A DNA stretch of 64,000 nt from an uncultured Actinomycetes bacterium (GTDB taxonomy: Bacteria; Actinomycetota; Coriobacteriia; Coriobacteriales; Atopobiaceae), in assembly GCA_900314645.1 (NCBI GenBank), contig OMWB01000008.1, positions 1-64,000 on the forward strand, given 5' to 3'. Shown piece by piece: positions 1-64,000 of the stretch. The notes under the pieces were generated by a model, which was given only the letters and a program-made list of their open reading frames with translations, searched no databases and was not told the DNA's origin. The position numbers and the translations under genes are program-made. How positions within the stretch are numbered: position 1 is the first letter of the stretch; every line of letters begins with the position of its first letter.

Positions 1-91
1 CGTCTGAATCAGTCTTTTTGATCCCGCATTTCGCAAGTATCGCCGTAAGTCCGGCAAAGAGCGCGGACAAAGCCGCCATGATCAGCCACAT
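1..91 (-). CDS. EamA/DMT family transporter, N-terminal fragment (runs off the left edge)
   Basis: Reading the minus strand from an ATG at 91, all 30 codons to the window edge are open. The product begins MWLIMAALSALFAGLTAILA and continues with a short basic stretch. This is the typical first membrane helix of the small EamA-type drug/metabolite exporters, which are integral inner-membrane proteins of the DMT superfamily. An AAGGGA ribosome binding site lies just upstream. The gene follows the glycosylase at 163-978 on the same strand and shares its AT-rich base use, so the two probably travel together. The substrate cannot be told from the fragment. A longer ORF in another frame (9-245) overlaps this one and is judged a shadow. 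Confidence 0.7.
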   Translation of the reverse strand, partial: MWLIMAALSALFAGLTAILAKCGIKKTDSD

Positions 92-162
92 ATCTTCCCT
101 TATTCATTGTCATATATTCTGGTAATTCTCGTCCATCAATTATCTCTAAGAGAAATACCGAT

Positions 163-978
163 TTAGCATCCGTGGCAATAATCAGCAATCGGGCAGCTTT
201 TACAATGCGGTGTCGCCGTACAAACCTCTCCGAATCCGTCTGCACAGAAACTCCATATCAGATTGTCAATCTCAACTTTTGACATTCCTGTCTGCTCTGA
301 TAACCTTGCCACTTGATCATTCATTTCACTGATTGTTGCAGGTGAATTGCTTCCAGTACCCATTCGATCCGCGCCCAGGAACCTTCGCAGATGAGTATCT
401 GGTTTTGCGCCGTCAATGCCAACGTTACGAAGATACTCCCATGCCAAAGCCTCGCCGAGCATTTTCATTTTATATGGAGACGTTGCTTTTGAGAGCTTCT
501 TAACAACCGCATCCGCAGGCTCTGATGTAATAAACGAATCTATGCTTCCAAACTCATCTTCGATTCGATAGAGCATATGAATATTATCCGAGAGTGATTC
601 CATCTGGGCCTTTGTGTTCATGTTTCCACATTTCATGTCAAATAGTCCCTGCCAGAAATGCTCGGGATTATTCGTCAGGATCTTTTCTGGATCATAATCA
701 TAAAAGAGCTTGTCAATTTCCGGCAGATGTGGTTCTATGCGATACCACTTTGTCTGATTCGTAAGGAGTGAGTATATCAGACCGCGGATGTGATCTCTGA
801 TGGTATATTGCTTCCCCGCTTTACGCTTTTCAATTCTCTGGGACAATGAAGTGTTATAACCAAGGCCCTTAGCTTTGAGATAATCTCGTATCACTTCAAG
901 GTAAGATTCATCAGCTGTCTCTCCCCAGACATATTCCTGGTTATACTTCTCCGCGATCAGTTCACAAAGCTTCCCCAA
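163..978 (-). CDS. Endonuclease III-like HhH-GPD DNA glycosylase with Fe-S motif; 5' end probably frameshifted
   Basis: The 271-residue product ends with a cysteine cluster spaced C-x5-C-x2-C-x5-C (near CTATPHCKSCPIADYC), close to the 4Fe-4S loop of endonuclease III/MutY enzymes. A helix-hairpin-helix-like stretch near KPDTHLRRFLG precedes it. A base-excision role on damaged bases is inferred from the family. The open frame can only start at a TTG (976-978), which has no proper ribosome site. A strong GGAGG followed by ATG at 993-995 lies upstream but one base out of frame. Adding one T to the TTT run at 977-979 would join them and give an N-terminus MAISNILGKLCELIAEKYN. So this is a one-base deletion or a sequencing error. 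AT content is higher than in the flanking chromosome. Confidence 0.75.
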   Translation of the reverse strand: MGKLCELIAEKYNQEYVWGETADESYLEVIRDYLKAKGLGYNTSLSQRIEKRKAGKQYTIRDHIRGLIYSLLTNQTKWYRIEPHLPEIDKLFYDYDPEKILTNNPEHFWQGLFDMKCGNMNTKAQMESLSDNIHMLYRIEDEFGSIDSFITSEPADAVVKKLSKATSPYKMKMLGEALAWEYLRNVGIDGAKPDTHLRRFLGADRMGTGSNSPATISEMNDQVARLSEQTGMSKVEIDNLIWSFCADGFGEVCTATPHCKSCPIADYCHGC

Positions 979-1016
979 ATATTCGAGATTGCCATATTAG
1001 AATTCCTCCATGTAAC

Positions 1017-1235
1017 TTAATTCTTCTTTTTATTAGTATCTACTTTTCGAGCACGTCTCGGATCTTCTGGTTTCTCAGCATTTGCAGGAATAAGCCAGAC
1101 ACCTTTATAGACGGCTCCTTCGATACGGCCGCTCTTACAGAGCACCTGTACACGACGAGGAGTAATACCCCAGCGTTCTGCAGCTTCGGTAGTAGTCAAA
1201 TATTCCATCTCATATAAGTCTTTTATGTATGACAA
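1017..1235 (-). CDS. Small helix-turn-helix DNA-binding protein
   Basis: This is a short protein centred on EYLTTTEAAERWGITPRRVQ, an excisionase/MerR-like winged helix with the pattern 'hydrophobic-TTTEAAE-WG-I--R-VQ-L---G-I'. A basic, lysine-rich tail follows. Proteins of this type in Firmicutes and Actinobacteria are small DNA binders, often near mobile or accessory genes. The start is uncertain. A TTG at 1233-1235 has GGGG suitably placed before it; an ATG at 1206-1208 has almost no ribosome site. The open frame reaches back to 1346 but there it overlaps the terminator of the upstream gene, so that longer start is unlikely. It is followed by the glycosylase at 163-978 and could regulate that unit. 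Confidence 0.65.
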   Translation of the reverse strand: MSYIKDLYEMEYLTTTEAAERWGITPRRVQVLCKSGRIEGAVYKGVWLIPANAEKPEDPRRARKVDTNKKKN

Positions 1236-1321
1236 TAGTTTCCCCGTCTCACACCCTCCAAAAAGTAGTTGTTCAGCTTCGTCTTCGCATTTTCCAGTGG
1301 TCAGAACTATTGCCAAAGCAA

Positions 1322-1373
1322 ATAAAAAAGGATTCCGGGAAATCACCTCATCTGGGTGAAATCCTCAGAATCC
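1322..1373 (-). terminator. Rho-independent terminator of the rlmD-like gene
   Basis: On the minus strand, GGATTC (1368-1373) pairs with GAATCC (1330-1335), an inner TCACC/GGTGA pair extends the stem, and a run of Ts follows (1322-1329). It sits 27 nt after the stop codon of the methyltransferase gene and marks the border to the AT-rich segment. Confidence 0.7.
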
Positions 1374-1399
1374 CTGTATTTCAGGCTTATTCAGCCCCC

Positions 1400-2746
1400 T
1401 TATTTGTTTTCATGTGACAGAAGAACTACCGTCTCCACATGGAAGGTCTGGGGGAAGAGGTCGACGGGCGTGACGCGCTCGGGCGAGAAGGTGCCGGCCT
1501 CCTCGAACCGCGCGATGTCTCGGGCAAGGGTCGCGGGGTCGCAGCTGACATAGGCGATGGCGCGAGCAGGCTGCTCGGAAAGCTGGCGCACGACGTCCTC
1601 GGCAAGGCCTGCCCGTGGCGGATCCACCACGATGATGTCGGCATCGGTATCGGGGAACTCGCGCCCCGCGTCACCGCCGATGGCGTCCACGTTGTCAAGC
1701 TGTGCCTTCTCGAGGTTGCGGCGCAGGTCGCGCACGGCCGGGCCAGAGCTCTCGACGGCCGAGACGTAGCCGCACGCGCGCGCGAGCGGCAGGGTGAAGG
1801 TGCCTGCCCCGCAGTAGAGGTCCATGGCCTCGTCGTCCGCGTCGGGCGCGAGGCTCTCAAGCGCAAGCTCTACGAGGCGCTCGGCCCCGACGGTGTTGAC
1901 TTGGAAGAAGGACGGCGCGGAGAGCAGCATCTGGCCGCCCGCGATGCGCTCCTCCCAGCATCCCTTGCCGGAGAGGCGCTCTACGCCCGTGACTTTACGC
2001 GCCTTGCTTGGCCCCTTGGTGAGCACGCGTACCACCGAGGTGGCCTTCGTCGCGTCCTGGAGGACCTTAGCCACCTGAGCGCGCGGAAACGCGCCCGTGG
2101 AGGTCCAGAGGGCAACCTCGAGGTCTTTGGTGCGACGCGACGCGCGGATGCCGACACGCTCTATGTCCAGGCCATGCGAGCCCGCAATGTAGGCAAGGGA
2201 TCCGGAGACGGACTTGACGGCCTTCTGATAGCGGCTGTCCAAAAGCGGGCAGCGATCAACCTTGATGACCGTCTTGCCGTCTTGGGCATGCATCCCCACG
2301 ATAGTGCGCCCTCGCGAGGCTGCCACGGCAAGCTCTACCTTGTTGCGATAGCCCCAGTCGTCGCTCGGGCGCTCTGCCGGTGCGACGAGCTCCTCCGCGC
2401 GTGTGGCGTCCATGTGGCCGATGCGCGTGAGCGAGCTCACGACGTTTCCGCGCTTCTCGGCGAGCTGTGCCTCGCGGGAGAGGTGCGCCCAGGGGCACCC
2501 GCCGCAGACATCGACGTAGGGGCAGGGGGCGTTCACGCGGCTTGGAGAAGGCTCAACCACGCGCGTGAGCCGTGCGTTGGCAAACGAGCCCTTCTCGCGT
2601 GTGACCTCGGCCTCGATGACGTCGCCAGGGACGGCGCCTCCGGCGATGAAGACCGTCTTGCCTTCGTCGGTATGCGCTATAGCGTCAGCGCCGTAGGACA
2701 TGCGCTCGACACGGAGGGTGAGGGTGGCGCCACTCAGCTCGCCCAT
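1400..2746 (-). CDS. rlmD: 23S rRNA (uracil-5-)-methyltransferase, RlmD/TrmA family
   Basis: The 448-residue enzyme probably makes 5-methyluridine in 23S rRNA using SAM. The N-terminal ~60 residues look like a TRAM RNA-binding domain. A cysteine set (CPYVDVCGGCPWAHL and later VDRCPLL) matches the 4Fe-4S ligands of RlmD-like enzymes. The C-terminal Rossmann domain shows DLYCGAGTFTLPLA (SAM binding), VVDPPRAGL and YVSCDPATLARD with the catalytic-type cysteine. Gram-positive members of this family may modify one or two sites (RlmCD), so the exact uridine is not settled. The start lies only 3 nt downstream of the ppk stop, so the two are probably co-transcribed. A terminator follows at 1322-1373. 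Confidence 0.9.
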   Translation of the reverse strand: MGELSGATLTLRVERMSYGADAIAHTDEGKTVFIAGGAVPGDVIEAEVTREKGSFANARLTRVVEPSPSRVNAPCPYVDVCGGCPWAHLSREAQLAEKRGNVVSSLTRIGHMDATRAEELVAPAERPSDDWGYRNKVELAVAASRGRTIVGMHAQDGKTVIKVDRCPLLDSRYQKAVKSVSGSLAYIAGSHGLDIERVGIRASRRTKDLEVALWTSTGAFPRAQVAKVLQDATKATSVVRVLTKGPSKARKVTGVERLSGKGCWEERIAGGQMLLSAPSFFQVNTVGAERLVELALESLAPDADDEAMDLYCGAGTFTLPLARACGYVSAVESSGPAVRDLRRNLEKAQLDNVDAIGGDAGREFPDTDADIIVVDPPRAGLAEDVVRQLSEQPARAIAYVSCDPATLARDIARFEEAGTFSPERVTPVDLFPQTFHVETVVLLSHENK

Positions 2747-2749
2747 GCG

Positions 2750-5443
2750 CTACTGGTCCTTGCGGTCAGACACACGCCCCGTGAAGATGGCCTTGAACCC
2801 CATGGCGATGAGCTTGAGGCCCACGGTGAAGCGGCCCGGCTTGCGCTTGGCGATGGGCTTGGGGTCACTGGCCGCCTTGGGTTCGCTGCGCGTCTGCGCG
2901 GGCTCCTCGGCAGGCTTCTCATCCTCAGGCTCTTCGTCCTCGATGATGTGCGCCTGCACATGCTCGGGCTCGGCAGCGTCCTCGGCCTCTTGTGGAGTCT
3001 CATCCTCAGGCTCGACACTCTCCACTGGCGACTCGTCCGCAGCTTCAGGCTCGGGCTCAGCCTCGACCTCCACCTCAGCCTCAGGTTTGACCTCGGGCTC
3101 AACCTCAGGTGTGGCCTCCTCGGCGTCATCCTCCTCAAACATGTGGCTGGGGATGGACGAGACGCGGCGCAGCTGGTCGAGTGACAGCTCGGGGATGATG
3201 CGCGTGAACGGCGTCATGGGGGCGAGCTCGGACTCGTCGGCCTCGGCGCGCATCTCGGCGACCGAGATGAGCAGCTCCTGGCTGTTGATGGTGGGCTCGC
3301 CCGGCTCGGGTGTAACCTTCCTCCACGTGCCCTTGCTCGTCAGCTGGCGGGCCTTGGCGTTGTCGGCCAGCTGCAGGTTGACGTACTGCATGACGAGCGA
3401 GCGGCAGTGGTCGTCCAGGACGGGGTAGGCGATCTCGACGCGGTGCTCGGTGTTGCGCGTCATCATGTCGGCCGAGGAGAGGTACACGAGGTCGGTCTCC
3501 ACGCCGAAGGCGTAGACGCGGGCATGCTCGAGGAAGCGGCCCACGATCTGGCGCACGACGAGGCCCTCGGTGCGGCCCGGGATGTTGGCCTTGATGCAGG
3601 TGATGCCGCGAATGATCATGACCACCACGACGCCTGCCTGGCAGGCCTCGGAGATCTTGTCGATGACGTCGCGGTCGGTGAGGGAGTTCATCTTCATGAA
3701 CACCTGAGCCGGCTCGCCCTTGCGGGCGCGGTCGATCTCGCGGTCAAGGCCGCGCATGACGAGCGGCTTGAGGCTCGAGGGTGCCACGCCCAGGTGCTGG
3801 TAGGTGCCGTAGAGGTTGCCAAGTGACAGGTTGCGGAAGAACGCGTTGCCGTCGTCGCCGATGCCCTCGTGCGCGGTGAGCAGCATGAAGTCGGAGTAGA
3901 GGCGGGCGGTCTTCTCGTTGAAGTTGCCGGTGCCCAGGCAGGTGATGCGTCTGACCTGGCGATGGTCGTGATAGGTGATCTGGCAGATCTTGGAGTGGCA
4001 CTTGAAGCCCTCGGTGCCGTAGATGACCGTGCACCCCGCGCTCTCCAGGCGCTCGGCCCAGGCGATGTTGTTGGCCTCGTCGAAGCGGGCGCGCAGCTCC
4101 ATGAGGACCGTGACCTCCTTGCCGTTCTCGACGGCGGCGATGAGGCTCTCGCAGAGGCGCGACTGCTTGGCGACGCGGTAGAGCGTGATCTTGATGGAGA
4201 TGCAGTCGTCGTCCACGCTGGCCTCGCGGAGCAGGCGCAGCAGCGGCGACATGGACTCGTACGGGTAGAAGAGCAGGATGTCGTGGTCCTCGACCTGCTG
4301 GCGCATGGGCAGCTTCGGGTCGACCATGGGCGAGTCCTGCGGCTCGGCCGGCTCGTAGAGCAGGCGGTCGCGCGACTCGATGGGGATGTGGTCCTCAAGG
4401 CCATAGACGTAGCCCAGATCAAGTGGCATGTTGGTGTGGAATACGTGGCTGGGCTTGAGGTGCAGCGCGTCGCTGATGTAGGCCTCCACCTCGCCGCTGA
4501 GCTCGCGGTCGATCTCAAGGCGGACGGGCTGCAGGCGCAGGCGGCGCTTGAGCACGGCCTTCATGTGCTGGCGGTAGTCCTCGTCCACGTCCGAGCCCTC
4601 GTCGGGATCGACGTCGGCGTTGCGCGTGACGCGCACCACCGCGGAGCTCGTGGGCTCGTAGTTGCCGAAGCAGTCGCCCAGGCGCGAGAGGATGACGTCC
4701 TCAAGCAGCACGTAGCGCCAGTTGCGGGGCGTCGAGGGGAGCTCCACCACGCGCGGCAGCGAGTGGGGGACCTCCACGATGCCGAGCAGGCCCTCCTCGT
4801 CCGTGCCGTCGAGCGAGCAGATGGCGTACAGGCGGCCGTTCTTGAGGTTGGGGAACGGGTGGCGCGGGTCCACGATCATCGGGCTGATGATGGGGGCGAT
4901 GTAGTGCTTGTAGTAGTGCGCAATCTGACGCAGGTCCACGTCGGTGAGGTCGGAGGCCTGCACGCGGGTGAGCCCGGCGCCGGCGAGGTTGGCCTCGATG
5001 CCGGAGAAGGCCGAGGCCTGCTTCTCGAGGAGCCCGGGAAGGATGGAGAGCGCGTGCTCGATCTGCTCGCTCGGGGTCTCGTTGCTGCGGATGTCGCGCG
5101 GCTGGTGCTTGAGGCGCGTGAGGTCCGAGAGCGAGCCGATGCGCACCATGAACCACTCGTCGAGGTTGCTGCCGAAGATGGAGACGAACTTGAGGCGCTC
5201 GAACAGCGGCACCGTCTCGTCGAGGGACTCGTCGAGGACGCGCTCGTCAAAGTGCAGCCAGCTGACCTCGCGGCCCTGCGTGTAGGAGTAGTCACGCGCC
5301 TTGTCGGGGTCTTCCTCGGGCTTCACGACCGTGCGCTTGCGGCTCTTGCCGAGGCTTCCCTTAGCTTTGGAGAGGCGCGCCGCCTCCGCAGCACGCCTCT
5401 CCTTGCGCAGTTCCTTCTTCTTGACACGCTTCTTCTTGGCCAT
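2750..5443 (-). CDS. ppk1: Polyphosphate kinase (PPK1) with acidic C-terminal extension
   Basis: PPK1 reversibly transfers the ATP gamma-phosphate onto polyphosphate chains. The ORF encodes 897 residues from the ATG at 5443 (MAKKKRVKKKELRKERR, a very basic start); a GTG 12 nt upstream is also in frame. Core signatures include YTQGREVSWLHFDERVL, the histidine segment GFKCHSKICQITYHDHRQ that carries the phosphorylated His, and NTEHRVEIAYPVLD. Usual PPK1 length is about 690-740 residues. The excess is a tail from about residue 770: roughly 90 residues rich in Glu, Pro and Val, then a short basic/hydrophobic end (KPGRFTVGLKLIAMGFKAIF). The tail's role is unknown. The gene precedes rlmD in one transcription unit, with its promoter region in the divergent gap toward arcA. 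Confidence 0.93.
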   Translation of the reverse strand: MAKKKRVKKKELRKERRAAEAARLSKAKGSLGKSRKRTVVKPEEDPDKARDYSYTQGREVSWLHFDERVLDESLDETVPLFERLKFVSIFGSNLDEWFMVRIGSLSDLTRLKHQPRDIRSNETPSEQIEHALSILPGLLEKQASAFSGIEANLAGAGLTRVQASDLTDVDLRQIAHYYKHYIAPIISPMIVDPRHPFPNLKNGRLYAICSLDGTDEEGLLGIVEVPHSLPRVVELPSTPRNWRYVLLEDVILSRLGDCFGNYEPTSSAVVRVTRNADVDPDEGSDVDEDYRQHMKAVLKRRLRLQPVRLEIDRELSGEVEAYISDALHLKPSHVFHTNMPLDLGYVYGLEDHIPIESRDRLLYEPAEPQDSPMVDPKLPMRQQVEDHDILLFYPYESMSPLLRLLREASVDDDCISIKITLYRVAKQSRLCESLIAAVENGKEVTVLMELRARFDEANNIAWAERLESAGCTVIYGTEGFKCHSKICQITYHDHRQVRRITCLGTGNFNEKTARLYSDFMLLTAHEGIGDDGNAFFRNLSLGNLYGTYQHLGVAPSSLKPLVMRGLDREIDRARKGEPAQVFMKMNSLTDRDVIDKISEACQAGVVVVMIIRGITCIKANIPGRTEGLVVRQIVGRFLEHARVYAFGVETDLVYLSSADMMTRNTEHRVEIAYPVLDDHCRSLVMQYVNLQLADNAKARQLTSKGTWRKVTPEPGEPTINSQELLISVAEMRAEADESELAPMTPFTRIIPELSLDQLRRVSSIPSHMFEEDDAEEATPEVEPEVKPEAEVEVEAEPEPEAADESPVESVEPEDETPQEAEDAAEPEHVQAHIIEDEEPEDEKPAEEPAQTRSEPKAASDPKPIAKRKPGRFTVGLKLIAMGFKAIFTGRVSDRKDQ

Positions 5444-5455
5444 GATGGACCGCAC

Positions 5456-5668
5456 CGCCTTTTGGTAGATTGCACAAGCCAGACTATTCTACCAGTGTTG
5501 TGAAGGCACAGAGTGTTCATTTGCATCCTTGTCACGTGCGGCGCAGTTTTGTGCTGAGCGGCAGCTTTGGAGTCTGGAGGTGGAGTTGCGTAATGGCGAT
5601 GCAACTTGGCGCCAGAGCCGAAATTGCAGGTAAGATTGATGTGGACATAAGCGTTGCAAGGAGGACGT
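5456..5668. promoter_or_regulatory. Divergent promoter region between ppk1 and arcA
   Basis: This 213 bp gap must hold promoters for ppk1 (leftward) and arcA (rightward). TGGTAGA (5463-5469) and TCTACCA (5488-5494) form an inverted repeat in the ppk1 leader; read leftward it also contains TAGAAT, a possible -10. Before arcA there is TAAGAT near 5632 with a distant TTGGCG, and a strong AAGGAGG at 5658-5664 that fixes the arcA start at 5669. No clear ArgR-type operator could be identified by eye. Confidence 0.4.
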
Positions 5669-6922
5669 ATGACACAGACGCTTTCGGTTCATAGCGAGAT
5701 TGGACGGCTTCGCAAGGTGATGCTGCACCGTCCGGGTGACGAGTTGCTCAACCTTTCGCCTGACAGCCTGGGCAGGCTCCTGTTTGACGACATTCCCTTC
5801 TTGGCTGAGGCCCAGCGCGAGCACGACGCCTTTGCGCAGATGCTGAGGGACGAAGGCGTGGAGGTGCTCTACCTGGACCAGCTGACCGCCGAGGCCATCG
5901 ACGCCTGCCCCGATGGGCGCGAGCGGTTTGTGGACCGTTACGTGGCCGAGTGCGGCCTGGACGGATGCGACGCCCTGCAAGGCCTCGTGCGCGACGTGCT
6001 GCTCAGCCAGGAGACGACGGCCGGCCTTGTGAACAAGGCCATCTCGGGTATCCGTGCTGACGAGGTTGGCACGGTCACCAAGTGCAGCCGCTCGCTTGCC
6101 GACATGCTCAACGCAAACGGCAGCGAGGAAGACGGCCTCTTGGTTGACCCCATCCCCAACATCTACTTCACGCGCGATTCGTTTACGGTGCTTGGCTCGG
6201 GCGTGGGCGTGAACCGTATGCTCTCGGTGACCCGTCGGCGCGAGACGCTCCTTGGCGACATGATCTTCTCGCATCATCCGCTGTATCGGGGCGTACCTCG
6301 CTGGTATGGGCGCGACCTGCCGTACCACATCGAGGGCGGCGACATCCTGATACTGGGCAACCGCACCCTTGCGGTGGGCATCTCGGAGCGCACCCAGTCT
6401 GCGGCTGTGGACGTGTTTGCCCGTAAGGTGCTTTGGGGAGGGGAGGACTCAGGCGTCGACCGCGTGCTGGCGCTGCTCATCCCGCGCAAGCGCGCCTTCA
6501 TGCATCTGGACACCGTGTTTACGCAGCTTGACGTTGACGCCTTCACCATGCACCCCGCCATTCTGGGGACGCTCAGGGTGTTTGAGCTTTCGCGTGGTGC
6601 TCGCCAGGAAGAGGTGAAGATTCGTCAGCGTGACGAGACCTTGGGCGAGGTGCTTGCCGGGGCGCTCGGCCTCGACTCCGTGCGTCTCATCAAGTGCGGT
6701 GGCGATGACGGCATTGCCGCCACGCGCGAGCAGTGGAACGACGGCTCCAACACGTTGGCGGTCTCTCCGGGCAGGGTCTTCGTGTACCAACGCAACCAGG
6801 TCACCAACGATATCCTCTACAAGGAGGGCTTCGACATCCTGGAGATTCCTTCAGGCGAGCTCTCGCGCGGCCGCGGCGGCCCGCACTGCATGTCGATGCC
6901 CTTTGTGCGTGACGCGCTGTAA
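5669..6922 (+). CDS. arcA: Arginine deiminase
   Basis: This cytosolic enzyme hydrolyses L-arginine to citrulline and ammonia, the first step of the ADI pathway for ATP and acid tolerance. The product (417 residues from this start) begins MTQTLSVHSEIGRLRKVMLH, the usual ArcA N-terminus. It contains PIPNIYFTRDSFTVLG, HIEGGDILILG with the catalytic His/Glu region, and the C-terminal GRGGPHCMSMPF holding the nucleophilic cysteine. The start was chosen at 5669 because AAGGAGG lies 5 nt before it; an in-frame TTG five codons upstream overlaps that ribosome site. Ornithine carbamoyltransferase follows 81 bp downstream. Carbamate kinase and the arginine/ornithine antiporter are not in this window. 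Confidence 0.96.
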   Translation: MTQTLSVHSEIGRLRKVMLHRPGDELLNLSPDSLGRLLFDDIPFLAEAQREHDAFAQMLRDEGVEVLYLDQLTAEAIDACPDGRERFVDRYVAECGLDGCDALQGLVRDVLLSQETTAGLVNKAISGIRADEVGTVTKCSRSLADMLNANGSEEDGLLVDPIPNIYFTRDSFTVLGSGVGVNRMLSVTRRRETLLGDMIFSHHPLYRGVPRWYGRDLPYHIEGGDILILGNRTLAVGISERTQSAAVDVFARKVLWGGEDSGVDRVLALLIPRKRAFMHLDTVFTQLDVDAFTMHPAILGTLRVFELSRGARQEEVKIRQRDETLGEVLAGALGLDSVRLIKCGGDDGIAATREQWNDGSNTLAVSPGRVFVYQRNQVTNDILYKEGFDILEIPSGELSRGRGGPHCMSMPFVRDAL

Positions 6923-7003
6923 GCTCGCGTGTCCCCAGAGGGGAATCGGTAAAATAGAAACGTTGTCTCGGGCCTCGGCCCGCCTGAAGAAAGGAACCAC
7001 TCC

Positions 7004-7999
7004 ATGGGCGTCAATCTCTCTGGCCGCAGCTTCCTGCGCCTGCTTGACTTCTCCACCGAGGAGATTGAGTACCTGCTGGCACTCTCCAAGAACTTCAAGG
7101 ACCTCAAGCGTACGGGCACCCCGCACCGCTACCTCGAGGGCAAGAACATCGTGCTGCTCTTCCAGAAGACCTCCACGCGTACCCGCTGCTCGTTTGAGGT
7201 GGGCGGCATGGACCTCGGCATGGGTGTGACCTACCTCGATCCCGGCTCGTCGCAGATGGGCAAGAAGGAGTCCATCGAGGACACCGCGCGCGTGCTTGGC
7301 CGCATGTACGACGGCATCGAGTTTCGCGGCTTCGAGCAGGCTGACGTCGAGGAGCTGGCCGAGAAGTCCGGCGTGCCCGTGTGGAACGGCCTCACGGACC
7401 TCTGGCATCCCACCCAGATGCTCGCGGACATCCTGACCGTGCAGGAGAACTTCAATTACGACATCAAGGGCAAGACGCTCGTCTTCATGGGCGACGCCAA
7501 GAACAACGTGGCGCGCTCGCTGATGGTGGTCTGTGCCAAGCTTGGCATGAACTTTGTGGCGTGCGGCCCCAAGAGCTGCTGGCCCGCCGATGACGTGGTG
7601 GAGGCTTGCAAGCCCATCGCCGAGGAGAATGGCTGCACCATCACCCTGACCGACGACCCCGTGGCTGGCGTTACCGGCGCGCACGTGGTGTACACCGACG
7701 TGTGGGTGTCGATGGGCGAGCCCGACGAGGTGTGGGCCGAGCGCATCGAGCAGCTTTCGCCGTACCGCGTGACGGAGGAGCTCATGGCACACACCACCAA
7801 GGACTCCATCTTCCTGCACTGCCTGCCCAGCTTCCATGACACCAACACCACCGTTGGCGCCGACATCGCCGAGCGCTTTGGCGTGACGGAGATGGAGGTT
7901 GAGGACGCGGTCTTCGAGAGCAAGAAGTCCAAGGTCTTTGACGAGGCGGAGAACCGCATGCATACCATCAAGGCGGTCATGTACGCCACCTTGAAGTAG
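7004..7999 (+). CDS. arcB: Ornithine carbamoyltransferase (probably catabolic)
   Basis: The 331-residue enzyme interconverts citrulline plus phosphate with ornithine plus carbamoyl phosphate. Visible hallmarks are the carbamoyl-phosphate loop STRTR in [15 protein letters not shown], the LWHPTQ segment, and the ornithine-site loop HCLPSFHD, where most family members read HCLPAFHD. Its place right after arcA suggests the catabolic ADI role. The argF and arcB types are not safely separable by eye. The gap to arcA contains TAAAAT (6950-6955), a possible weak -10, so it may also be read from its own promoter. A lipoprotein gene starts 8 nt after its stop. Confidence 0.95.
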
Positions 8000-8007
8000 G
8001 GCTTCGG

Positions 8008-8904
8008 ATGCTGACGCGTCGTGCCTTCGCTGCGTTGATGGCGGGGTGTGGGCTCATGGGCCTCTTTGGATGCCAAGGACGTGGCTCCTCAGGCGAGCTT
8101 GAGGGGTCACGCATCAGGGCGGTCCGCTACTCAAGTGGCGGGGGCATGACGGGTGGCGGCGACTCGGTTGAGCTTCAGCGAAACAAGGACGGATCCGTCA
8201 CGCTGACCACGCGCAGCAAGGAGTGGCACAACTCGCGCGAGACGGGCATGGACTATGTGGTCGATGCCAGCGCGTTTGACCGGTTTGCCCAGATTGCGAA
8301 CGAGTATGACCTCCCCCAGGCATCGAAGCGCAAGATGAGCGAGTTCCAAGCGCTTGACGCTCCCACGAGCCACCTTTCGTTTGACCTCATGACGGAAGAT
8401 GGCGAGTGGGACCTCGACGCGTCGTTCACCATAAGCGACGATCAGGAGCTTACGGACCGAGACCAAGAGGGCTGGCGTGCCGTGACGACGGCGCTTTCCG
8501 AGCTTGCCGCGGCGAGCGATGGGGTTCCCTATATGGAGCCCATCCTGCTGACCATGAGCGTCGACGGCTATCAGTACCCGTTCTATCTCAACGACAGCCC
8601 TGCGGCTCAAGACCTTGCCTCACGTGGACTGCTTGAGGTGACGGTTGAGGACGGCGCGGACAACGAGAAGGCTTTCTCTCTGGAGGAGCCCCTCGATGTG
8701 AGCGACACACCTCTGGCGACAGGCGCTGCGGGGACGCTTTGCTACTTCGAGCCGGAACACTCCATCGTCGTGCTCTGCGATGACGAGGAGCCGCGTGAGG
8801 GGCTCTACGAGCTGGGGAGCGCTCGATACGAGCATGACGTCATGTACTTCTCAGAAATGCGCACCGGAGAGGCCTACGTCTGGAACAACACGATAGACGA
8901 GTAA
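8008..8904 (+). CDS. Putative secreted lipoprotein of unknown function
   Basis: The 298-residue product starts MLTRRAFAALMAGCGLMGLF and then GC, a signal peptide with two arginines and a lipobox-like cysteine at about residue 22. It is therefore probably exported (possibly by Tat) and lipid-anchored outside the membrane. The mature part is acidic and shows no motif I can name; it reads as a beta-rich domain with alternating polar and hydrophobic residues (EWDLDASFTISDD). It begins 8 nt after the ornithine carbamoyltransferase stop and is probably read from the same transcript. Whether it has anything to do with arginine use is unknown. A long hairpin follows at 8935-9019. Confidence 0.8.
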   Translation: MLTRRAFAALMAGCGLMGLFGCQGRGSSGELEGSRIRAVRYSSGGGMTGGGDSVELQRNKDGSVTLTTRSKEWHNSRETGMDYVVDASAFDRFAQIANEYDLPQASKRKMSEFQALDAPTSHLSFDLMTEDGEWDLDASFTISDDQELTDRDQEGWRAVTTALSELAAASDGVPYMEPILLTMSVDGYQYPFYLNDSPAAQDLASRGLLEVTVEDGADNEKAFSLEEPLDVSDTPLATGAAGTLCYFEPEHSIVVLCDDEEPREGLYELGSARYEHDVMYFSEMRTGEAYVWNNTIDE

Positions 8905-8934
8905 ACTGCTACGTTAGCCTGCACACTCAAGAAG

Positions 8935-9019
8935 AAGTGTACGTACGTTTTCGCTTGGAAGCGTCCTAGTGAACGAACTCGCAGGACAGCTCTGAAGAAG
9001 CGAAATCGTACGTACACTT
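8935..9019. repeat. Long inverted repeat, copy A of a pair bracketing the gene at 9062-10273
   Basis: The 22-nt arm at 8935-8956 (AAGTGTACGTACGTTTTCGC plus TT) is complementary to 8998-9019 with one mismatch. The arm contains the self-complementary GTACGTAC. The 41-nt centre can pair again (GTCCT 8963-8967 with AGGAC 8983-8987). Ts follow on the plus strand, so it could end the lipoprotein transcript. The outer arm is the same as in copy B at 10304-10392. Confidence 0.85.
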
Positions 9020-9061
9020 TTTGTTATACTCTCCTCCCTATCACGGTCGGAGGAGCTTGCT

Positions 9062-10273
9062 ATGGAACTGGCATTGTGCGGCATGTCTGCCCTTCGAGCA
9101 CTGAGGCAGCTGAGGGCGAGCGGGCTGAGCTTCGCAACGCTCCAACGAATCGCGCTGCCTGAACCAGTACCTTCGCCTAATGGCCGGTGGTCACAGAAGA
9201 GCATCCGTGAGCACCTTGCGCAACAGGGACTTGAGCTGCCATTTTCACGGTCCGCACCACTTAACGTGGCGGTGCCACACGAGCGTCTCCGGCTGCGCGT
9301 CAAGGGTACGAAGAGCACCATCTTCGCCAAGGGACTACCTGAAGCGTCATTCGTAAGGGCTGGCAATGTCCTCCTCAGCAGCCCTGAGCTGCTCTTCCTT
9401 GAGATGGGCCGTTTCATGGCACCCGAAGTGCAGCTGCTCTTTGGCATGGAGCTCTGTGGCTCATTTACCCGTGACGCGGCGAACCCCCGAAACGCTCAAG
9501 CGACGTTTTTCGTCCCCGCGGCAACGAGTACCCAGCGGATCCGTTCCTTCCTTGACAGCTGCCACGGTGTCGAAGGCATCAAGCAGGCCCGAGAGGCGCT
9601 TGCCTACGTCGTCGACAACGCATGGTCACCCATGGAGGCGGTCGTGGCTGCCCTCGCGACACTTCCCCTCGAGATGCTGGGATACGGGCTGGCGCCCATA
9701 ACGCTCAACGAGCGGGTTGAAACCAAAGGCGCTGGCGAGAAGGAGACGCGGGTTCCCGACTTGCTCGTCCAAGGCACCTCCGCAGGCCTCAACTACGACG
9801 GTGTCGGCCATCAAGACCTCAAGGGTGTTGTCGATGCCGCCCTGAACCTCGCAACCCATCCTGGCGAAGAGTCGAGCGCCAAGGAGCTGGAAGGTGCCCT
9901 CGCTGCCGCACGAATCGGCGTGCTGGGAGACAAGCGCCGCGATCGCGACCTCTCCGCACGTGGCTACACCGTGCTTCCGGTGACCAAGGAAGACCTCTAC
10001 GAGCTCGGGGGGCTCGACCGCGTGATGCGCCAGCTCATCGCGATTGTGGAGCGGGAGGGCAACCGGGACCTCTCCCGGCAGCGGACCGCACTGGAGAGCC
10101 GCGTCATCGCGAGTCTTCGGCAGCACTTCATTTGGTCACTCTTGCCTGGAAATGGCGCAAAGGAGGCGCGGGAGAAGCTCGACCGTTGGCTGGCGCCCAA
10201 CGAGCACCCGACCTTGGTCACGGGCGAGCTACGCGACGGCGCGTTGTCTCAAATCGAGGTCCGAGTGCTGTAG
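9062..10273 (+). CDS. Uncharacterised protein with C-terminal DUF559/PD-(D/E)XK nuclease-like segment
   Basis: I do not recognise a named function for this 403-residue protein. The N-terminal ~230 residues resemble, in general layout, the AbiEi-like regulators found with DUF559 domains in actinobacteria, but no firm motif is visible. In the C-terminal third, RVPDLLVQGTSAGLNYDGVG is followed by a His, and later DKRRDRDLSARGYTVLPVT. This fits the 'D..(E/N)xDG..H ... DxxRDxxLxxxGxxVLxVT' pattern of DUF559, a Vsr-like endonuclease fold. An Asn stands where Glu or Asp is usual, so activity is uncertain. It is a single gene bracketed by two hairpins that share their outer arms. It could be a stand-alone antitoxin-like regulator, a nuclease, or the cargo of a small mobile unit. 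Confidence 0.7.
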   Translation: MELALCGMSALRALRQLRASGLSFATLQRIALPEPVPSPNGRWSQKSIREHLAQQGLELPFSRSAPLNVAVPHERLRLRVKGTKSTIFAKGLPEASFVRAGNVLLSSPELLFLEMGRFMAPEVQLLFGMELCGSFTRDAANPRNAQATFFVPAATSTQRIRSFLDSCHGVEGIKQAREALAYVVDNAWSPMEAVVAALATLPLEMLGYGLAPITLNERVETKGAGEKETRVPDLLVQGTSAGLNYDGVGHQDLKGVVDAALNLATHPGEESSAKELEGALAAARIGVLGDKRRDRDLSARGYTVLPVTKEDLYELGGLDRVMRQLIAIVEREGNRDLSRQRTALESRVIASLRQHFIWSLLPGNGAKEAREKLDRWLAPNEHPTLVTGELRDGALSQIEVRVL

Positions 10274-10303
10274 GCACCCAGGCCTCGATCTGAGATTACG
10301 TAG

Positions 10304-10392
10304 AAAAGTGTACGTACGTTTTCGCTAGTTCAGAGTAATCCTCCGCTTTTGTTGGCCGAGATTACTGAAAGCAAAAACGTACGTACACTTTT
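10304..10392. repeat. Long inverted repeat, copy B of the pair bracketing 9062-10273
   Basis: 10304-10326 (AAAAGTGTACGTACGTTTTC plus GCT) pairs with 10370-10392 with a single mismatch. Inside it, 10329-10340 pairs with GATTACTGAA (10360-10369) apart from a 2-nt bulge, giving a stem of over 30 bp. It lies between convergent genes. The outer arm equals that of copy A, while the inner arms differ in sequence and yet remain self-paired. Confidence 0.85.
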
Positions 10393-10415
10393 CGTGCTCA
10401 AGTGGCGTATGTGGA

Positions 10416-11465
10416 CTAGTACACCATGCCCATGGCAGCGCGGACCTCGTCGAGGGTCTTGTTGGCGATGGCGTTGGCGCGGGCGTTGCCATCGTGCAGG
10501 ACGTCGACGATGTAGTCCATGTCCTTGACGAGCTCCTGACGGCGCTCGCGGATGGGGGCGAAGTAGCCGTTGACGGCCTCGGTGACGTAGCGCTTGAGCT
10601 GGCCAGCGCCACCCATGCCAATCTCGTCGGCAATCTCCTTGGGATCGCGGCCCGTGCAGATGCCTGCGGTGGTGAGCAGCGCGGACACGCCGGGGCGGTT
10701 CTCGGGATCGAAGGTGATGTTGCGCTCGGAGTCGGTCTTTGACTTCTTGATGAGCTTGGCGGTCTCAGCGTCGGTCATGGAGATGGAGATGGCGTTGCCG
10801 TAGCTCTTGCTCATCTTGCGGCCGTCAAGGCCGGGGATGAGCGGGGTGGAGGTGAGCAAGCCGTCGACCGACGGGAACACCTTCGCATAGCGCTCGTTGA
10901 AGCGGCGGGCAATTTGGCGCGTCTGCTCGATGTGGGGCAGCTGGTCACGTCCGACGGGGACGATGTTGCCCTTGCAGAACAGGATGTCGCATGCCTGGTG
11001 CACGGGGTAGGTAAGGAGCAGACCCGTCAGGGCATGGCCGGAGGCCTCCTGCTCGGCCTTCACGGTGGGGTTGCGCTCGAGCTCAGACTCGGTGACGAGC
11101 GACAGGAACGGCAGCATCAGCTGGTTAAGCGCAGGCACCGCGGAGTGCGTGAAGATCATCGTCTTGGCGGGATCGATGCCGCAGGCAAGGTAGTCGATGA
11201 CCATGTTGTAGACGTTGTCTGCGATGTGCTCGGTGGTGTCGCGGTCGGTGATGACCTGGTAGTCGGCAATGATGACGTTGGTGCGGATGCCCATGTCCTG
11301 CAGACGAACGCGCTCGACGAGCGTGCCAAAGTAGTGACCAAGGTGAAGGCGGCCGGTAGGACGGTCACCCGTGAGCATGGTGTATTTCTCGGGATGAAGG
11401 GGCAGGTCTGCCTGAATCTCGTTGCTGCGGCGCAGTGCCGCTTCGTAGCTTCCCTCGTTGGGCAT
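10416..11465 (-). CDS. trpS: Tryptophanyl-tRNA synthetase
   Basis: This 349-residue class I synthetase charges tRNA-Trp. The HIGH-type ATP site is seen in RPTGRLHLGHYFGTL and the KMSKS loop in LDGRKMSKSYGNAI; DYQVITD and a long helical C-terminus fit bacterial TrpRS. Length is normal. GAGAGGA stands properly before the ATG at 11465. It is a single gene converging on the nuclease-like gene, with hairpin copy B between their ends. No T-box leader is visible in the short upstream gap. Confidence 0.97.
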   Translation of the reverse strand: MPNEGSYEAALRRSNEIQADLPLHPEKYTMLTGDRPTGRLHLGHYFGTLVERVRLQDMGIRTNVIIADYQVITDRDTTEHIADNVYNMVIDYLACGIDPAKTMIFTHSAVPALNQLMLPFLSLVTESELERNPTVKAEQEASGHALTGLLLTYPVHQACDILFCKGNIVPVGRDQLPHIEQTRQIARRFNERYAKVFPSVDGLLTSTPLIPGLDGRKMSKSYGNAISISMTDAETAKLIKKSKTDSERNITFDPENRPGVSALLTTAGICTGRDPKEIADEIGMGGAGQLKRYVTEAVNGYFAPIRERRQELVKDMDYIVDVLHDGNARANAIANKTLDEVRAAMGMVY

Positions 11466-11541
11466 GGTAGTTCCTCTCGTCAGATAGCCAACGCTCCTAT
11501 GTTAGCGTAAGCCGTAGCACTTGTCCTGATGCAATGATTGG

Positions 11542-12288
11542 TTAGTCGCGCGTCGCAAGGGGAGGAGCCGCATTGAGTAGCTTGCGCGCATCGCGCCAGG
11601 CGGGGTAGTAGCGGTCCTGAAGCTCGTGGAAGTGTGCGTTGTGGCTGGGCTCAAGAAGGTGACAGAGCTCGTGTACCACCACCGACTCCAGGCAGGTAGG
11701 GGGAAAGCGCACCAGCTCGGTGTTGAGCGTGATGATGCCCTCGCTCACCTTGCAGCTTCCCCAGCGCGTCTTCATTCGACGAAGCTTGATGGCACTGGCG
11801 TGGACGCCCATCTGCGCCTCGTATCGAGCGAAGAGGTCGGGGAGGGCGGCGCGAAGCTGTGTGGTGAGCCATTGGCCGACAAGCCGCTTGCGATGGGCAA
11901 CGGCGGCCTCAGTGCTGTCGGCCCATCGTTCGCTGACGGCGAGGACAAGGTGGTTGCCCTTCCGCGTGACGGATTCCGCGCGTGCCGATGGTGCGGCCGT
12001 AAGGACGAGCTCGAGCGTCTCTCCCCAAACCCGTACCTGCTCACCAACGCTCCAGAGCCTCGGCGCGTCATCCGCGGCCTTCGCGAGGCGTTCACGCCGC
12101 TTTGCGATCCACGCAGCCTTGGAATCTACGAACTGCTCAATGCGCTCCATGGGCAGCCAGAGTGGCGCGCTGACGTGTACCGAGCCGTCAGAATGTATAC
12201 GAAGGTTGACATTCTTCACGGTCTTACGTTCAAGCCAAAAGTCGACGCCGCCTACAGAATGATGGGTTTTACGTGCTTCTCGTTGCAT
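11542..12288 (-). CDS. YgjP/DUF45-type metallopeptidase
   Basis: The 248-residue protein carries HELCHLLEPSHNAHFHELQD near its C-terminus: an HExxH zinc site with a further His/Glu, as in the YgjP-like (M48-related, DUF45) family. An upstream RMKTRWGSC is also a family hallmark. The N-terminal half is a basic beta-rich domain. Such proteins are cytosolic and their natural substrates are poorly known. The start at 12288 is 98 bp from the divergent gene at 12387. The gap contains a small palindrome, AGCCAA-N5-TTGGCT, a possible operator shared by both genes. Confidence 0.87.
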   Translation of the reverse strand: MQREARKTHHSVGGVDFWLERKTVKNVNLRIHSDGSVHVSAPLWLPMERIEQFVDSKAAWIAKRRERLAKAADDAPRLWSVGEQVRVWGETLELVLTAAPSARAESVTRKGNHLVLAVSERWADSTEAAVAHRKRLVGQWLTTQLRAALPDLFARYEAQMGVHASAIKLRRMKTRWGSCKVSEGIITLNTELVRFPPTCLESVVVHELCHLLEPSHNAHFHELQDRYYPAWRDARKLLNAAPPLATRD

Positions 12289-12386
12289 AGCATTATTTCT
12301 TCTAAGCCAAAGGGATTGGCTGAATGGAAAATGTTCTTTATGATAAGCAGATTGTACGGTTTGGCAAGATGACAGGGAGGGTTAGC

Positions 12387-12929
12387 ATGGCGAGTTCGTA
12401 CGGTGAGGATGCCAGCAAGCAGGCTCTGAGGTCGGCCTATATTACGCTACCCACCCTCTCGCCGAGCCATCAGGCCCGCCTTGATGGCGACGTGCTTGTG
12501 CACCTACGCATGCTGCCCGAGTATCGCGCGTGCAAGCTGCTGCTCGCCTTCCCCTCGCAGCGCGAGGAGGCTGATACCTTGGGCGCGGTGAAGCAGGCGC
12601 GCAAGGACGGAAAGACCGTCGCCATTCCGACGTTTGCCAACGACGGCAAGATTACGTTCTCGCTTGAGGACGGCTCTCCGCTGGACGCCGATGAGACGGA
12701 GCTCGCCGCGTCCGTATGCCTCGTTCCTGGGCTCATCTTTGATGCCCAGGGATACCGTGTGGCGTACAACGCTGGCTATGTGGACAACTTCCTCGTTGGG
12801 TACCCCGGTTGCAAGGTCTCGCTGGCTCGCACGGTGCAGATTGGCAGCAATCCGCTTCCGCACGACGCGCACGACGTGCCGGTTGACGTGCTGGTGAGCG
12901 ACGCGGCCGTCTGGCGGTGCCGTAGGTAA
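12387..12929 (+). CDS. 5-formyltetrahydrofolate cyclo-ligase
   Basis: This folate enzyme converts 5-formyl-THF to 5,10-methenyl-THF with ATP. The C-terminal signature LVPGLIFDAQGYRVAYNAGY then VDNFL matches the family's 'VPGxxFDxxGxRxGxGxGYYDRFL', though here the glycine-rich stretch is partly replaced (AYNAGYVD). The N-terminal Lys-rich ATP site is weak: the family's basic residue lies near SKQALRSAY. GGGAGGG precedes the ATG at 12387, so that start is preferred over in-frame codons upstream. The product has 180 residues, normal for the family. It ends 10 nt before the perfect palindrome at 12940-13035. Confidence 0.88.
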   Translation: MASSYGEDASKQALRSAYITLPTLSPSHQARLDGDVLVHLRMLPEYRACKLLLAFPSQREEADTLGAVKQARKDGKTVAIPTFANDGKITFSLEDGSPLDADETELAASVCLVPGLIFDAQGYRVAYNAGYVDNFLVGYPGCKVSLARTVQIGSNPLPHDAHDVPVDVLVSDAAVWRCRR

Positions 12930-12939
12930 ACGGCCTAAA

Positions 12940-13035
12940 AGGCTTTTGTTGACAGATCGGGGCCCTTTTGGGTCAACATTAGATGGCTTTCGCCAATGTT
13001 GACCCAAAAGGGCCCCGATCTGTCAACAAAAGCCT
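12940..13035. repeat. Perfect 41-bp-arm palindrome between convergent genes, made of two inverted 32-nt hairpin units
   Basis: 12940-12980 and 12995-13035 are exactly complementary over 41 nt, with a 14-nt centre. Each arm contains a 32-nt unit (12947-12978 and 12997-13028) that itself starts with TGTTGAC and ends with GTCAACA. An outer CGGCCT/AGGCCG pair (12931-12936, 13038-13043) extends the stem. The right arm ends inside the stop codon of the aroQ fusion gene. No T-run follows on either strand, unlike an ordinary terminator. Confidence 0.95.
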
Positions 13036-13945
13036 AGAGGCCGAGGTGCTCCGCCATGTGATTGATCGCAACGCGGTAACCCTCGATGCCGAGCCCAGTG
13101 ATGGTCTCAAGGCATGCCTGGCGGATGTAGGACACCTGGCGGAAGTCTTCGCGCTCCTCCACCTTGGAGATGTGGACCTCGATGGTGGGGATGCCGATGG
13201 CCTTGACCGCGTCCAGAATGGCGATGGACGTGTGCGTGTAGGCGCCAGGATTGATGACCAGGCCGTCGAAGATGCCATAGGCGTCCTGGATCTCGTCCAC
13301 GATGGCACCCTCGTGATTTGACTGGAAACAGCGACAGTCAACGAATCCCGCCTCGCGTGCCGCATCCTTGCAGAGAGCCAGAAGCGCCGCGTAATCTTCC
13401 TTGCCGTAGACGTCCGGCTCGCGCACGCCCAGCATGTTGATGTTGGGCCCATTGATGACGAGCAACCTCAACGCGGGGGCGTCGGGCTCAAGATCCTCCT
13501 CTGTCGGCTCGTCCTCCAGAAGACGCGTGAGGTCGAGCATGTCGTCATCAAGGTCGTCCTGCCGGGCCGCGGCGGCGCGCTCCTCTTGCGCGTCGGCCTG
13601 GGCAACATACGACTTACGCCGACCGGGGGAGATGTGCACATGCAGGTTGGATTGGTGCGTGCGGACTCCCGCCTGGGGATCAAGGTCTCCCGACACGCCC
13701 GTGAGGCGCGAGAACTCATTGAAGATGCCACGAACCGCCTTGGGACCGAAGACGACCTCTACGCCGTTGATGCCGCGGGTGGCCGTGCCTAGCACGCCAT
13801 CGATAAGGTCGAGCGACGTGCGGTTGATGGCGAGTGGGTTGGCAACGGTGATACGCAGGCGCGTCATGCAGAGGGAGTTTGCCACCACATTCGCGGCTCC
13901 ACCCACACAGCCGAGCACGGCGCTCGCTATCTCGCGGTCTGACAT
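13034..13945 (-). CDS. aroQ: PTS EIIB-like domain fused to type II 3-dehydroquinate dehydratase
   Basis: The 303-residue product has two parts. Residues 1-~80 look like a glucose-family PTS EIIB domain: VLGCVGGAANVVANSLCMTR with the phosphorylatable-type Cys26 before TRLRI, then VEVVFGPKA. Residues ~81-158 are a charged linker. Residues 159-303 are a complete type II dehydroquinase: LLVINGPNINMLG, catalytic-type Tyr180 in DVYG, QSNHEG, and VINPGAYTHTS with His238. This enzyme removes water from 3-dehydroquinate in the shikimate pathway. Normal AroQ has ~145-150 residues and no EIIB. The frame is unbroken across the joint. The gene lies just downstream (same strand) of the aroEK-pheA unit. The EIIB part might pass a sugar-uptake signal to the pathway or be a relic; no EIIC or EIIA is nearby. 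Confidence 0.92.
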   Translation of the reverse strand: MSDREIASAVLGCVGGAANVVANSLCMTRLRITVANPLAINRTSLDLIDGVLGTATRGINGVEVVFGPKAVRGIFNEFSRLTGVSGDLDPQAGVRTHQSNLHVHISPGRRKSYVAQADAQEERAAAARQDDLDDDMLDLTRLLEDEPTEEDLEPDAPALRLLVINGPNINMLGVREPDVYGKEDYAALLALCKDAAREAGFVDCRCFQSNHEGAIVDEIQDAYGIFDGLVINPGAYTHTSIAILDAVKAIGIPTIEVHISKVEEREDFRQVSYIRQACLETITGLGIEGYRVAINHMAEHLGL

Positions 13946-14055
13946 AAGTGCCCCCTATACTGGTCAATCCTTATTCAGTATAGAAAGCTGAAAACGGGCG
14001 ATTGTCACAAGTTATCAGCACATCGACAAGCGGCAGCACCTGGTGATGGGGGCAC

Positions 14056-14080
14056 GATTGCCGCATGGTGCGCGGCAATC
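14056..14080. other. Hairpin between aroEK and the aroQ fusion
   Basis: GATTGCCGC (14056-14064) and GCGGCAATC (14072-14080) are perfectly complementary around a 7-nt loop. It lies 14 nt after the aroEK stop and upstream of the aroQ fusion gene. There is no T-run, so it may be an mRNA processing or 3'-end stabilising structure rather than a full terminator. Confidence 0.5.
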
Positions 14081-14093
14081 GCGCTATGCCTCG

Positions 14094-15374
14094 CTATAGG
14101 CCAAGTGAGCGCTTGATGAGCTCGGCGTCACCCGAAGGAGAACCTGTGCACGGCAGCGTGACGTCGGCCCAGAGGCGGTAGAGACCCATGCGCTCCTTCG
14201 CGAGCTGTTCGATGCCGCGTGCCTGCGAGATGGGGCGTCCCTTGTCAGACAGCTGCTCAATGGGGCGGTCGATGAGCACGATGGTACCGTTCTGGTGGAG
14301 CGGCGCATAGTTCTCCGGGCGGGTGACCACGCCGCCACCGCAGGCGATGATCAGGCCCGAACTGGCTGCGTAGGAACGCAGCACAGAAGTCTCGCGCTGG
14401 CGGAACGCCTCCTCGCCATACGTCTGGATGAACTCGCCGGGGGTGATGCCAGCGTCCACGGTAAAGGCGTCGTCTAGGTCGATGAAGGGCCTGCGGATCA
14501 TGCGCGCGAGCGCGCGTCCAGAGGTGGTCTTGCCCGCCCCCGGCATGCCGATGAGGATGACGTTGCCCGTCTGCATGAGGATGTCGTTGACGATGCGCGG
14601 TCCGAGGCTGTCGTCCAGCTCGCGCCCTTGGAAGAGCTCGCTCGCAAAGATGGCCTGCCACACGAGCATCGCAAGGCCGCTCTCTGCGGGGATGCCGGCA
14701 CGCTCCGCCTGCTGGCAGATGCCCGTGCGGGTGGGGTTGTACACCACGTCGAGTACGGCCTTGAGCTGCGGAAGCTGCTCGAGCACGCCGTCAGCCAAAG
14801 GTGAGGCCGGGCACTTGGGATACATGCCCACCGGTGTGGTGTTGACGATGAGCACCGCGTCACCATGAAGGTCGAGCAGGTTCTCGTAGGTGGATGTGCC
14901 CGCTCGCGAGACATGGGCGACCTCGCATCCCACAAACTCCCGAAGCGCGTACGCCACGGCCTGCGCGGCGCCACCCGTGCCCAGGACGAGCGCCTTCTGG
15001 CCGCCAAAGGCACGCCGCGCGGTGGTCTCAAGGCGATCTGCCGCAAACCACTCCACGAGGGCATTGAACCCCAGGACGTCCGTGTTGTCGGCCATGATGC
15101 GACCGTCATCGAGGTGCACGAGTGTGTTGGCCACGCCGAGCGCCTCCACGCGAGGGGACCGAGCATCTGCGACCTCTGCGGCGACGCGCTTGTAAGGGAT
15201 GGTCACATTGAGGCCACGCCACTGACCCTCGCGGATGAAGGGCCTCACCTCGTCGGGCTCGAGCTCGATGAGCTCGTACGGCACGCTTCCCAGCACGTTG
15301 TGTATCTGCGGGCTCCAGCTGTGCCCGAGCGTCTGGCCTACGAGGCCAAACGCCACTACGTGATCGGGCGCCAC
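14094..15374 (-). CDS. aroE-aroK: Bifunctional shikimate dehydrogenase - shikimate kinase fusion
   Basis: Residues 1-~265 are shikimate dehydrogenase: GLVGQTLGHSWSPQIHN (substrate site), NVTIPYKRVAAE with the catalytic Lys, LGTGGAAQAVAYAL (NADPH Rossmann loop), and the C-terminal QAIFASELFQGR. Residues 270-426 are shikimate kinase: P-loop GMPGAGKTTSG (276-286), FIDLDDAF, and CGGGVV. The protein therefore reduces dehydroshikimate and then phosphorylates shikimate. The two enzymes are separate in most bacteria. The GTG start at 15374 follows the pheA stop by one base (TAACGTG), so translation is coupled. Next downstream on the same strand is the EIIB-aroQ gene. Confidence 0.95.
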   Translation of the reverse strand: MAPDHVVAFGLVGQTLGHSWSPQIHNVLGSVPYELIELEPDEVRPFIREGQWRGLNVTIPYKRVAAEVADARSPRVEALGVANTLVHLDDGRIMADNTDVLGFNALVEWFAADRLETTARRAFGGQKALVLGTGGAAQAVAYALREFVGCEVAHVSRAGTSTYENLLDLHGDAVLIVNTTPVGMYPKCPASPLADGVLEQLPQLKAVLDVVYNPTRTGICQQAERAGIPAESGLAMLVWQAIFASELFQGRELDDSLGPRIVNDILMQTGNVILIGMPGAGKTTSGRALARMIRRPFIDLDDAFTVDAGITPGEFIQTYGEEAFRQRETSVLRSYAASSGLIIACGGGVVTRPENYAPLHQNGTIVLIDRPIEQLSDKGRPISQARGIEQLAKERMGLYRLWADVTLPCTGSPSGDAELIKRSLGL

Positions 15375-15375
15375 G

Positions 15376-16521
15376 TTAAAGCACCTCTGAGTAGCTGCCC
15401 AGGTAACGCAGCTCTTCGCAGCCGTCCGAGAGCGAGTTCAAGAGCGCGGGGAACTCCGGCGCGGTAGCTGGGCACTCAACGTCAAAGTAGAACATGAACT
15501 CGAAGTCGCGGTCGGGGATGGGGCGGCTCTCAAGCTTGATGAGGTTGACGCCGAGGGCATAGAACCGGCCAAGCACCTTATAGAGCGAGCCAGGCTCGTT
15601 TGACACCACCGCCATGAGTGAGGTCCGGTCTGCGCCCGGATAGATGGTGAGGTCCTTGGTGATGCAGGCGAAGCGCGTGTAGTTGTTCTGCTGGTCCTGG
15701 ATGGCCTGGTCAAGTATCTCGAGGCCGTACAGTTCGGCGCAGGCACGCGAGGCGATGGCGGCCACGTCGTCCTTGTCTGACGCCGCCACGCGCTGTGAGG
15801 CGATGGCCGTGTTCTCGCACACATGCACGCGGGCCCCGGTGAGGTTTGCGAGGTAGTTGGCGCACTGGTTGATGGCCTGCTCGTGGCTATAGATGACCTT
15901 GATGTCGTCAAGGGTGGTTCCCGGTTTGGCGAGCAGGCAATGGTCCACCTTCAGGCGGCACGTGCGCACGATATGGAAGTCGTGCCTCATCATGAGGTCG
16001 TACACGCGGTTGACCGAACCGGCGGTGGAGTTCTCTATGGGCACGACGCCAAACTGGCAAAAGCCCTGCTCGACGGCACGGAAGACGCCGTCAAACGAGT
16101 TGAAGTAGCTGATCTGAGCCCGCTTGAACATGCGGTCGCAGGCAATCTGCTGATAGGCCCCCTCCACGCCTTGGCAGGCAACGTAGGCCTGCTGGGGGAA
16201 GAGCGCGGGCTGCTCGCCCAGGGCGACGGCCACCTCTTGGGTAGCGTGGCCCTTCAGGCCCAGGCGTTCGTACTGCGCCTCGCGCGAGGCCTCCATCAGA
16301 ACGCTCTCCAAGGTTGCCGCGTAGCTCGCGAGGCTGAAGGGCACGCGCTCGGCGGCGCGGGCGATGTTCTCGCGCTCGCGGGTGCGGTCAAAGACGGGCT
16401 TGCCTGTGGCACGCTTGTACTCGGCAACGTCGGCAGCCACCTCCATGCGCTCGAGGAAGAGCGCAGAGATCTGCTCGTCAATCTGGTTGATGCGCTGCCG
16501 GATATCTGCGAGGTCTTGCAT
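15376..16521 (-). CDS. pheA: Chorismate mutase - prephenate dehydratase (P-protein)
   Basis: The N-terminal ~90 residues form an AroQ-class chorismate mutase (IRQRINQIDEQISALFLERM with the conserved Arg/Asp/Glu/Arg pattern). The rest is prephenate dehydratase, with GVEGAYQQIACDRMF, VVPIENSTAGSVNRVYDL and the ESRPI ACT-domain motif (KLESRPIPDRDFEF), which binds Phe for feedback inhibition. Together they convert chorismate to phenylpyruvate. The start at 16521 has AGGA before ATG; an in-frame GTG 15 nt upstream has no such site. Product length (381) is typical. The gene heads the pheA-aroEK unit. The 219 bp before it, shared with the rightward gene at 16741, has no clear operator. Confidence 0.95.
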   Translation of the reverse strand: MQDLADIRQRINQIDEQISALFLERMEVAADVAEYKRATGKPVFDRTRERENIARAAERVPFSLASYAATLESVLMEASREAQYERLGLKGHATQEVAVALGEQPALFPQQAYVACQGVEGAYQQIACDRMFKRAQISYFNSFDGVFRAVEQGFCQFGVVPIENSTAGSVNRVYDLMMRHDFHIVRTCRLKVDHCLLAKPGTTLDDIKVIYSHEQAINQCANYLANLTGARVHVCENTAIASQRVAASDKDDVAAIASRACAELYGLEILDQAIQDQQNNYTRFACITKDLTIYPGADRTSLMAVVSNEPGSLYKVLGRFYALGVNLIKLESRPIPDRDFEFMFYFDVECPATAPEFPALLNSLSDGCEELRYLGSYSEVL

Positions 16522-16740
16522 GTGTATTCCTATCACTTCGTTTTGACTGTCTCATTGTGGCGGTTGGGCGAGCGAGCGGCGGAGAGTTTCGCAAATGGAG
16601 ACAATTGCAATCAAGCAAACCTGTCGCCGTTTCGTTCAGGTATCTCAGGTGAGAGCCGATGTGTTGGAGAAGCCGCTTTACGATGCGGGTGTAGGATGGA
16701 CGTACCTACCGAGCACCAATGGCAAAGGGGCTTTGGACGA

Positions 16741-17247
16741 ATGACCGACCAGCGGTTTGCAACGACCTATGGTGATGCCGCCCAGCACAACAGGGCAGCG
16801 TTTGACGCCACGCTGGAAGGCTATGTGGGCCAGAAGCTCGCCTACTCTCTCAAGCGTTTGGAACTCGGTGAGAGCGAGGTGTGGTTCGACACGACGGACT
16901 GCGTGTGGTGCGTCTTCGACGACCCGGCGTTTGAGCGCCACGAAGGCGTGCGCGAGAGGCTTCGTGCGATGGACGATGGGGCAACGCGCGCCTCACGTGA
17001 AAAAGCCGCCAGTGACCTGCAGGTCTATTGGAGCTTGGGCGACGTGGTCATGCCGGCAGAATGCGACACGCTCTGGGTGGCGCGCCGCATCGCGGATGAG
17101 GCGCGGCGTCAGCTTGAGGCCCAGGGATACCGGTGCGAATCTGTGGAACGCATGGTGGAAGACGAGACGCGCGTAGGAGTCGTCGCTCGTCACGCATCTT
17201 TGCCCGAGAGGCTGATTCAGAAGCTGCTCCGCAGAGACGGGACGTGA
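16741..17247 (+). CDS. Uncharacterised conserved-looking protein inside the aromatic cluster
   Basis: The 168-residue soluble acidic protein has no motif I can name. Two cysteines sit in a WFDTTDCVWCVFDDP segment and the C-terminus is basic (LPERLIQKLLRRDGT). It lies on the opposite strand between pheA and aroC, and its stop codon directly abuts the aroC stop (17247/17248). AAGGGG is 10 nt before the chosen ATG; an in-frame ATG at 16696 is an alternative. Codon use resembles the neighbours. A link to aromatic synthesis is only positional. Confidence 0.72.
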   Translation: MTDQRFATTYGDAAQHNRAAFDATLEGYVGQKLAYSLKRLELGESEVWFDTTDCVWCVFDDPAFERHEGVRERLRAMDDGATRASREKAASDLQVYWSLGDVVMPAECDTLWVARRIADEARRQLEAQGYRCESVERMVEDETRVGVVARHASLPERLIQKLLRRDGT

Positions 17248-18354
17248 TTACGCCACGTGTGACGTAAGCCAGCAATCAAGCAGCGCGAGGGCCATGACCG
17301 CCTCGGCAACGGGCACGGCGCGAGGGGCGATGCACGGATCGTGCCGTCCACGGACCTGAAGCTTTGCCGCCTCGTTGGTGGTGAGGTCAACCGAGTCCTG
17401 CTCACGCGCGATGGATGGGGTGGGCTTGATGGCCATGCGGAATACGACGGGTGCCCCGGTGGTGATACCGCCGAGGTTTCCTCCCGCGTCGTTCTTGAGG
17501 AGAACGACTGAGCCTTGCTCGTCAACGCCGTAGGGATCGTTGTTCTGGCTGCCGCGCATGCGCGCGGCCTCGAAGCCGGCGCCAAACTCGATGCCCTTGA
17601 CCGCAGGCACACCGAAGGCGATGCGAGCGATAGCTGACTCCACGCCATCAAAGAGGGGACTTCCGAGGCCTGCGGGCAGTCCCGTTGCAACGCATTCGAT
17701 GATGCCACCCACCGAGTCGCCCTCGGCACGCGCAGCGTCGATGGCGGCCACCATGCGCTCCTCGGCATCGGGGCACAAAGTGGGGAAGGGACGCACGGCC
17801 AGAAGGTCCATCTGGGCCTTGAGTTGCTCTGCGTTTGCGCTTCGCGCACTGAAATGGAGGTCCTCAATGCCGGCAATCTCGTCGAGGTGAGCTGCCACAC
17901 GGACTCCCCGCGCCGCAAGGATTTGCAGGGCGATGCCCCCCGCGGCACAGAGGGGTGCCGTGAGGCGTCCAGAGAAGTGCCCGCCTCCCGCCACGTCCTG
18001 AGCGCCGTGCCACTTGGCCTGTGCGGTGAAGTCCGCGTGGCCCGGACGTGGAACGCGTCGCAGCTCGTCGTAGTCGTGGCTACGGGTATTGGTGTTCTCG
18101 ATGACGCAGGAGAGCGGTGCGCCGCAGGTCTCACCAGCAGGGTTGAGGCCTGAGAGGAAGCGTACGGCGTCGGCCTCCTTGCGCGGCGTCGACCATCTGG
18201 CACCACCAGGGGCACGGCGGGCCATGAAGCGCGCGAGCGCCTCCTGGTCAACGGAAAAGCCGGAGGGCAGCCCCTCCACCACGCATCCGATGGCTTCGGA
18301 GTGCGATTGGCCAAAGATGGTGACGCGCAGCGCGTTGCCGAAGGTCGAGCCCAT
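17248..18354 (-). CDS. aroC: Chorismate synthase
   Basis: This enzyme makes chorismate from EPSP using reduced FMN. The 368-residue product begins MGSTFGNALRVTIFGQSHSE and has GxHFSGR-type (GGGHFSGRLTAPLCAAGG) and GIEFGAGFEAARMRGSQNND motifs that line the FMN/substrate site. AAGGAG lies 4 nt before the ATG at 18354, so this start is preferred to an upstream in-frame codon. It is the last gene of the aroF-tyrA-aroB-aroA-aroC run, 39 nt after aroA. Confidence 0.96.
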   Translation of the reverse strand: MGSTFGNALRVTIFGQSHSEAIGCVVEGLPSGFSVDQEALARFMARRAPGGARWSTPRKEADAVRFLSGLNPAGETCGAPLSCVIENTNTRSHDYDELRRVPRPGHADFTAQAKWHGAQDVAGGGHFSGRLTAPLCAAGGIALQILAARGVRVAAHLDEIAGIEDLHFSARSANAEQLKAQMDLLAVRPFPTLCPDAEERMVAAIDAARAEGDSVGGIIECVATGLPAGLGSPLFDGVESAIARIAFGVPAVKGIEFGAGFEAARMRGSQNNDPYGVDEQGSVVLLKNDAGGNLGGITTGAPVVFRMAIKPTPSIAREQDSVDLTTNEAAKLQVRGRHDPCIAPRAVPVAEAVMALALLDCWLTSHVA

Positions 18355-18393
18355 GGTTGCTCCTTGCATACCGCGTTGGTCCGGAGAGATTGA

Positions 18394-19692
18394 TTAGTCG
18401 CTCGTAACGAACGAGCCGCCGAGCGCCGCGTAGTCCTCCCAGAACGCGGGGTACGACTTTGCGACACATCCGGCGTCGAGGATGGTGACAGGCCCATTGG
18501 CATTGCAGGCCATGATGGCTCCCATCATGGCGATGCGATGGTCGTTTGCCGCGTCGACGGTGCCGCCACCAAGGTTGCGTCCAACAATGACAAGGTCATC
18601 GCCCTCAACGTGGGCTGAACCGCCCACGGCGTTGATGGCGGCGGACACAGTCTTGAGACGGTCAGACTCCTTGAGCCGCAGGCGTGCGGCGTTGCGCAGG
18701 CGCGTTGTGCCTGCGGCCGAGGCGGCCACGGCCGCAAGCGGCGGCACGAGGTCGGGGATGTCGGAGACATCGAGCTCCACGCCGTGCAGGGGGTCATGGA
18801 TGCATGCCGCGGTGCCGCGCGTGCGCGAGACGCGGGCCCCAAAGAGGGCGAGCGCCGCCAAGATGGCACGGTCGCCTTGGGCGGATGTGGTGTCGAGGCC
18901 CGTGACCTCGACACCCGTGGGCGAGAACGCCCCGGCAGCCAACCAGAAGGCGGCGTTTGACCAGTCGCCCTCGACGGGCATTGCCTCGGGGCTGACAAGC
19001 GGTGAGCGTGCGACGTCAAAGCAAAGATGAGGCCTGCCGTCGATGGTGATGTGTGACTGCTCGACGGCGACGCCGAAGGCGGCAAGCGCACGGACGGTGA
19101 GCGTGACGTAGGGAGACGACTCGAGTGGCTCTGCCACGAGCACCCGCACGGGTCCATCTACGAGCGGCGCCGCCATAAGAAGGCCCGACACGTACTGTGA
19201 GGAGACGTTTCCAGGCAGAAGAAAGGTGCCACCGCAGATGGTGCCTGCGACCTTCAAGGGGAACGACCCCTGCTCGGAGAGCTCTGCACCATGCTGCACG
19301 AGCTGCTCGTAGAGCGGGGAGAGCGGACGGGTGACCAGACGTCCATGCCCCATGAGCTCGCATGGGCGCCCTAGGGCGCACACGATGGGCAACAGGAAGC
19401 GCAGCGTTGAGCCCGACTCGCCACAGTCAAGCATCACGGGTGGCTGAGATGACTCGTCAGCGTGACGTGGGATGCCGCAGATCTCGAAGCCGAGCGGGGT
19501 GCGCGTGACCGTGGCACCCAGGCTTCGAACACAAGAGATGGTTGCGGCGATATCCGCTGAGGTGGTGGCGCAATCAATCTCGGTGGTGCCCGGAGTGAGG
19601 GCGGCGAGCAGGATGAGACGGTGCGCGACGGACTTCGACGGCACGGAACCGATTGTTCCCGTAAGTGCGCGAGGCGAGATGGTGACGTCCAT
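18394..19692 (-). CDS. aroA: 3-phosphoshikimate 1-carboxyvinyltransferase (EPSP synthase)
   Basis: This 432-residue enzyme joins PEP to shikimate 3-phosphate. Seen are the N-terminal GTIGSVPSKSVAHRLILLAA (SKS substrate site), LDCGESGSTLRFLLPI with the phosphate-binding loop, and C-terminal RLKESDRL plus DHRIAMMGA. Near the sensitive loop it reads GESGSTLRF instead of the usual GNAGTAMR-type sequence, which puts it in the more diverged class II-like EPSP synthases. TAGGAGG (overlapping the aroB stop) precedes the ATG by 4 nt. Confidence 0.95.
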   Translation of the reverse strand: MDVTISPRALTGTIGSVPSKSVAHRLILLAALTPGTTEIDCATTSADIAATISCVRSLGATVTRTPLGFEICGIPRHADESSQPPVMLDCGESGSTLRFLLPIVCALGRPCELMGHGRLVTRPLSPLYEQLVQHGAELSEQGSFPLKVAGTICGGTFLLPGNVSSQYVSGLLMAAPLVDGPVRVLVAEPLESSPYVTLTVRALAAFGVAVEQSHITIDGRPHLCFDVARSPLVSPEAMPVEGDWSNAAFWLAAGAFSPTGVEVTGLDTTSAQGDRAILAALALFGARVSRTRGTAACIHDPLHGVELDVSDIPDLVPPLAAVAASAAGTTRLRNAARLRLKESDRLKTVSAAINAVGGSAHVEGDDLVIVGRNLGGGTVDAANDHRIAMMGAIMACNANGPVTILDAGCVAKSYPAFWEDYAALGGSFVTSD

Positions 19693-19700
19693 AGCCCCTC

Positions 19701-20810
19701 CTAGCAGGACCGGCCACTACAGCCGAGCTCCACGATACGCGAAAACTCCTCCAGGCTGACGCGGCGCACCTCGGCTGAGCCGATAGCCGTGGGAACGATG
19801 ACGTTGACGGAGTCCCCGTGGCGCTTCTTGTCAAAGGCCGCCTGATAGACGAGGTCCTCGTGAGCGATGTCGGTTGTGGTGGGGAGGCCCTGGGCGGCTA
19901 CGCACCGCTCGATGCGGCGCGCGAGGCCCGGCTCGGACCAACCGAGCGCCTCCGTCGCGCGCGCCATGCAGCAGAGCCCAGCGGCAACGCAGTGACCGTG
20001 GCCGAGGCGGTAGCCGCTCGAGGCCTCGATAGCGTGTCCAATGGTGTGGCCCAAATTGAGCGTCTGACGGAGTCCCCGCTCGCGCTCGTCGGTGTTCACT
20101 ACGTCGCGTTTGATCTCCACGTTGCGTGCGACCACGCGGGCAAGGTAGTCCTCGTCCGCAGCTTGGGTGAGCGGATGGACCGTGAGCTCCTCAAACAGCG
20201 CCTCGTCGGCGAGCACGGCGTGCTTGACCACCTCACCGATGCCGTCCACAAAGACCTCGGGGGAGAGGGTGGAGAGCGTCTGCACGTCCGCCATCACCAA
20301 CGAGGGCTGCAGGAAGGCGCCAAGGAGGTTCTTTCCGGCGGTGGCGTCGATGGCGGTCTTTCCGCCGACCGAGGAATCCACCATGGCAAGGAGCGTGGTG
20401 GGCACCTGCACGACCTGGATGCCGCGCATGTAGATGGCTGCGGCAAAGCCGGCGAGATCGCCGACCACGCCGCCGCCAAGGGCGACCACCGTGTCGTCAC
20501 GCGAGAGCTCTGCCTGCGCGATGGCCTGGCAGACGTCGCCGAGCGTGCCGAGGTGCTTGTTGACCTCACCTGCGGGCATGGCAAAGGACGGGGCGTCGTA
20601 GCCTTCGGCGTGGAGCGCCTCCTCGATGCGGGTGAGGTACAGGGGGCCGACGGTGGTGTCGGTCACCACAAAGGGGCGGCTCGCTCCGGTGGCAGTGCGT
20701 ACGCGGCTCCCCAGACCGCCGAGGATGTCGGCGCCCACCAGCACGTCATAGCTGCGCGAGGCGGTTTGTACGGCGATGGTCCGTAGGGGAGTGGTGGCGG
20801 AAGTGCTCAT
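19701..20810 (-). CDS. aroB: 3-dehydroquinate synthase
   Basis: AroB cyclises DAHP to 3-dehydroquinate with NAD and a metal. The 369-residue product shows ALGGGVVGDLAGFAAAIYMR (NAD loop), VPTTLLAMVDSSVGGKTAID, and the metal ligands in NLGHTIGHAIEAS and GHGHCVAAGL. Start and tyrA stop overlap as ATGA, so the two are translationally coupled. aroA follows after 8 nt. Confidence 0.96.
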   Translation of the reverse strand: MSTSATTPLRTIAVQTASRSYDVLVGADILGGLGSRVRTATGASRPFVVTDTTVGPLYLTRIEEALHAEGYDAPSFAMPAGEVNKHLGTLGDVCQAIAQAELSRDDTVVALGGGVVGDLAGFAAAIYMRGIQVVQVPTTLLAMVDSSVGGKTAIDATAGKNLLGAFLQPSLVMADVQTLSTLSPEVFVDGIGEVVKHAVLADEALFEELTVHPLTQAADEDYLARVVARNVEIKRDVVNTDERERGLRQTLNLGHTIGHAIEASSGYRLGHGHCVAAGLCCMARATEALGWSEPGLARRIERCVAAQGLPTTTDIAHEDLVYQAAFDKKRHGDSVNVIVPTAIGSAEVRRVSLEEFSRIVELGCSGRSC

Positions 20811-21688
20811 CGTCCCTCGATGTTCCTCTTGATGCGGTCACCTTCGGCCAAGAGCTCGCGCAGGCGAGCTGCGTCCCTGGTGTCGATGGCGTCCTTGTAC
20901 TGCTGCAGGTTTTCGATTAGCGTGCCGATTTCTGCGCTGAGGAAGTCCGCGTCGTCGAGGAAGAGCTCGCACCACATGTCGGGGTTGAGGCGCGCCACAC
21001 GTGTGAGGTCCTTGTAGCTGCCAGCGGAGAAGCCCTTGTGCACACGCGCGGAGGGGCTCTTGACGTAGGCGTTGGACACCACGTGCGCGAGCTGCGAGGT
21101 GAAGGCGATGACGGCGTCGTGGTGGTCGGCAGTGGACAGCGTGAACGAGCCAAAGCCGCACGGCTCAAGGAGCTGCTGGAGGCGCTCGAGCACCGCGACG
21201 CGGTCAAAGTCGTCCATTGCGGGCGGGACAACCACCAGCGGGGCGCCCTTGAACATGTTGGCACGTGAGTGGGCGTAGCCCGAGAACTGGGTGCCAGCCA
21301 TGGGATGGCAGCCCACAAAGGTCCAGTCGTGCGTGGAGGCGATGGCGAAGCAGCGCTCGCAGACGATGCGCTTCACGCCGACGGCATCGATGACGATGGC
21401 GCCGGCACTGATGAGGTCTTGGTGTTCCTCGAGCCATGCGATGCTGGCCGTGGGGTAGCTGGCCAGGATGATGAGCTCGCAGGTGGGGATGGTGTCGGGG
21501 TTGAGCTCTCCATCCACCGTCTCGATCATGGCAAGCTCGAGCGTAGAGTGCGTGCGGTTCCAGGCGTAGACCTCGGCGCCACCGGTATGGAGCGCCTTGG
21601 CAAAGGAGCCTCCGATGAGGCCAAGGCCCACGACGCCGATGCGCCCGGCCACGAAGGTGGGCGTATGCACGCCCTGTTCGGCCGCCAT
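20807..21688 (-). CDS. tyrA: Prephenate dehydrogenase
   Basis: TyrA oxidatively decarboxylates prephenate to 4-hydroxyphenylpyruvate for tyrosine. The 293-residue product has the NAD loop IGVVGLGLIGGSFAKAL near its start, the HPMAGTQFSGY catalytic-His segment and a helical C-terminal domain (TSQLAHVVSNAY). No ACT domain is attached. The open frame runs back to 21892, but residues there look like an out-of-frame overlap with aroF. The ATG at 21688, one base after the aroF stop (TAGCATG), is the credible start. Confidence 0.94.
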   Translation of the reverse strand: MAAEQGVHTPTFVAGRIGVVGLGLIGGSFAKALHTGGAEVYAWNRTHSTLELAMIETVDGELNPDTIPTCELIILASYPTASIAWLEEHQDLISAGAIVIDAVGVKRIVCERCFAIASTHDWTFVGCHPMAGTQFSGYAHSRANMFKGAPLVVVPPAMDDFDRVAVLERLQQLLEPCGFGSFTLSTADHHDAVIAFTSQLAHVVSNAYVKSPSARVHKGFSAGSYKDLTRVARLNPDMWCELFLDDADFLSAEIGTLIENLQQYKDAIDTRDAARLRELLAEGDRIKRNIEGR

Positions 21689-21689
21689 G

Positions 21690-22709
21690 CTAGGCCACCT
21701 CGGCCGTGACGGCCTCGCGAATGAGCGCGATGCGACGCATAGCATCGTCAAACTGCGCGGGCGTGAGCGCCTGCGCGCCGTCCGACCACGCCTCGGACGG
21801 GCAGTTGTGCACCTCGATCTCGAGACCGTCGGCACCTGCGGCGGTGGCGGCGTAGGCAATGGGCCGCACGTAGCGGGTGTAGCCCGTGGCATGGCTGGGG
21901 TCTGCGATGACCGGCAGGTGCGTGAGGTAGTGCAGCACGGGGATGGCGTTCACGTCAAAGGTGTTGCGGGTGCGGGTCTCAAAGGTGCGGATGCCGCGCT
22001 CGCAAAGCATGACCTTCTCGTTGCCCTCACTCATGATGTACTCAGCAGCCATGAGCAGCTCATCGATGGTGCCAGACAGGCCGCGCTTGAGCAGCACGGG
22101 GATGTTGGTCTTGCCAACTTCTTTCAGCAAGTTGAAGTTCTGAGCGTTGCGTGCGCCGATCTGCATCACGTCGATACCCTTGTCCACGAAGAGGGCGACG
22201 TCGCGCACGTCCATGATCTCGGTGACGATGGGCATGTCGAGCTCCGCTGAGGCCTCGAGCAGAAGGTCGAGTCCGCGCTCGCCCATGCCTTGGTAGGCGT
22301 ACGGGGAGGTGCGGGGCTTGAAGGCGCCACCGCGCAGCATGGTGGCGCCAGATGCCTTGCAGGCACGTGCGATCTGGATGAGGTTCTTGCCTTCGACGGA
22401 ACACGGGCCGGCCATCACCTGGAAGTTGCCTCCACCCACGAGCACGCCATGCCCGCAGTCAACGATGGTGTCTTCTGGGTGGAACTTGCGATTGGCCTTC
22501 TTGAAGGGCTCGGACACACGCTGGACGCGCTCGATGATGTCCATGGACTCAAGCAGGAAGGGGTCGATCTGCGTGGTGTCGCCGATGATGCCGACGATGG
22601 TCTCGTTTTCACCACGACTGACGTTGGTTGAGAAGCCCCGCCCCTCGATCCAGTGCACAAAGTGCTGAAGCTGGTCCTCGGTGGTGGTGGACTTAAGAAT
22701 GGCAATCAT
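21690..22709 (-). CDS. aroF: 3-deoxy-7-phosphoheptulonate synthase (DAHP synthase, type I-beta)
   Basis: This is the first committed step of the shikimate pathway: PEP plus erythrose 4-phosphate gives DAHP. The 339-residue protein has an N-terminal ~70-residue ferredoxin-like regulatory domain (MIAILKSTTTEDQLQHFVHW), as in Thermotoga-type I-beta enzymes, then the TIM barrel: VMAGPCSVEG, LRGGAFKPRTSPYAYQG, VLLKRGLSGT and PVIADPSHATGY. AAGGAGG is properly placed before the ATG. It heads the aro operon, and a possible operator lies at 22769-22801. Feedback control by an aromatic amino acid is likely from the domain layout but the ligand is unknown. Confidence 0.95.
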   Translation of the reverse strand: MIAILKSTTTEDQLQHFVHWIEGRGFSTNVSRGENETIVGIIGDTTQIDPFLLESMDIIERVQRVSEPFKKANRKFHPEDTIVDCGHGVLVGGGNFQVMAGPCSVEGKNLIQIARACKASGATMLRGGAFKPRTSPYAYQGMGERGLDLLLEASAELDMPIVTEIMDVRDVALFVDKGIDVMQIGARNAQNFNLLKEVGKTNIPVLLKRGLSGTIDELLMAAEYIMSEGNEKVMLCERGIRTFETRTRNTFDVNAIPVLHYLTHLPVIADPSHATGYTRYVRPIAYAATAAGADGLEIEVHNCPSEAWSDGAQALTPAQFDDAMRRIALIREAVTAEVA

Positions 22710-22768
22710 GGGCGCCTCCTTGGCGGCAGCTACCTGCAGCGGGTTTCACAAGGGTGCATGGTAACACG

Positions 22769-22801
22769 GGCTGGTAACGCGGTCGCGATAGTTTACCAGC
22801 C
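22769..22801. promoter_or_regulatory. Inverted repeat upstream of the aro operon, possible operator
   Basis: GGCTGGTAA (22769-22777) and TTACCAGCC (22793-22801) form a perfect 9-bp dyad. Further GGTAAC/GTAACC words occur at about 22760 and 22803. It sits 60-90 bp before aroF, in the 190-bp gap shared with the rightward CPBP gene. A repressor site for aromatic amino acid control is a reasonable guess; nothing in the window encodes an obvious TyrR-like regulator. Confidence 0.45.
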
Positions 22802-22899
22802 GTAACCGAATCGTCTTGATATGTGTGCGGTTCTCAAGATTAATGAAGGCGAACTGGCGTATAAAGGATGGAACGCCAGAAGTGAGATGGGGGATTACC

Positions 22900-23880
22900 A
22901 TGGAGCAGCTTAAGGAGCGTTTTCTTCGTCCCTGCCGGAAGCTGACGGACCAGTTTCTGATTGCCGCGGTCATCACGTTCTTGTTGATGGAGACCGGCAC
23001 CATCGCATCGCTCTTTGGGGCGCGTTTGTCAGGCATCAGCACCAACGAAACGCTGCCAAGCTACGTTCCCTGGGCGCTCAAGAGCTACTTTGTCTTCTCG
23101 GGCATCTGGGTTGTGTTCGTGCTGGTCATGGCCGTGTTTCCGGCAAATCGACCGATGCTGCGACTTCTCGTGCCCACCATCCGTGAGGGCAACACCATCG
23201 TCCGCACGCTCCTTGGTTTGCTCGCCGGCTTTGCCTGCAACGGCATCTGTGTGGCGATTTCCGTGCTCAGGCATGACATCGGCCTCAGCTTTGTCGGAAT
23301 TGACCCAGCGCCGCTGCTCGTGCTCTTTTGTGGAGTCGTGATCCAGTCCGGTGCGGAAGAGATAGTGACCCGCCTGTATCTGCAGCAGAAGCTACTGAGG
23401 CGCTATAAGGCCCCGGTCGTGGCCGTGATCCTCTCCGCCACGTTCTTCGCGGCTTTGCATCTTTTGAACCCCGGCATCACCGTCATGGCTGTGGTGGAGC
23501 TACTTGAGATAAGCGTCATTCTCTCGCTCTTCTGCCTGTACTTCGATGCGCTCGGCGCCGCGATTGCCATGCATGCGGCGTGGAACTACACGCAGAACAT
23601 TATCTTCGGCTTGCCCAACAGCGGACTGGTCTCGGAGTACTCCATCTTCAAGCTCGAGGCTGCCGCGAACGGTCCGTTCTTTGACACCATGTTTGGCGTC
23701 GAGGGTGCCGTTGGCAGTTGCTGCGTCCTTGGCGCGTTCCTCATCGGGCTGCTGATCTACATCAGGGTTAAGCACGTGAAGCCTATCGACATCTGGGCGG
23801 ATGCGGAGAGAAAGGCTCTTGCTGAGAAGGGCACGGCCCCAGCTTCGGCTTCTTATGCCCCTCGTCACATGGCCAAGTAG
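22900..23880 (+). CDS. CPBP-family (Abi/CAAX-like) intramembrane metalloprotease
   Basis: The 326-residue membrane protein has about eight hydrophobic segments. The family's motifs are present: IQSGAEEIVTRLYLQ (EExxxR), FFAALHLLNPG (FxxxH) and MHAAWNYTQN (HxxxN/B). These residues bind zinc and cut within the membrane in Rce1-like enzymes; bacterial members process peptides or provide immunity to bacteriocins, but the substrate here is unknown. GGGGG lies before the ATG at 22900; the frame upstream has no good start. No bacteriocin gene is seen nearby. Confidence 0.88.
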   Translation: MEQLKERFLRPCRKLTDQFLIAAVITFLLMETGTIASLFGARLSGISTNETLPSYVPWALKSYFVFSGIWVVFVLVMAVFPANRPMLRLLVPTIREGNTIVRTLLGLLAGFACNGICVAISVLRHDIGLSFVGIDPAPLLVLFCGVVIQSGAEEIVTRLYLQQKLLRRYKAPVVAVILSATFFAALHLLNPGITVMAVVELLEISVILSLFCLYFDALGAAIAMHAAWNYTQNIIFGLPNSGLVSEYSIFKLEAAANGPFFDTMFGVEGAVGSCCVLGAFLIGLLIYIRVKHVKPIDIWADAERKALAEKGTAPASASYAPRHMAK

Positions 23881-23902
23881 GCGGAGCGCTCACCCGAGCA
23901 GG

Positions 23903-24006
23903 GTGCTCAGGATCCTGGTTTGTCGCATTGGGTGCATAATCCGCCCGATGAGACAAAAGAGCACAAGAAAACGTCTCATTGGGCTCAAGAAGCGCCCAAT
24001 GAGACG
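23903..24006. repeat. Two tandem hairpins sharing one motif, between convergent genes
   Basis: The first hairpin pairs TTTGTCGCATTGGG (23919-23932) with CCCGATGAGACAAA (23944-23957), two positions imperfect. The second pairs CGTCTCATTGGGC (23972-23984) with GCCCAATGAGACG (23994-24006), perfectly. The word GTCTCATTGGG or its complement therefore occurs four times. An outer GTGCTC/GAGCAC pair (23903-23908, 23959-23964) closes the first. It fills most of the 151 bp between the ends of the CPBP and aldolase genes. Confidence 0.88.
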
Positions 24007-24031
24007 AAACCCGAGCTTCGTATGACCCTGT

Positions 24032-25003
24032 CTACTTGTAGAGAACCGCCTTGCCGGTGCAGTTGAAGAGGTCGATCTTCTGTGCCGCGACAGCTTGCAT
24101 GGCCTTGATGCACGGCGGCTCAATCTCGTTGGGTTCGCGCAGGCCACTGTCTTTCAGGACCTCGCGCATCTTGTTGTAGAACGCCGCCTTGATGTCGGAG
24201 GAGATGTTGATCTTCGCGATGCCAATGCGCGCGGCCTCGGCAATCTCGTCATCGGGGTTGTTTGAGCCACCGTGGAGCACGAGCTTGGTGTCCAGGCCGG
24301 CTTCCGTCAGTGCCGCCTTGATCTCGCGCAGAAGGTCGAGCTTGAGCTCGGGCACATAGCCCTTCGGATAGAGGCCATGGCAGGTGCCGATGGCGATGGC
24401 GAGGGTGTCGATACCCGTCTGTTTGATGAACTCCACTGCCTCGTCAGGCTGCGTGTAGTGGATGACCTGGCCAAAGGCCTTGTCTGCGTCGGTCACGCCG
24501 ATGTTTCCCAGCTCGGCCTCAACGGAGATGTCACGCACCCAGAGCGAGGGCACGTACGCAAACGGGTCACCTGCAGGGACCTCGGCCGCGCGCGGGTCAT
24601 CGGCGTCGGTGCAGACCTGCCACATCTGTGCCACGTGCGCGATCTCCACGACCTTTTTGGTGATGGCGACGTTCTCCTCAAACGGCTTCGAGGAGGCATC
24701 GATCATGACGGAGGTGTAGCCAGAGCGAATGGCCGCCATAACGCTGCGCAGGTCAGGGCCGTGGTCCAGATGGATAACGGCAGGTACGGGCGAGGCCTGA
24801 ATGCGCTGGCGAATCGACGCGATGGCGTCAGATCCAAGGTGCTTCAGCTCGTCGGGGTGAATCTCGATGATGACAGGGGCGTTCTTTTGCTCGGTGATGT
24901 CCATGATTCCGTTGAACATGGCATAGCTACTGATATTGAACGCAGGGATAGCAAACTGGTGCTCGTCGGTGGGGGCAAGCAGCTCCTTCATGTTCATAAG
25001 CAT
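24032..25003 (-). CDS. Class II fructose-bisphosphate aldolase family protein (ketose-bisphosphate aldolase)
   Basis: This 323-residue TIM-barrel aldolase carries VIHLDHGPDL with zinc ligands, SVMIDASSKPFEENV, and LVLHGGSNNPDDEI followed by INISSDIKAAF for phosphate binding. This is the class II FBA/tagatose-bisphosphate aldolase group, which splits fructose 1,6-bisphosphate or a related sugar. The stretch between residues ~130 and 170 (CTDADDPRAAEVPAGDPFAY) is longer than in typical FbaA/GatY, so the substrate is not certain. AAAGGAAG stands before the ATG at 25003. It is transcribed alone and converges on the CPBP gene. Confidence 0.9.
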   Translation of the reverse strand: MLMNMKELLAPTDEHQFAIPAFNISSYAMFNGIMDITEQKNAPVIIEIHPDELKHLGSDAIASIRQRIQASPVPAVIHLDHGPDLRSVMAAIRSGYTSVMIDASSKPFEENVAITKKVVEIAHVAQMWQVCTDADDPRAAEVPAGDPFAYVPSLWVRDISVEAELGNIGVTDADKAFGQVIHYTQPDEAVEFIKQTGIDTLAIAIGTCHGLYPKGYVPELKLDLLREIKAALTEAGLDTKLVLHGGSNNPDDEIAEAARIGIAKINISSDIKAAFYNKMREVLKDSGLREPNEIEPPCIKAMQAVAAQKIDLFNCTGKAVLYK

Positions 25004-25185
25004 GGCGTGGCTTCCTTTCGACGGCGGGCGGGACTGTCCGCGAACTGTTGATGTGAACAGGGTAACACCGCTTTGTCGCGCGCGATTACCTGCTCATAAT
25101 TGATGTGTTGAAGGTACACAACTTGAGGTGCGGAAGGTTTCTTCAACCTTGTTGGCTGTTTTGGGCTATACTCGTCTGCACACAA

Positions 25186-25262
25186 GCCCCTATAGCTCAG
25201 CGGATTAGAGCGTTCGCCTCCGGAGCGAAAGGTCGAGGGTTCGAGTCCCCCTGGGGGCACCA
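25186..25262 (+). tRNA. tRNA-Arg(CCG)
   Basis: A full cloverleaf is visible: acceptor GCCCCTA with TGGGGGC, D stem GCTC/GAGC, anticodon stem TTCGC/GCGAA around CTCCGGA (anticodon CCG at 25220-25222), T loop TTCGAGT, and an encoded CCA end. The T stem GAGGG/CCCCC holds one A-C mismatch. TATACT (25167-25172) is a good -10; the -35 is weak. A terminator hairpin follows. The last 21 nt are repeated exactly at 25460-25480. Confidence 0.95.
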
Positions 25263-25273
25263 AAGTGTGCAAG

Positions 25274-25300
25274 AGGCCACCTATCACGGTGGCCTTTCTT
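25274..25300 (+). terminator. Terminator after tRNA-Arg
   Basis: AGGCCACC (25274-25281) pairs with GGTGGCCT (25288-25295) and is followed by TTTCTT. It begins 12 nt after the tRNA 3' end. Confidence 0.75.
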
Positions 25301-25307
25301 GTTTGTG

Positions 25308-25398
25308 CCCGCCGCCTGGGGACTCGAACCCGGGAGTTTCACCGTCCAGTGGACGGTGAAAAACCCGAGCGATAAGCGAGGGTTGCTCTATGGGCGGG
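25308..25398 (-). other. tRNA-like remnant in inverse orientation
   Basis: Read on the minus strand, GCCCGCC and GGCGGGC enclose the segment like an acceptor stem, GAGC/GCTC resembles a D stem, and GGGTTCGAGTCCCC is the same T-arm core as in the neighbouring tRNA-Arg. In place of an anticodon arm there is a perfect hairpin, CACCGTCCA-C-TGGACGGTG (plus-strand 25340-25358). The T stem does not close properly, so this is not a working tRNA. The segment lies in a 483-bp stretch without protein genes. Confidence 0.4.
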
Positions 25399-25459
25399 CG
25401 CATGCCGGGCGGAGCGCCGCAAGGCGCGGAGCCGTCGAGCGTTGCCGAAGGCAACGCGG

Positions 25460-25514
25460 CGAGTCCCCCTGGGGGCACCAGGATATGGCAGAGGTCGTCA
25501 GCGATGGCGGCCTC
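25460..25514 (+). repeat. Exact duplicate of the tRNA-Arg 3' end followed by a terminator
   Basis: 25460-25480 repeats the last 21 nt of the tRNA (25242-25262), including CCA. As after the real tRNA, a terminator follows: GAGGTCGTC (25491-25499) pairs with GGCGGCCTC (25506-25514), then TTCTTGTTTG. Two small hairpins (GCGCC/GGCGC near 25420 and GCGTTGCC/GGCAACGC near 25440-25457) precede it. Either an attachment-site duplication from an old integration or the tail of a lost tRNA paralogue. Confidence 0.8.
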
Positions 25515-25527
25515 TTCTTGTTTGTTG

Positions 25528-25614
25528 TGGGACAAAGGGGAGTATCCCTTCCGTCCCACAAGGCGCGGGTGGGACAAAGGGGAGTATCCCTTCCGTCCCA
25601 TCCCTTCCGTCCCA
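25528..25614 (+). repeat. Direct repeat of a 31-nt hairpin unit, two copies plus a partial third
   Basis: The unit starts TGGGACAAAGGGGAGTATCC and ends CTTCCGTCCCA. It is present identically at 25528-25558 and 25570-25600, and its last 14 nt appear again at 25601-25614. Each unit folds on itself (TGGGAC with GTCCCA, AAGGG with CCCTT). In size and layout it resembles the 32-nt units at 12947 and 50265. It lies between the duplicated tRNA end and the surface protein gene. Confidence 0.9.
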
Positions 25615-25745
25615 AAGGCGTTTTGCACGAGGAGGGTAACCTGCCCGTTTCTCACCGAAACAAACGGTTCCCACCGGCTGTCTACCTCGTGTTCCGTGGC
25701 ACAATGTCCGCATGTTTGCATAGCTAACGTGGAGGGGGTGCGCAT

Positions 25746-27953
25746 ATGGATAGAAGGCGCTTGGGGAAGCTCTGGGCGTTCATCGCCGCGATGCTCTTTG
25801 TCGTGGGGCTGTTTCCGATGCATGCGTTTGCCGACGACAAGAATACGCCGGACACAGGATCCCATACCGCTCGTATCGTGTGGGACGACGCCAATGACCA
25901 AGATGGCTTTCGTCCTGAGAAGATATCCGTCGAGCTCTTCGCTGACGATGAATGTATCGAAGGCGCCACTCTGTCGGATGTGAACAATTGGTCATACACG
26001 TGGGATATGCTGCCGTTACAGTCGTCAGGAGTGCCCATTCTGTACCGCGTGGGCAAGGACAAGGTTCTTGGGCAGCTTCCAAGTGGCTATAGTGTTTCCT
26101 TCGACGAGGATGAGGATGCTACCGTCATTACCTTTAGGCACACGCCAGAGACAACCGACTTTAAGCTGCGAGTTGTTTGGGCGGGTGACGAAGGGAAAGA
26201 CTCGCGCCCCGATTCACTCAGAGTTAACCTGCTTGCGAATGGTTCAGCGGTACATAGCGTCCTGTTGAGACCGGGGAATGACTGGTCTTCCATTTTGCCT
26301 GAGATGGACGTCCGCAGTGGCGGCCAGCCTATCGACTACCAGTGGGCAGAGGTCGGGGTCACGCATTATACGATGACGAGCAAGACCGCTGAGGGCGCAA
26401 CCACCACGATGACCTATACGTACTCCTCTCCTATGACACTGCATTTCACGTCAGTTGACGGCGAGATCATGGATGCCATCAGGTTTGACGTGCTGGCACC
26501 TGATAGCACCACGATTGCCCAGGCCATAAACGATCACTTCAACACGACGGACGGCATCAGCTACAAACCGTTTGTGGCAGCTGGGTATGAGGATTCCAAT
26601 TACCGCGTCACCAAGCCGTTGACCGAGTACGTGGGCTTTAACGAGCTGAATAGAGACGACATTCTCGGCAGCACGTATGTCGGTGACGGTGTGGAGATGT
26701 ACTACGTCATGTACAAGGTACTCTCTGACACTCCGGAGATGACGATCGAGGCTCCGACGTGCGGTACGGAGACCACGACACCGCTAGACCCTGCGTCGAT
26801 GGATTATGATTGCAACAGGCAGTCAAACCCGCCGCAGGTAACGTGCCCTGACGGGAGCGCCTATCATCCCAACGACGCGGATGGGGGTCTGCCTGGTTGG
26901 TGGGTGAAGAGCGCGGATGACAGGGATCCCTTCATCGGTACGTTCAAGGGTGGAGAAGCGTTCTATGCGAGGCTTTGGCTCGCGACCGATTTCGGCTACG
27001 TGTTCCCGGACGATACGTTCACCGTACATGGGGGAGAGCTGATAAGCGTCTTTGACTTTCACCCTCCGCATAGGCTCTCTGTCAGCGGTGTCGTGAAGGT
27101 CACGGCAGTGCACGATGCCGGGGATCCGGTGAACGATGGCTTCGTCGCGGCTGACTGCACGACGGACGGAACGCATGACGTGATTGTCCGGTGCAAGCAA
27201 TGCGACGAGGTGCTCTCCAACGACACCGTCGTTGACGAGCCAAAGCTCGGGCACCAGTGGGGCGATTGGAAGGTCACGAAGAGGCCGACCACGATATCGG
27301 CCGGCGAAGAGGTGCGGGAATGCACGCGCTGCGATGAGAAAGAGACTCGTGTGGTCGAGCCGCTCCCTGTGGAGAAGGGCACGCTGACGTTTGAACTGGC
27401 CGGCGGAACGCTTGACGGCAAGACCGGCAAGGTGACCATCGAGGCCAACGTGGGCGACACGATCAAGCTCCCGGGCGCCCCCAAGCGCGAGGGCTACACG
27501 TTCAAGTGCTGGAAGGGCTCCGAGTACGCGGCCGGCGCGCAGTACAAGGTGGAGGGCGACCACACCTTCACGGCGGTCTGGGAAGCCAACCCGACGCCTG
27601 CGAAGAAGGCCACGCTGACGTTTGACCTGGCAGGCGGAACGCTGGACGGCAAGACCGGCAAGGTGACCGTCGAGGCCAACGTGGGCGACACGATCAAGCT
27701 CCCGGGCGCCCCCAAGCGTGAGGGCTACACGTTCAAGTGCTGGAAGGGCTCCGAGTACGCGGCCGGCGCGCAGTACAAGGTGGAGGGCGACCACACCTTC
27801 ACGGCCGAGTGGCAGAAGAATGCCGCAAGCACGAGCAACAGCACTCTTCCGAAGACAAGTGACCCAAGCGTGCCCGTTGGCACTATCGTCACCATCGGCA
27901 TCGTTGGTGTGGCTCTTGCTGCGACAGGCTACGCGCTCCGTCGTCGCAGCTAG
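25746..27953 (+). CDS. Sortase-anchored surface protein with Cna-B-like and InlB-type repeats
   Basis: The 735-residue product has a signal peptide (KLWAFIAAMLFVVGLFPMHA then FA, cleavage about residue 29). Two Cna-B-like beta domains follow (starting near HTARIVWDDANDQDGFRPEK and DFKLRVVWAGDEGKDSRPDS), then a middle region of unknown type, a small Cys pair segment (RCKQCDEVL ... RECTRCDEK), and two ~67-residue Listeria-Bacteroides/InlB repeats (GYTFKCWKGSEYAAGAQYKV). The end is a cell-wall sorting signal: LPKTSD, a hydrophobic helix and RRRS. It is probably linked covalently to the wall by a sortase and may bind host surfaces or matrix; the partner is unknown. The N-terminal two thirds has lower GC and less biased codons than the repeats. 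Confidence 0.92.
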   Translation: MDRRRLGKLWAFIAAMLFVVGLFPMHAFADDKNTPDTGSHTARIVWDDANDQDGFRPEKISVELFADDECIEGATLSDVNNWSYTWDMLPLQSSGVPILYRVGKDKVLGQLPSGYSVSFDEDEDATVITFRHTPETTDFKLRVVWAGDEGKDSRPDSLRVNLLANGSAVHSVLLRPGNDWSSILPEMDVRSGGQPIDYQWAEVGVTHYTMTSKTAEGATTTMTYTYSSPMTLHFTSVDGEIMDAIRFDVLAPDSTTIAQAINDHFNTTDGISYKPFVAAGYEDSNYRVTKPLTEYVGFNELNRDDILGSTYVGDGVEMYYVMYKVLSDTPEMTIEAPTCGTETTTPLDPASMDYDCNRQSNPPQVTCPDGSAYHPNDADGGLPGWWVKSADDRDPFIGTFKGGEAFYARLWLATDFGYVFPDDTFTVHGGELISVFDFHPPHRLSVSGVVKVTAVHDAGDPVNDGFVAADCTTDGTHDVIVRCKQCDEVLSNDTVVDEPKLGHQWGDWKVTKRPTTISAGEEVRECTRCDEKETRVVEPLPVEKGTLTFELAGGTLDGKTGKVTIEANVGDTIKLPGAPKREGYTFKCWKGSEYAAGAQYKVEGDHTFTAVWEANPTPAKKATLTFDLAGGTLDGKTGKVTVEANVGDTIKLPGAPKREGYTFKCWKGSEYAAGAQYKVEGDHTFTAEWQKNAASTSNSTLPKTSDPSVPVGTIVTIGIVGVALAATGYALRRRS
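27381..27812 (+). repeat. Near-identical tandem InlB-type repeats inside the surface protein gene
   Basis: 27381-27581 and 27612-27812 (period 231 nt) differ at about ten positions only by eye, including synonymous ones. The copies are GC-rich compared with the rest of the gene, which suggests a recent duplication or gene conversion and the possibility of copy-number change. Confidence 0.85.
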
Positions 27954-27968
27954 AATGCGTAGTTTGTG

Positions 27969-28008
27969 AGCCGCACGTAGGGCCTGGCCTTACGTGCGGC
28001 TTGCTTTT
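27969..28008 (+). terminator. Terminator after the surface protein gene
   Basis: GCCGCACGTA (27970-27979) pairs with TACGTGCGGC (27991-28000), with a short inner GGCC pairing, followed by TTGCTTTTC. It starts 17 nt after the stop codon. Confidence 0.8.
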
Positions 28009-28092
28009 CCCGCGCGTCGCCCCTGTGGTCAACATTTGCAGGACCTCGCAATCGCGTACAATCACTGAGGGCCAACGCAGGGGGAGGAACGC

Positions 28093-30504
28093 ATGGAGCC
28101 AGAGGCACAGACATCGACACTGTTCGGACTGACGGACGAACAGGTGGCGGAGCGTGTCGCGGCAGGTCTCACCAATGCCAACACTGACCTCAAGACCAAG
28201 TCCATACGACAGATCCTCGCCGAGCACACCTTCACGCTCTTCAATGGCATAAACGTTTTTCTTGCCATCCTCGTGCTGTTCACCGGCCGGCTCCGCAACA
28301 TGGCCTTCATGGGGGTCGTGTTCTTCAACATGGCTGTGGGCATCGTGCAGGAGGTCCGCGCCAAGCGCATGGTTGACCGCCTCACCATCCTCACTACCAA
28401 GCAGGTTCGCGTCATGCGCAACGGTGTGCAGGTGGAGCTGCCCATAGAGGGCATCGTGCAGGACGACATCGTCTTGCTCAGGCACGGTGACCAGGTGCCC
28501 GCAGACGGCACCGTGGTGCGTGGCGACCCGCTCATGGACGAGAGCCTGCTTACCGGCGAGAGCGAATCGGTTGAGAAGCACCTGGGAGACGAGCTGTTCT
28601 CAGGCAGCTTTGTGGTAGCTGGTGACGTCGCCTACCGCGTGACGCGCGTGGGCGCCGCAGGCTATGCGGCACAGATCAACGCGGAAGCGCACTACGTCAA
28701 GCCCGTTAACTCAGAGATCATGCGTACGCTCTCGATGATCATCGAGTTCGCGTCACTCGTGCTCATCCCCCTCGGTGCGGGGCTTTTCCTGCGCACCTAT
28801 GTGGTGGAGGCCACGCCGCTCGTGGATGCGCTGCTTTCGACCGTGGCGGCCATGGTGGGCATGATTCCGCAGGGCCTCGTGCTTTTGACCTCGGGCGTGT
28901 TGGCCATCGCGACTACCAGGCTCGGCATGCATAGCGTACTCGTCCAGCAGAGCTACTGCGTGGAGACGCTTGCGCGTGTTGACATGCTCTGCCTTGACAA
29001 GACGGGCACCATCACGAGCGGCCAGATGGAGGTCACGAAGGTCCTCGGGGTGGGTGAGACGCCGCGCGAGGAGGTCGAGCGCTCGTTCTGCACGGTCACC
29101 CACGCCAACGAGAACGACGCCAACGAGACGGCCCTTGCCCTCATGTCCTACGCCGAGGGTGTGGGTGCGACCCCCGAGCCCATTAGTCGCGCCATCCCGT
29201 TCAGCTCGGCACGTAAGTACTCGGGTTGCGTCACCGAAGACGGCAGGGCGTTCGTGTTGGGTGCGACGCAGTTCGTGCTGGGGACTGCGGCAGAAGAGTG
29301 GCGTGAGTACGTCTCTTCGTTTGGCGAGCGCGAGCGCGTGTTGACGATTGCCGAGGTGGACGGCTTTGAGCACACGGGCGCCTTGGTGGGCACCCCGCGC
29401 GTGTTGGGCTTTGTCGGCCTCAGGGACGAGATCAGGCCCACCGCGGCAGACACCATCAAGTACTTCCGCAACCAGGGCGTCAACCTCAAGGTCATCTCGG
29501 GCGACGACCCGCGCACCGTCTCGGCCATCGCCAGGGCCGTGGGCATCGAGGGTGCCGACTCGTACGTTGACGCCTCTACCCTCGTGACGGATGAGCAGGT
29601 CATGGATGCGGCCCTCACCAAGAGCGTCTTTGGCCGCGTGACGCCACAGCAGAAGCGCACCATCGTGAGGACCTTGCATTCCGCGGGACACACCGTGGCC
29701 ATGACGGGCGACGGCGTGAACGACGTCCTCGCGCTCAAGGAGGCTGACTGTTCGGTCTCGATGGCGTCGGGGTCGGCCGCGGCACGCAACGTGAGCGAGA
29801 TCGTGCTTGTGGACAACGACTTCGCGCACATGCCCGAGGTGGTGGCGGAGGGCCGTCGCTCCATCAACAACCTGCAGCGCAGCGCCTCGCTCTTCCTGGT
29901 GAAGACCGTCTTCTCGGCGCTTCTCACCTTCCTGTGCATCTTCCTGCCGCCTTACCCGTTCATCCCCATCCAGATGACGCTCCTGTCCAGCGCAGTGATT
30001 GGCTGGCCCTCGTTCGCGCTCTCGATGGAGCCCAATCGTGAACGTGTGACGGGCGGCTTCTTGGCAAACGTGTTACGGAGGTCGCTGCCGGCTTCGGTGG
30101 CTATCGTGGCGGCGGTACTCGCGGTGCAGCTCTTGGGCGGGCCCCTGGGCATGAACTTTGCGCAGCGCTCGACGTGCGCGCTCTACCTCTCCGCAGCTGT
30201 GGGCGTGGCACTCATCGTGCGCATCTCATGGCCGCTCACCCCGCTGCGCACGGCGTTGCTCGTGTCGGTGATGTGCATCCTGATTGCCGGCTGCCTTGTG
30301 TTCCCGTCGTTCTTCTCGCTTGAGAGGCCCACGGTTACCATGGCGTTATTTCTCGTGGTGTGCGGCGCGGCTACGCTGACGCTCTTCCATATCCTGTATG
30401 AACGGCTGAATCGGCCGCACGACGAGGGCGAGGACGGGGACCGTCTGAGCTACTTCGTGTGGTGGCTTGAGAAAAGCTATGACCGCAGGCACCGCAAGAG
30501 GTAG
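28093..30504 (+). CDS. Cation-transporting P-type ATPase (HAD-IC family, CtpE-like)
   Basis: The 803-residue membrane pump has the actuator motif DESLLTGESESVEK, the phosphorylation site MLCLDKTGTITSGQ, and the hinge MTGDGVNDVLALKEADCSVS. Hydrophobic helices surround these, with six or so at the C-terminus. There is no N-terminal heavy-metal domain or CPC motif. The second half of helix 4 reads MIPQGLVLL instead of PEGLP, as in the CtpE-type group thought to move calcium. Substrate is therefore inferred, not shown. GGGGAGG precedes the ATG. Aconitase starts 28 nt downstream on the same strand, so they may share a transcript. Confidence 0.92.
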   Translation: MEPEAQTSTLFGLTDEQVAERVAAGLTNANTDLKTKSIRQILAEHTFTLFNGINVFLAILVLFTGRLRNMAFMGVVFFNMAVGIVQEVRAKRMVDRLTILTTKQVRVMRNGVQVELPIEGIVQDDIVLLRHGDQVPADGTVVRGDPLMDESLLTGESESVEKHLGDELFSGSFVVAGDVAYRVTRVGAAGYAAQINAEAHYVKPVNSEIMRTLSMIIEFASLVLIPLGAGLFLRTYVVEATPLVDALLSTVAAMVGMIPQGLVLLTSGVLAIATTRLGMHSVLVQQSYCVETLARVDMLCLDKTGTITSGQMEVTKVLGVGETPREEVERSFCTVTHANENDANETALALMSYAEGVGATPEPISRAIPFSSARKYSGCVTEDGRAFVLGATQFVLGTAAEEWREYVSSFGERERVLTIAEVDGFEHTGALVGTPRVLGFVGLRDEIRPTAADTIKYFRNQGVNLKVISGDDPRTVSAIARAVGIEGADSYVDASTLVTDEQVMDAALTKSVFGRVTPQQKRTIVRTLHSAGHTVAMTGDGVNDVLALKEADCSVSMASGSAAARNVSEIVLVDNDFAHMPEVVAEGRRSINNLQRSASLFLVKTVFSALLTFLCIFLPPYPFIPIQMTLLSSAVIGWPSFALSMEPNRERVTGGFLANVLRRSLPASVAIVAAVLAVQLLGGPLGMNFAQRSTCALYLSAAVGVALIVRISWPLTPLRTALLVSVMCILIAGCLVFPSFFSLERPTVTMALFLVVCGAATLTLFHILYERLNRPHDEGEDGDRLSYFVWWLEKSYDRRHRKR

Positions 30505-30532
30505 GTGCCTTGCCCGATAAAGGAGGGGTTCC

Positions 30533-33208
<2,676 letters not shown>

Positions 33209-33252
33209 TAGGGGAGTTTCTCCCTGCGCACATCGCCCAGAAGAGGGCAATG

Positions 33253-33294
33253 AGGGGCGTCCGAGCACTCAGCTTGGACGCCCCTTCGTGTTTG
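33253..33294 (+). terminator. Strong terminator after acnA
   Basis: AGGGGCGTCCGAGC pairs with GCTTGGACGCCCCT around ACTCA, a stem of about 14 bp with one G-T pair, followed by TTCGTGTTTG. The remaining gap to 33449 contains TAAAAT near 33376, a possible -10 for the cyclophilin gene. Confidence 0.85.
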
Positions 33295-33448
33295 TCCACC
33301 CGTAGGCACATCGTGAAGCATCGGCGAACGGGGCCTATAAGCACTCTGCCGAATATGTGAAAGCACGGTCGTACTGCTAAAATGTTCCAACTAGGTATGT
33401 GAGTGGATTGTCTGCGTTTACGCAGGCAACGCATTAAGGAGCAAACAC

Positions 33449-33991
33449 ATGGGCTTTTTCCCTGACCCGCTGTACGAGCCCAAGTACGCAGTCAAGGGTG
33501 ACGAGATTGCGGTCTTCACGACGAGCAAGGGCACCATTCGCGTGGCCCTTGATGGCGCCGGCGCTCCGCGTCACGTTGCCAACCTCTGCGAGCTTGCCGA
33601 GGCAGGCTACTACGATGGCCTCAAGTTCCATCGCTACGTGCCCGGGTTTGTGATTCAGGGCGGGTGCCCCAACACGCGTGAGATGACGCCTGAGGAAGTT
33701 GCCTCGGGTGCCGTTGGCCCGTACGGTCGTCCCGGCACGGGCGGCCCTGGGTATCGCATTCGTCAGGAGTACACTAGCAACCCCAATAACAGCCACGTCG
33801 ATGGCGCGCTCGCCATGGCACGCAGCCAGAATCCCGACAGCGCCGGCTCGCAGTTCTACTTCTGCCTCGGCCCGCAGCATGGTCTGGATTCGGGGTACAC
33901 CGTCTTTGGCACCACTATAGAGGGCATGGACGTCATCGCGGCACTGCGTGCGGGAGACGTCATCGAGTCTATCCGCATCGAGCACGCATAG
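33449..33991 (+). CDS. Peptidyl-prolyl cis-trans isomerase, cyclophilin type
   Basis: The 180-residue cytosolic cyclophilin has no signal peptide. Typical segments are GLKFHRYVPGFVIQGGCPNT, with the active-site Arg/Phe, GALAMARSQNPDSAGSQFYF and TVFGTTIEGMDVI. It catalyses proline isomerisation in protein folding. AAGGAG precedes the ATG. It is followed after 48 nt by a TPR gene and then the mre operon, and may be the first gene of that transcript. Confidence 0.93.
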   Translation: MGFFPDPLYEPKYAVKGDEIAVFTTSKGTIRVALDGAGAPRHVANLCELAEAGYYDGLKFHRYVPGFVIQGGCPNTREMTPEEVASGAVGPYGRPGTGGPGYRIRQEYTSNPNNSHVDGALAMARSQNPDSAGSQFYFCLGPQHGLDSGYTVFGTTIEGMDVIAALRAGDVIESIRIEHA

Positions 33992-34039
33992 GCACTCCGT
34001 GAGCGTCGAGCACACGGGGACACAACACAAGGAGCAGCA

Positions 34040-35524
34040 GTGAACCAACAGGCATTCGAAGCAGGCAAGGCAGCATACAGGCAGGGTGATGTCCGCGGTG
34101 CCATGGAGGCCCTGAGCCAGGCGAAGCAGCCCGGCGAGGTCTCGGGCAGCGTCGACCACCTGCTGGGCAACTGCCTCATGAAGCTTGGCCGTTACGCTGA
34201 GGCGGCGGCTTGCTACGGCGACGCTCTGCAGGACGCGTCGTATGGAAACACCGGCGCCCTCGCCTGCAACCGTGGCCGCGCGCTTCTGGCCGCGGGCAAG
34301 CCGCAGGAGGCCATCGCGTCTCTCACTATGGCCACCAAGGACACGTCGTATCCCACGCCCTACAAGGTGCAGATTGCCTTGGGTAATGCCTACCTCAAGA
34401 TTGGCGACGCGCGCAACGCGGGTGTGGCGTTCCGTAATGCAGCCATCGACGAGTCCAACCCCGATCCTTCCTCTGCACTGTGCAGCCTCGGCTCGTGCTT
34501 CATGCAGATGGGTCGCCCCGTGGACGCCGTCGAGGCCTACCGTACGGCCCTTGACTTCTCCACGCCGCAGGCGGACCAGAACGCCATCTATGCGGACCTC
34601 GGGCTCGCCTATGTGGCGGCCAACCGCATGAGCGAGGCTGTGGACGCGTTTGCGCATGCCACCGCCGACGGAACGTACATGCTTTCCTCCGAGGCCAACG
34701 TTGCCTACGAGGCGGCCCAGCGCGCTGCGACTCACGTTAAGGGTGGCAACCCGTCGGAGACCGACCAGTTCCTGGCTGCCGCCGGTTATGGCACGGGAAG
34801 CTACGACCCGCTCGACCCGCTGGGCGAGTCTGGCGAGTTCATGCCCTCCCCGGAGGACACCGGCTTCTTCTCGGTGACCGAAAAGGAGCTCGTCGAGCAG
34901 GACAAGCGCAACCGTCGTATGCGTCGCAAGCATCGCCACACCGGTCGCAAGATCTTCATCTTCCTGCTGCTTCTCCTGCTCATCGCGGGCGGCGTTTGCG
35001 GCTATGGGTACTACAGCGGCTATGGCTGGCCCATGCAGGAGTCGGTCGTCGAGCAGCTCTTCACCGAGAAGTCCTCGGGCGGCGACGTCGAGGCACTGCT
35101 TGACGGTTCGCTCACCGCCGAGGCCAAGCAGCAGATTAAGAACGTGCTTCCCTCGTCCACGACGAGCGTCAAGGTCACGGGCGTTGACCGCTCCATGAGT
35201 GAGTCCACGGTGTTCTGCACCGCCACGCTCCAGGCTGACGGCGAGCAGAGCTACGAGATCCATCTGCTGCGTGACGGCATCAGCTGGAAGGTCGCCTCGG
35301 TGGCGGCCGTGTATCCCTCGCAGGGCGGCGTGACGCCGGTTCTGGGCGCGGATGGCACTGCCGTGGATGCCGAGTCTGAGGAGGCCGTCGAGGGCGAAGC
35401 CACCGAGGGAGAGGCCACCGCGGGCGAAGAGGCCACCGAGGGTGAGGCCGTCGAGGAGACCACGGAGGGCGAGGAGGCCACCGAGGACGGCTCCACCACC
35501 GAAGAGGGCACCGTCGAGGAATAG
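34040..35524 (+). CDS. TPR-repeat membrane protein with acidic low-complexity tail
   Basis: The 494-residue product has tetratricopeptide-like helices over residues 1-~240 (for example RYAEAAACYGDAL and GRPVDAVEAYRTALDF). A basic stretch (RNRRMRRKHRHTGRK) then leads into one membrane helix (304-320), followed by a ~110-residue outer domain and a tail from ~440 made of Glu/Gly/Ala/Thr repeats (EGEATEGEATAGEEATEG). Topology is probably TPR inside, tail outside. The GTG start has AAGGAGC before it. Lying directly before mreB, it may be a scaffold for the elongation machinery; this is inference from position. I know no named family for it. Confidence 0.82.
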   Translation: MNQQAFEAGKAAYRQGDVRGAMEALSQAKQPGEVSGSVDHLLGNCLMKLGRYAEAAACYGDALQDASYGNTGALACNRGRALLAAGKPQEAIASLTMATKDTSYPTPYKVQIALGNAYLKIGDARNAGVAFRNAAIDESNPDPSSALCSLGSCFMQMGRPVDAVEAYRTALDFSTPQADQNAIYADLGLAYVAANRMSEAVDAFAHATADGTYMLSSEANVAYEAAQRAATHVKGGNPSETDQFLAAAGYGTGSYDPLDPLGESGEFMPSPEDTGFFSVTEKELVEQDKRNRRMRRKHRHTGRKIFIFLLLLLLIAGGVCGYGYYSGYGWPMQESVVEQLFTEKSSGGDVEALLDGSLTAEAKQQIKNVLPSSTTSVKVTGVDRSMSESTVFCTATLQADGEQSYEIHLLRDGISWKVASVAAVYPSQGGVTPVLGADGTAVDAESEEAVEGEATEGEATAGEEATEGEAVEETTEGEEATEDGSTTEEGTVEE

Positions 35525-35583
35525 GCGCCCCACACATATCGCAGGACCGGGCGCCCGGCGCCCTCGTGACAGGATTGGAAACC

Positions 35584-36630
<1,047 letters not shown>

Positions 36631-36641
36631 GGGCCTCACAC

Positions 36642-37637
36642 ATGCCGCTCACAGGCAAGGGGACAGCATCACGGCAGGGTATTCGCCGCGGCGAGACGCA
36701 TACCGGAGGGCGTGCGCTCATCGTGACCGTCGTGCTGTCCCTGCTTCTTATGACGCTGGGCACGCGCGAGGGACCTGCTGCCGTGTTCTCGGGTGCTCGG
36801 AGTGTGTTCCAGACCGTCACGATGCCGGTGCGCTATGTCGGTTCGCTCGTGACGGCTCCCTTCACGGCCGCCGGAAACATCATGGCGAACCTTACCACTG
36901 ACCAAGAGACGCTCTCCGAGCTTAGGGCAGAGAACCAGCGTCTCGTTGCTCGCAATGCCGAGCTCGAGGAGGCCGCCCTTTCGACGGAGCGCCTCGAGGG
37001 CTTGCTCGAGCTACGGAGTGCCTACTCACTGACGTCTACGGGTGCACGCATCATCTCTGGCTCGAACGACTCGTGGTCGGAAACGGTCACCATCGACAAG
37101 GGCACCTCTTCGGGTGTTGCCGTGGGTATGCCGGTCACTGACTCGGCGGGCGTCATCGGCCAGATCATCGAATGCGGCCCCTCCACCTCGCTCGTCCGTC
37201 TCATCATTGACGAGAATTCCGGCGTGTCCGCGATGGTGCAGCAGAGCCGTGCGCAGGGCGTGCTGAAGGGCACGGCCACGGGCTCGCTGCGTCTGACGCT
37301 CATCAGGACTGACCAGACCGTCGAGGTGGGCAACACTGTGGTGACGAGTGGCCTGGGCGGCGTGTTCCCGAAGGGACTTCCCCTGGGCAAGGTTGTCAGC
37401 GTGGAGAAGTCTGCGGGAGCCCTGTACTACGAGGTCGTGGTGGAGCCTCTCTCCAATGCCGACAGCTTGGAGGAAGTGCTGGTCATCACTGCAATCTCTG
37501 AGGATCAGCGTGCGACGGCAGAAGACATCGCCGAGGCCGACGAGCAGGAGACCTCGGGTCTCACGAAGGACGACGCGCTGAAGCCGCTGCAGATAGAGGA
37601 AGATGACGAAGAAGAGACGTCCGATACCGACTGGTAG
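36642..37637 (+). CDS. mreC: Rod shape-determining protein MreC
   Basis: The 331-residue protein has one N-terminal membrane helix (ALIVTVVLSLLLMTLG), a coiled coil (LSELRAENQRLVARNAELEE) and two beta barrels with the family's VVTSGLGGVFPKGLPLGKVV. It links MreB, MreD and PBP2 on the outer face of the membrane. The C-terminus adds an acidic stretch (EEDDEEETSDTDW) that many MreC proteins lack. It starts 11 nt after mreB. Confidence 0.94.
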   Translation: MPLTGKGTASRQGIRRGETHTGGRALIVTVVLSLLLMTLGTREGPAAVFSGARSVFQTVTMPVRYVGSLVTAPFTAAGNIMANLTTDQETLSELRAENQRLVARNAELEEAALSTERLEGLLELRSAYSLTSTGARIISGSNDSWSETVTIDKGTSSGVAVGMPVTDSAGVIGQIIECGPSTSLVRLIIDENSGVSAMVQQSRAQGVLKGTATGSLRLTLIRTDQTVEVGNTVVTSGLGGVFPKGLPLGKVVSVEKSAGALYYEVVVEPLSNADSLEEVLVITAISEDQRATAEDIAEADEQETSGLTKDDALKPLQIEEDDEEETSDTDW

Positions 37638-37657
37638 CAAGAGGGGAGGGCATCGCC

Positions 37658-38209
37658 ATGCAAGTGAAAGACCGCAATCGTAACCGCCGCAACATCGGGC
37701 TCCTTGCGCTCATCGCGCTCGTGCTGCAGCTCGGCATTGCCCCCGCCATCACGCTCGGCCTGGGCCACCCCAACTTCATGTTTGTCTTTGCCGCGGTAGT
37801 GGCCCTCTCTATCGGAGGACAGACGGGTGTGGTCACGGCGTTTGTTGCGGGCCTTCTCATGGACCTGTCGTCAACGGGTCCTCTTGGTCTCTCGTCACTG
37901 TTGTTCTGTATCTCTTGCTACGTATTGGGTATGGAGGTGCGCGACCGCATCGCCGAGGAGCCTGGCATGACGGTCATTCCGTTTGCGGTTGCCGCGCTTG
38001 GCGTCTCGCTGTGCTACGGCATCGCCATGCTCCTTTACGGTGCCAGTGAGTCTCTGCTGGAAGCGATTGTGTTTCGCGCGCTTCCCTCCACATTGCTCAC
38101 CATCCTGGGCTACCTGCCCTTCCTCTTTGTCATGGGTCGCGCTGGCGCAGGCCCCCTGCGCGGCGGTGGCGGCAAGCATCGGTCTCGCTACACGCTGGGA
38201 AACCGGTAG
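37658..38209 (+). CDS. mreD: Rod shape-determining protein MreD
   Basis: This 183-residue membrane protein has about five hydrophobic helices. The FVAGLLMDLSSTGPLGLSSL segment is the MreD hallmark. It acts with MreC in the elongasome. It lies 20 nt after mreC and 11 nt before mrdA. Identification rests on this motif, membrane pattern and gene order. Confidence 0.92.
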   Translation: MQVKDRNRNRRNIGLLALIALVLQLGIAPAITLGLGHPNFMFVFAAVVALSIGGQTGVVTAFVAGLLMDLSSTGPLGLSSLLFCISCYVLGMEVRDRIAEEPGMTVIPFAVAALGVSLCYGIAMLLYGASESLLEAIVFRALPSTLLTILGYLPFLFVMGRAGAGPLRGGGGKHRSRYTLGNR

Positions 38210-38220
38210 GGTAGGGTCGC

Positions 38221-40251
38221 ATGTGGGTCGCTGTGGCCATACTCGTAGCCGTGCTTGTCGCGGCTTTGGGCGTCGTGCTGTATACGCGGCGTCGTCAGCT
38301 GCGTGCCGTCTTCAAGCTTGACATCGGCAACGCCGCACCGACGGCGGCGGGCGGCTCTGACACCTCGACCGAGACCGGCTTCCACCGGCGTCTCGTGGGC
38401 CTGCAGATCTTCTCGGGCACCATCATCGGCGTGCTCATCGCGCGCCTGTGGTCCATGCAGCTCGTTGCCACGGACGACTACGCCCAGCAGGCCGAGTCAA
38501 ACCGCACGCGGACGGTGACCACGTCAGCGCCGCGCGGAAGGATTCTTGACCGCAACGGAGTCGAGCTTGTCACCAACCGTCCGTGCCTTGCGGTCTCGGC
38601 CGCGCCCGACGTGGTGGACGACGAGGTGGAGATGCAGCTGCTCGCCAACCTCATCGGCATGCCGTACCTCGCAGTGAGGCGCAAGATCCAGAATCAGAAC
38701 GAGGGCGCCCAGAGCAAGCGCACGGTGGCGGTTGACGTCTCGCGGCGCGTGGTGGCTTACATCGACGAGCATCCGTATCTGTTCGACGGTGTCGCGGTGG
38801 AGGAGCGCACGGAGCGCCTGTATCCCAACGGGAGCCTGGCTGCCCACGTGCTGGGCTATACCGGCACCATCAGCCAAGAGGAGCTCGAGTGGAGCTCTGA
38901 CCCCCGCAACACCGAGGGAATCAAGTACAACGCCGGAGACATCGTGGGTCAGGCTGGCGTCGAGTTCCAGTACGAGAGCGTGCTGCAGGGCATCCGCGGC
39001 GAGCAGGTGGTCTACGTAGACGCTTACGGCAGCGTGCTTGCAAGCTCTGCCTCCATCGAGCCTCAAAGTGGCTCTGACGTCGTGCTTACCATCGACGCGG
39101 CGGTGCAGCGCACGGCCGAGGAGTCCCTCGCACGCGTCATCAACGATATTCGCGCCTCGGGCAACAAGGAGTGCAACGCGGGCTGCGCGGTCGCGATGGA
39201 TGTCACCAACGGAGAGATCATTGCGTTGGCGAGCGCGCCCACCTATAACCCGAGCGTCTTCACGGGCGGCATCTCGTACGACGACTGGGAGCGCCTGAGC
39301 TCTGAGAACAGCGCGAGTCCCCTCATGAACCGCGTGGTGTCGGGCCTGTACCCGTCGGCCTCCACCATCAAGCCGCTCGGCGTGCTTGCCGCGCTTGACT
39401 ACAACATCGCAGGGCCTGACACGGCCTTCTACTGCTCGGGCTACTGGACGGGCTTTGGCGACGACTTTGGCCAGTACTGCTGGAACCACTACGGTCACGG
39501 TGGCATGAACCTGCAGACCGGCATCACCTACTCCTGCGACATCGTGTTCTACGAGATCGGCAAGGGCTTCTACGTTTCCGACACGCCCGAGGGCCTGCAG
39601 GCGACGTATCGAGCCTGGGGCCTGGGCGCCGAGACGGGCATCGACCTGCCCTCTGAGGAAGCCGGCCGCGTGCCTGACGCGGAGTGGAAGTGGAACTACT
39701 GGGACACCGAGCCCGATGACGTGCGCCAATGGCAGGGCGGCGACAGCACCAACCTCTCCATCGGCCAGGGCGACATCCTGGTAACGCCCCTGCAGATGTG
39801 TTGCGTCTATGCGGGTCTGGCAACCCGCGGCACCATGTGGCGCCCGCACGTATTGAAGAGCGTGCGGTCATCCACGGGATCGGGCACGGTCATCGAGCAC
39901 AGCCCTGAGATCACCCGGTCGGTAAGCGAGGAGAGCTCGGCCTTCGACCTCGTCTTCCGAGGTCTCGAGGGCGTTATCTACGAGGAGTCGGCGGCGCAGG
40001 CGGAGCACTTCATCAACATGGTGGAGCGTGTCGCCGGAAAGACCGGTACGGCGGAACGTGCCGGGCGCGAGCCGACGGGTTGGTTCGTCGCGTTTGTGCC
40101 GAGCGACCAGCCCAAGTACGCCATTGCGTCGCTGGTGGAGCAGGGCGGCTATGGTAGCTCGTCAGCCATGTACGTGGTGCGAGACATCATGGGTGCCATC
40201 TACAACGAACCCGACACCTCCGAGGCCGTCGACGAGACGGGCGCGAGGTAG
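38221..40251 (+). CDS. mrdA: Penicillin-binding protein 2 (peptidoglycan transpeptidase)
   Basis: The 676-residue class B PBP cross-links side-wall peptidoglycan. The transpeptidase motifs are SASTIKP (SxxK), YSCDIVF (SxN position, here S-C-D) and GKTGTAE (KTG). An unusual point is two hydrophobic N-terminal stretches, residues 2-20 and a second near LVGLQIFSGTIIGVLIA; most PBP2s have one anchor. The dimerisation/pedestal region contains GRILDRNG. RodA follows, its usual partner glycosyltransferase. Confidence 0.95.
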   Translation: MWVAVAILVAVLVAALGVVLYTRRRQLRAVFKLDIGNAAPTAAGGSDTSTETGFHRRLVGLQIFSGTIIGVLIARLWSMQLVATDDYAQQAESNRTRTVTTSAPRGRILDRNGVELVTNRPCLAVSAAPDVVDDEVEMQLLANLIGMPYLAVRRKIQNQNEGAQSKRTVAVDVSRRVVAYIDEHPYLFDGVAVEERTERLYPNGSLAAHVLGYTGTISQEELEWSSDPRNTEGIKYNAGDIVGQAGVEFQYESVLQGIRGEQVVYVDAYGSVLASSASIEPQSGSDVVLTIDAAVQRTAEESLARVINDIRASGNKECNAGCAVAMDVTNGEIIALASAPTYNPSVFTGGISYDDWERLSSENSASPLMNRVVSGLYPSASTIKPLGVLAALDYNIAGPDTAFYCSGYWTGFGDDFGQYCWNHYGHGGMNLQTGITYSCDIVFYEIGKGFYVSDTPEGLQATYRAWGLGAETGIDLPSEEAGRVPDAEWKWNYWDTEPDDVRQWQGGDSTNLSIGQGDILVTPLQMCCVYAGLATRGTMWRPHVLKSVRSSTGSGTVIEHSPEITRSVSEESSAFDLVFRGLEGVIYEESAAQAEHFINMVERVAGKTGTAERAGREPTGWFVAFVPSDQPKYAIASLVEQGGYGSSSAMYVVRDIMGAIYNEPDTSEAVDETGAR

Positions 40252-40266
40252 CTGAAAGGAGGAGCC

Positions 40267-41478
40267 ATGCCTGCAAGCGATTTGACTGGCGCGCCAGCGC
40301 AGCGGCCCCTCACGGGGTCAAAGGGCCAGGGCGAGGCGCAAGTTCAGCGCCGCACGCACACGAGCCTGGGGCAGCTGTTTTATCTGCAGCAGCTCATCCC
40401 CGCTCTGTTGCTCATCGCCTTTGGAGCCGTGGTCATGTGGTCCGCGTCGCTCAACATCCAGGCGGCCGACTTCAAGCGCCACGTGATCGGCATCGTGCTG
40501 GGTCTCATCATCATGTGGTTCGTGCGCTCGTACGACTACCGTGCCTTTGCCAACATGTCGACGGCGCTCTTCGTGTTTGACTGCCTGCTGATGATCCTGC
40601 CGCGCATCCCGGGCCTCGGCCTTTCGGAGAACGGCATCACGGGTTGGGTGCGAGTCCCGCTCATAGGAATCTCGTTCCAGCCATCCGAGGTGAGCAAGCT
40701 CGTGACGATCTACCTCATCTCGTCTCTAGGCGCGCAGTACAACGGCCGCATCGAGACGCTGCGGGACTACGTCAAGCTCTGTGCGATTCTGTGCGTGCCC
40801 TTCTTGCTCATCCTGGTGCAGCCTGACTTGGGTACGGGCCTCATCGTGCTGGTGGTGGGTGCCTCCATCATCATCGTGTCGGGAGCCAAGCGCAGCTGGG
40901 TATGGGTGACCATCGCCATGATCGTGGCGGTAGCCACGTTGGCCGTGGTCACGTCCATGACGCCCGGGCTGCCCCACGTGCTGAAGGAGTACCAGCTCAA
41001 CCGCTTGATCGTGTTTGTCGACCCATCGGTTGACCCTGGAGGCAGCGGCTACAACCTGCAACAGGCCAAGATCGCGGTTGGTTCTGGTGGCCTCCTTGGC
41101 AAGGGCATCGGCAACGCCAGCCAGTCGGGCACGGGCTTTTTGCCCGAGGCGCAGACGGACTTCGTCTTCGCCCTGCTGTCGGAGGAGTTTGGCTTTGTGG
41201 GATCTGCGGGTGTGCTGCTGCTGTTTGGCTGGATGATCTTCGCCACCATCTCGCTTGCGCAGCGTATGGAGCAGCCTTTTGCCAAGCTGGTGCTTGCGGG
41301 CGTTGCCACCATGTGGGCGTTCCAGGTGCTGCAAGAGGCGGGCATGTGCATCGGCATCATGCCCATTACGGGCATTCCGCTGCCGTTCATCAGCTACGGC
41401 TCGACCTCGATGGTCATTCACTGCACGGCCGTTGGCATCGTGCAGTCAGTATGGCATCATCGCACCAAGGCGGCCTAG
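40267..41478 (+). CDS. rodA: RodA peptidoglycan glycosyltransferase (SEDS family)
   Basis: The 403-residue integral membrane enzyme polymerises lipid II during elongation. About ten helices are visible. SEDS motifs include FQPSEVSKL, LVQPDLGTGLIVL (the catalytic Asp sits in the QPDLG segment), GLLGKGIGNASQSGTGFLPE and GIPLPFISYGSTSM. AAAGGAGG precedes the ATG. The N-terminal 35 residues are hydrophilic and Gln/Gly-rich. It is the last clear gene of the elongasome block. Confidence 0.95.
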   Translation: MPASDLTGAPAQRPLTGSKGQGEAQVQRRTHTSLGQLFYLQQLIPALLLIAFGAVVMWSASLNIQAADFKRHVIGIVLGLIIMWFVRSYDYRAFANMSTALFVFDCLLMILPRIPGLGLSENGITGWVRVPLIGISFQPSEVSKLVTIYLISSLGAQYNGRIETLRDYVKLCAILCVPFLLILVQPDLGTGLIVLVVGASIIIVSGAKRSWVWVTIAMIVAVATLAVVTSMTPGLPHVLKEYQLNRLIVFVDPSVDPGGSGYNLQQAKIAVGSGGLLGKGIGNASQSGTGFLPEAQTDFVFALLSEEFGFVGSAGVLLLFGWMIFATISLAQRMEQPFAKLVLAGVATMWAFQVLQEAGMCIGIMPITGIPLPFISYGSTSMVIHCTAVGIVQSVWHHRTKAA

Positions 41479-41531
41479 CCCACACGGACCGTTTCGCACC
41501 TCGCCAGCGGCGGGGGAGTAGGGAGAATGTC

Positions 41532-42515
41532 ATGGCTAATTCTGGCAGGGTGTCGATGAGCCAGGTGATGGACGTCCTCAACGCCGGCAAGGACGCTGAC
41601 CTGCAGCGCATTGAGCCGGTGTTTGTCGACATCCTCGTCGATGCGCAGGCATCGCGTGGGCTCGTGGAGGCGATTCGCGACGCCTTTCTGCCTGAGCAGA
41701 CGACGTCGCAAGTGAACGCCGCCCTTCTGGACGAGCACACCAAGGCTCCCGTGGTGCGTCCCGACCTCTGCGTCATTATCGGAGGAGGATCCGATGACGC
41801 AGTGCGTGACGCGGCCAGCACGTATGCATACCTTGGTGTGCCAGTGGCCATCGTCGCGGAGTCCGTCTTGGACGCGCCCGAGCCGCATCTCTCCGACGCG
41901 CTCATGCGTCTGGTGAGCGTGGCCGCGTCGTCTGACTACCCAACGTTGCTCGCACGCCTGGCCCGCTGGGTGGTCGAGACGAGCGAGAAGAGCACGGCGA
42001 TGGCCGCCAACTTCCCGTTCTGCCGCAAGGCAAAGGTGGCGCAGCTGGTCTCGACGTATGCCAAGGAGAACGCTGCGATTGGCGCGCGTGGGTCCTCGGG
42101 GAAGTCCGACGTGTCACTCATGACGTCAAACCAGGCAAAGCTCGCGCTCGACATCGCTGCTGCCTACGGGCGTCCGCTGACACTCGAGCGTGCGCAAGAG
42201 CTGGCGGGCGTTGTCAGCGCAGGCGTGGGATATCGCACCTTCGCACGTGGCGCCTCGAAGTTTGTGCCTGGCATGGGCTGGGCACTTAACGCTGGCGTGG
42301 GCTATCTGGGAACGATGGCCACGGCCAATGCCATTGCGGCGCATTTCGAGCGGCAGGACGCGGGTGCCAAGGCACTCCCGCGTGTCCGTGCGCTCTTGGG
42401 TACGGTTGCCGGGGCACTTCCCGCGGTGGGCGAAGCCGTGGCACGCGCGCGTTCGGGCGGAAGCGGCGCGGGGACGCGTGCGCTTGGCTCCGGCATGGAG
42501 GGAGGAAGGCGTTGA
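41532..42515 (+). CDS. DUF697-like membrane-associated protein of unknown function
   Basis: The 327-residue product has an N-terminal region with LCVIIGGGSDDAVRDAAS and VPVAIVAESVLD, reminiscent of a Rossmann-type fold, and a C-terminal half with SLMTSNQAKLALDIAAAYGR and FVPGMGWALNAGVGYLGTMA, as in DUF697 proteins (often fused to GTPases). No GTPase P-loop is seen. The open frame extends upstream into rodA, but the ATG at 41532 (MANSGRVSMSQVMDVLN) with a purine-rich site is the credible start. Its TGA overlaps the TTG start of the radical SAM gene (TTGA). Its function is unknown. Confidence 0.75.
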   Translation: MANSGRVSMSQVMDVLNAGKDADLQRIEPVFVDILVDAQASRGLVEAIRDAFLPEQTTSQVNAALLDEHTKAPVVRPDLCVIIGGGSDDAVRDAASTYAYLGVPVAIVAESVLDAPEPHLSDALMRLVSVAASSDYPTLLARLARWVVETSEKSTAMAANFPFCRKAKVAQLVSTYAKENAAIGARGSSGKSDVSLMTSNQAKLALDIAAAYGRPLTLERAQELAGVVSAGVGYRTFARGASKFVPGMGWALNAGVGYLGTMATANAIAAHFERQDAGAKALPRVRALLGTVAGALPAVGEAVARARSGGSGAGTRALGSGMEGGRR

Positions 42516-44395
42516 GGCTCCCAAGGGAGGACCGCTATGCGGAACTCGAGCCGCTGCTCGCAAAGGTAGAGCATCCGGCTCGCTATCTTGACCACGAATG
42601 GGGTGCCGTCGAGCAACAGGACGGCCCCTTTCATGTATGCATGATCTACGCCGACGCGTACGAGGTGGGGCAGCCCAATCTGGGCATCGCCATCCTCTAC
42701 AACGAGCTCAACGCCGCCGAAGGCATCTCGTGCGAGCGGTGCTACCTGCCGTGGGTGGACATGTCGGCGCTCATGCGAGAGGCTGGTGTGCCGCTGCTGT
42801 CGCTTGAGACGTCGTCGCCAGTCGCGTCGTTCGACGTGGTGGGCTTCACGCTTGCGCACGAGATGATCGCGACCAACATCGTCGAGACCCTGGATCTGGC
42901 GGGCATCCCCATCCGTGCGGAGGATCGTGACGAGGACGACACCATCGTCTTTGCGGGCGGTCCATCGGCATGGAACTGCGAGCCGCTCTGCGCCATGTTT
43001 GACGCGGTGCTCCTGGGAGACGGCGAAGGCGAGATCGTCGAGGCCGCCCAAGCGGTGCGTGACGCACGCGCCGCGGGGGCGACGCGCGCGGAGATTCTTC
43101 AGGCGCTGTCAAAGGTGCAGGGCGTCTACGTGCCGTCGCGTTATGACGTGGTGGTCGATGAGACGTCGACGCGCTGGGGCTACGCAGTCCCCAAGCCGGG
43201 CGTGGATGTGCCGGAGATTGTGTATAAGCGCTGCATCCCTGATCTGGCGGCAACCGACCCCATTCCTCAGAAGATGGTCCCATACATGGGCATCGTGCAA
43301 GACCGCCTTGCCATTGAGGTCCTGCGCGGATGCGCGCGTGGTTGCCGGTTCTGCCAGGCGGGCATGACGTATCGTCCGGTGCGGGAGCGTCCGCTCGAGC
43401 AGGTGGTGACAGCTGCGGAAGAGGGCCTCAGGACGACGGGCTATGACGAGGTGTCGTTGTCGTCGCTCTCCACTACCGACCATTCGCAGTGCGAGCAGAT
43501 ACTCCTGCGTCTTGATGACTACCTGCGCGGGAAGGGCGTGCGCGTGTCCATTCCCTCGCAGCGATTGGACTCCTTCGGGGTGGACATGGCGGCGGCGGTG
43601 TCGGGCTCGCGACGTGGAGGCCTCACCTTCGCGCCTGAGGCGGGCACGCAGCGTCTGCGTGACGTGATCAACAAGAACGTGACGGAAGACGACCTTGAGC
43701 GTGCGGCGCGCAATGCCTTCAAGCTGGGCTGGCGACGCATGAAGCTCTACTTCATGATGGGCCTTCCCACCGAGACCGACGAGGACGTGCTCGCCATCAC
43801 GGCTGCCGCTCGTCGCGTGTTGGAGATTGGTCGCGAAGTGGTCGGAAGGGGCTACAAGAGCGGTGTCTCCGTCTCGGTGAGCGTCTCGGTCTTTGTCCCC
43901 AAATGCTTCACGCCGTTCCAGTGGTGCGGGCAGCTGCCCATCGACGAGGTGCGGCGGCGCCAAGACATCATGATTCGCGCCAACCGTGACCGCGACATCC
44001 ACATCTCATACCACGACGCGCAGGTCTCGGTGGTCGAAGCGGCACTCTCCAAGATGGGCCGCGCAGGGTTTGACCTGGTGTACGGCGCTTGGAAGCGTGG
44101 CTGTCGCTTTGACGCGTGGACCGACCAGTTCAAGTACGACGAGTGGCTCGAGGCGGGTCGTGCCATGGGCATCGACCTTGAGGAGCTCGCTGCCGAGCCA
44201 TATGACCTCGAGGCACGCCTGCCGTGGGAGCACACGTCACCAGGTGTCTCGAAGGGGTTCCTGAAGCGCGAGTGGCGTCGGGCCGCCGAGGGCGTGACCA
44301 CGGGAGACTGCACCATGACGAGCTGCGCGGGCTGCGGCGTCTGCCCGACGCTGGGCGTTGACAACAACATAGCGGGTGATCGCCATGGCCGATGA
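42512..44395 (+). CDS. Radical SAM protein, TIGR03960 family (B12-binding-like N-terminus)
   Basis: The 627-residue protein has a cobalamin-binding-type N-terminal domain and a radical SAM core with RGCARGCRFCQAG (CxxxCxxC cluster). The C-terminus ends in a cysteine-rich CTMTSCAGCGVCPTLG segment that could hold further Fe-S. Proteins of this family nearly always precede a DUF2344 partner and L21/L27, as here, and an RNA-modification role is suspected but unproved. GGAGGAAG precedes the TTG start, which overlaps the stop of the upstream gene. Confidence 0.92.
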   Translation: MRLPREDRYAELEPLLAKVEHPARYLDHEWGAVEQQDGPFHVCMIYADAYEVGQPNLGIAILYNELNAAEGISCERCYLPWVDMSALMREAGVPLLSLETSSPVASFDVVGFTLAHEMIATNIVETLDLAGIPIRAEDRDEDDTIVFAGGPSAWNCEPLCAMFDAVLLGDGEGEIVEAAQAVRDARAAGATRAEILQALSKVQGVYVPSRYDVVVDETSTRWGYAVPKPGVDVPEIVYKRCIPDLAATDPIPQKMVPYMGIVQDRLAIEVLRGCARGCRFCQAGMTYRPVRERPLEQVVTAAEEGLRTTGYDEVSLSSLSTTDHSQCEQILLRLDDYLRGKGVRVSIPSQRLDSFGVDMAAAVSGSRRGGLTFAPEAGTQRLRDVINKNVTEDDLERAARNAFKLGWRRMKLYFMMGLPTETDEDVLAITAAARRVLEIGREVVGRGYKSGVSVSVSVSVFVPKCFTPFQWCGQLPIDEVRRRQDIMIRANRDRDIHISYHDAQVSVVEAALSKMGRAGFDLVYGAWKRGCRFDAWTDQFKYDEWLEAGRAMGIDLEELAAEPYDLEARLPWEHTSPGVSKGFLKREWRRAAEGVTTGDCTMTSCAGCGVCPTLGVDNNIAGDRHGR

Positions 44396-45107
44396 AACCT
44401 TCCGCCTTCGTGTCGCGTACCGAAAGGATGGCCGCTTGGCCTATCTGGGCCATCTGGAGGTCATCAACACGGTGGAGCGCTCCATCAGGCGTTCTGGTCT
44501 GCCGTTCTCGGTAGGCAACGGCTTCGCACGTCGCATGCGCGTTCAGTTCTCGCAGGCACTTCCCGTGGGTGCCTTCTCGGAGGGGGAGTACTACGACCTC
44601 ATCCTGACCGAGGAGATCGACCCGCGTGAGGCGTTGGAGCTGCTGCAGCCAGCCACGCCGCCTGCTTTGGGACCCTATCGTGCAGCCTATGTGCCGAGGC
44701 GCTTCCAGGCTCTGGAGGCATGGCTTGACCGTTCGCAGTGGCAGGTGGAGATCCATGGCGAGGGGCTCAAGGCCGAGGACGTGGATGCGGGCATTGGCCT
44801 CGTCAAGGAAGCCGGTAAGATCGACTTCATGCGCGGGGATAAGCCACGAACCATCGAGACCGTGACGACGCTTGTCTCATGGGACACGCAACAGACGTCG
44901 TGGGGCGTGGCACTTTCGCTCGAGACACATTCGTCCAACCTCGGCGCATTGCGTCCGGCGGTGCTCCTCGACGCGGCTTTTGGCACCGAGCCACTGGCGG
45001 GAACGCGCAGGTCATCGCAGCGGGTGTGTCGCACCGGGCAATGGCATGAGGAAAATGGGCGTCTTGTGGAGCCGTTCGACGCGAATTTTACGTGGTCATT
45101 GACGTAG
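44385..45107 (+). CDS. DUF2344 / TIGR03936 radical SAM-associated protein
   Basis: The 240-residue partner of the preceding radical SAM protein has the family pattern: RVAYRKDGRLAYLGHLEVIN near the N-terminus, then PFSVGNGFARRMRVQFSQAL. It overlaps the preceding gene by 11 nt. Several actinobacteria have rne/rng next; here rplU follows directly. The rplU promoter lies over its stop codon. Function is inferred only as an accessory of the radical SAM enzyme. Confidence 0.9.
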   Translation: MADETFRLRVAYRKDGRLAYLGHLEVINTVERSIRRSGLPFSVGNGFARRMRVQFSQALPVGAFSEGEYYDLILTEEIDPREALELLQPATPPALGPYRAAYVPRRFQALEAWLDRSQWQVEIHGEGLKAEDVDAGIGLVKEAGKIDFMRGDKPRTIETVTTLVSWDTQQTSWGVALSLETHSSNLGALRPAVLLDAAFGTEPLAGTRRSSQRVCRTGQWHEENGRLVEPFDANFTWSLT

Positions 45108-45127
45108 TAAGCGGGTCAGAGTAAGAT
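45099..45127 (+). promoter_or_regulatory. Promoter of rplU-rpmA
   Basis: TTGACG (45099-45104), a 17-nt spacer and TAAGAT (45122-45127) form a good sigma-70-type promoter. It overlaps the end of the DUF2344 gene. The leader to the rplU ATG is only about 33 nt. Confidence 0.65.
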
Positions 45128-45166
45128 TGCGAACTGTTGCAGTCAATCAGCAATGAAGGGTTAAGT

Positions 45167-45481
45167 ATGTACGCTATCGTTTCCACTGGTGGCAAGCAGT
45201 ACAAGGTTGCCGAAGGTGACGTCATCGACGTCGAGAAGCTTGAGGCAGAGCCTGGCGACAAGGTTGAGCTTGACGTTCTTCTGCTTGCCGACGGCGCGGG
45301 CAAGGTCGTCGCGGCCGACGAGCTCGCCAACGCTAAGGCCTCTGCCGAGGTCATCGAGCAGTTCAGGGGCAAGAAGGTGCTCGTCTTCAAGCTCAAGAAG
45401 CGCAAGCGCTATCACCGCACGCAGGGCCATCGTCAGTATCTGACGAAGGTGAAGATCACCTCGCTTCCCAGCGCTGAGTAG
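45167..45481 (+). CDS. rplU: 50S ribosomal protein L21
   Basis: The 104-residue protein starts [20 protein letters not shown] and ends with the basic [20 protein letters not shown] segment that binds 23S rRNA. The ATG at 45167 is the family start; the frame upstream adds unrelated residues. It has its own promoter at 45099-45127 and precedes rpmA by 32 nt. Confidence 0.97.
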
Positions 45482-45513
45482 TTCGCTCCCGAGAAAGTAA
45501 GGCAGGTACCATC

Positions 45514-45762
45514 ATGGCACATAAGAAGGGTCTCGGTTCCTCGCGCAACGGGCGCGACTCCAACGCCCAGCGCCTCGGCGTCAAGATCTATGGCGGCCAG
45601 GCCATCAAGACCGGTCAGATCATCGTTCGCCAGCGCGGCACCCACTTCACCCCTGGTGACAACGTGGGCATCGGTAAGGACGACACGCTGTTCGCACTCG
45701 CTGACGGCACCGTTGAGTTCGTCAAGGGCGCTAAGCACTACGTGCACGTCCGCACCGCCTAG
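45514..45762 (+). CDS. rpmA: 50S ribosomal protein L27
   Basis: The 82-residue protein begins [20 protein letters not shown], without the cleavable N-terminal extension seen in Firmicutes, and contains [21 protein letters not shown]27 reaches the peptidyl-transferase centre. A strong terminator follows, so the rplU-rpmA pair is closed off from obgE. Confidence 0.97.
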
Positions 45763-45786
45763 TTCTAGGTCACAGAGACAGGTGAG

Positions 45787-45812
45787 GGGCCCCGCTTCGG
45801 CGGGGCCCTTTC
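45787..45812 (+). terminator. Terminator after rpmA
   Basis: GGGCCCCGC (45787-45795), loop TTCG, GCGGGGCCC (45800-45808), then TTTCTT. This is a compact nine-bp GC stem with a UUCG tetraloop. Confidence 0.9.
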
Positions 45813-45887
45813 TTGCGTATACAGACCATGGAGGACTGACCTCTACGGTTCGTTATAGCTCAGGTTTCAGCAGCGAAAAGCCGATGA

Positions 45888-47330
<1,443 letters not shown>

Positions 47331-47333
47331 CGC

Positions 47334-48434
47334 ATGCTGGTGGTGGTGAAGGTTGGCTCGTCCACGCTGGTGGATAGCCGCGGCGCGATTGATCGCACCT
47401 ACATTCGCTCGCTGTGCGACCAGGTGGCTGGTCTCGTGGAGCAGGGGCACCGCGTGATTGTGGTCACGTCGGGTGCTGCGGCCGCAGGCCGTGAGCGTCT
47501 GGGCTTCACCTCTCGCCCCTCTGACATTCCCAGCCTGCAGGCATGCGCCGCGGCGGGTCAGGCGGTTCTGACCGAGGCATACGCCGTCGTCCTCGCCGAG
47601 CGTGGCATTCCCTGTGCGCAGGTGCTCCTCACACGACGTGACGTGGTGGACCGCGAGGGCTACCTCAACGCCCGTAACACCCTCGAGCGTCTGCTTGAGC
47701 TTGGCGCGGTTCCCGTGGTCAACGAGAATGACACGGTCTCGGTGGCGGAGTTCGCCTTCGGTGACAACGACATGCTTGGTGCCATCGTGAGCGCGCTCGT
47801 GGGCGCCGACCTCTATGTCATTTGCTCTGACGTCGAGGGACTCTTCACGGCTAACCCTCAGGTTGACCCAACGGCCTCGCTGGTCGAGCGCGTCGAGCGC
47901 ATCGACTCCGAGGTGTCGCAGATGGCCGGGGGCGCAGGCTCCTCGGTGGGGACGGGTGGCATGGCGTCAAAGCTGCGTGCGGCGCGCGCCATGATCGCGG
48001 CGGGCATTCCCATGGTGATCTGTCAGGGTCGTGCGGAATCCATCGTGACACGTGTGGTGAACGGCGAGTCCGTGGGCACGCGTTTTGAGGCTCCCGTGGG
48101 CTCTTCCCGTGAGCGTGGCCTCAAGCTTTGGATTGGCCTTGCAGAGGTTCCGCAGGGTTCGCTGGTGCTTGACGAGGGCGCCTGTCGCGCGGTCCTTGAG
48201 CGTGGCGCCTCCATCCTCCCGGTGGGCATCGTGCGCGCCGAAGGCACCTTCAAGGTGGGAGACGTCGTCAACGTGGTGAGCGAGCAGGGTGACCTGCTAG
48301 GACGCGGCGTGACGCGCTACTCGTCGGAGGACATCGCACGCGTCCATGGCCTCAAGCTGGAGGTCATTGCCCGCTTCATGCCCGAGAAGGACGGGCAGCC
48401 TGCCGTGCACCGCGACGAGCTGCTCGTGTTCTGA
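47334..48434 (+). CDS. proB: Glutamate 5-kinase
   Basis: ProB phosphorylates glutamate for proline synthesis. The 366-residue product has VVKVGSSTLVDSRGAID at the start, VNENDTVSVAEFAFGDND (glutamate site), and GTGGMASKLRAA in the kinase domain. A C-terminal PUA domain (ILPVGIVRAEGTFKVGDVVN) completes the long form. proA, often adjacent, is not in this window; nadD follows instead. Confidence 0.95.
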   Translation: MLVVVKVGSSTLVDSRGAIDRTYIRSLCDQVAGLVEQGHRVIVVTSGAAAAGRERLGFTSRPSDIPSLQACAAAGQAVLTEAYAVVLAERGIPCAQVLLTRRDVVDREGYLNARNTLERLLELGAVPVVNENDTVSVAEFAFGDNDMLGAIVSALVGADLYVICSDVEGLFTANPQVDPTASLVERVERIDSEVSQMAGGAGSSVGTGGMASKLRAARAMIAAGIPMVICQGRAESIVTRVVNGESVGTRFEAPVGSSRERGLKLWIGLAEVPQGSLVLDEGACRAVLERGASILPVGIVRAEGTFKVGDVVNVVSEQGDLLGRGVTRYSSEDIARVHGLKLEVIARFMPEKDGQPAVHRDELLVF

Positions 48435-48448
48435 CAAGGGGAGGACGT

Positions 48449-49168
48449 ATGGCACCCAATGAGGAAGGCTCTGTCCAAAGCCTTGCCGAGAGACCGTGGG
48501 GAGATCTTCCGCCTCTCGGGGAGGACCCGGAGCGCACCTATCGCCTGGGCATCATGGGCGGCACCTTTGACCCCATCCATCACGGCCACCTCGTCGCGGC
48601 CGAGCAGGCGTTCGATGACCTTGGCCTTGACCTCGTGGTCTTCATGCCGGCGGGAAGGCCTGCCTTCAAGCAGGACAAACAGGTGACCTCGGGCGAGGAC
48701 CGCTACGCCATGACGCTTCTGGCCACGGCCGACAACCCGCACTTCCTTGCCAGTCGCTTCGAGATTGACCGCGAGGGCGTCACCTACACAGCTGACACGC
48801 TCGAGCTCATGCGCAACCTCTACCCCAGAAACGTGGAGCTGTACTTCATCACTGGCGCTGACGCCATTGCCGACGTGGTGCGGTGGAAGGATGCGGGACG
48901 CATCGCTCTCAATGCGAAGCTCGTCGGTGCGACGAGGCCTGGCTATGACTTGGCCCATGCCCAACGTGCCATCGAGGAGTCTCCGTTCTCCTTTGACGTG
49001 ACCTATCTCGAGGTTCCCGCGCTCGCCATCTCTTCGAGCTATCTGCGCGAGCGCGTCAGCGCTGGTCAAAGCCTCAGGTATCTGACGCCCGATCAGGTGA
49101 CGGGCTATATCCACAAGCACGGATTGTATGGCGTTCGTGGCGGGCGCTATGGACAGGCGAGGAGGTAG
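48449..49168 (+). CDS. nadD: Nicotinate-nucleotide adenylyltransferase
   Basis: This enzyme adenylates nicotinate mononucleotide in NAD synthesis. The 239-residue product shows GIMGGTFDPIHHGHLVAAEQ (nucleotidyl-transferase HxGH) and ISSSYLRERVSAGQSLRYLT (ISSTxIR-type). It has an unusual ~30-residue N-terminal extension before the core. It follows proB and abuts yqeK, the common nadD-yqeK-rsfS order. Confidence 0.95.
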   Translation: MAPNEEGSVQSLAERPWGDLPPLGEDPERTYRLGIMGGTFDPIHHGHLVAAEQAFDDLGLDLVVFMPAGRPAFKQDKQVTSGEDRYAMTLLATADNPHFLASRFEIDREGVTYTADTLELMRNLYPRNVELYFITGADAIADVVRWKDAGRIALNAKLVGATRPGYDLAHAQRAIEESPFSFDVTYLEVPALAISSSYLRERVSAGQSLRYLTPDQVTGYIHKHGLYGVRGGRYGQARR

Positions 49169-49170
49169 CG

Positions 49171-49818
49171 ATGGCAGAGGCATGGTCGTGGAAGTCGGGC
49201 GTGAACCACAAGTACAACAAGGCGGAGCGCACGATCCTCGAGACGCTGGAGCGCGACCTCGCAAAGCGCATGGAAAAGTCAAAGCCCGGTCGCTACGCGC
49301 ACTCGCTTTCCGTGGCACGCACCGCAGAGCAGATGGCCCTCGCGTATGACGTCGACCCGTTCTGCGCACTGGCCGCTGGTGTCCTGCATGATTGGGACAA
49401 GGTGCTGACGCGCGAGGAACAGGTCGAGAAGGCCAAGGAGTACCGAATTGACCTCGGCGTGCCGTACGACCTCGTTCAGCCGCTGCTGCACGGCTTGACG
49501 GCGGCCGCGTCGCTGCGTGAGGTGTATCCCAAGCTGCCTACGCAGGTTTGGCAAGCCATCGCACGCCACACGATTGGTGCGGCCGACATGACGCCGTTGG
49601 ACATGGTGATCTTCGTCGCGGACGGCATCGAGCCGCGCCGCAAGGCGGTTCCCGCCATTGTGGCCACCCGGCAGTTGGTGGAAAAGCACGCCAAGCTGGA
49701 GGACGTGTACTGGTCGTCGTTCTATCAGGGCGTGGCATACGTGATTCAGACCGAGCGCTACCTGTACCCAGGCACGCTCGACATTTACAATGAGCTTGTG
49801 CTCGCACGTAAGCGGTAG
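49171..49818 (+). CDS. yqeK: YqeK-type HD-domain hydrolase (Ap4A hydrolase family)
   Basis: The 215-residue protein has the HD signature in RYAHSLSVARTAEQMA and VLHDWDK, with a further His in ARHTIGAADMTPLD and an Asp in FVADGIEP. Family members symmetrically split diadenosine tetraphosphate. The N-terminus is longer than usual by about 25 residues. It starts 2 nt after nadD and precedes rsfS. Confidence 0.92.
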   Translation: MAEAWSWKSGVNHKYNKAERTILETLERDLAKRMEKSKPGRYAHSLSVARTAEQMALAYDVDPFCALAAGVLHDWDKVLTREEQVEKAKEYRIDLGVPYDLVQPLLHGLTAAASLREVYPKLPTQVWQAIARHTIGAADMTPLDMVIFVADGIEPRRKAVPAIVATRQLVEKHAKLEDVYWSSFYQGVAYVIQTERYLYPGTLDIYNELVLARKR

Positions 49819-49842
49819 GCTATCAGAAAGGAAACTACGTAG

Positions 49843-50256
49843 ATGGCAGTTACATCCCTCGAGCTCGCGAAGGTGGCGGCGGTTGCCGCCGATGACAAGA
49901 AGGCAACGGATATCTCGCTCATAGACCTGACGGGCCTGTCGGACGTGTGTGACTACTTCCTCATCTGCACGGCAGCCAACCGCCCGCAGCTCGACGCCGT
50001 GATTGAAGCGATCGAGGAGAAGGTCAAGGCAAACTGTGGCGAGAAGCCGCTGGCCGTTGAGGGTCGTGCCGGGTCCAACTGGGTGCTCATCGACTATGGT
50101 TCGGTGGTAGCACACGTCTTCAAGCCCGAGATTCGCGACTTCTATCGCCTCGATCGTCTCTGGGGCGAGGCCCCACGCGTACGCCTTGGCCTCGAGGGCG
50201 AGATGGCCGAGCAGACATGGGAACCTGAGCCCGCGATGGAGGATCCCGCACTGTAG
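49843..50256 (+). CDS. rsfS: Ribosome silencing factor RsfS
   Basis: The 137-residue protein binds L14 and blocks subunit joining in starvation. It matches the family at DLTGLSDVCDYFLICTAANR and WVLIDYGSVVAHVFKPEIRD FY (shown in two parts). GAAAGGA precedes the ATG. It ends the obgE-proB-nadD-yqeK-rsfS run, 1 nt before the long palindrome that separates it from dinB. Confidence 0.95.
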   Translation: MAVTSLELAKVAAVAADDKKATDISLIDLTGLSDVCDYFLICTAANRPQLDAVIEAIEEKVKANCGEKPLAVEGRAGSNWVLIDYGSVVAHVFKPEIRDFYRLDRLWGEAPRVRLGLEGEMAEQTWEPEPAMEDPAL

Positions 50257-50257
50257 G

Positions 50258-50373
50258 TTGCGAATGTTGACACGGGGAGGCCCGTTTTGGTCAACATCAG
50301 CAAGGCGTTGGCGCAGAGGCTAACGCCTTGCGAATGTTGACCAAAACGGGCCTCCCCGTGTCAACATTCGCAA
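50258..50373. repeat. Perfect 40-bp-arm palindrome with inner stem, between convergent rsfS and dinB
   Basis: 50258-50297 and 50334-50373 are exactly complementary over 40 nt. The centre adds CAAGGCGTT (50301-50309) pairing with AACGCCTTG (50322-50330), making nearly 50 bp of stem. Each arm holds a 32-nt unit (50265-50296, 50335-50366) beginning TGTTGAC and ending GTCAACA. By hand alignment it agrees with the unit at 12947-12978 at 25 of 32 positions. The palindrome fills almost the whole gap between the two stop codons. Confidence 0.95.
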
Positions 50374-50381
50374 TTGCGAGC

Positions 50382-51659
50382 CTATTGTGCGTCAAACTTG
50401 CCTGTGGGCATCGTGTCGGAAGTGCCGTCCCTAAAGCGCAGGTCGCGGCCGTACGAGAGTGCCCCAGCCCCAAAGCGCTTGCGTACCTCGTCGGCCGCTA
50501 CGGAGAGCTTCCGGAGATCCTTTGACGGAGCCTCCTCATTTGTCGTCTCTCCGAAAAGTGAGAGCTGCTCGCCAGCGTCGTGGTCAAAGGAACTCACACC
50601 GACGCCCACGAGGCGCACCGGCGTGCCCTCCGACCAGATCTGGGGGAGCAGCTCCTGCGCTACCGACCCAAAGACATGCTCGTCATCGGTACGGTGCGAC
50701 AGCTGTCGCTGGACGGTGTGCGTGTGGTGGATGTCAAACTTGAGCTTGAGCGTGACCTGGGAGCCCCTGAGCTCCTTCCGGCGCAGACGCGTCCCCACGA
50801 GTGCGCTCACGTGGTCGATGGCAGCCCGCACCTCGGCCTCGGTGGTGAGGTCGCGGGCAAACGTCCGCTCGTTTGAGACAGACTTGACGTCCTCGGGCTC
50901 GTCAATGGCGCGCACCACGCTGCGCTCGCGCCCCGCGGCCCGCTCGACCATGCGCGGCCCAAAGACGCCAAAGGCACGCTCCATGCGCTTCGGGTCTTGG
51001 CGGGCGAGCTCGCCCAAGGTGCGAATGCCCATCTCCTCAAGACGTGTTCCCGTCGCACTGCCGATGCCACTCATGGAGCGAACGGGGAGCGGCGCGAGAA
51101 ACGCTGCCTCCAGGCCAGGCAGCACCACGGTGAGGCCGCGCGGCTTCTGACGCTCGGAGGCGATCTTTGCCACGGTCTTGTTGACGCCCAGGCCAATGGA
51201 GCACGTGATGCCCAACTCAGCAACGCGCGCCTGAATGCGACGGCAAATGTCAACGGGGCTTTCCTTGGAGTATCTACCAGGGGTGACATCAAAGAACGCC
51301 TCATCGATGGAGACTTGCTCAAGACGTGGTGTCTCGTCCGCGACGATAGCCATGACCTTGTCAGACATCTCTCGATAGCGCCCGTAGTGCCCGTGCGTCC
51401 AGATAGCCTGCGGGCACAGACGCTTTGCCTGGTAGGAGGGCATGGCAGAGTGGACGCCATACTTTCGCGCCTCGTAGGAGGCCGTGGAGACCACGCCGCG
51501 ACGCTCCGCCGAACCGCCCACGATGAGCGGCTTGCCGCGCCACTCGGGGTGGTCGAGCTGCTCGACCGAGGCAAAGAACGCGTCAAGGTCCATGAGGCCT
51601 ACCGCGGGACCCTCCCACGGTATGGCCAAAGCGCCAGTCTCTGTCGGTGTCGTATCCAT
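50382..51659 (-). CDS. dinB: DNA polymerase IV (Y family)
   Basis: The 425-residue translesion polymerase has GLMDLDAFFASVEQ, VSIDEAFFDVTPG (catalytic acidic pair) and KTVAKIASERQKPRG. The little-finger domain follows, and a beta-clamp binding motif EQLSLFGE sits near the C-terminus. The extreme C-terminus is longer than in E. coli DinB. No LexA-like box could be recognised in the short upstream gap. Confidence 0.95.
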   Translation of the reverse strand: MDTTPTETGALAIPWEGPAVGLMDLDAFFASVEQLDHPEWRGKPLIVGGSAERRGVVSTASYEARKYGVHSAMPSYQAKRLCPQAIWTHGHYGRYREMSDKVMAIVADETPRLEQVSIDEAFFDVTPGRYSKESPVDICRRIQARVAELGITCSIGLGVNKTVAKIASERQKPRGLTVVLPGLEAAFLAPLPVRSMSGIGSATGTRLEEMGIRTLGELARQDPKRMERAFGVFGPRMVERAAGRERSVVRAIDEPEDVKSVSNERTFARDLTTEAEVRAAIDHVSALVGTRLRRKELRGSQVTLKLKFDIHHTHTVQRQLSHRTDDEHVFGSVAQELLPQIWSEGTPVRLVGVGVSSFDHDAGEQLSLFGETTNEEAPSKDLRKLSVAADEVRKRFGAGALSYGRDLRFRDGTSDTMPTGKFDAQ

Positions 51660-51727
51660 GGCGCAAAGTATAGCGCGCCAACCGTCGGGGCCATGCTCTC
51701 GAAGCAGGGCGGCGCGTATCGCACAGC

Positions 51728-53020
51728 CTACAGCGTGACGGTGAAGGTGGTACCGGCCTCGGCGGTGCTTGTCGCGGAGATGGTGCCACCATGTGCCTCC
51801 GCGATGCCCTTCGCAATGGCCAAACCGAGCCCGAACCCGCCCGTCTCGCGGTCGCGTGCCTTGTCAGAGCGATAGAAGCGGTCGAACAGGTGGGGGAGGT
51901 CCTCGGGATCGATGACGTTGCCCTGATTGGTGACGGAGAGCGTCACGTGGCCGGAAGCCCGGGAAAGCTTGACGTCGATGGTGGTTCCTGGAGCGGCATA
52001 CTTGCACGCGTTGTCGATGAGGATCTTGGAAAGCCTCATGATCCAATTGGGATCGCCATCAATGTGGATGTCGGGCTCGATGTCGGTCTCGATGAGGCAG
52101 TTGCGCTCGAAGGCGATGGCGTCAAACTCAAGCGACGCGGAATCCACCACGTCAGAGAAGTCCACGTCGGTGCGGTGCATGGCCCCAGAGCTCGCACCCT
52201 CGTCGGCGCGGGCGAGCTCGAGCAGGTCGTTGACAAGCGAGCGCATATGCGACGCCTCGTCGGCGGTGCTCTCCACCCAGCGACGGCTCTCCTCAGGGAT
52301 TCCCTCATCGTGCGCGAGGATGTCCGTGTTGGCGATGATGACGGCAAGCGGGGTCTTAAGCTCGTGCGAGGCGTCGGCGATGAAGCGCCGCTGGCCTTCC
52401 CACGCCTGCTCCACGGGGGCGAGTGCCCGGGAGGCGAGCAGTGACGACACGGCATACAGGGCAGCCAAGGCAACCACCACGATGATCGCGTCGCTCTTCA
52501 CCTGCTCGCTGAATGCGCTGTCCATGGCGCTCGTGTCCACGATGGCGACGCGCGCGGAGGGCAGGTACCCGAGGTCCTCATAGTCATCGGCGATGTCGAA
52601 ATAGTATTCGTCGTAGTCGTCAGCGTAAAACGCTCGCTTCCAGGCAATGTGGAGGTCCTTGATGAGTCCGGTGTCCGACGTCGACTCGAGCGCCTCGCTG
52701 ACCACCTCGGTAAGCACGGTTGAGTTGATGGCGACGGGGGTGCGACTGGTCTTGATGACGATGCCGTCGGCAGAGACGTCCACGGCGAGGGCAAGCAGAC
52801 GGGTGTCGCCGTCCTCAGACTTGCCGCCCTTCCCGCCACGTGGCCCCATCTGCGGCAGCTTGTCCATGTCGTCATTGAGCGCATGCTCAAGGGACTCATT
52901 GATGATTTCGCGCTGCGTGGTCCACGTGGTGAAGAGCGTCGAGCCAAGGACGCCCACGAGCACGATGCCGGTGAGCGCCATGGAGATAAGGACGAATTGC
53001 CTGCGCAGGCGCGCAAGCAT
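51728..53020 (-). CDS. Two-component sensor histidine kinase
   Basis: The 430-residue membrane kinase has helix 1 (FVLISMALTGIVLVGVLG), an outer sensor domain of ~150 residues with many Asp/Tyr, and helix 2 (AIIVVVALAALYAVSSLLAS). The H-box FIADASHELKTPLAVI carries the phosphorylated His, and the ATPase domain has an N-box (LIDNACKYA) and GFGLGLAIAKGIAEAHGG. A HAMP domain is short or absent. The ATG at 53020 lies 10 nt after the regulator's stop and has no good ribosome site, so it is probably translated by coupling. The stimulus is unknown. Confidence 0.93.
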   Translation of the reverse strand: MLARLRRQFVLISMALTGIVLVGVLGSTLFTTWTTQREIINESLEHALNDDMDKLPQMGPRGGKGGKSEDGDTRLLALAVDVSADGIVIKTSRTPVAINSTVLTEVVSEALESTSDTGLIKDLHIAWKRAFYADDYDEYYFDIADDYEDLGYLPSARVAIVDTSAMDSAFSEQVKSDAIIVVVALAALYAVSSLLASRALAPVEQAWEGQRRFIADASHELKTPLAVIIANTDILAHDEGIPEESRRWVESTADEASHMRSLVNDLLELARADEGASSGAMHRTDVDFSDVVDSASLEFDAIAFERNCLIETDIEPDIHIDGDPNWIMRLSKILIDNACKYAAPGTTIDVKLSRASGHVTLSVTNQGNVIDPEDLPHLFDRFYRSDKARDRETGGFGLGLAIAKGIAEAHGGTISATSTAEAGTTFTVTL

Positions 53021-53030
53021 GGGGGGTGTC

Positions 53031-53717
53031 TTACGCGCCAAGGTTCTCAAAGACCTCCAGACGGTATCCGAGCATGCGAAGCGTCGTTATCTGCACCTGA
53101 GACCCCAGATGCTTGACCTTCTTGCGCAGGAACGAGACGTAGGCCTCGACGGAGTTCTCCGAGGCGTCGGCGTCGGCGCCCCACACGCGGGTGAGCAGGT
53201 CCTGCTTCGAGACGATGCGCGAGGTGGAGCTCATCAACATGCGCAGCACCTCAAACTCCTTGCCGGAGAGGTGGACGCTCTTGTCACCACACGAGAGGTC
53301 GTGGGTGGTCAGATCAAGCTTGAGGTCGGCAAACGTGAGCTCGTCGAGCATGACGTCTCCCTGGCGCCGGGTGAGCGCGCGCAGGCGCGCCAGGAGCTCG
53401 GGGGCCTCAAACGGCTTCGTCATGTAGTCATCAGCACCCGCGTCGAGACCCTCCACCTTGTCGGTGGTGGAGGTGCGGGCGGTGAGGAGCAGCACGGGGA
53501 CGGAAATACCCTGCCTGCGCAGCTCATGCACGACCTCGAACCCGTCCATCTTGGGCAGCATCACGTCAAGCACCACGGCGTCATACAGGCCACTTTCCGC
53601 CGAGGTCAGGCCGCTGCGGCCGTCATAGGTGGCTTCCGCGTTGTAGCCTGCCTCGTTCAGGATGTGACAGATGGCATCGGCGAGATTCCTCTCATCCTCC
53701 ACAACAAGAATGTTCAT
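53031..53717 (-). CDS. OmpR/PhoB-type response regulator
   Basis: The 228-residue protein has a receiver domain (MNILVVEDERNLADAICHIL, phospho-Asp in VVLDVMLPKMDG, Lys in YMTKPFEAPEL) and a C-terminal winged helix with RIVSKQDLLTRVWG and VEAYVSFLRKKVKHL. It pairs with the kinase downstream. GGGAGAGGAA precedes the ATG at 53717; the frame upstream adds ten residues without support. Two inverted repeats upstream are candidate autoregulation sites. Confidence 0.95.
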   Translation of the reverse strand: MNILVVEDERNLADAICHILNEAGYNAEATYDGRSGLTSAESGLYDAVVLDVMLPKMDGFEVVHELRRQGISVPVLLLTARTSTTDKVEGLDAGADDYMTKPFEAPELLARLRALTRRQGDVMLDELTFADLKLDLTTHDLSCGDKSVHLSGKEFEVLRMLMSSTSRIVSKQDLLTRVWGADADASENSVEAYVSFLRKKVKHLGSQVQITTLRMLGYRLEVFENLGA

Positions 53718-53746
53718 TTCTTCCTCTCCCTTGCGACGCATGGCCA

Positions 53747-53795
53747 CACGTTCTTTAAGATAACTGAACGTGCGAGTATCCTAACAAGCGATACT
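53747..53795. promoter_or_regulatory. Two inverted repeats upstream of the response regulator gene
   Basis: CACGTTC (53747-53753) with GAACGTG (53766-53772), and AGTATC (53775-53780) with GATACT (53790-53795), lie 30-78 bp before the regulator start. Their position fits operators for the two-component system. The 247-bp gap also holds the rightward rpsP promoter. Confidence 0.4.
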
Positions 53796-53860
53796 TAAAC
53801 GGGTCTGAAAGTTCGCTTGTCCTGAAGCGTGTATGACACTCGGTTCACAAAAACTGCACC

Positions 53861-53888
53861 TTGCGCGCCATCGCCAGTGTCGTATTAT
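53861..53888 (+). promoter_or_regulatory. Promoter of the rpsP-khpA-rimM-trmD operon
   Basis: TTGCGC (53861-53866), a 16-nt spacer and TATTAT (53883-53888) form a plausible sigma-70-type promoter about 77 nt before the rpsP TTG start. The leader contains no clear structured element. Confidence 0.5.
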
Positions 53889-53964
53889 GGATAGCTGCTG
53901 TATGGCTATGCGGCGCAAGCCTAACCTACTTACCACGTGCGCCGCCCGTCTGGAGGAGTTTTCA

Positions 53965-54276
53965 TTGGCAGTTAAGATTCGCCTGGCCCGTCACGGTGCC
54001 AAGAAGCATCCGTTCTATCGCGTCGTCGTCGCCGACTCTCACGCCCGTCGTGATGGCCGCTTCATCGAGCTCGTCGGCCGCTACAACCCGATTTCTAACC
54101 CCAAGGTCATCGACATCGACCTCGAGAAGGTTGACGCTTGGATCGCTAAGGGCGCCCAGCCCACCAACGCCGTCGCCCATCTCATCAACATCGTGCGTGA
54201 GGGCACCCCTGCTCCCGAGAAGAAGCAGAAGCTCTCCAAGAAGCAGGCTGCTAAGGCCGCTGCCGCTGCGGAGTAA
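53965..54276 (+). CDS. rpsP: 30S ribosomal protein S16
   Basis: The 103-residue protein begins [20 protein letters not shown] after the start codon and contains [12 protein letters not shown]. The start is a TTG at 53965, with GGAGGAG 6 nt upstream; upstream in-frame codons give unrelated residues. The C-terminus is Lys/Ala-rich ([12 protein letters not shown]). First gene of a run with khpA, rimM and trmD. Confidence 0.96.
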
Positions 54277-54279
54277 CTC

Positions 54280-54561
54280 GTGTCGGACCAATTCACGGAC
54301 GTCGCCACCGAGGAAATGCCTTCCGATAAGGTTGCCGATCTCGTGGAGTACATTGTCTGCGGTCTCGTTCAGGACGAGGAGTCGGTTTCGCTTGACGTAA
54401 CCGACGGAGCAGATGGCGCGCTCATCGAGGTGAGCTGCGCGGCAGATGACGCTGGTCGCATCATTGGCCGTCGTGGCCGCACCATCAAGGCGATCCGTAC
54501 CCTTGCCAGGGCGCTGGGCTCACGCGTGGGAACCGCGGTCGAGGTCGAAGTTCTGGGCTAG
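54280..54561 (+). CDS. khpA: KH-domain RNA-binding protein KhpA
   Basis: The 93-residue protein has the KH motif IIGRRGRTIKAIRTLARALG. KhpA with KhpB binds many RNAs and affects cell division in Gram-positives. GTG start at 54280, 3 nt after the rpsP stop, the standard position between rpsP and rimM. Confidence 0.92.
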   Translation: MSDQFTDVATEEMPSDKVADLVEYIVCGLVQDEESVSLDVTDGADGALIEVSCAADDAGRIIGRRGRTIKAIRTLARALGSRVGTAVEVEVLG

Positions 54562-54569
54562 GCGCATCG

Positions 54570-55085
54570 GTGCGCGAGCGTTACAGGGCTATAGCCCGTG
54601 TGGCTAAGACCCACGGGAAGAGGGGAGAGGTCGTGACGGTTGCCGTTCACGGCCTCCCTCTTGTCTTAGACGTCGGGATGGACGTCTACCCGGTACCACC
54701 TGCCCTGAAAGGGCCACGGAGGTACCGGGTCTCGTCATGCGTCGATGGCGAGACGGGCCAGCTCGTGGCGTTCACCGGAGTCTGGTCGATCGACGACGCA
54801 AGCAAGCTGGTGGGCAAGACGTTGCTTGTTGCCGAGTCGCAGCTGCCGGCTTCCTTTGCGATGCACGACGTGGAGCGCCTGATTGGCCGCGAGGTCGAAG
54901 ATGCGTCGCGTGGGCCGCTGGGAACCATCGATGAGGTCATGCAGGGCGTGGCAAACGACGTGTGGGTCGTGCGCGGGCCGCTGGGTGAGGTGCTCATTCC
55001 GGTGGTCGACGAGATGGTGCTTTCCGTTGAGGAAGGTGCTCCCGTGCAAGTTGATCTGCCTCAGGGCCTCGTAGAGGGGGAGTGA
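54570..55085 (+). CDS. rimM: Ribosome maturation factor RimM
   Basis: This 171-residue protein helps 30S head assembly with S19. Seen are IARVAKTHGKRGEVVTVA at the N-terminus, GKTLLV, and the PRC-barrel half with LGTIDEVMQGVANDVWVVRG. The GTG start is 8 nt after khpA. trmD follows after one base. Confidence 0.93.
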   Translation: MRERYRAIARVAKTHGKRGEVVTVAVHGLPLVLDVGMDVYPVPPALKGPRRYRVSSCVDGETGQLVAFTGVWSIDDASKLVGKTLLVAESQLPASFAMHDVERLIGREVEDASRGPLGTIDEVMQGVANDVWVVRGPLGEVLIPVVDEMVLSVEEGAPVQVDLPQGLVEGE

Positions 55086-55086
55086 C

Positions 55087-55833
55087 ATGCGCATAGAGGC
55101 AATATCGGTCATTCCCCAGGTATTCGAGTCATATCTGGACGCCTCCATCATGGGGCGCGCCAAGCGCGCGGGCATCTTCAGCTTCACCGCCTATGATTTG
55201 CGCGATTGGACGCACGACCGTCATCGGACGGTCGACGATGCCCCCTTTGGTGGGGGCCAGGGCATGCTCATGAAGCCCGAGCCCATCTTCGAGGCTGTCG
55301 AGGACATCGCCGCGCGTGATGAGGTGGCACCCTACGTGGTGTTCTTCTCGCCTGTGGGTACGCCCTTTACACAGGCCGTCGCGAGCCGCCTTTCGCAACA
55401 CGAGCGGCTTCTTTTCGTGTGCGGGCGCTATGAAGGTATGGACGAGCGCTGCTATCAGCTCGCTGACGAGGTCATCAGCCTTGGGGACTATGTTCTCACG
55501 GGTGGAGAGCTCGCCGCGCTTGCCGTGACGGACGCCGTTGTGCGCCTGCTCCCAGGTGCCTTGGGAGACGACATGAGCGCTCAGGACGAGTCGTTCTCTG
55601 ACGGACTTTTGGAATACGAACAGTACACGCGCCCTGCCGACTTTCGCGGCATGCAGGTGCCCGAAGTGTTGCTTTCGGGCGATCACGGTGCCGTAGGGCG
55701 CTGGCGGCGGCAGAGTGCGCTTGAGCGCACGGCACGCCTGCGTCCGGATTTGCTGGAAGACGCGAGCCTTGCGCCAGCCGAGCGGGCGTTTGTTGAGAGC
55801 CTCTTGCATAACGATACCCAAGGGGGTGAGTGA
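55087..55833 (+). CDS. trmD: tRNA (guanine-N1)-methyltransferase
   Basis: The 248-residue SPOUT enzyme makes m1G37 in tRNA and prevents frameshifts. Motifs: DDAPFGGGQGMLMKPEPIFE, LLFVCGRYEGMDERC and EVISLGDYVLTGGELAALA with the trefoil-knot SAM site. Length is normal. In many bacteria rplS (L19) comes next; here signal peptidase I does, starting one base after the stop. Confidence 0.96.
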   Translation: MRIEAISVIPQVFESYLDASIMGRAKRAGIFSFTAYDLRDWTHDRHRTVDDAPFGGGQGMLMKPEPIFEAVEDIAARDEVAPYVVFFSPVGTPFTQAVASRLSQHERLLFVCGRYEGMDERCYQLADEVISLGDYVLTGGELAALAVTDAVVRLLPGALGDDMSAQDESFSDGLLEYEQYTRPADFRGMQVPEVLLSGDHGAVGRWRRQSALERTARLRPDLLEDASLAPAERAFVESLLHNDTQGGE

Positions 55834-55834
55834 G

Positions 55835-56533
55835 ATGGCAAAGCATTTCGCAACGGATGTCGACACCGCCGCGTTCTTCGAAGATGAGGAGTCGTTTGAT
55901 GTTGAGCCGGTCGTGACAACCATCGACACCGTCGAGGAGCCGTTCATAGCCGAGGCCGTCATGGTGCCGGTGGAGCCTCTCGATGATTCACGGGGCATCC
56001 CCATGTGGCTTGATTTGCTCCTGACGGCACTCATCACCGTTGCGGTGGTCGTGGCCATGAGGATTTTTGTGGCGGATACCTATCAGGTACCGACTGGCTC
56101 GATGCTCGAGACTATCCAACTCGGAGACCGCCTCATTGGCGAGAAGGTCAGCTACCGCTTCAGGGCCCCGAAGGCGGGCGAGGTAGTCACCTTCGATGAC
56201 CCGAGCGACCCGAGCGTCACCCTAATTAAGCGCGTCATCGCGACGGAGGGACAGACCGTCGACCTCGTCGACGGCGTCGTGGTAGTTGATGGTGAGGCCT
56301 TGGACGAGCCTTACGTGCTCGACAAGCCGAGCGAACCCATCGATCGCTTTGCCCCTGAGCTCTCCGAGCCAATCACGTATCCGTACGTCGTACCCGAGGG
56401 ATGCGTGTGGGTCATGGGCGACAACCGAACCAACTCGCTCGACTCCCGCTATTTCGGCGCCGTAGAGATCAATACGGTCTCTTCTCGTGCGCTGTTCATT
56501 TTCTGGCCATTTTCTGACGCGCGCACGCTGTAG
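55835..56533 (+). CDS. lepB: Signal peptidase I
   Basis: The 232-residue membrane protease removes signal peptides. An acidic cytosolic N-terminus (~50 residues) precedes one helix ([20 protein letters not shown]), then the catalytic Ser in [15 protein letters not shown], the Lys in [11 protein letters not shown], and [14 protein letters not shown]. The ATG at 55835 follows the trmD stop by one base; the longer open frame upstream only overlaps trmD. Confidence 0.95.
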
Positions 56534-56571
56534 CGCCGCGTCGGACCGATTTTGATAGTAAGGAGAGGGAC

Positions 56572-57474
56572 GTGGAGAATACAGGCAACATCCTGACGTT
56601 CCAAGACATGATCTTGGCCCTTACGAAGTACTGGGCCGACCTTGGCTGCACCGTTATGCAGCCCTACGACAGCGAGGTCGGTGCTGGCACGTTCCATACG
56701 GCCACCACGCTGCGCAGCCTTGGGCCTGCCGCATGGCGCACCTGCTACCCGCAGCCGTGCCGCCGTCCCGCCGATGGTCGCTACGGCGAGAACCCCAACC
56801 GCATGCAGCACTACTACCAGTTCCAGGTCATCCTCAAGCCGTGCCCTCAGGACTCTCAGGATCTGTACCTGGGCTCCCTGAAGGCTATCGGCCTCGACCC
56901 GGACAAGCACGACGTGCGCTTCGTGGAGGACGACTGGGAGAGCCCCACGCTGGGCGCCTGGGGCCTGGGCTGGGAAGTCTGGATGGACGGCATGGAGGTA
57001 ACGCAGTACACGTACTTCCAGCAGGTGGGCGGCATTGAGGTCGACCCTGTTCCGGTCGAGATCACCTATGGCCTGGAGCGCATCGCCATGTACATCCAGG
57101 GCGTCGACTCGGTGTATGACCTCGTGTGGTCGTATCTGCCCGATGGCACCCCCATGACCTACGGTGACGTCTTCCACGAGAACGAGTACGAGTTCAGTTG
57201 CTACAACTTCGAGGTCGCTGACGTCGACATGATGCGTCGCAAGTTTGATGAGTACGAGGCCGAGTGCCACAGCTGCCTCGAGGCCAAGCTGCCGCTTCCT
57301 GCCTATGACTGCGTGATGAAGTGCAGCCACGCGTTCAACATTCTCGACGCACGCGGCGCCATCTCGGCAACCGAGCGTGCCAACTACATCCTGCGCGTCC
57401 GTACCGTCGCAAAGGCCTGCTGCGAGGCATACCTAGAGCTTGTTGCCTCCAAGGCTCAGAAGGAGGTGGCCTAA
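56572..57474 (+). CDS. glyQ: Glycyl-tRNA synthetase alpha subunit
   Basis: The 300-residue catalytic subunit of the alpha2beta2 enzyme has [34 protein letters not shown] and [21 protein letters not shown] precedes the GTG start. It overlaps nothing; glyS starts one base after its stop. The 38-bp gap before it is too short for a T-box. Confidence 0.96.
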
Positions 57475-57475
57475 G

Positions 57476-59572
57476 ATGGCAGACACCTTGGACTTTTTGC
57501 TGGAGATCGGCTGCGAGGAGATGCCTTCCGCGCCGCTCATGAAGGCTCAGGAGCAGCTGGGCAAGATCGTGGCGAAGGGCCTCGATGATGCGGGCCTCGC
57601 CCACGGGTCGGTGCGCACGCTCTCCACGCCGCGTCGTCTCGCCGTAATCGTCGAGAGCTGCGCGACGGCGACCGACGAGATTCACGAGGTCATCCGCGGA
57701 CCCAAGACCTCCATCGCCTTTGACGCTGACGGCAATGCCACGCGCGCCGCGCAGGGCTTTGCCCGCAAGAACGGCACCACGGCCGAGGCCCTGGTCCGTC
57801 GCGTTGAGCCCGACGGCAACGAGTATGTCTTTGCCGAGCGGACGCAGGAGTCGGTGAGTGCCCTTACGCTCCTGTCCACGCTTTGCGAGCAGACCATCGC
57901 GAACATCCAGTGGCCTAACTACCGCAGCCAGCGCTGGGGGAGCGAGCACCAGACGTTCGTACGTCCCATTCGGTGGATTTGCGCGCTTCTGGGGTCGGAG
58001 GTCATTCCCGTCTCCTATGCGGACGTCAAGAGCTCGAACACCACGCGCGGTCACCGCGTGCTGGGTGCTGGCGAGCATGTGGTGAGTGAGCCTGCGGCGT
58101 ACGAGGCCGTGCTCGAGGCCGCGTGCGTGCTGGGGGAGAAGCGTCGCGCCGAAGTCATTCGCGCCGACATCGCGAAGCTCGAGGCCGAGCGCGGCGGCGC
58201 CCACGTCGATACGCCCAAGGGCGTCTTTGACGAGGTCGTCAACCTGTGCGAGTGGCCGACGGTCGTGGTGGGAACCTTCGACGAGGAGTTCCTGGCCGTG
58301 CCGCACGAGATCATCGTGGAGGCCATGCTCAAGCACCAGCGGTACTTCCCGATCTATGCCGCCGACGGCTCGCTGACGCGCGAGTTCGTGATCGTATCCA
58401 ACGCGGATCCGGCGGTCAACGACACGGTTCGCTCGGGCAACGAGCGCGTGGTGCGCCCGCGTCTGGACGACGCTAAGTTCTTCTACGACGAGGACCTCAA
58501 GGTGGGCCTTGACGCCTTCCGCGAGCGCCTCTCGCAGGTGGTGTTCCAGAAGAAGCTCGGCACGGTTCTGCAGAAGTCCGAGCGTATGGAGACACTGGCC
58601 CACGAGGTGGCGCTGGAGGCATCCGGCGACGAGGCGGTTGCTGGCGAGGCGGCCCGTGCGGCGCACCTGGCGAAGGCAGACCTCGTCTCTCAGGCCGTTG
58701 TCGAGTTCACGAGCCAGCAGGGCGTCATGGGCGGCTACTACGCAAAGGCCCAGGGCGAGACGGACGTGGTGGCCGATGCCATCGCACAGCACTACCGTCC
58801 GCGCTTTGCGGGAGACGTCCTTCCCGAGAGCGTCGCAGGAAAGGCCGTGGCCATCGCCGACAAGCTTGACACCATCTGCGGCATGTTCGCCATCGACGAG
58901 CCTCCGACTGGCTCTGCCGACCCCTTCGCGGTGAGGCGCTCCGCCATTGGCGTGATCGCCATGCTGCGCACCATGCCGGCCGTGCACCTGCGCACGCTGA
59001 TCGCCAAGGCGCTTGACTCGCTTGCCGCTCAGGGCATCGCGTTTGACGCGGACGCCGTTGCCGACAAGGTCGCGCAGTTCTTTGCAGGGCGTCTGGTGGC
59101 CATCGCTCGCGACGAGGACGTTGCACCTGACACCATCGAGGCAGTCTCCGCCGTCCACGTCATCGACCCGGTTGAGTTCCTCTCCCGCGCACACGCTCTC
59201 GAGGATGCCCGTCGCCATGCGCCCGAGCTTTTCGACGACCTCGCGACCGCCTATGCGCGCGCCGCGCACCTGGCCGATGCCGCTCTCGGCACCGAGGTCG
59301 AGGAAGCGCTCCTGGGCGAGGCCGAGCTCGCGCTGCTGCAGGCATGCGAGAGCGGAGCACAAAATGTGAAGATTGCGTTGACGTCAGGAGATTACGCCGG
59401 TGCCACTTCCGCTCTCGCCGACCTCAGAGAACCAATCGACCGGTTCTTTGATGACGTGCTGGTTATGGATGAGGACACTAGCGTAAGGGAGAATCGACTC
59501 CGTCTTCTCAACCGTTTCGCCGCCGTATTTGGTGGTGTCGCCGATATCGGAGCACTCTCGCGCAAAAAGTAG
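57476..59572 (+). CDS. glyS: Glycyl-tRNA synthetase beta subunit
   Basis: The 698-residue subunit contains DFLLEIGCEEMPSAPL, TPRRLAVIV, and EALVRRVEPDGNEYVF in the N-terminal part, an HD-like region (VMGGYYAKAQGETDVVADAI) and the C-terminal anticodon-binding domain ending in MDEDTSVRENRLRLLNRFAA. It pairs with GlyQ. The preferred ATG is at 57476 with AAGGAGG upstream. Confidence 0.96.
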   Translation: MADTLDFLLEIGCEEMPSAPLMKAQEQLGKIVAKGLDDAGLAHGSVRTLSTPRRLAVIVESCATATDEIHEVIRGPKTSIAFDADGNATRAAQGFARKNGTTAEALVRRVEPDGNEYVFAERTQESVSALTLLSTLCEQTIANIQWPNYRSQRWGSEHQTFVRPIRWICALLGSEVIPVSYADVKSSNTTRGHRVLGAGEHVVSEPAAYEAVLEAACVLGEKRRAEVIRADIAKLEAERGGAHVDTPKGVFDEVVNLCEWPTVVVGTFDEEFLAVPHEIIVEAMLKHQRYFPIYAADGSLTREFVIVSNADPAVNDTVRSGNERVVRPRLDDAKFFYDEDLKVGLDAFRERLSQVVFQKKLGTVLQKSERMETLAHEVALEASGDEAVAGEAARAAHLAKADLVSQAVVEFTSQQGVMGGYYAKAQGETDVVADAIAQHYRPRFAGDVLPESVAGKAVAIADKLDTICGMFAIDEPPTGSADPFAVRRSAIGVIAMLRTMPAVHLRTLIAKALDSLAAQGIAFDADAVADKVAQFFAGRLVAIARDEDVAPDTIEAVSAVHVIDPVEFLSRAHALEDARRHAPELFDDLATAYARAAHLADAALGTEVEEALLGEAELALLQACESGAQNVKIALTSGDYAGATSALADLREPIDRFFDDVLVMDEDTSVRENRLRLLNRFAAVFGGVADIGALSRKK

Positions 59573-59616
59573 GGGTATGGTGTTGTAGTCAGCCCCCGGA
59601 CTTTGGAGGAAAAAAC

Positions 59617-60015
59617 ATGGCTGAGCCCAACGTGGAAGACGTCTTCATTGAGGAGACCCCGATCGTGTTCGTCATTTCGGACGCACGCGGCAAGACGGCC
59701 GCCGGCGTTGTCGAGGCAGCTGCCGCCCAGTTCGAGGAGGGCGTCATCAGCATCAAGCAGCTTGGCAACGTGCGCTCGGTTGATACCGTCAAGGAGTACC
59801 TTGACAAGCATCAGAAGGAGAAGGCGGACGTGGCCGTGTTCCACACCATCGTCGACCAGAACCTTCGCCGTGAGATTCGTCGCGAGCTGGATGCCCGTGG
59901 CATCCCCTCGATCGACCTGCTTGGTCCTTCCATCACCATCATCTCTACCCTGACTGGTGAGGAGCCTGTGTATCAGACTGGCCGCCGCACCAAGGTGCAA
60001 ATCGAAGAGGCATAG
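59617..60015 (+). CDS. N-terminal half of PPDK regulatory protein (DUF299/PSRP), stand-alone
   Basis: The 132-residue product matches the first domain of the PEP synthase/PPDK regulatory proteins: IVFVISDARGKTAAGVVEAA, VAVFHTIVDQNLRREIRREL and GIPSIDLLGPSI. In normal members (~270 residues) this precedes a P-loop domain with a GVSRTSKTP motif that phosphorylates and dephosphorylates PPDK. Here the frame stops before that domain, and no remnant is visible in the 124 bp to ppdK. GGAGGAAAA precedes the ATG, codon use is ordinary, and the end is clean, so it looks like a maintained short protein rather than fresh decay. It may bind PPDK or a nucleotide without catalysis. Confidence 0.85.
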   Translation: MAEPNVEDVFIEETPIVFVISDARGKTAAGVVEAAAAQFEEGVISIKQLGNVRSVDTVKEYLDKHQKEKADVAVFHTIVDQNLRREIRRELDARGIPSIDLLGPSITIISTLTGEEPVYQTGRRTKVQIEEA

Positions 60016-60051
60016 CGCACGTTGGTCTGGTACTATAACCTAAGGTAATTG

Positions 60052-60117
60052 GAGCGCCTGCTGCGGGTGATCGCTGCAGGTGCTCTGTTGGAGTAAGGAC
60101 GACGTGAGGACGTCGTC
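60052..60117 (+). promoter_or_regulatory. Two hairpins in the ppdK leader
   Basis: GAGCGCCTGC (60052-60061) pairs with GCAGGTGCTC (60076-60085), one G-T pair. GACGACGT (60098-60105) pairs with ACGTCGTC (60110-60117) around GAGG. The second ends 22 nt before the ppdK ATG. TATAAC near 60036 could be the -10. They may stabilise this highly expressed mRNA or control translation. Confidence 0.5.
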
Positions 60118-60139
60118 AAAGACAAGAACGGAGTTGAGT

Positions 60140-62977
60140 ATGGCTGAAAAGCATGTGTACCGCTTCGGATTCGACGCCGACGGCAAGACCAACGTCAGTG
60201 AGGTTGCTGGCGCTACCGTCGACGAGGCCAAGTGGATCACGGGCGGCAAGGGTGCCAACCTTGCTGAGATGGCCGCTCTGGGCCTTCCCGTACCCGCAGG
60301 CTTCACCATTACCTGCCAGACCTGCGTCGAGTACTCGAGCGCTGGCAACGTCTGGCCCGAGGGCGTTCTCGACGAGATCGACGAGTACCGCAAGGACCTC
60401 GAGCGTCGTATGGGCAAGAAGCTCGGCGACAACGAGGACCCGCTGCTCGTTTCCGTCCGCTCCGGCGCTCCGTTCTCCATGCCCGGCATGATGGACACCG
60501 TCCTGAACCTCGGCCTCAACGACGACTCCGTCCAGGGCCTTATCAAGCAGACGGGCAACCCCCGTTTTGCCTATGACTCCTACCGCCGCTTCGTCCAGAT
60601 GTTCTCGAGCGTCGTTATGGGCGTCTCCGGCCAGCTGTTCGAGGATGCCATCTCCGCCAAGAAGGCTGAGAAGGGTGTCAAGCTCGACACCGAGCTCGAC
60701 GCTGACGACCTCAAGGATCTCGTCGCTACCTTCAAGCAGATCTTCTCCGAAAACGTCGACGTTGCCAAGTATCCCGAGGTTGAGGTTGACGGCAAGGCTG
60801 TCTTCCCGCATGATCCTCTGCTCCAGCTCCGTCTGGCCGAGCAGGCCGTCTTCGGCTCCTGGAACACCGAGCGCGCCATCCTGTACCGCAAGCAGAACAA
60901 GATCGACGACACCCTCGGCACCGCCGTCAACGTCCAGGTCATGGCTTTCGGCAACAAGGGCAACACCTCCGCTACCGGCGTGGCCTTCACCCGTAACCCG
61001 GCTGACGGCACCAACGAGCGCTATGGCGACTACCTCGTGAACGCCCAGGGCGAGGACGTCGTGGCAGGCATCCGCAACACCGAGCCCATCGCCAAGCTCC
61101 CGACCGAGCCTGGTCTTGAGGAAGCCGGCAAGCAGCTCTTCCACGTCTTCGAGATCCTCGAGGATCACTATGCGGACATGATGGACCTCGAGTTCACCAT
61201 CGAGCAGGGCAAGCTCTACATGCTGCAGACCCGCGTTGGCAAGCGTACCGCTCTGTCCGCGCTGAAGGTCGCCATCCAGATGTACGAGGAGGGTCGCATC
61301 ACCAAGGAGCAGGCTGTCATGCGCGTCGCTCCCGATCAGCTCGACCAGCTCCTGCACCCGCAGTTCGACGCTGCCGACATCAAGGGCCGCGAGATCATCG
61401 CCAAGGGCCTGAACGCTTCTCCTGGTGCCGCCGTGGGCGCCGTCGTCTTCTCCTCCGAGGACGCCGTTGCGTACGCTGCCGAGGGCAAGAAGTGCATCCT
61501 CGTGCGTTGGGAGACCACGCCTGACGACCTGCCTGGCATGGACGCCGCTGACGGCATCCTGACCTCTCACGGTGGCAAGACCTCCCACGCGGCCGTTATC
61601 GCCCGTGGCATGGGCGAGCCCTGCGTCTGCGGCGCTGAGGCCCTCCAGATCGATGCCCCCAACAAGACCTGCGCCATCGCCGGCACCGACATCGTCCTGC
61701 GTGAGGGCGACGTCATCTCCATCGACGGCTCCACGGGCAACGTCTACATGGGCGAGGCCAAGCTGACCCGTCCTGAGCTCGGTGGCGACCTCCAGACCAT
61801 CCTCGAGTGGGCTGACGAGATCCGCTTCAACGAGGACCGCGGCCGCGTCATGGGCGTTCGTGCCAACGCCGACAACCCCGACGACGCTCAGCTGTCCCGC
61901 GACAACGGCGCCGTGGGCATCGGCCTCTGCCGTACCGAGCACATGTTCCTGGGCGAGCGCAAGTACCTCATCCAGAACTTCATCCTTGCCGACGATCCCG
62001 CCGTCAAGGCTGACGCTCTCGCCAAGCTGGGCGAGGCCCAGAAGGGTGACTTCCTTGGCATGTTCAAGGCCATGGAGGGCCTGCCCGTGATCGTCCGTCT
62101 GCTCGATCCCCCGCTGCATGAGTTCCTGGATGCCCCGCGTGAGCTCGAGGTTGAGATCGCCAAGCTCGAGGCCGCCAGCAAGGCTCTCGAGGCCGCGGCC
62201 TCCGTCGACGACAGCCTCGCCGAGATGAACGCCGAGCTCGAGAAGACCATCGCCGTCAAGACCGCTCTGCTGAAGCAGCTGGACTCCTTCCAGGAGGCCA
62301 ACCCCATGCTCGGCACCCGTGGCTGCCGTCTGGGCTTCCTGTATCCCGAGCTCAACCACATGCAGTTCAAGGCCATCGCGTCCGCTGCTGCCGAGCTCAT
62401 CAAGGAGGGCGTTGACGCCAAGCCCGAGATCATGATCCCGCTCGTGGCCTTCTCCGAGGAGCTCAAGCACCTCCGCCGCATGTGCGAGGCTGACATCGCC
62501 GAGGTCGAGGCTGAGTACGGCGTCAAGCTGGAGATCCCCATCGGCACCATGATCGAGCTGCCGCGCGCTGCCATCACCGCCGATCACATCGCCAAGTACG
62601 CTGACTTCTACAGCTTCGGCACCAACGACCTCACGCAGACCTGCCTTGGCTTCTCCCGTGACGACGTTGAGTCCTCGTTCCTCGACACCTACATGAACGA
62701 GAAGCTCATCAAGAGCAACCCGTTCGCCACGCTCGACCGCGGCGTCGCTCGCCTGGTCCAGATGGGCGTCGAGGGCGGCAAGTCCACCAACCCGAACCTC
62801 ACCTGCGGCGTCTGCGGTGAGACCGGTGGCGACCCCGACTCCATCCAGAAGTACTATGATCTCGGTCTTGACTACGTGTCCTGCTCGCCGTTCCGCGTGC
62901 CCATCGCCCGCCTCGCGGCTGCCCAGGCCAAGATCAAGTCCAACGGTGGTGCCCAGACCGTCGCCCCGCGCGTCTAG
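60140..62977 (+). CDS. ppdK: Pyruvate, phosphate dikinase
   Basis: This 945-residue enzyme interconverts pyruvate, ATP and Pi with PEP, AMP and PPi. The order is normal: N-terminal ATP-grasp domain (WITGGKGANLAEMAALGLPV), then the swivelling His domain with HGGKTSHAAVIARGMGEP, in which the catalytic His and the neighbouring regulatory-type Thr are both present. The C-terminal PEP/pyruvate TIM barrel follows (GIGLCRTEHMF, FGTNDLTQ, CGVCGETGGDP). Codon use is extremely biased toward C-ending codons, like a ribosomal protein, so expression is probably very high and glycolytic. GGAG precedes the ATG. A strong terminator follows. Confidence 0.97.
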   Translation: MAEKHVYRFGFDADGKTNVSEVAGATVDEAKWITGGKGANLAEMAALGLPVPAGFTITCQTCVEYSSAGNVWPEGVLDEIDEYRKDLERRMGKKLGDNEDPLLVSVRSGAPFSMPGMMDTVLNLGLNDDSVQGLIKQTGNPRFAYDSYRRFVQMFSSVVMGVSGQLFEDAISAKKAEKGVKLDTELDADDLKDLVATFKQIFSENVDVAKYPEVEVDGKAVFPHDPLLQLRLAEQAVFGSWNTERAILYRKQNKIDDTLGTAVNVQVMAFGNKGNTSATGVAFTRNPADGTNERYGDYLVNAQGEDVVAGIRNTEPIAKLPTEPGLEEAGKQLFHVFEILEDHYADMMDLEFTIEQGKLYMLQTRVGKRTALSALKVAIQMYEEGRITKEQAVMRVAPDQLDQLLHPQFDAADIKGREIIAKGLNASPGAAVGAVVFSSEDAVAYAAEGKKCILVRWETTPDDLPGMDAADGILTSHGGKTSHAAVIARGMGEPCVCGAEALQIDAPNKTCAIAGTDIVLREGDVISIDGSTGNVYMGEAKLTRPELGGDLQTILEWADEIRFNEDRGRVMGVRANADNPDDAQLSRDNGAVGIGLCRTEHMFLGERKYLIQNFILADDPAVKADALAKLGEAQKGDFLGMFKAMEGLPVIVRLLDPPLHEFLDAPRELEVEIAKLEAASKALEAAASVDDSLAEMNAELEKTIAVKTALLKQLDSFQEANPMLGTRGCRLGFLYPELNHMQFKAIASAAAELIKEGVDAKPEIMIPLVAFSEELKHLRRMCEADIAEVEAEYGVKLEIPIGTMIELPRAAITADHIAKYADFYSFGTNDLTQTCLGFSRDDVESSFLDTYMNEKLIKSNPFATLDRGVARLVQMGVEGGKSTNPNLTCGVCGETGGDPDSIQKYYDLGLDYVSCSPFRVPIARLAAAQAKIKSNGGAQTVAPRV

Positions 62978-63007
62978 TCTTCACTGACTAGTCAAGCCAG
63001 ACTTGAG

Positions 63008-63036
63008 AGGGAGGGACCTTCGGGTCCCTCCCTTTG
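63008..63036 (+). terminator. Terminator after ppdK
   Basis: AGGGAGGGACC (63008-63018), loop TTCG, GGTCCCTCCCT (63023-63033), then TTGTTG: an 11-bp perfect stem with a UUCG loop. Confidence 0.92.
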
Positions 63037-63129
63037 TTGTGGGTTAACAGGTTCTGTAAGGCGTGTCGGTAATGGAGAGTCGCATCATATGAATTGCGAG
63101 GTGTGTGGTGAGGTGTGCGGTACAGAGGG

Positions 63130-63435
63130 CACGGAAAGGCGGCGATTGTCGGGGGAGTCATCGCTATGTGAATGGGCATCGCATTGGCATTGACCAAGGC
63201 GGGCTACGATGTTGCCTTCTCCTGCTATTCTCAGGAAGGACCTGGTGGAAGCTCTGGGAGTTACCGGACGCCCGCTGAAGGCATGCGGGCCTCCTAAAGA
63301 CATAGGGAATGTCGTTGTGCTCTTGGCGTCCTAGGTTAGCTCCTATACTTCGGGATATACATTGCTGGTAGATGGCAGGACGTTTCTTCCGGGCATGCCC
63401 GAGGACCCCGACTACATTGGTAAGGGATGGTACAA
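63130..63435 (+). pseudogene. Decayed short-chain dehydrogenase/reductase gene
   Basis: Fragments of an SDR can be read with breaks. Near 63134 'GKAAIVGGVIAM', then a stop, then 'MGIALALTKAGYDVAFSCYS' from 63172 (the family's cofactor helix region). After a missing middle and a frame change comes 'GRPLKACGPPKDIGNVVVLL' from about 63261 and, past an in-frame TAG (63332-63334), 'YTSGYTLLVDG' then 'RTFLPGMPEDPDYIGKGW'. The order matches the start and end of a ~250-residue SDR, so roughly 150 residues are lost. GC is lower than the chromosome. The original substrate is unknown. The rest of 63037-63530 holds no intact gene. Confidence 0.75.
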
Positions 63436-63473
63436 GCGTCTCGTGTTGAGTTGCCTTTGGCGCGTCATGAGTA

Positions 63474-63516
63474 ACAGGGCGGGTGGCCACGGAGAACGTC
63501 ACCGTGGCCACCCTGT
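63474..63516. repeat. Long hairpin at a convergent junction
   Basis: GGGTGGCCACGG (63481-63492) and CCGTGGCCACCC (63502-63513) are perfectly complementary, with an outer ACAG/CTGT-type extension. It lies just before the stop of the leftward 5'-nucleotidase gene and after the SDR remnant. No T-run is seen on the minus strand. Confidence 0.8.
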
Positions 63517-63533
63517 GGCTTAGATGGATGCCA

Positions 63534-64000
63534 TTACGAGTAGACGACGATGCGCCCTTGGGGATTCTCGTATTCGGGCGTCACTTCACCGTTCAACGCC
63601 TCCTCAAGGTAGTAGCGCAAGGCATCCGATGTCAGGTAGTTGATACTCTGCATCGTAGTCGAGGCGCCCTCAGCAAGAGCATAATACGTGTCGCCGCCCA
63701 CGCATAGGAAGTCAGACGTTGCAATGACGTAGGTGTCATCTACAGCAAAACCACGGCCGCCAACGTCAGTAATTGTCACGCGGGCACCAGGGTTGGCTGG
63801 ACTGTGGTATGTCGAGTCTGGATAGGCGGGGCCTTCTTCGTAAGCAACGGTCGTGTGTACCTCGTAACTCATGTTTGACACCTGCGGGAAGCCAGCCATC
63901 TCATCAGGGGTATATGCGGTACTGGCTTCGATAGTCTCTAGCAGTTGGGCTCCCGTTACGCGTGTGGTAGCGATGTAATTGAGGTATGGCTGGACGTTGA
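63534..64000 (-). CDS. 5'-nucleotidase/UshA-like metallophosphatase, C-terminal part (runs off the right edge)
   Basis: The minus-strand frame is open from the window edge to the stop at 63534, about 155 residues. It reads YIATTRVTGAQLLETIEAST, then FPQVSNMSYEV, DVGGRGFAVDDTYVIATSDF and LCVGGDTYYALAEGAS. This is the C-terminal substrate domain of the UshA/5'-nucleotidase family, whose members split extracellular nucleotides after export. The metal-binding N-terminal domain, signal peptide and any wall anchor would lie beyond the window. An internal ATG at 63899 is not a true start, since the homologous frame continues upstream. Confidence 0.85.
   Translation of the reverse strand, partial: NVQPYLNYIATTRVTGAQLLETIEASTAYTPDEMAGFPQVSNMSYEVHTTVAYEEGPAYPDSTYHSPANPGARVTITDVGGRGFAVDDTYVIATSDFLCVGGDTYYALAEGASTTMQSINYLTSDALRYYLEEALNGEVTPEYENPQGRIVVYS

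Follow-up and report, generated by a model that had tools for sequence, protein, structure and literature searches.

Palindromic DNA units associated with a family of nuclease-like genes in Coriobacteriia

A gene for a nuclease-like protein in the analysed stretch of DNA (the window, 64,000 nt, from a gut bacterium) belongs to a family whose members are associated with palindromic DNA units. The arms of these units are matched and fast-changing, solitary units lie dispersed in the genomes, their occupancy differs between relatives, and the modelled protein has a nuclease-type fold and nuclease-type residues. We propose a system of a nuclease and its cognate palindromes, similar to REP/RAYT and based on a non-HUH nuclease. 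That the protein itself moves its own units is the mechanism we infer as likeliest, with a probability of about one in two.

The gene and its predicted protein

The features of the window locus are listed in Table 1. The gene lies between a cyclophilin-like lipoprotein gene and trpS, and no AbiEii-type nucleotidyltransferase toxin was found among these next-door genes. Searches of the window protein against Pfam, NCBIfam and PADLOC yielded no credible match. The initial annotation had described a DUF559-like end, which was not recovered: no Pfam family, DUF559 included, matched even at E = 1. Pfam likewise gave no transposase match of any kind, and structure comparison of the protein showed no sign of a DDE transposase.

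Table 1 Features of the window locus
Feature	Position	Strand	Basis or remark
Gene for a 403-aa protein, sole nuclease-family member between the units	9062..10273	+	ORF, family searches
N-terminal domain (residues 1–184), like the AbiEi C-terminal antitoxin domain	9062..9613	+	Structure model (6y8q, Z 7.5)
Vsr/EDxHD-like nuclease domain (residues 189–331)	9626..10054	+	Structure model, conserved residues
Palindromic unit A, 5' of the gene	8932..9022	-	Outer arms 8935–8956 and 8998–9019
Palindromic unit B, 3' of the gene	10303..10393	+	Outer arms 10303–10326 and 10370–10393
CTCAAG, outer side of unit A	8926..8931	+	Probably coincidence
CTCAAG, outer side of unit B	10397..10402	+	Probably coincidence
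TATACT, candidate -10 box right after unit A	9025..9030	+	Inferred from sequence

The nuclease likeness of the protein rests on predicted structure and conserved residues. An AlphaFold2 model built with 54 natural relatives reached a pLDDT of 92.6. In this model, residues 189–331 resembled the EDxHD homing endonuclease I-Bth0305I (3r3p; Z 9.1, 97 aligned positions, 2.8 Å) and Vsr (1cw0; Z 8.7, 117 aligned positions, 3.2 Å), both among the best matches, and Foldseek alone gave a weak Vsr match (E 0.14). E192 and D233 are conserved in all 54 sequences, H250 in 53, D290 in 51 and D246 in 50; R293 is also conserved (within 50–54 of 54). The predicted catalytic residues were mapped onto I-Bth0305I by alignment range. 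The model thus combines a nuclease-type fold with E, D, H and D residues, and the protein may cleave DNA. It shares this fold and these residues with I-Bth0305I and Vsr, but differs from both in its fusion to an AbiEi-like domain and in the intact palindromes that flank its gene.

Residues 1–184 resembled AbiEi with Z 7.1 in the full-length model. Folded alone (pLDDT 95.5), they gave AbiEi (6y8q) as the top match over 120 aligned positions, with a score below Z 8, and Rv2827c with Z 5.0. The AbiEi match covers the antitoxin domain, since residue 1 of the model aligns to residue 64 of 6y8q and nothing precedes it; a winged-helix DNA-binding domain of AbiEi type is absent from the model.

A defence or toxin–antitoxin gene, with the hairpins as protective or control elements, would account for the modelled pairing of an AbiEi-like domain with a nuclease fold, and its fast-changing specificity resembles an arms race. 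The missing PADLOC match and the nature of the two neighbouring genes speak against such a function, which would also leave the solitary units without a gene unexplained, and we regard it as very unlikely.

Palindromic units of the window

Both hairpins of the initial annotation were confirmed at their positions, with a 21-nt outer arm (AAGTGTACGTACGTTTTCGCT) common to both, and the gene is the only one that they enclose. Units A and B are homologous 91-mers, A matching B when reverse-complemented, and their ungapped alignment also showed the different yet self-complementary inner arms. As single-strand DNA, both fold far better than shuffled sequences, with z values of -6.5 for hairpin A and -9.1 for hairpin B. 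With at most one mismatch, GTGTACGTACG occurs four times in the window, every time inside the two hairpins (0.53 expected).

CTCAAG was found outside both hairpins, where it had been read as a possible target duplication. Across 16 elements of the family, direct repeats outside the hairpins are not in excess (mean 2.8 nt, compared to 3.05 nt in mismatched pairs), and CTCAAG is therefore best taken as coincidence. The mutual orientation of the two units is inverted in the window and in loci L058, L088 and L094, but direct in L033 and L090. Transposon-like ends in constant inverted orientation, which only the window and a few other loci have, were consequently dropped as a feature. A classical insertion sequence was rejected because there is no family-wide target duplication and the orientation of the units is inconstant. 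These two points also separate the system from MITEs, with which, as with insertion sequences, it shares small inverted-repeat units and presence or absence between relatives.

The consensus scan detected no terminators and no sigma-70 promoters, at the TATACT box or elsewhere, and gave no support to the earlier idea of hairpins as terminators.

Distribution of the family

Family members were present in 188 of 296 sampled Coriobacteriia genomes and in 62 of the 124 sampled genera. The genome of the window has 11 family matches, of which two belong to a single ORF, and all 18 genomes of the genus carry the family with 2–16 matches each. A scan of named genomes detected 63 family loci, nearly all of them in Coriobacteriia. 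In several genomes of the class, some copies have a stop codon inside, which suggests that they are decaying. Among the plasmid records, one from Collinsella contains a distant relative. No family relative was found in phage collections, and the patterns applied to IMG/VR gave none either; a phage origin of the family was rejected on this basis.

Palindromes at the flanks of relatives

Many relatives have palindromes of their own (75–100 nt) at the gene flanks, with arms that differ between genes and are matched within them. Palindromes scoring at least 12 flank 80% of the main clade, whereas control flanks taken from these loci predict about 19%; at scores of at least 17 the values are 53% and 9%. 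This corresponds to an approximately fourfold and a sixfold excess, respectively, the control rate being approximate because long open frames were simply taken as control genes. In about a fifth of the main clade, the scan used found no clear palindrome. A stretch of at least 14 nt is shared between both flanks of a gene in 18% of loci, compared to zero mismatched pairings. In one large clade, the palindromes are located downstream only, as a tandem or nested pair. Arms are alike in close relatives and unlike in distant ones, with a weak overall correlation between arm and protein (Mantel 0.11, 15/999).

Two further arrangements were observed. The downstream flanks of L102, L107, L116 and L117 contain very long palindromes with arms of 36–43 nt and a 3-nt loop, and several inverted copies of the GTGGTGCACC motif surround the family genes at L055, L057 and L069, which belong to three related genomes.

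Solitary units elsewhere in the genomes

The exact 11-nt core of the window arm occurs six times in the 3.04 Mb genome. These occurrences form hairpins A and B and one further hairpin, C (G000:C9:34815-34901), which is located between tRNA-Ala and an unrelated gene and was the only other copy of the window arm to be found. The longer window-arm pattern is not present in any other of the 18 genomes of the genus.

Units with other arms show the same dispersal. The TAAC arm (TAACATACATTGGATT) is confined to G000, G002 and G006, which are exactly the 3 of 18 genomes of the genus with the cognate gene, and in these genomes its units include solitary ones far from any family gene. TAAC units are 99–100 nt long and have an oriented central box near GCAGGTAGA. 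In viral contigs, the 16-nt TAAC arm gave matches that were taken as chance because they were single and unpaired.

GTACCC units are bipartite, 79 nt long as cut, and stand alone in G000, G002, G003, G005 and G014; at L079, one also lies about 3.5 kb away from the family gene. No close relative of the GTACCC cognate gene was found in G002, G005 and G014, of which G002 and G014 are incomplete assemblies and G005, with GTACCC-type units present, is 96% complete. The exact palindrome GTGYACCCTTT occurs in 4 of 140 family genomes, with several copies in G003, compared to zero matches for the reversed control pattern among the same genomes. Three GTACCC units were seen within about 4 kb of G003 (C259, 88-4166; L246–L248), with no family gene in the loci examined.

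Copy numbers are low throughout: three units carry the window arm, and other arms have at most about nine matches or six exact units per genome. In two species, one solitary unit precedes a dehydrogenase-like gene, and those at the tRNA-Ala and yacP sites are downstream of genes.

The main rival to movement by the protein is regulation through a small number of sites, a reading that we consider unlikely. An AbiEi-type autoregulator would bind the half-sites, repress its own promoter and steer a few genes via the solitary units, with the nuclease domain used otherwise. The promoters of the AbiEi and Rv2827c genes contain 23-bp inverted repeats to which the respective protein binds (PMC7319586), unit A stops just 5' of the candidate -10 box, and the solitary unit upstream of the dehydrogenase-like gene would fit a regulatory site. 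The N-terminal domain is predicted to resemble both proteins in fold (Z 7.5 and 5.0), and inverted repeats near the gene are common to all three. However, the resemblance is to the antitoxin domain of AbiEi and not to its winged-helix DNA-binding domain. Further differences from AbiEi and Rv2827c are the attached nuclease-like domain, the missing AbiEii-type neighbour and the palindromes found downstream and elsewhere. An upstream hairpin is compatible with the operators considered in the initial annotation, whereas the downstream hairpin, the copies elsewhere and the whole clade with downstream palindromes only are left unexplained. The solitary units at the tRNA-Ala and yacP sites, which are downstream of genes, argue against autoregulation as well, as does G005, which has the units without a close relative of the cognate gene.

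DNA or RNA

Across 16 units, 38 cells of the arm alignment changed on both sides, compared to 20 in shuffles (0 of 500 reached 38), and the covariation also exceeded slid controls, although the set holds some related sequences and independence is overstated. Mismatches in 12 GTACCC units were G-T in 30 and A-C in 34 cases. Since the arms covary without a wobble bias, the sequence data point to palindromes that act as DNA rather than RNA. An RNA hairpin was rejected in view of the similar mismatch numbers and of Rfam, in which the window hairpin had no match at gathering score. A sub-threshold Rfam match of unit B (10304–10392) to mir-726 (27.5 vs 76 bits) is almost certainly spurious.

In the inner stem of the GTACCC units, columns 32 and 48 of alignment A4 were unpaired in 10 of 16 units, with well-paired neighbours. 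Vsr acts at mismatches, hence the interest of these columns.

Occupancy differences and mobility

Units have been gained or lost between relatives. In G008, the two genes that neighbour the window locus enclose an empty site, which carries no unit; the relatives compared are too distant for base-level resolution. In G006, a different gene occupies the window site. Hairpin C is absent from comparable orthologous tRNA-Ala sites in relatives. At the yacP/tRNA-Thr site, a unit is present in G000 and G006 and absent in G002, G003, G012, G011, G007, G008, G009 and G013. Locus L079 has a unit directly 3' of a gene, which is not found there in its approximately 90% identical relative L080.

The initial suggestion of a small mobile unit gained partial support from the empty site, from hairpin C beside unrelated genes and from the arrangements with other arms; a target duplication was not supported, and orthologous elements often stay in place. 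Many orthologues have kept their neighbours on both sides and are therefore long resident, and the relatives compared revealed no excision or insertion resolved to the base pair. Different species share the position of some solitary units (L193/L183 and L187/L186).

Small GC-rich inserts were also observed after tRNA-Ala and tRNA-Thr genes (L157 777-792, L158 8-23 and L224 83-98; also L223 and L225). They contain internal hairpins as well as a duplicate of the tRNA 3' end and resemble mini-elements targeted to tRNAs.

Presence and absence of the gene at syntenic sites would also fit a free-standing homing endonuclease, for which the unit is a long symmetrical target and which spreads its gene by break repair into unit alleles lacking it. 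The model places I-Bth0305I closest to the C-terminal domain (Z 9.1), members of this family dimerise on targets that approach 60 bp in length (PMC3943268), and the units are dyads of 75–100 bp. The empty site in G008, however, has no unit. Homing normally destroys its target, whereas here both units beside the gene are intact. We consider this explanation improbable.

Movement of the units by the protein also has observations against it. No target duplication was found across the family, the orientation of the two units varies and many orthologues are long resident. The positions of solitary units that are shared between species fit a conserved function as well, and copy numbers are low and the correlation between arm and protein weak.

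Proposed mechanism and comparison with REP/RAYT

Under the proposed movement of units by the protein, the window locus would be one representative of a genetic element with two parts, the gene and palindromic DNA units. The units of 75–100 bp would be the protein's own DNA sites, with two inverted half-sites, able to extrude as a hairpin or cruciform and probably bound by a protein pair; units adjacent to the gene and solitary units would be the same sites. Cuts or nicks at the units, once repaired, may lead to units being gained at new places and lost from old ones, and the gene together with its units would relocate more rarely than the units alone.

Such gain and loss would parallel the relation of REP palindromes to RAYT proteins. 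In REP/RAYT systems (REPtrons), the gene is likewise flanked by cognate palindromes that are also dispersed in the genome. REP palindromes are short and very abundant, with a copy number usually over 100, whereas the units described here measure 75–100 nt and are few per genome. RAYTs are HUH (Y1) enzymes; the nuclease domain of the window protein is predicted to have a Vsr/EDxHD fold, and because of this different fold the system is not a member of REP/RAYT. Protein and palindrome co-diverge in REP/RAYT (PMC8266576).

In the open-licence literature, we found no relevant papers tying DUF559, AbiEi-Vsr or Coriobacteriia to palindromic repeats. To our knowledge, the known bacterial dispersed palindromes that are coupled to a protein all use HUH enzymes.

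Taken together, the results suggest a small genetic element of a kind not yet described, mobile in part. More tentatively, it may be an undescribed type of element of the whole class, in which a non-HUH nuclease of Vsr/EDxHD type recognises and spreads DNA hairpins, with hairpin sequence and protein changing together in each lineage. If so, the spreading of palindromes would have arisen a second way, with a large nuclease family that half of the sampled genera of Coriobacteriia possess and many members of which have their own DNA hairpin. The family would provide natural pairs of a protein and a long DNA site that are directly testable, and many unnamed genes of common gut bacteria would be explained.
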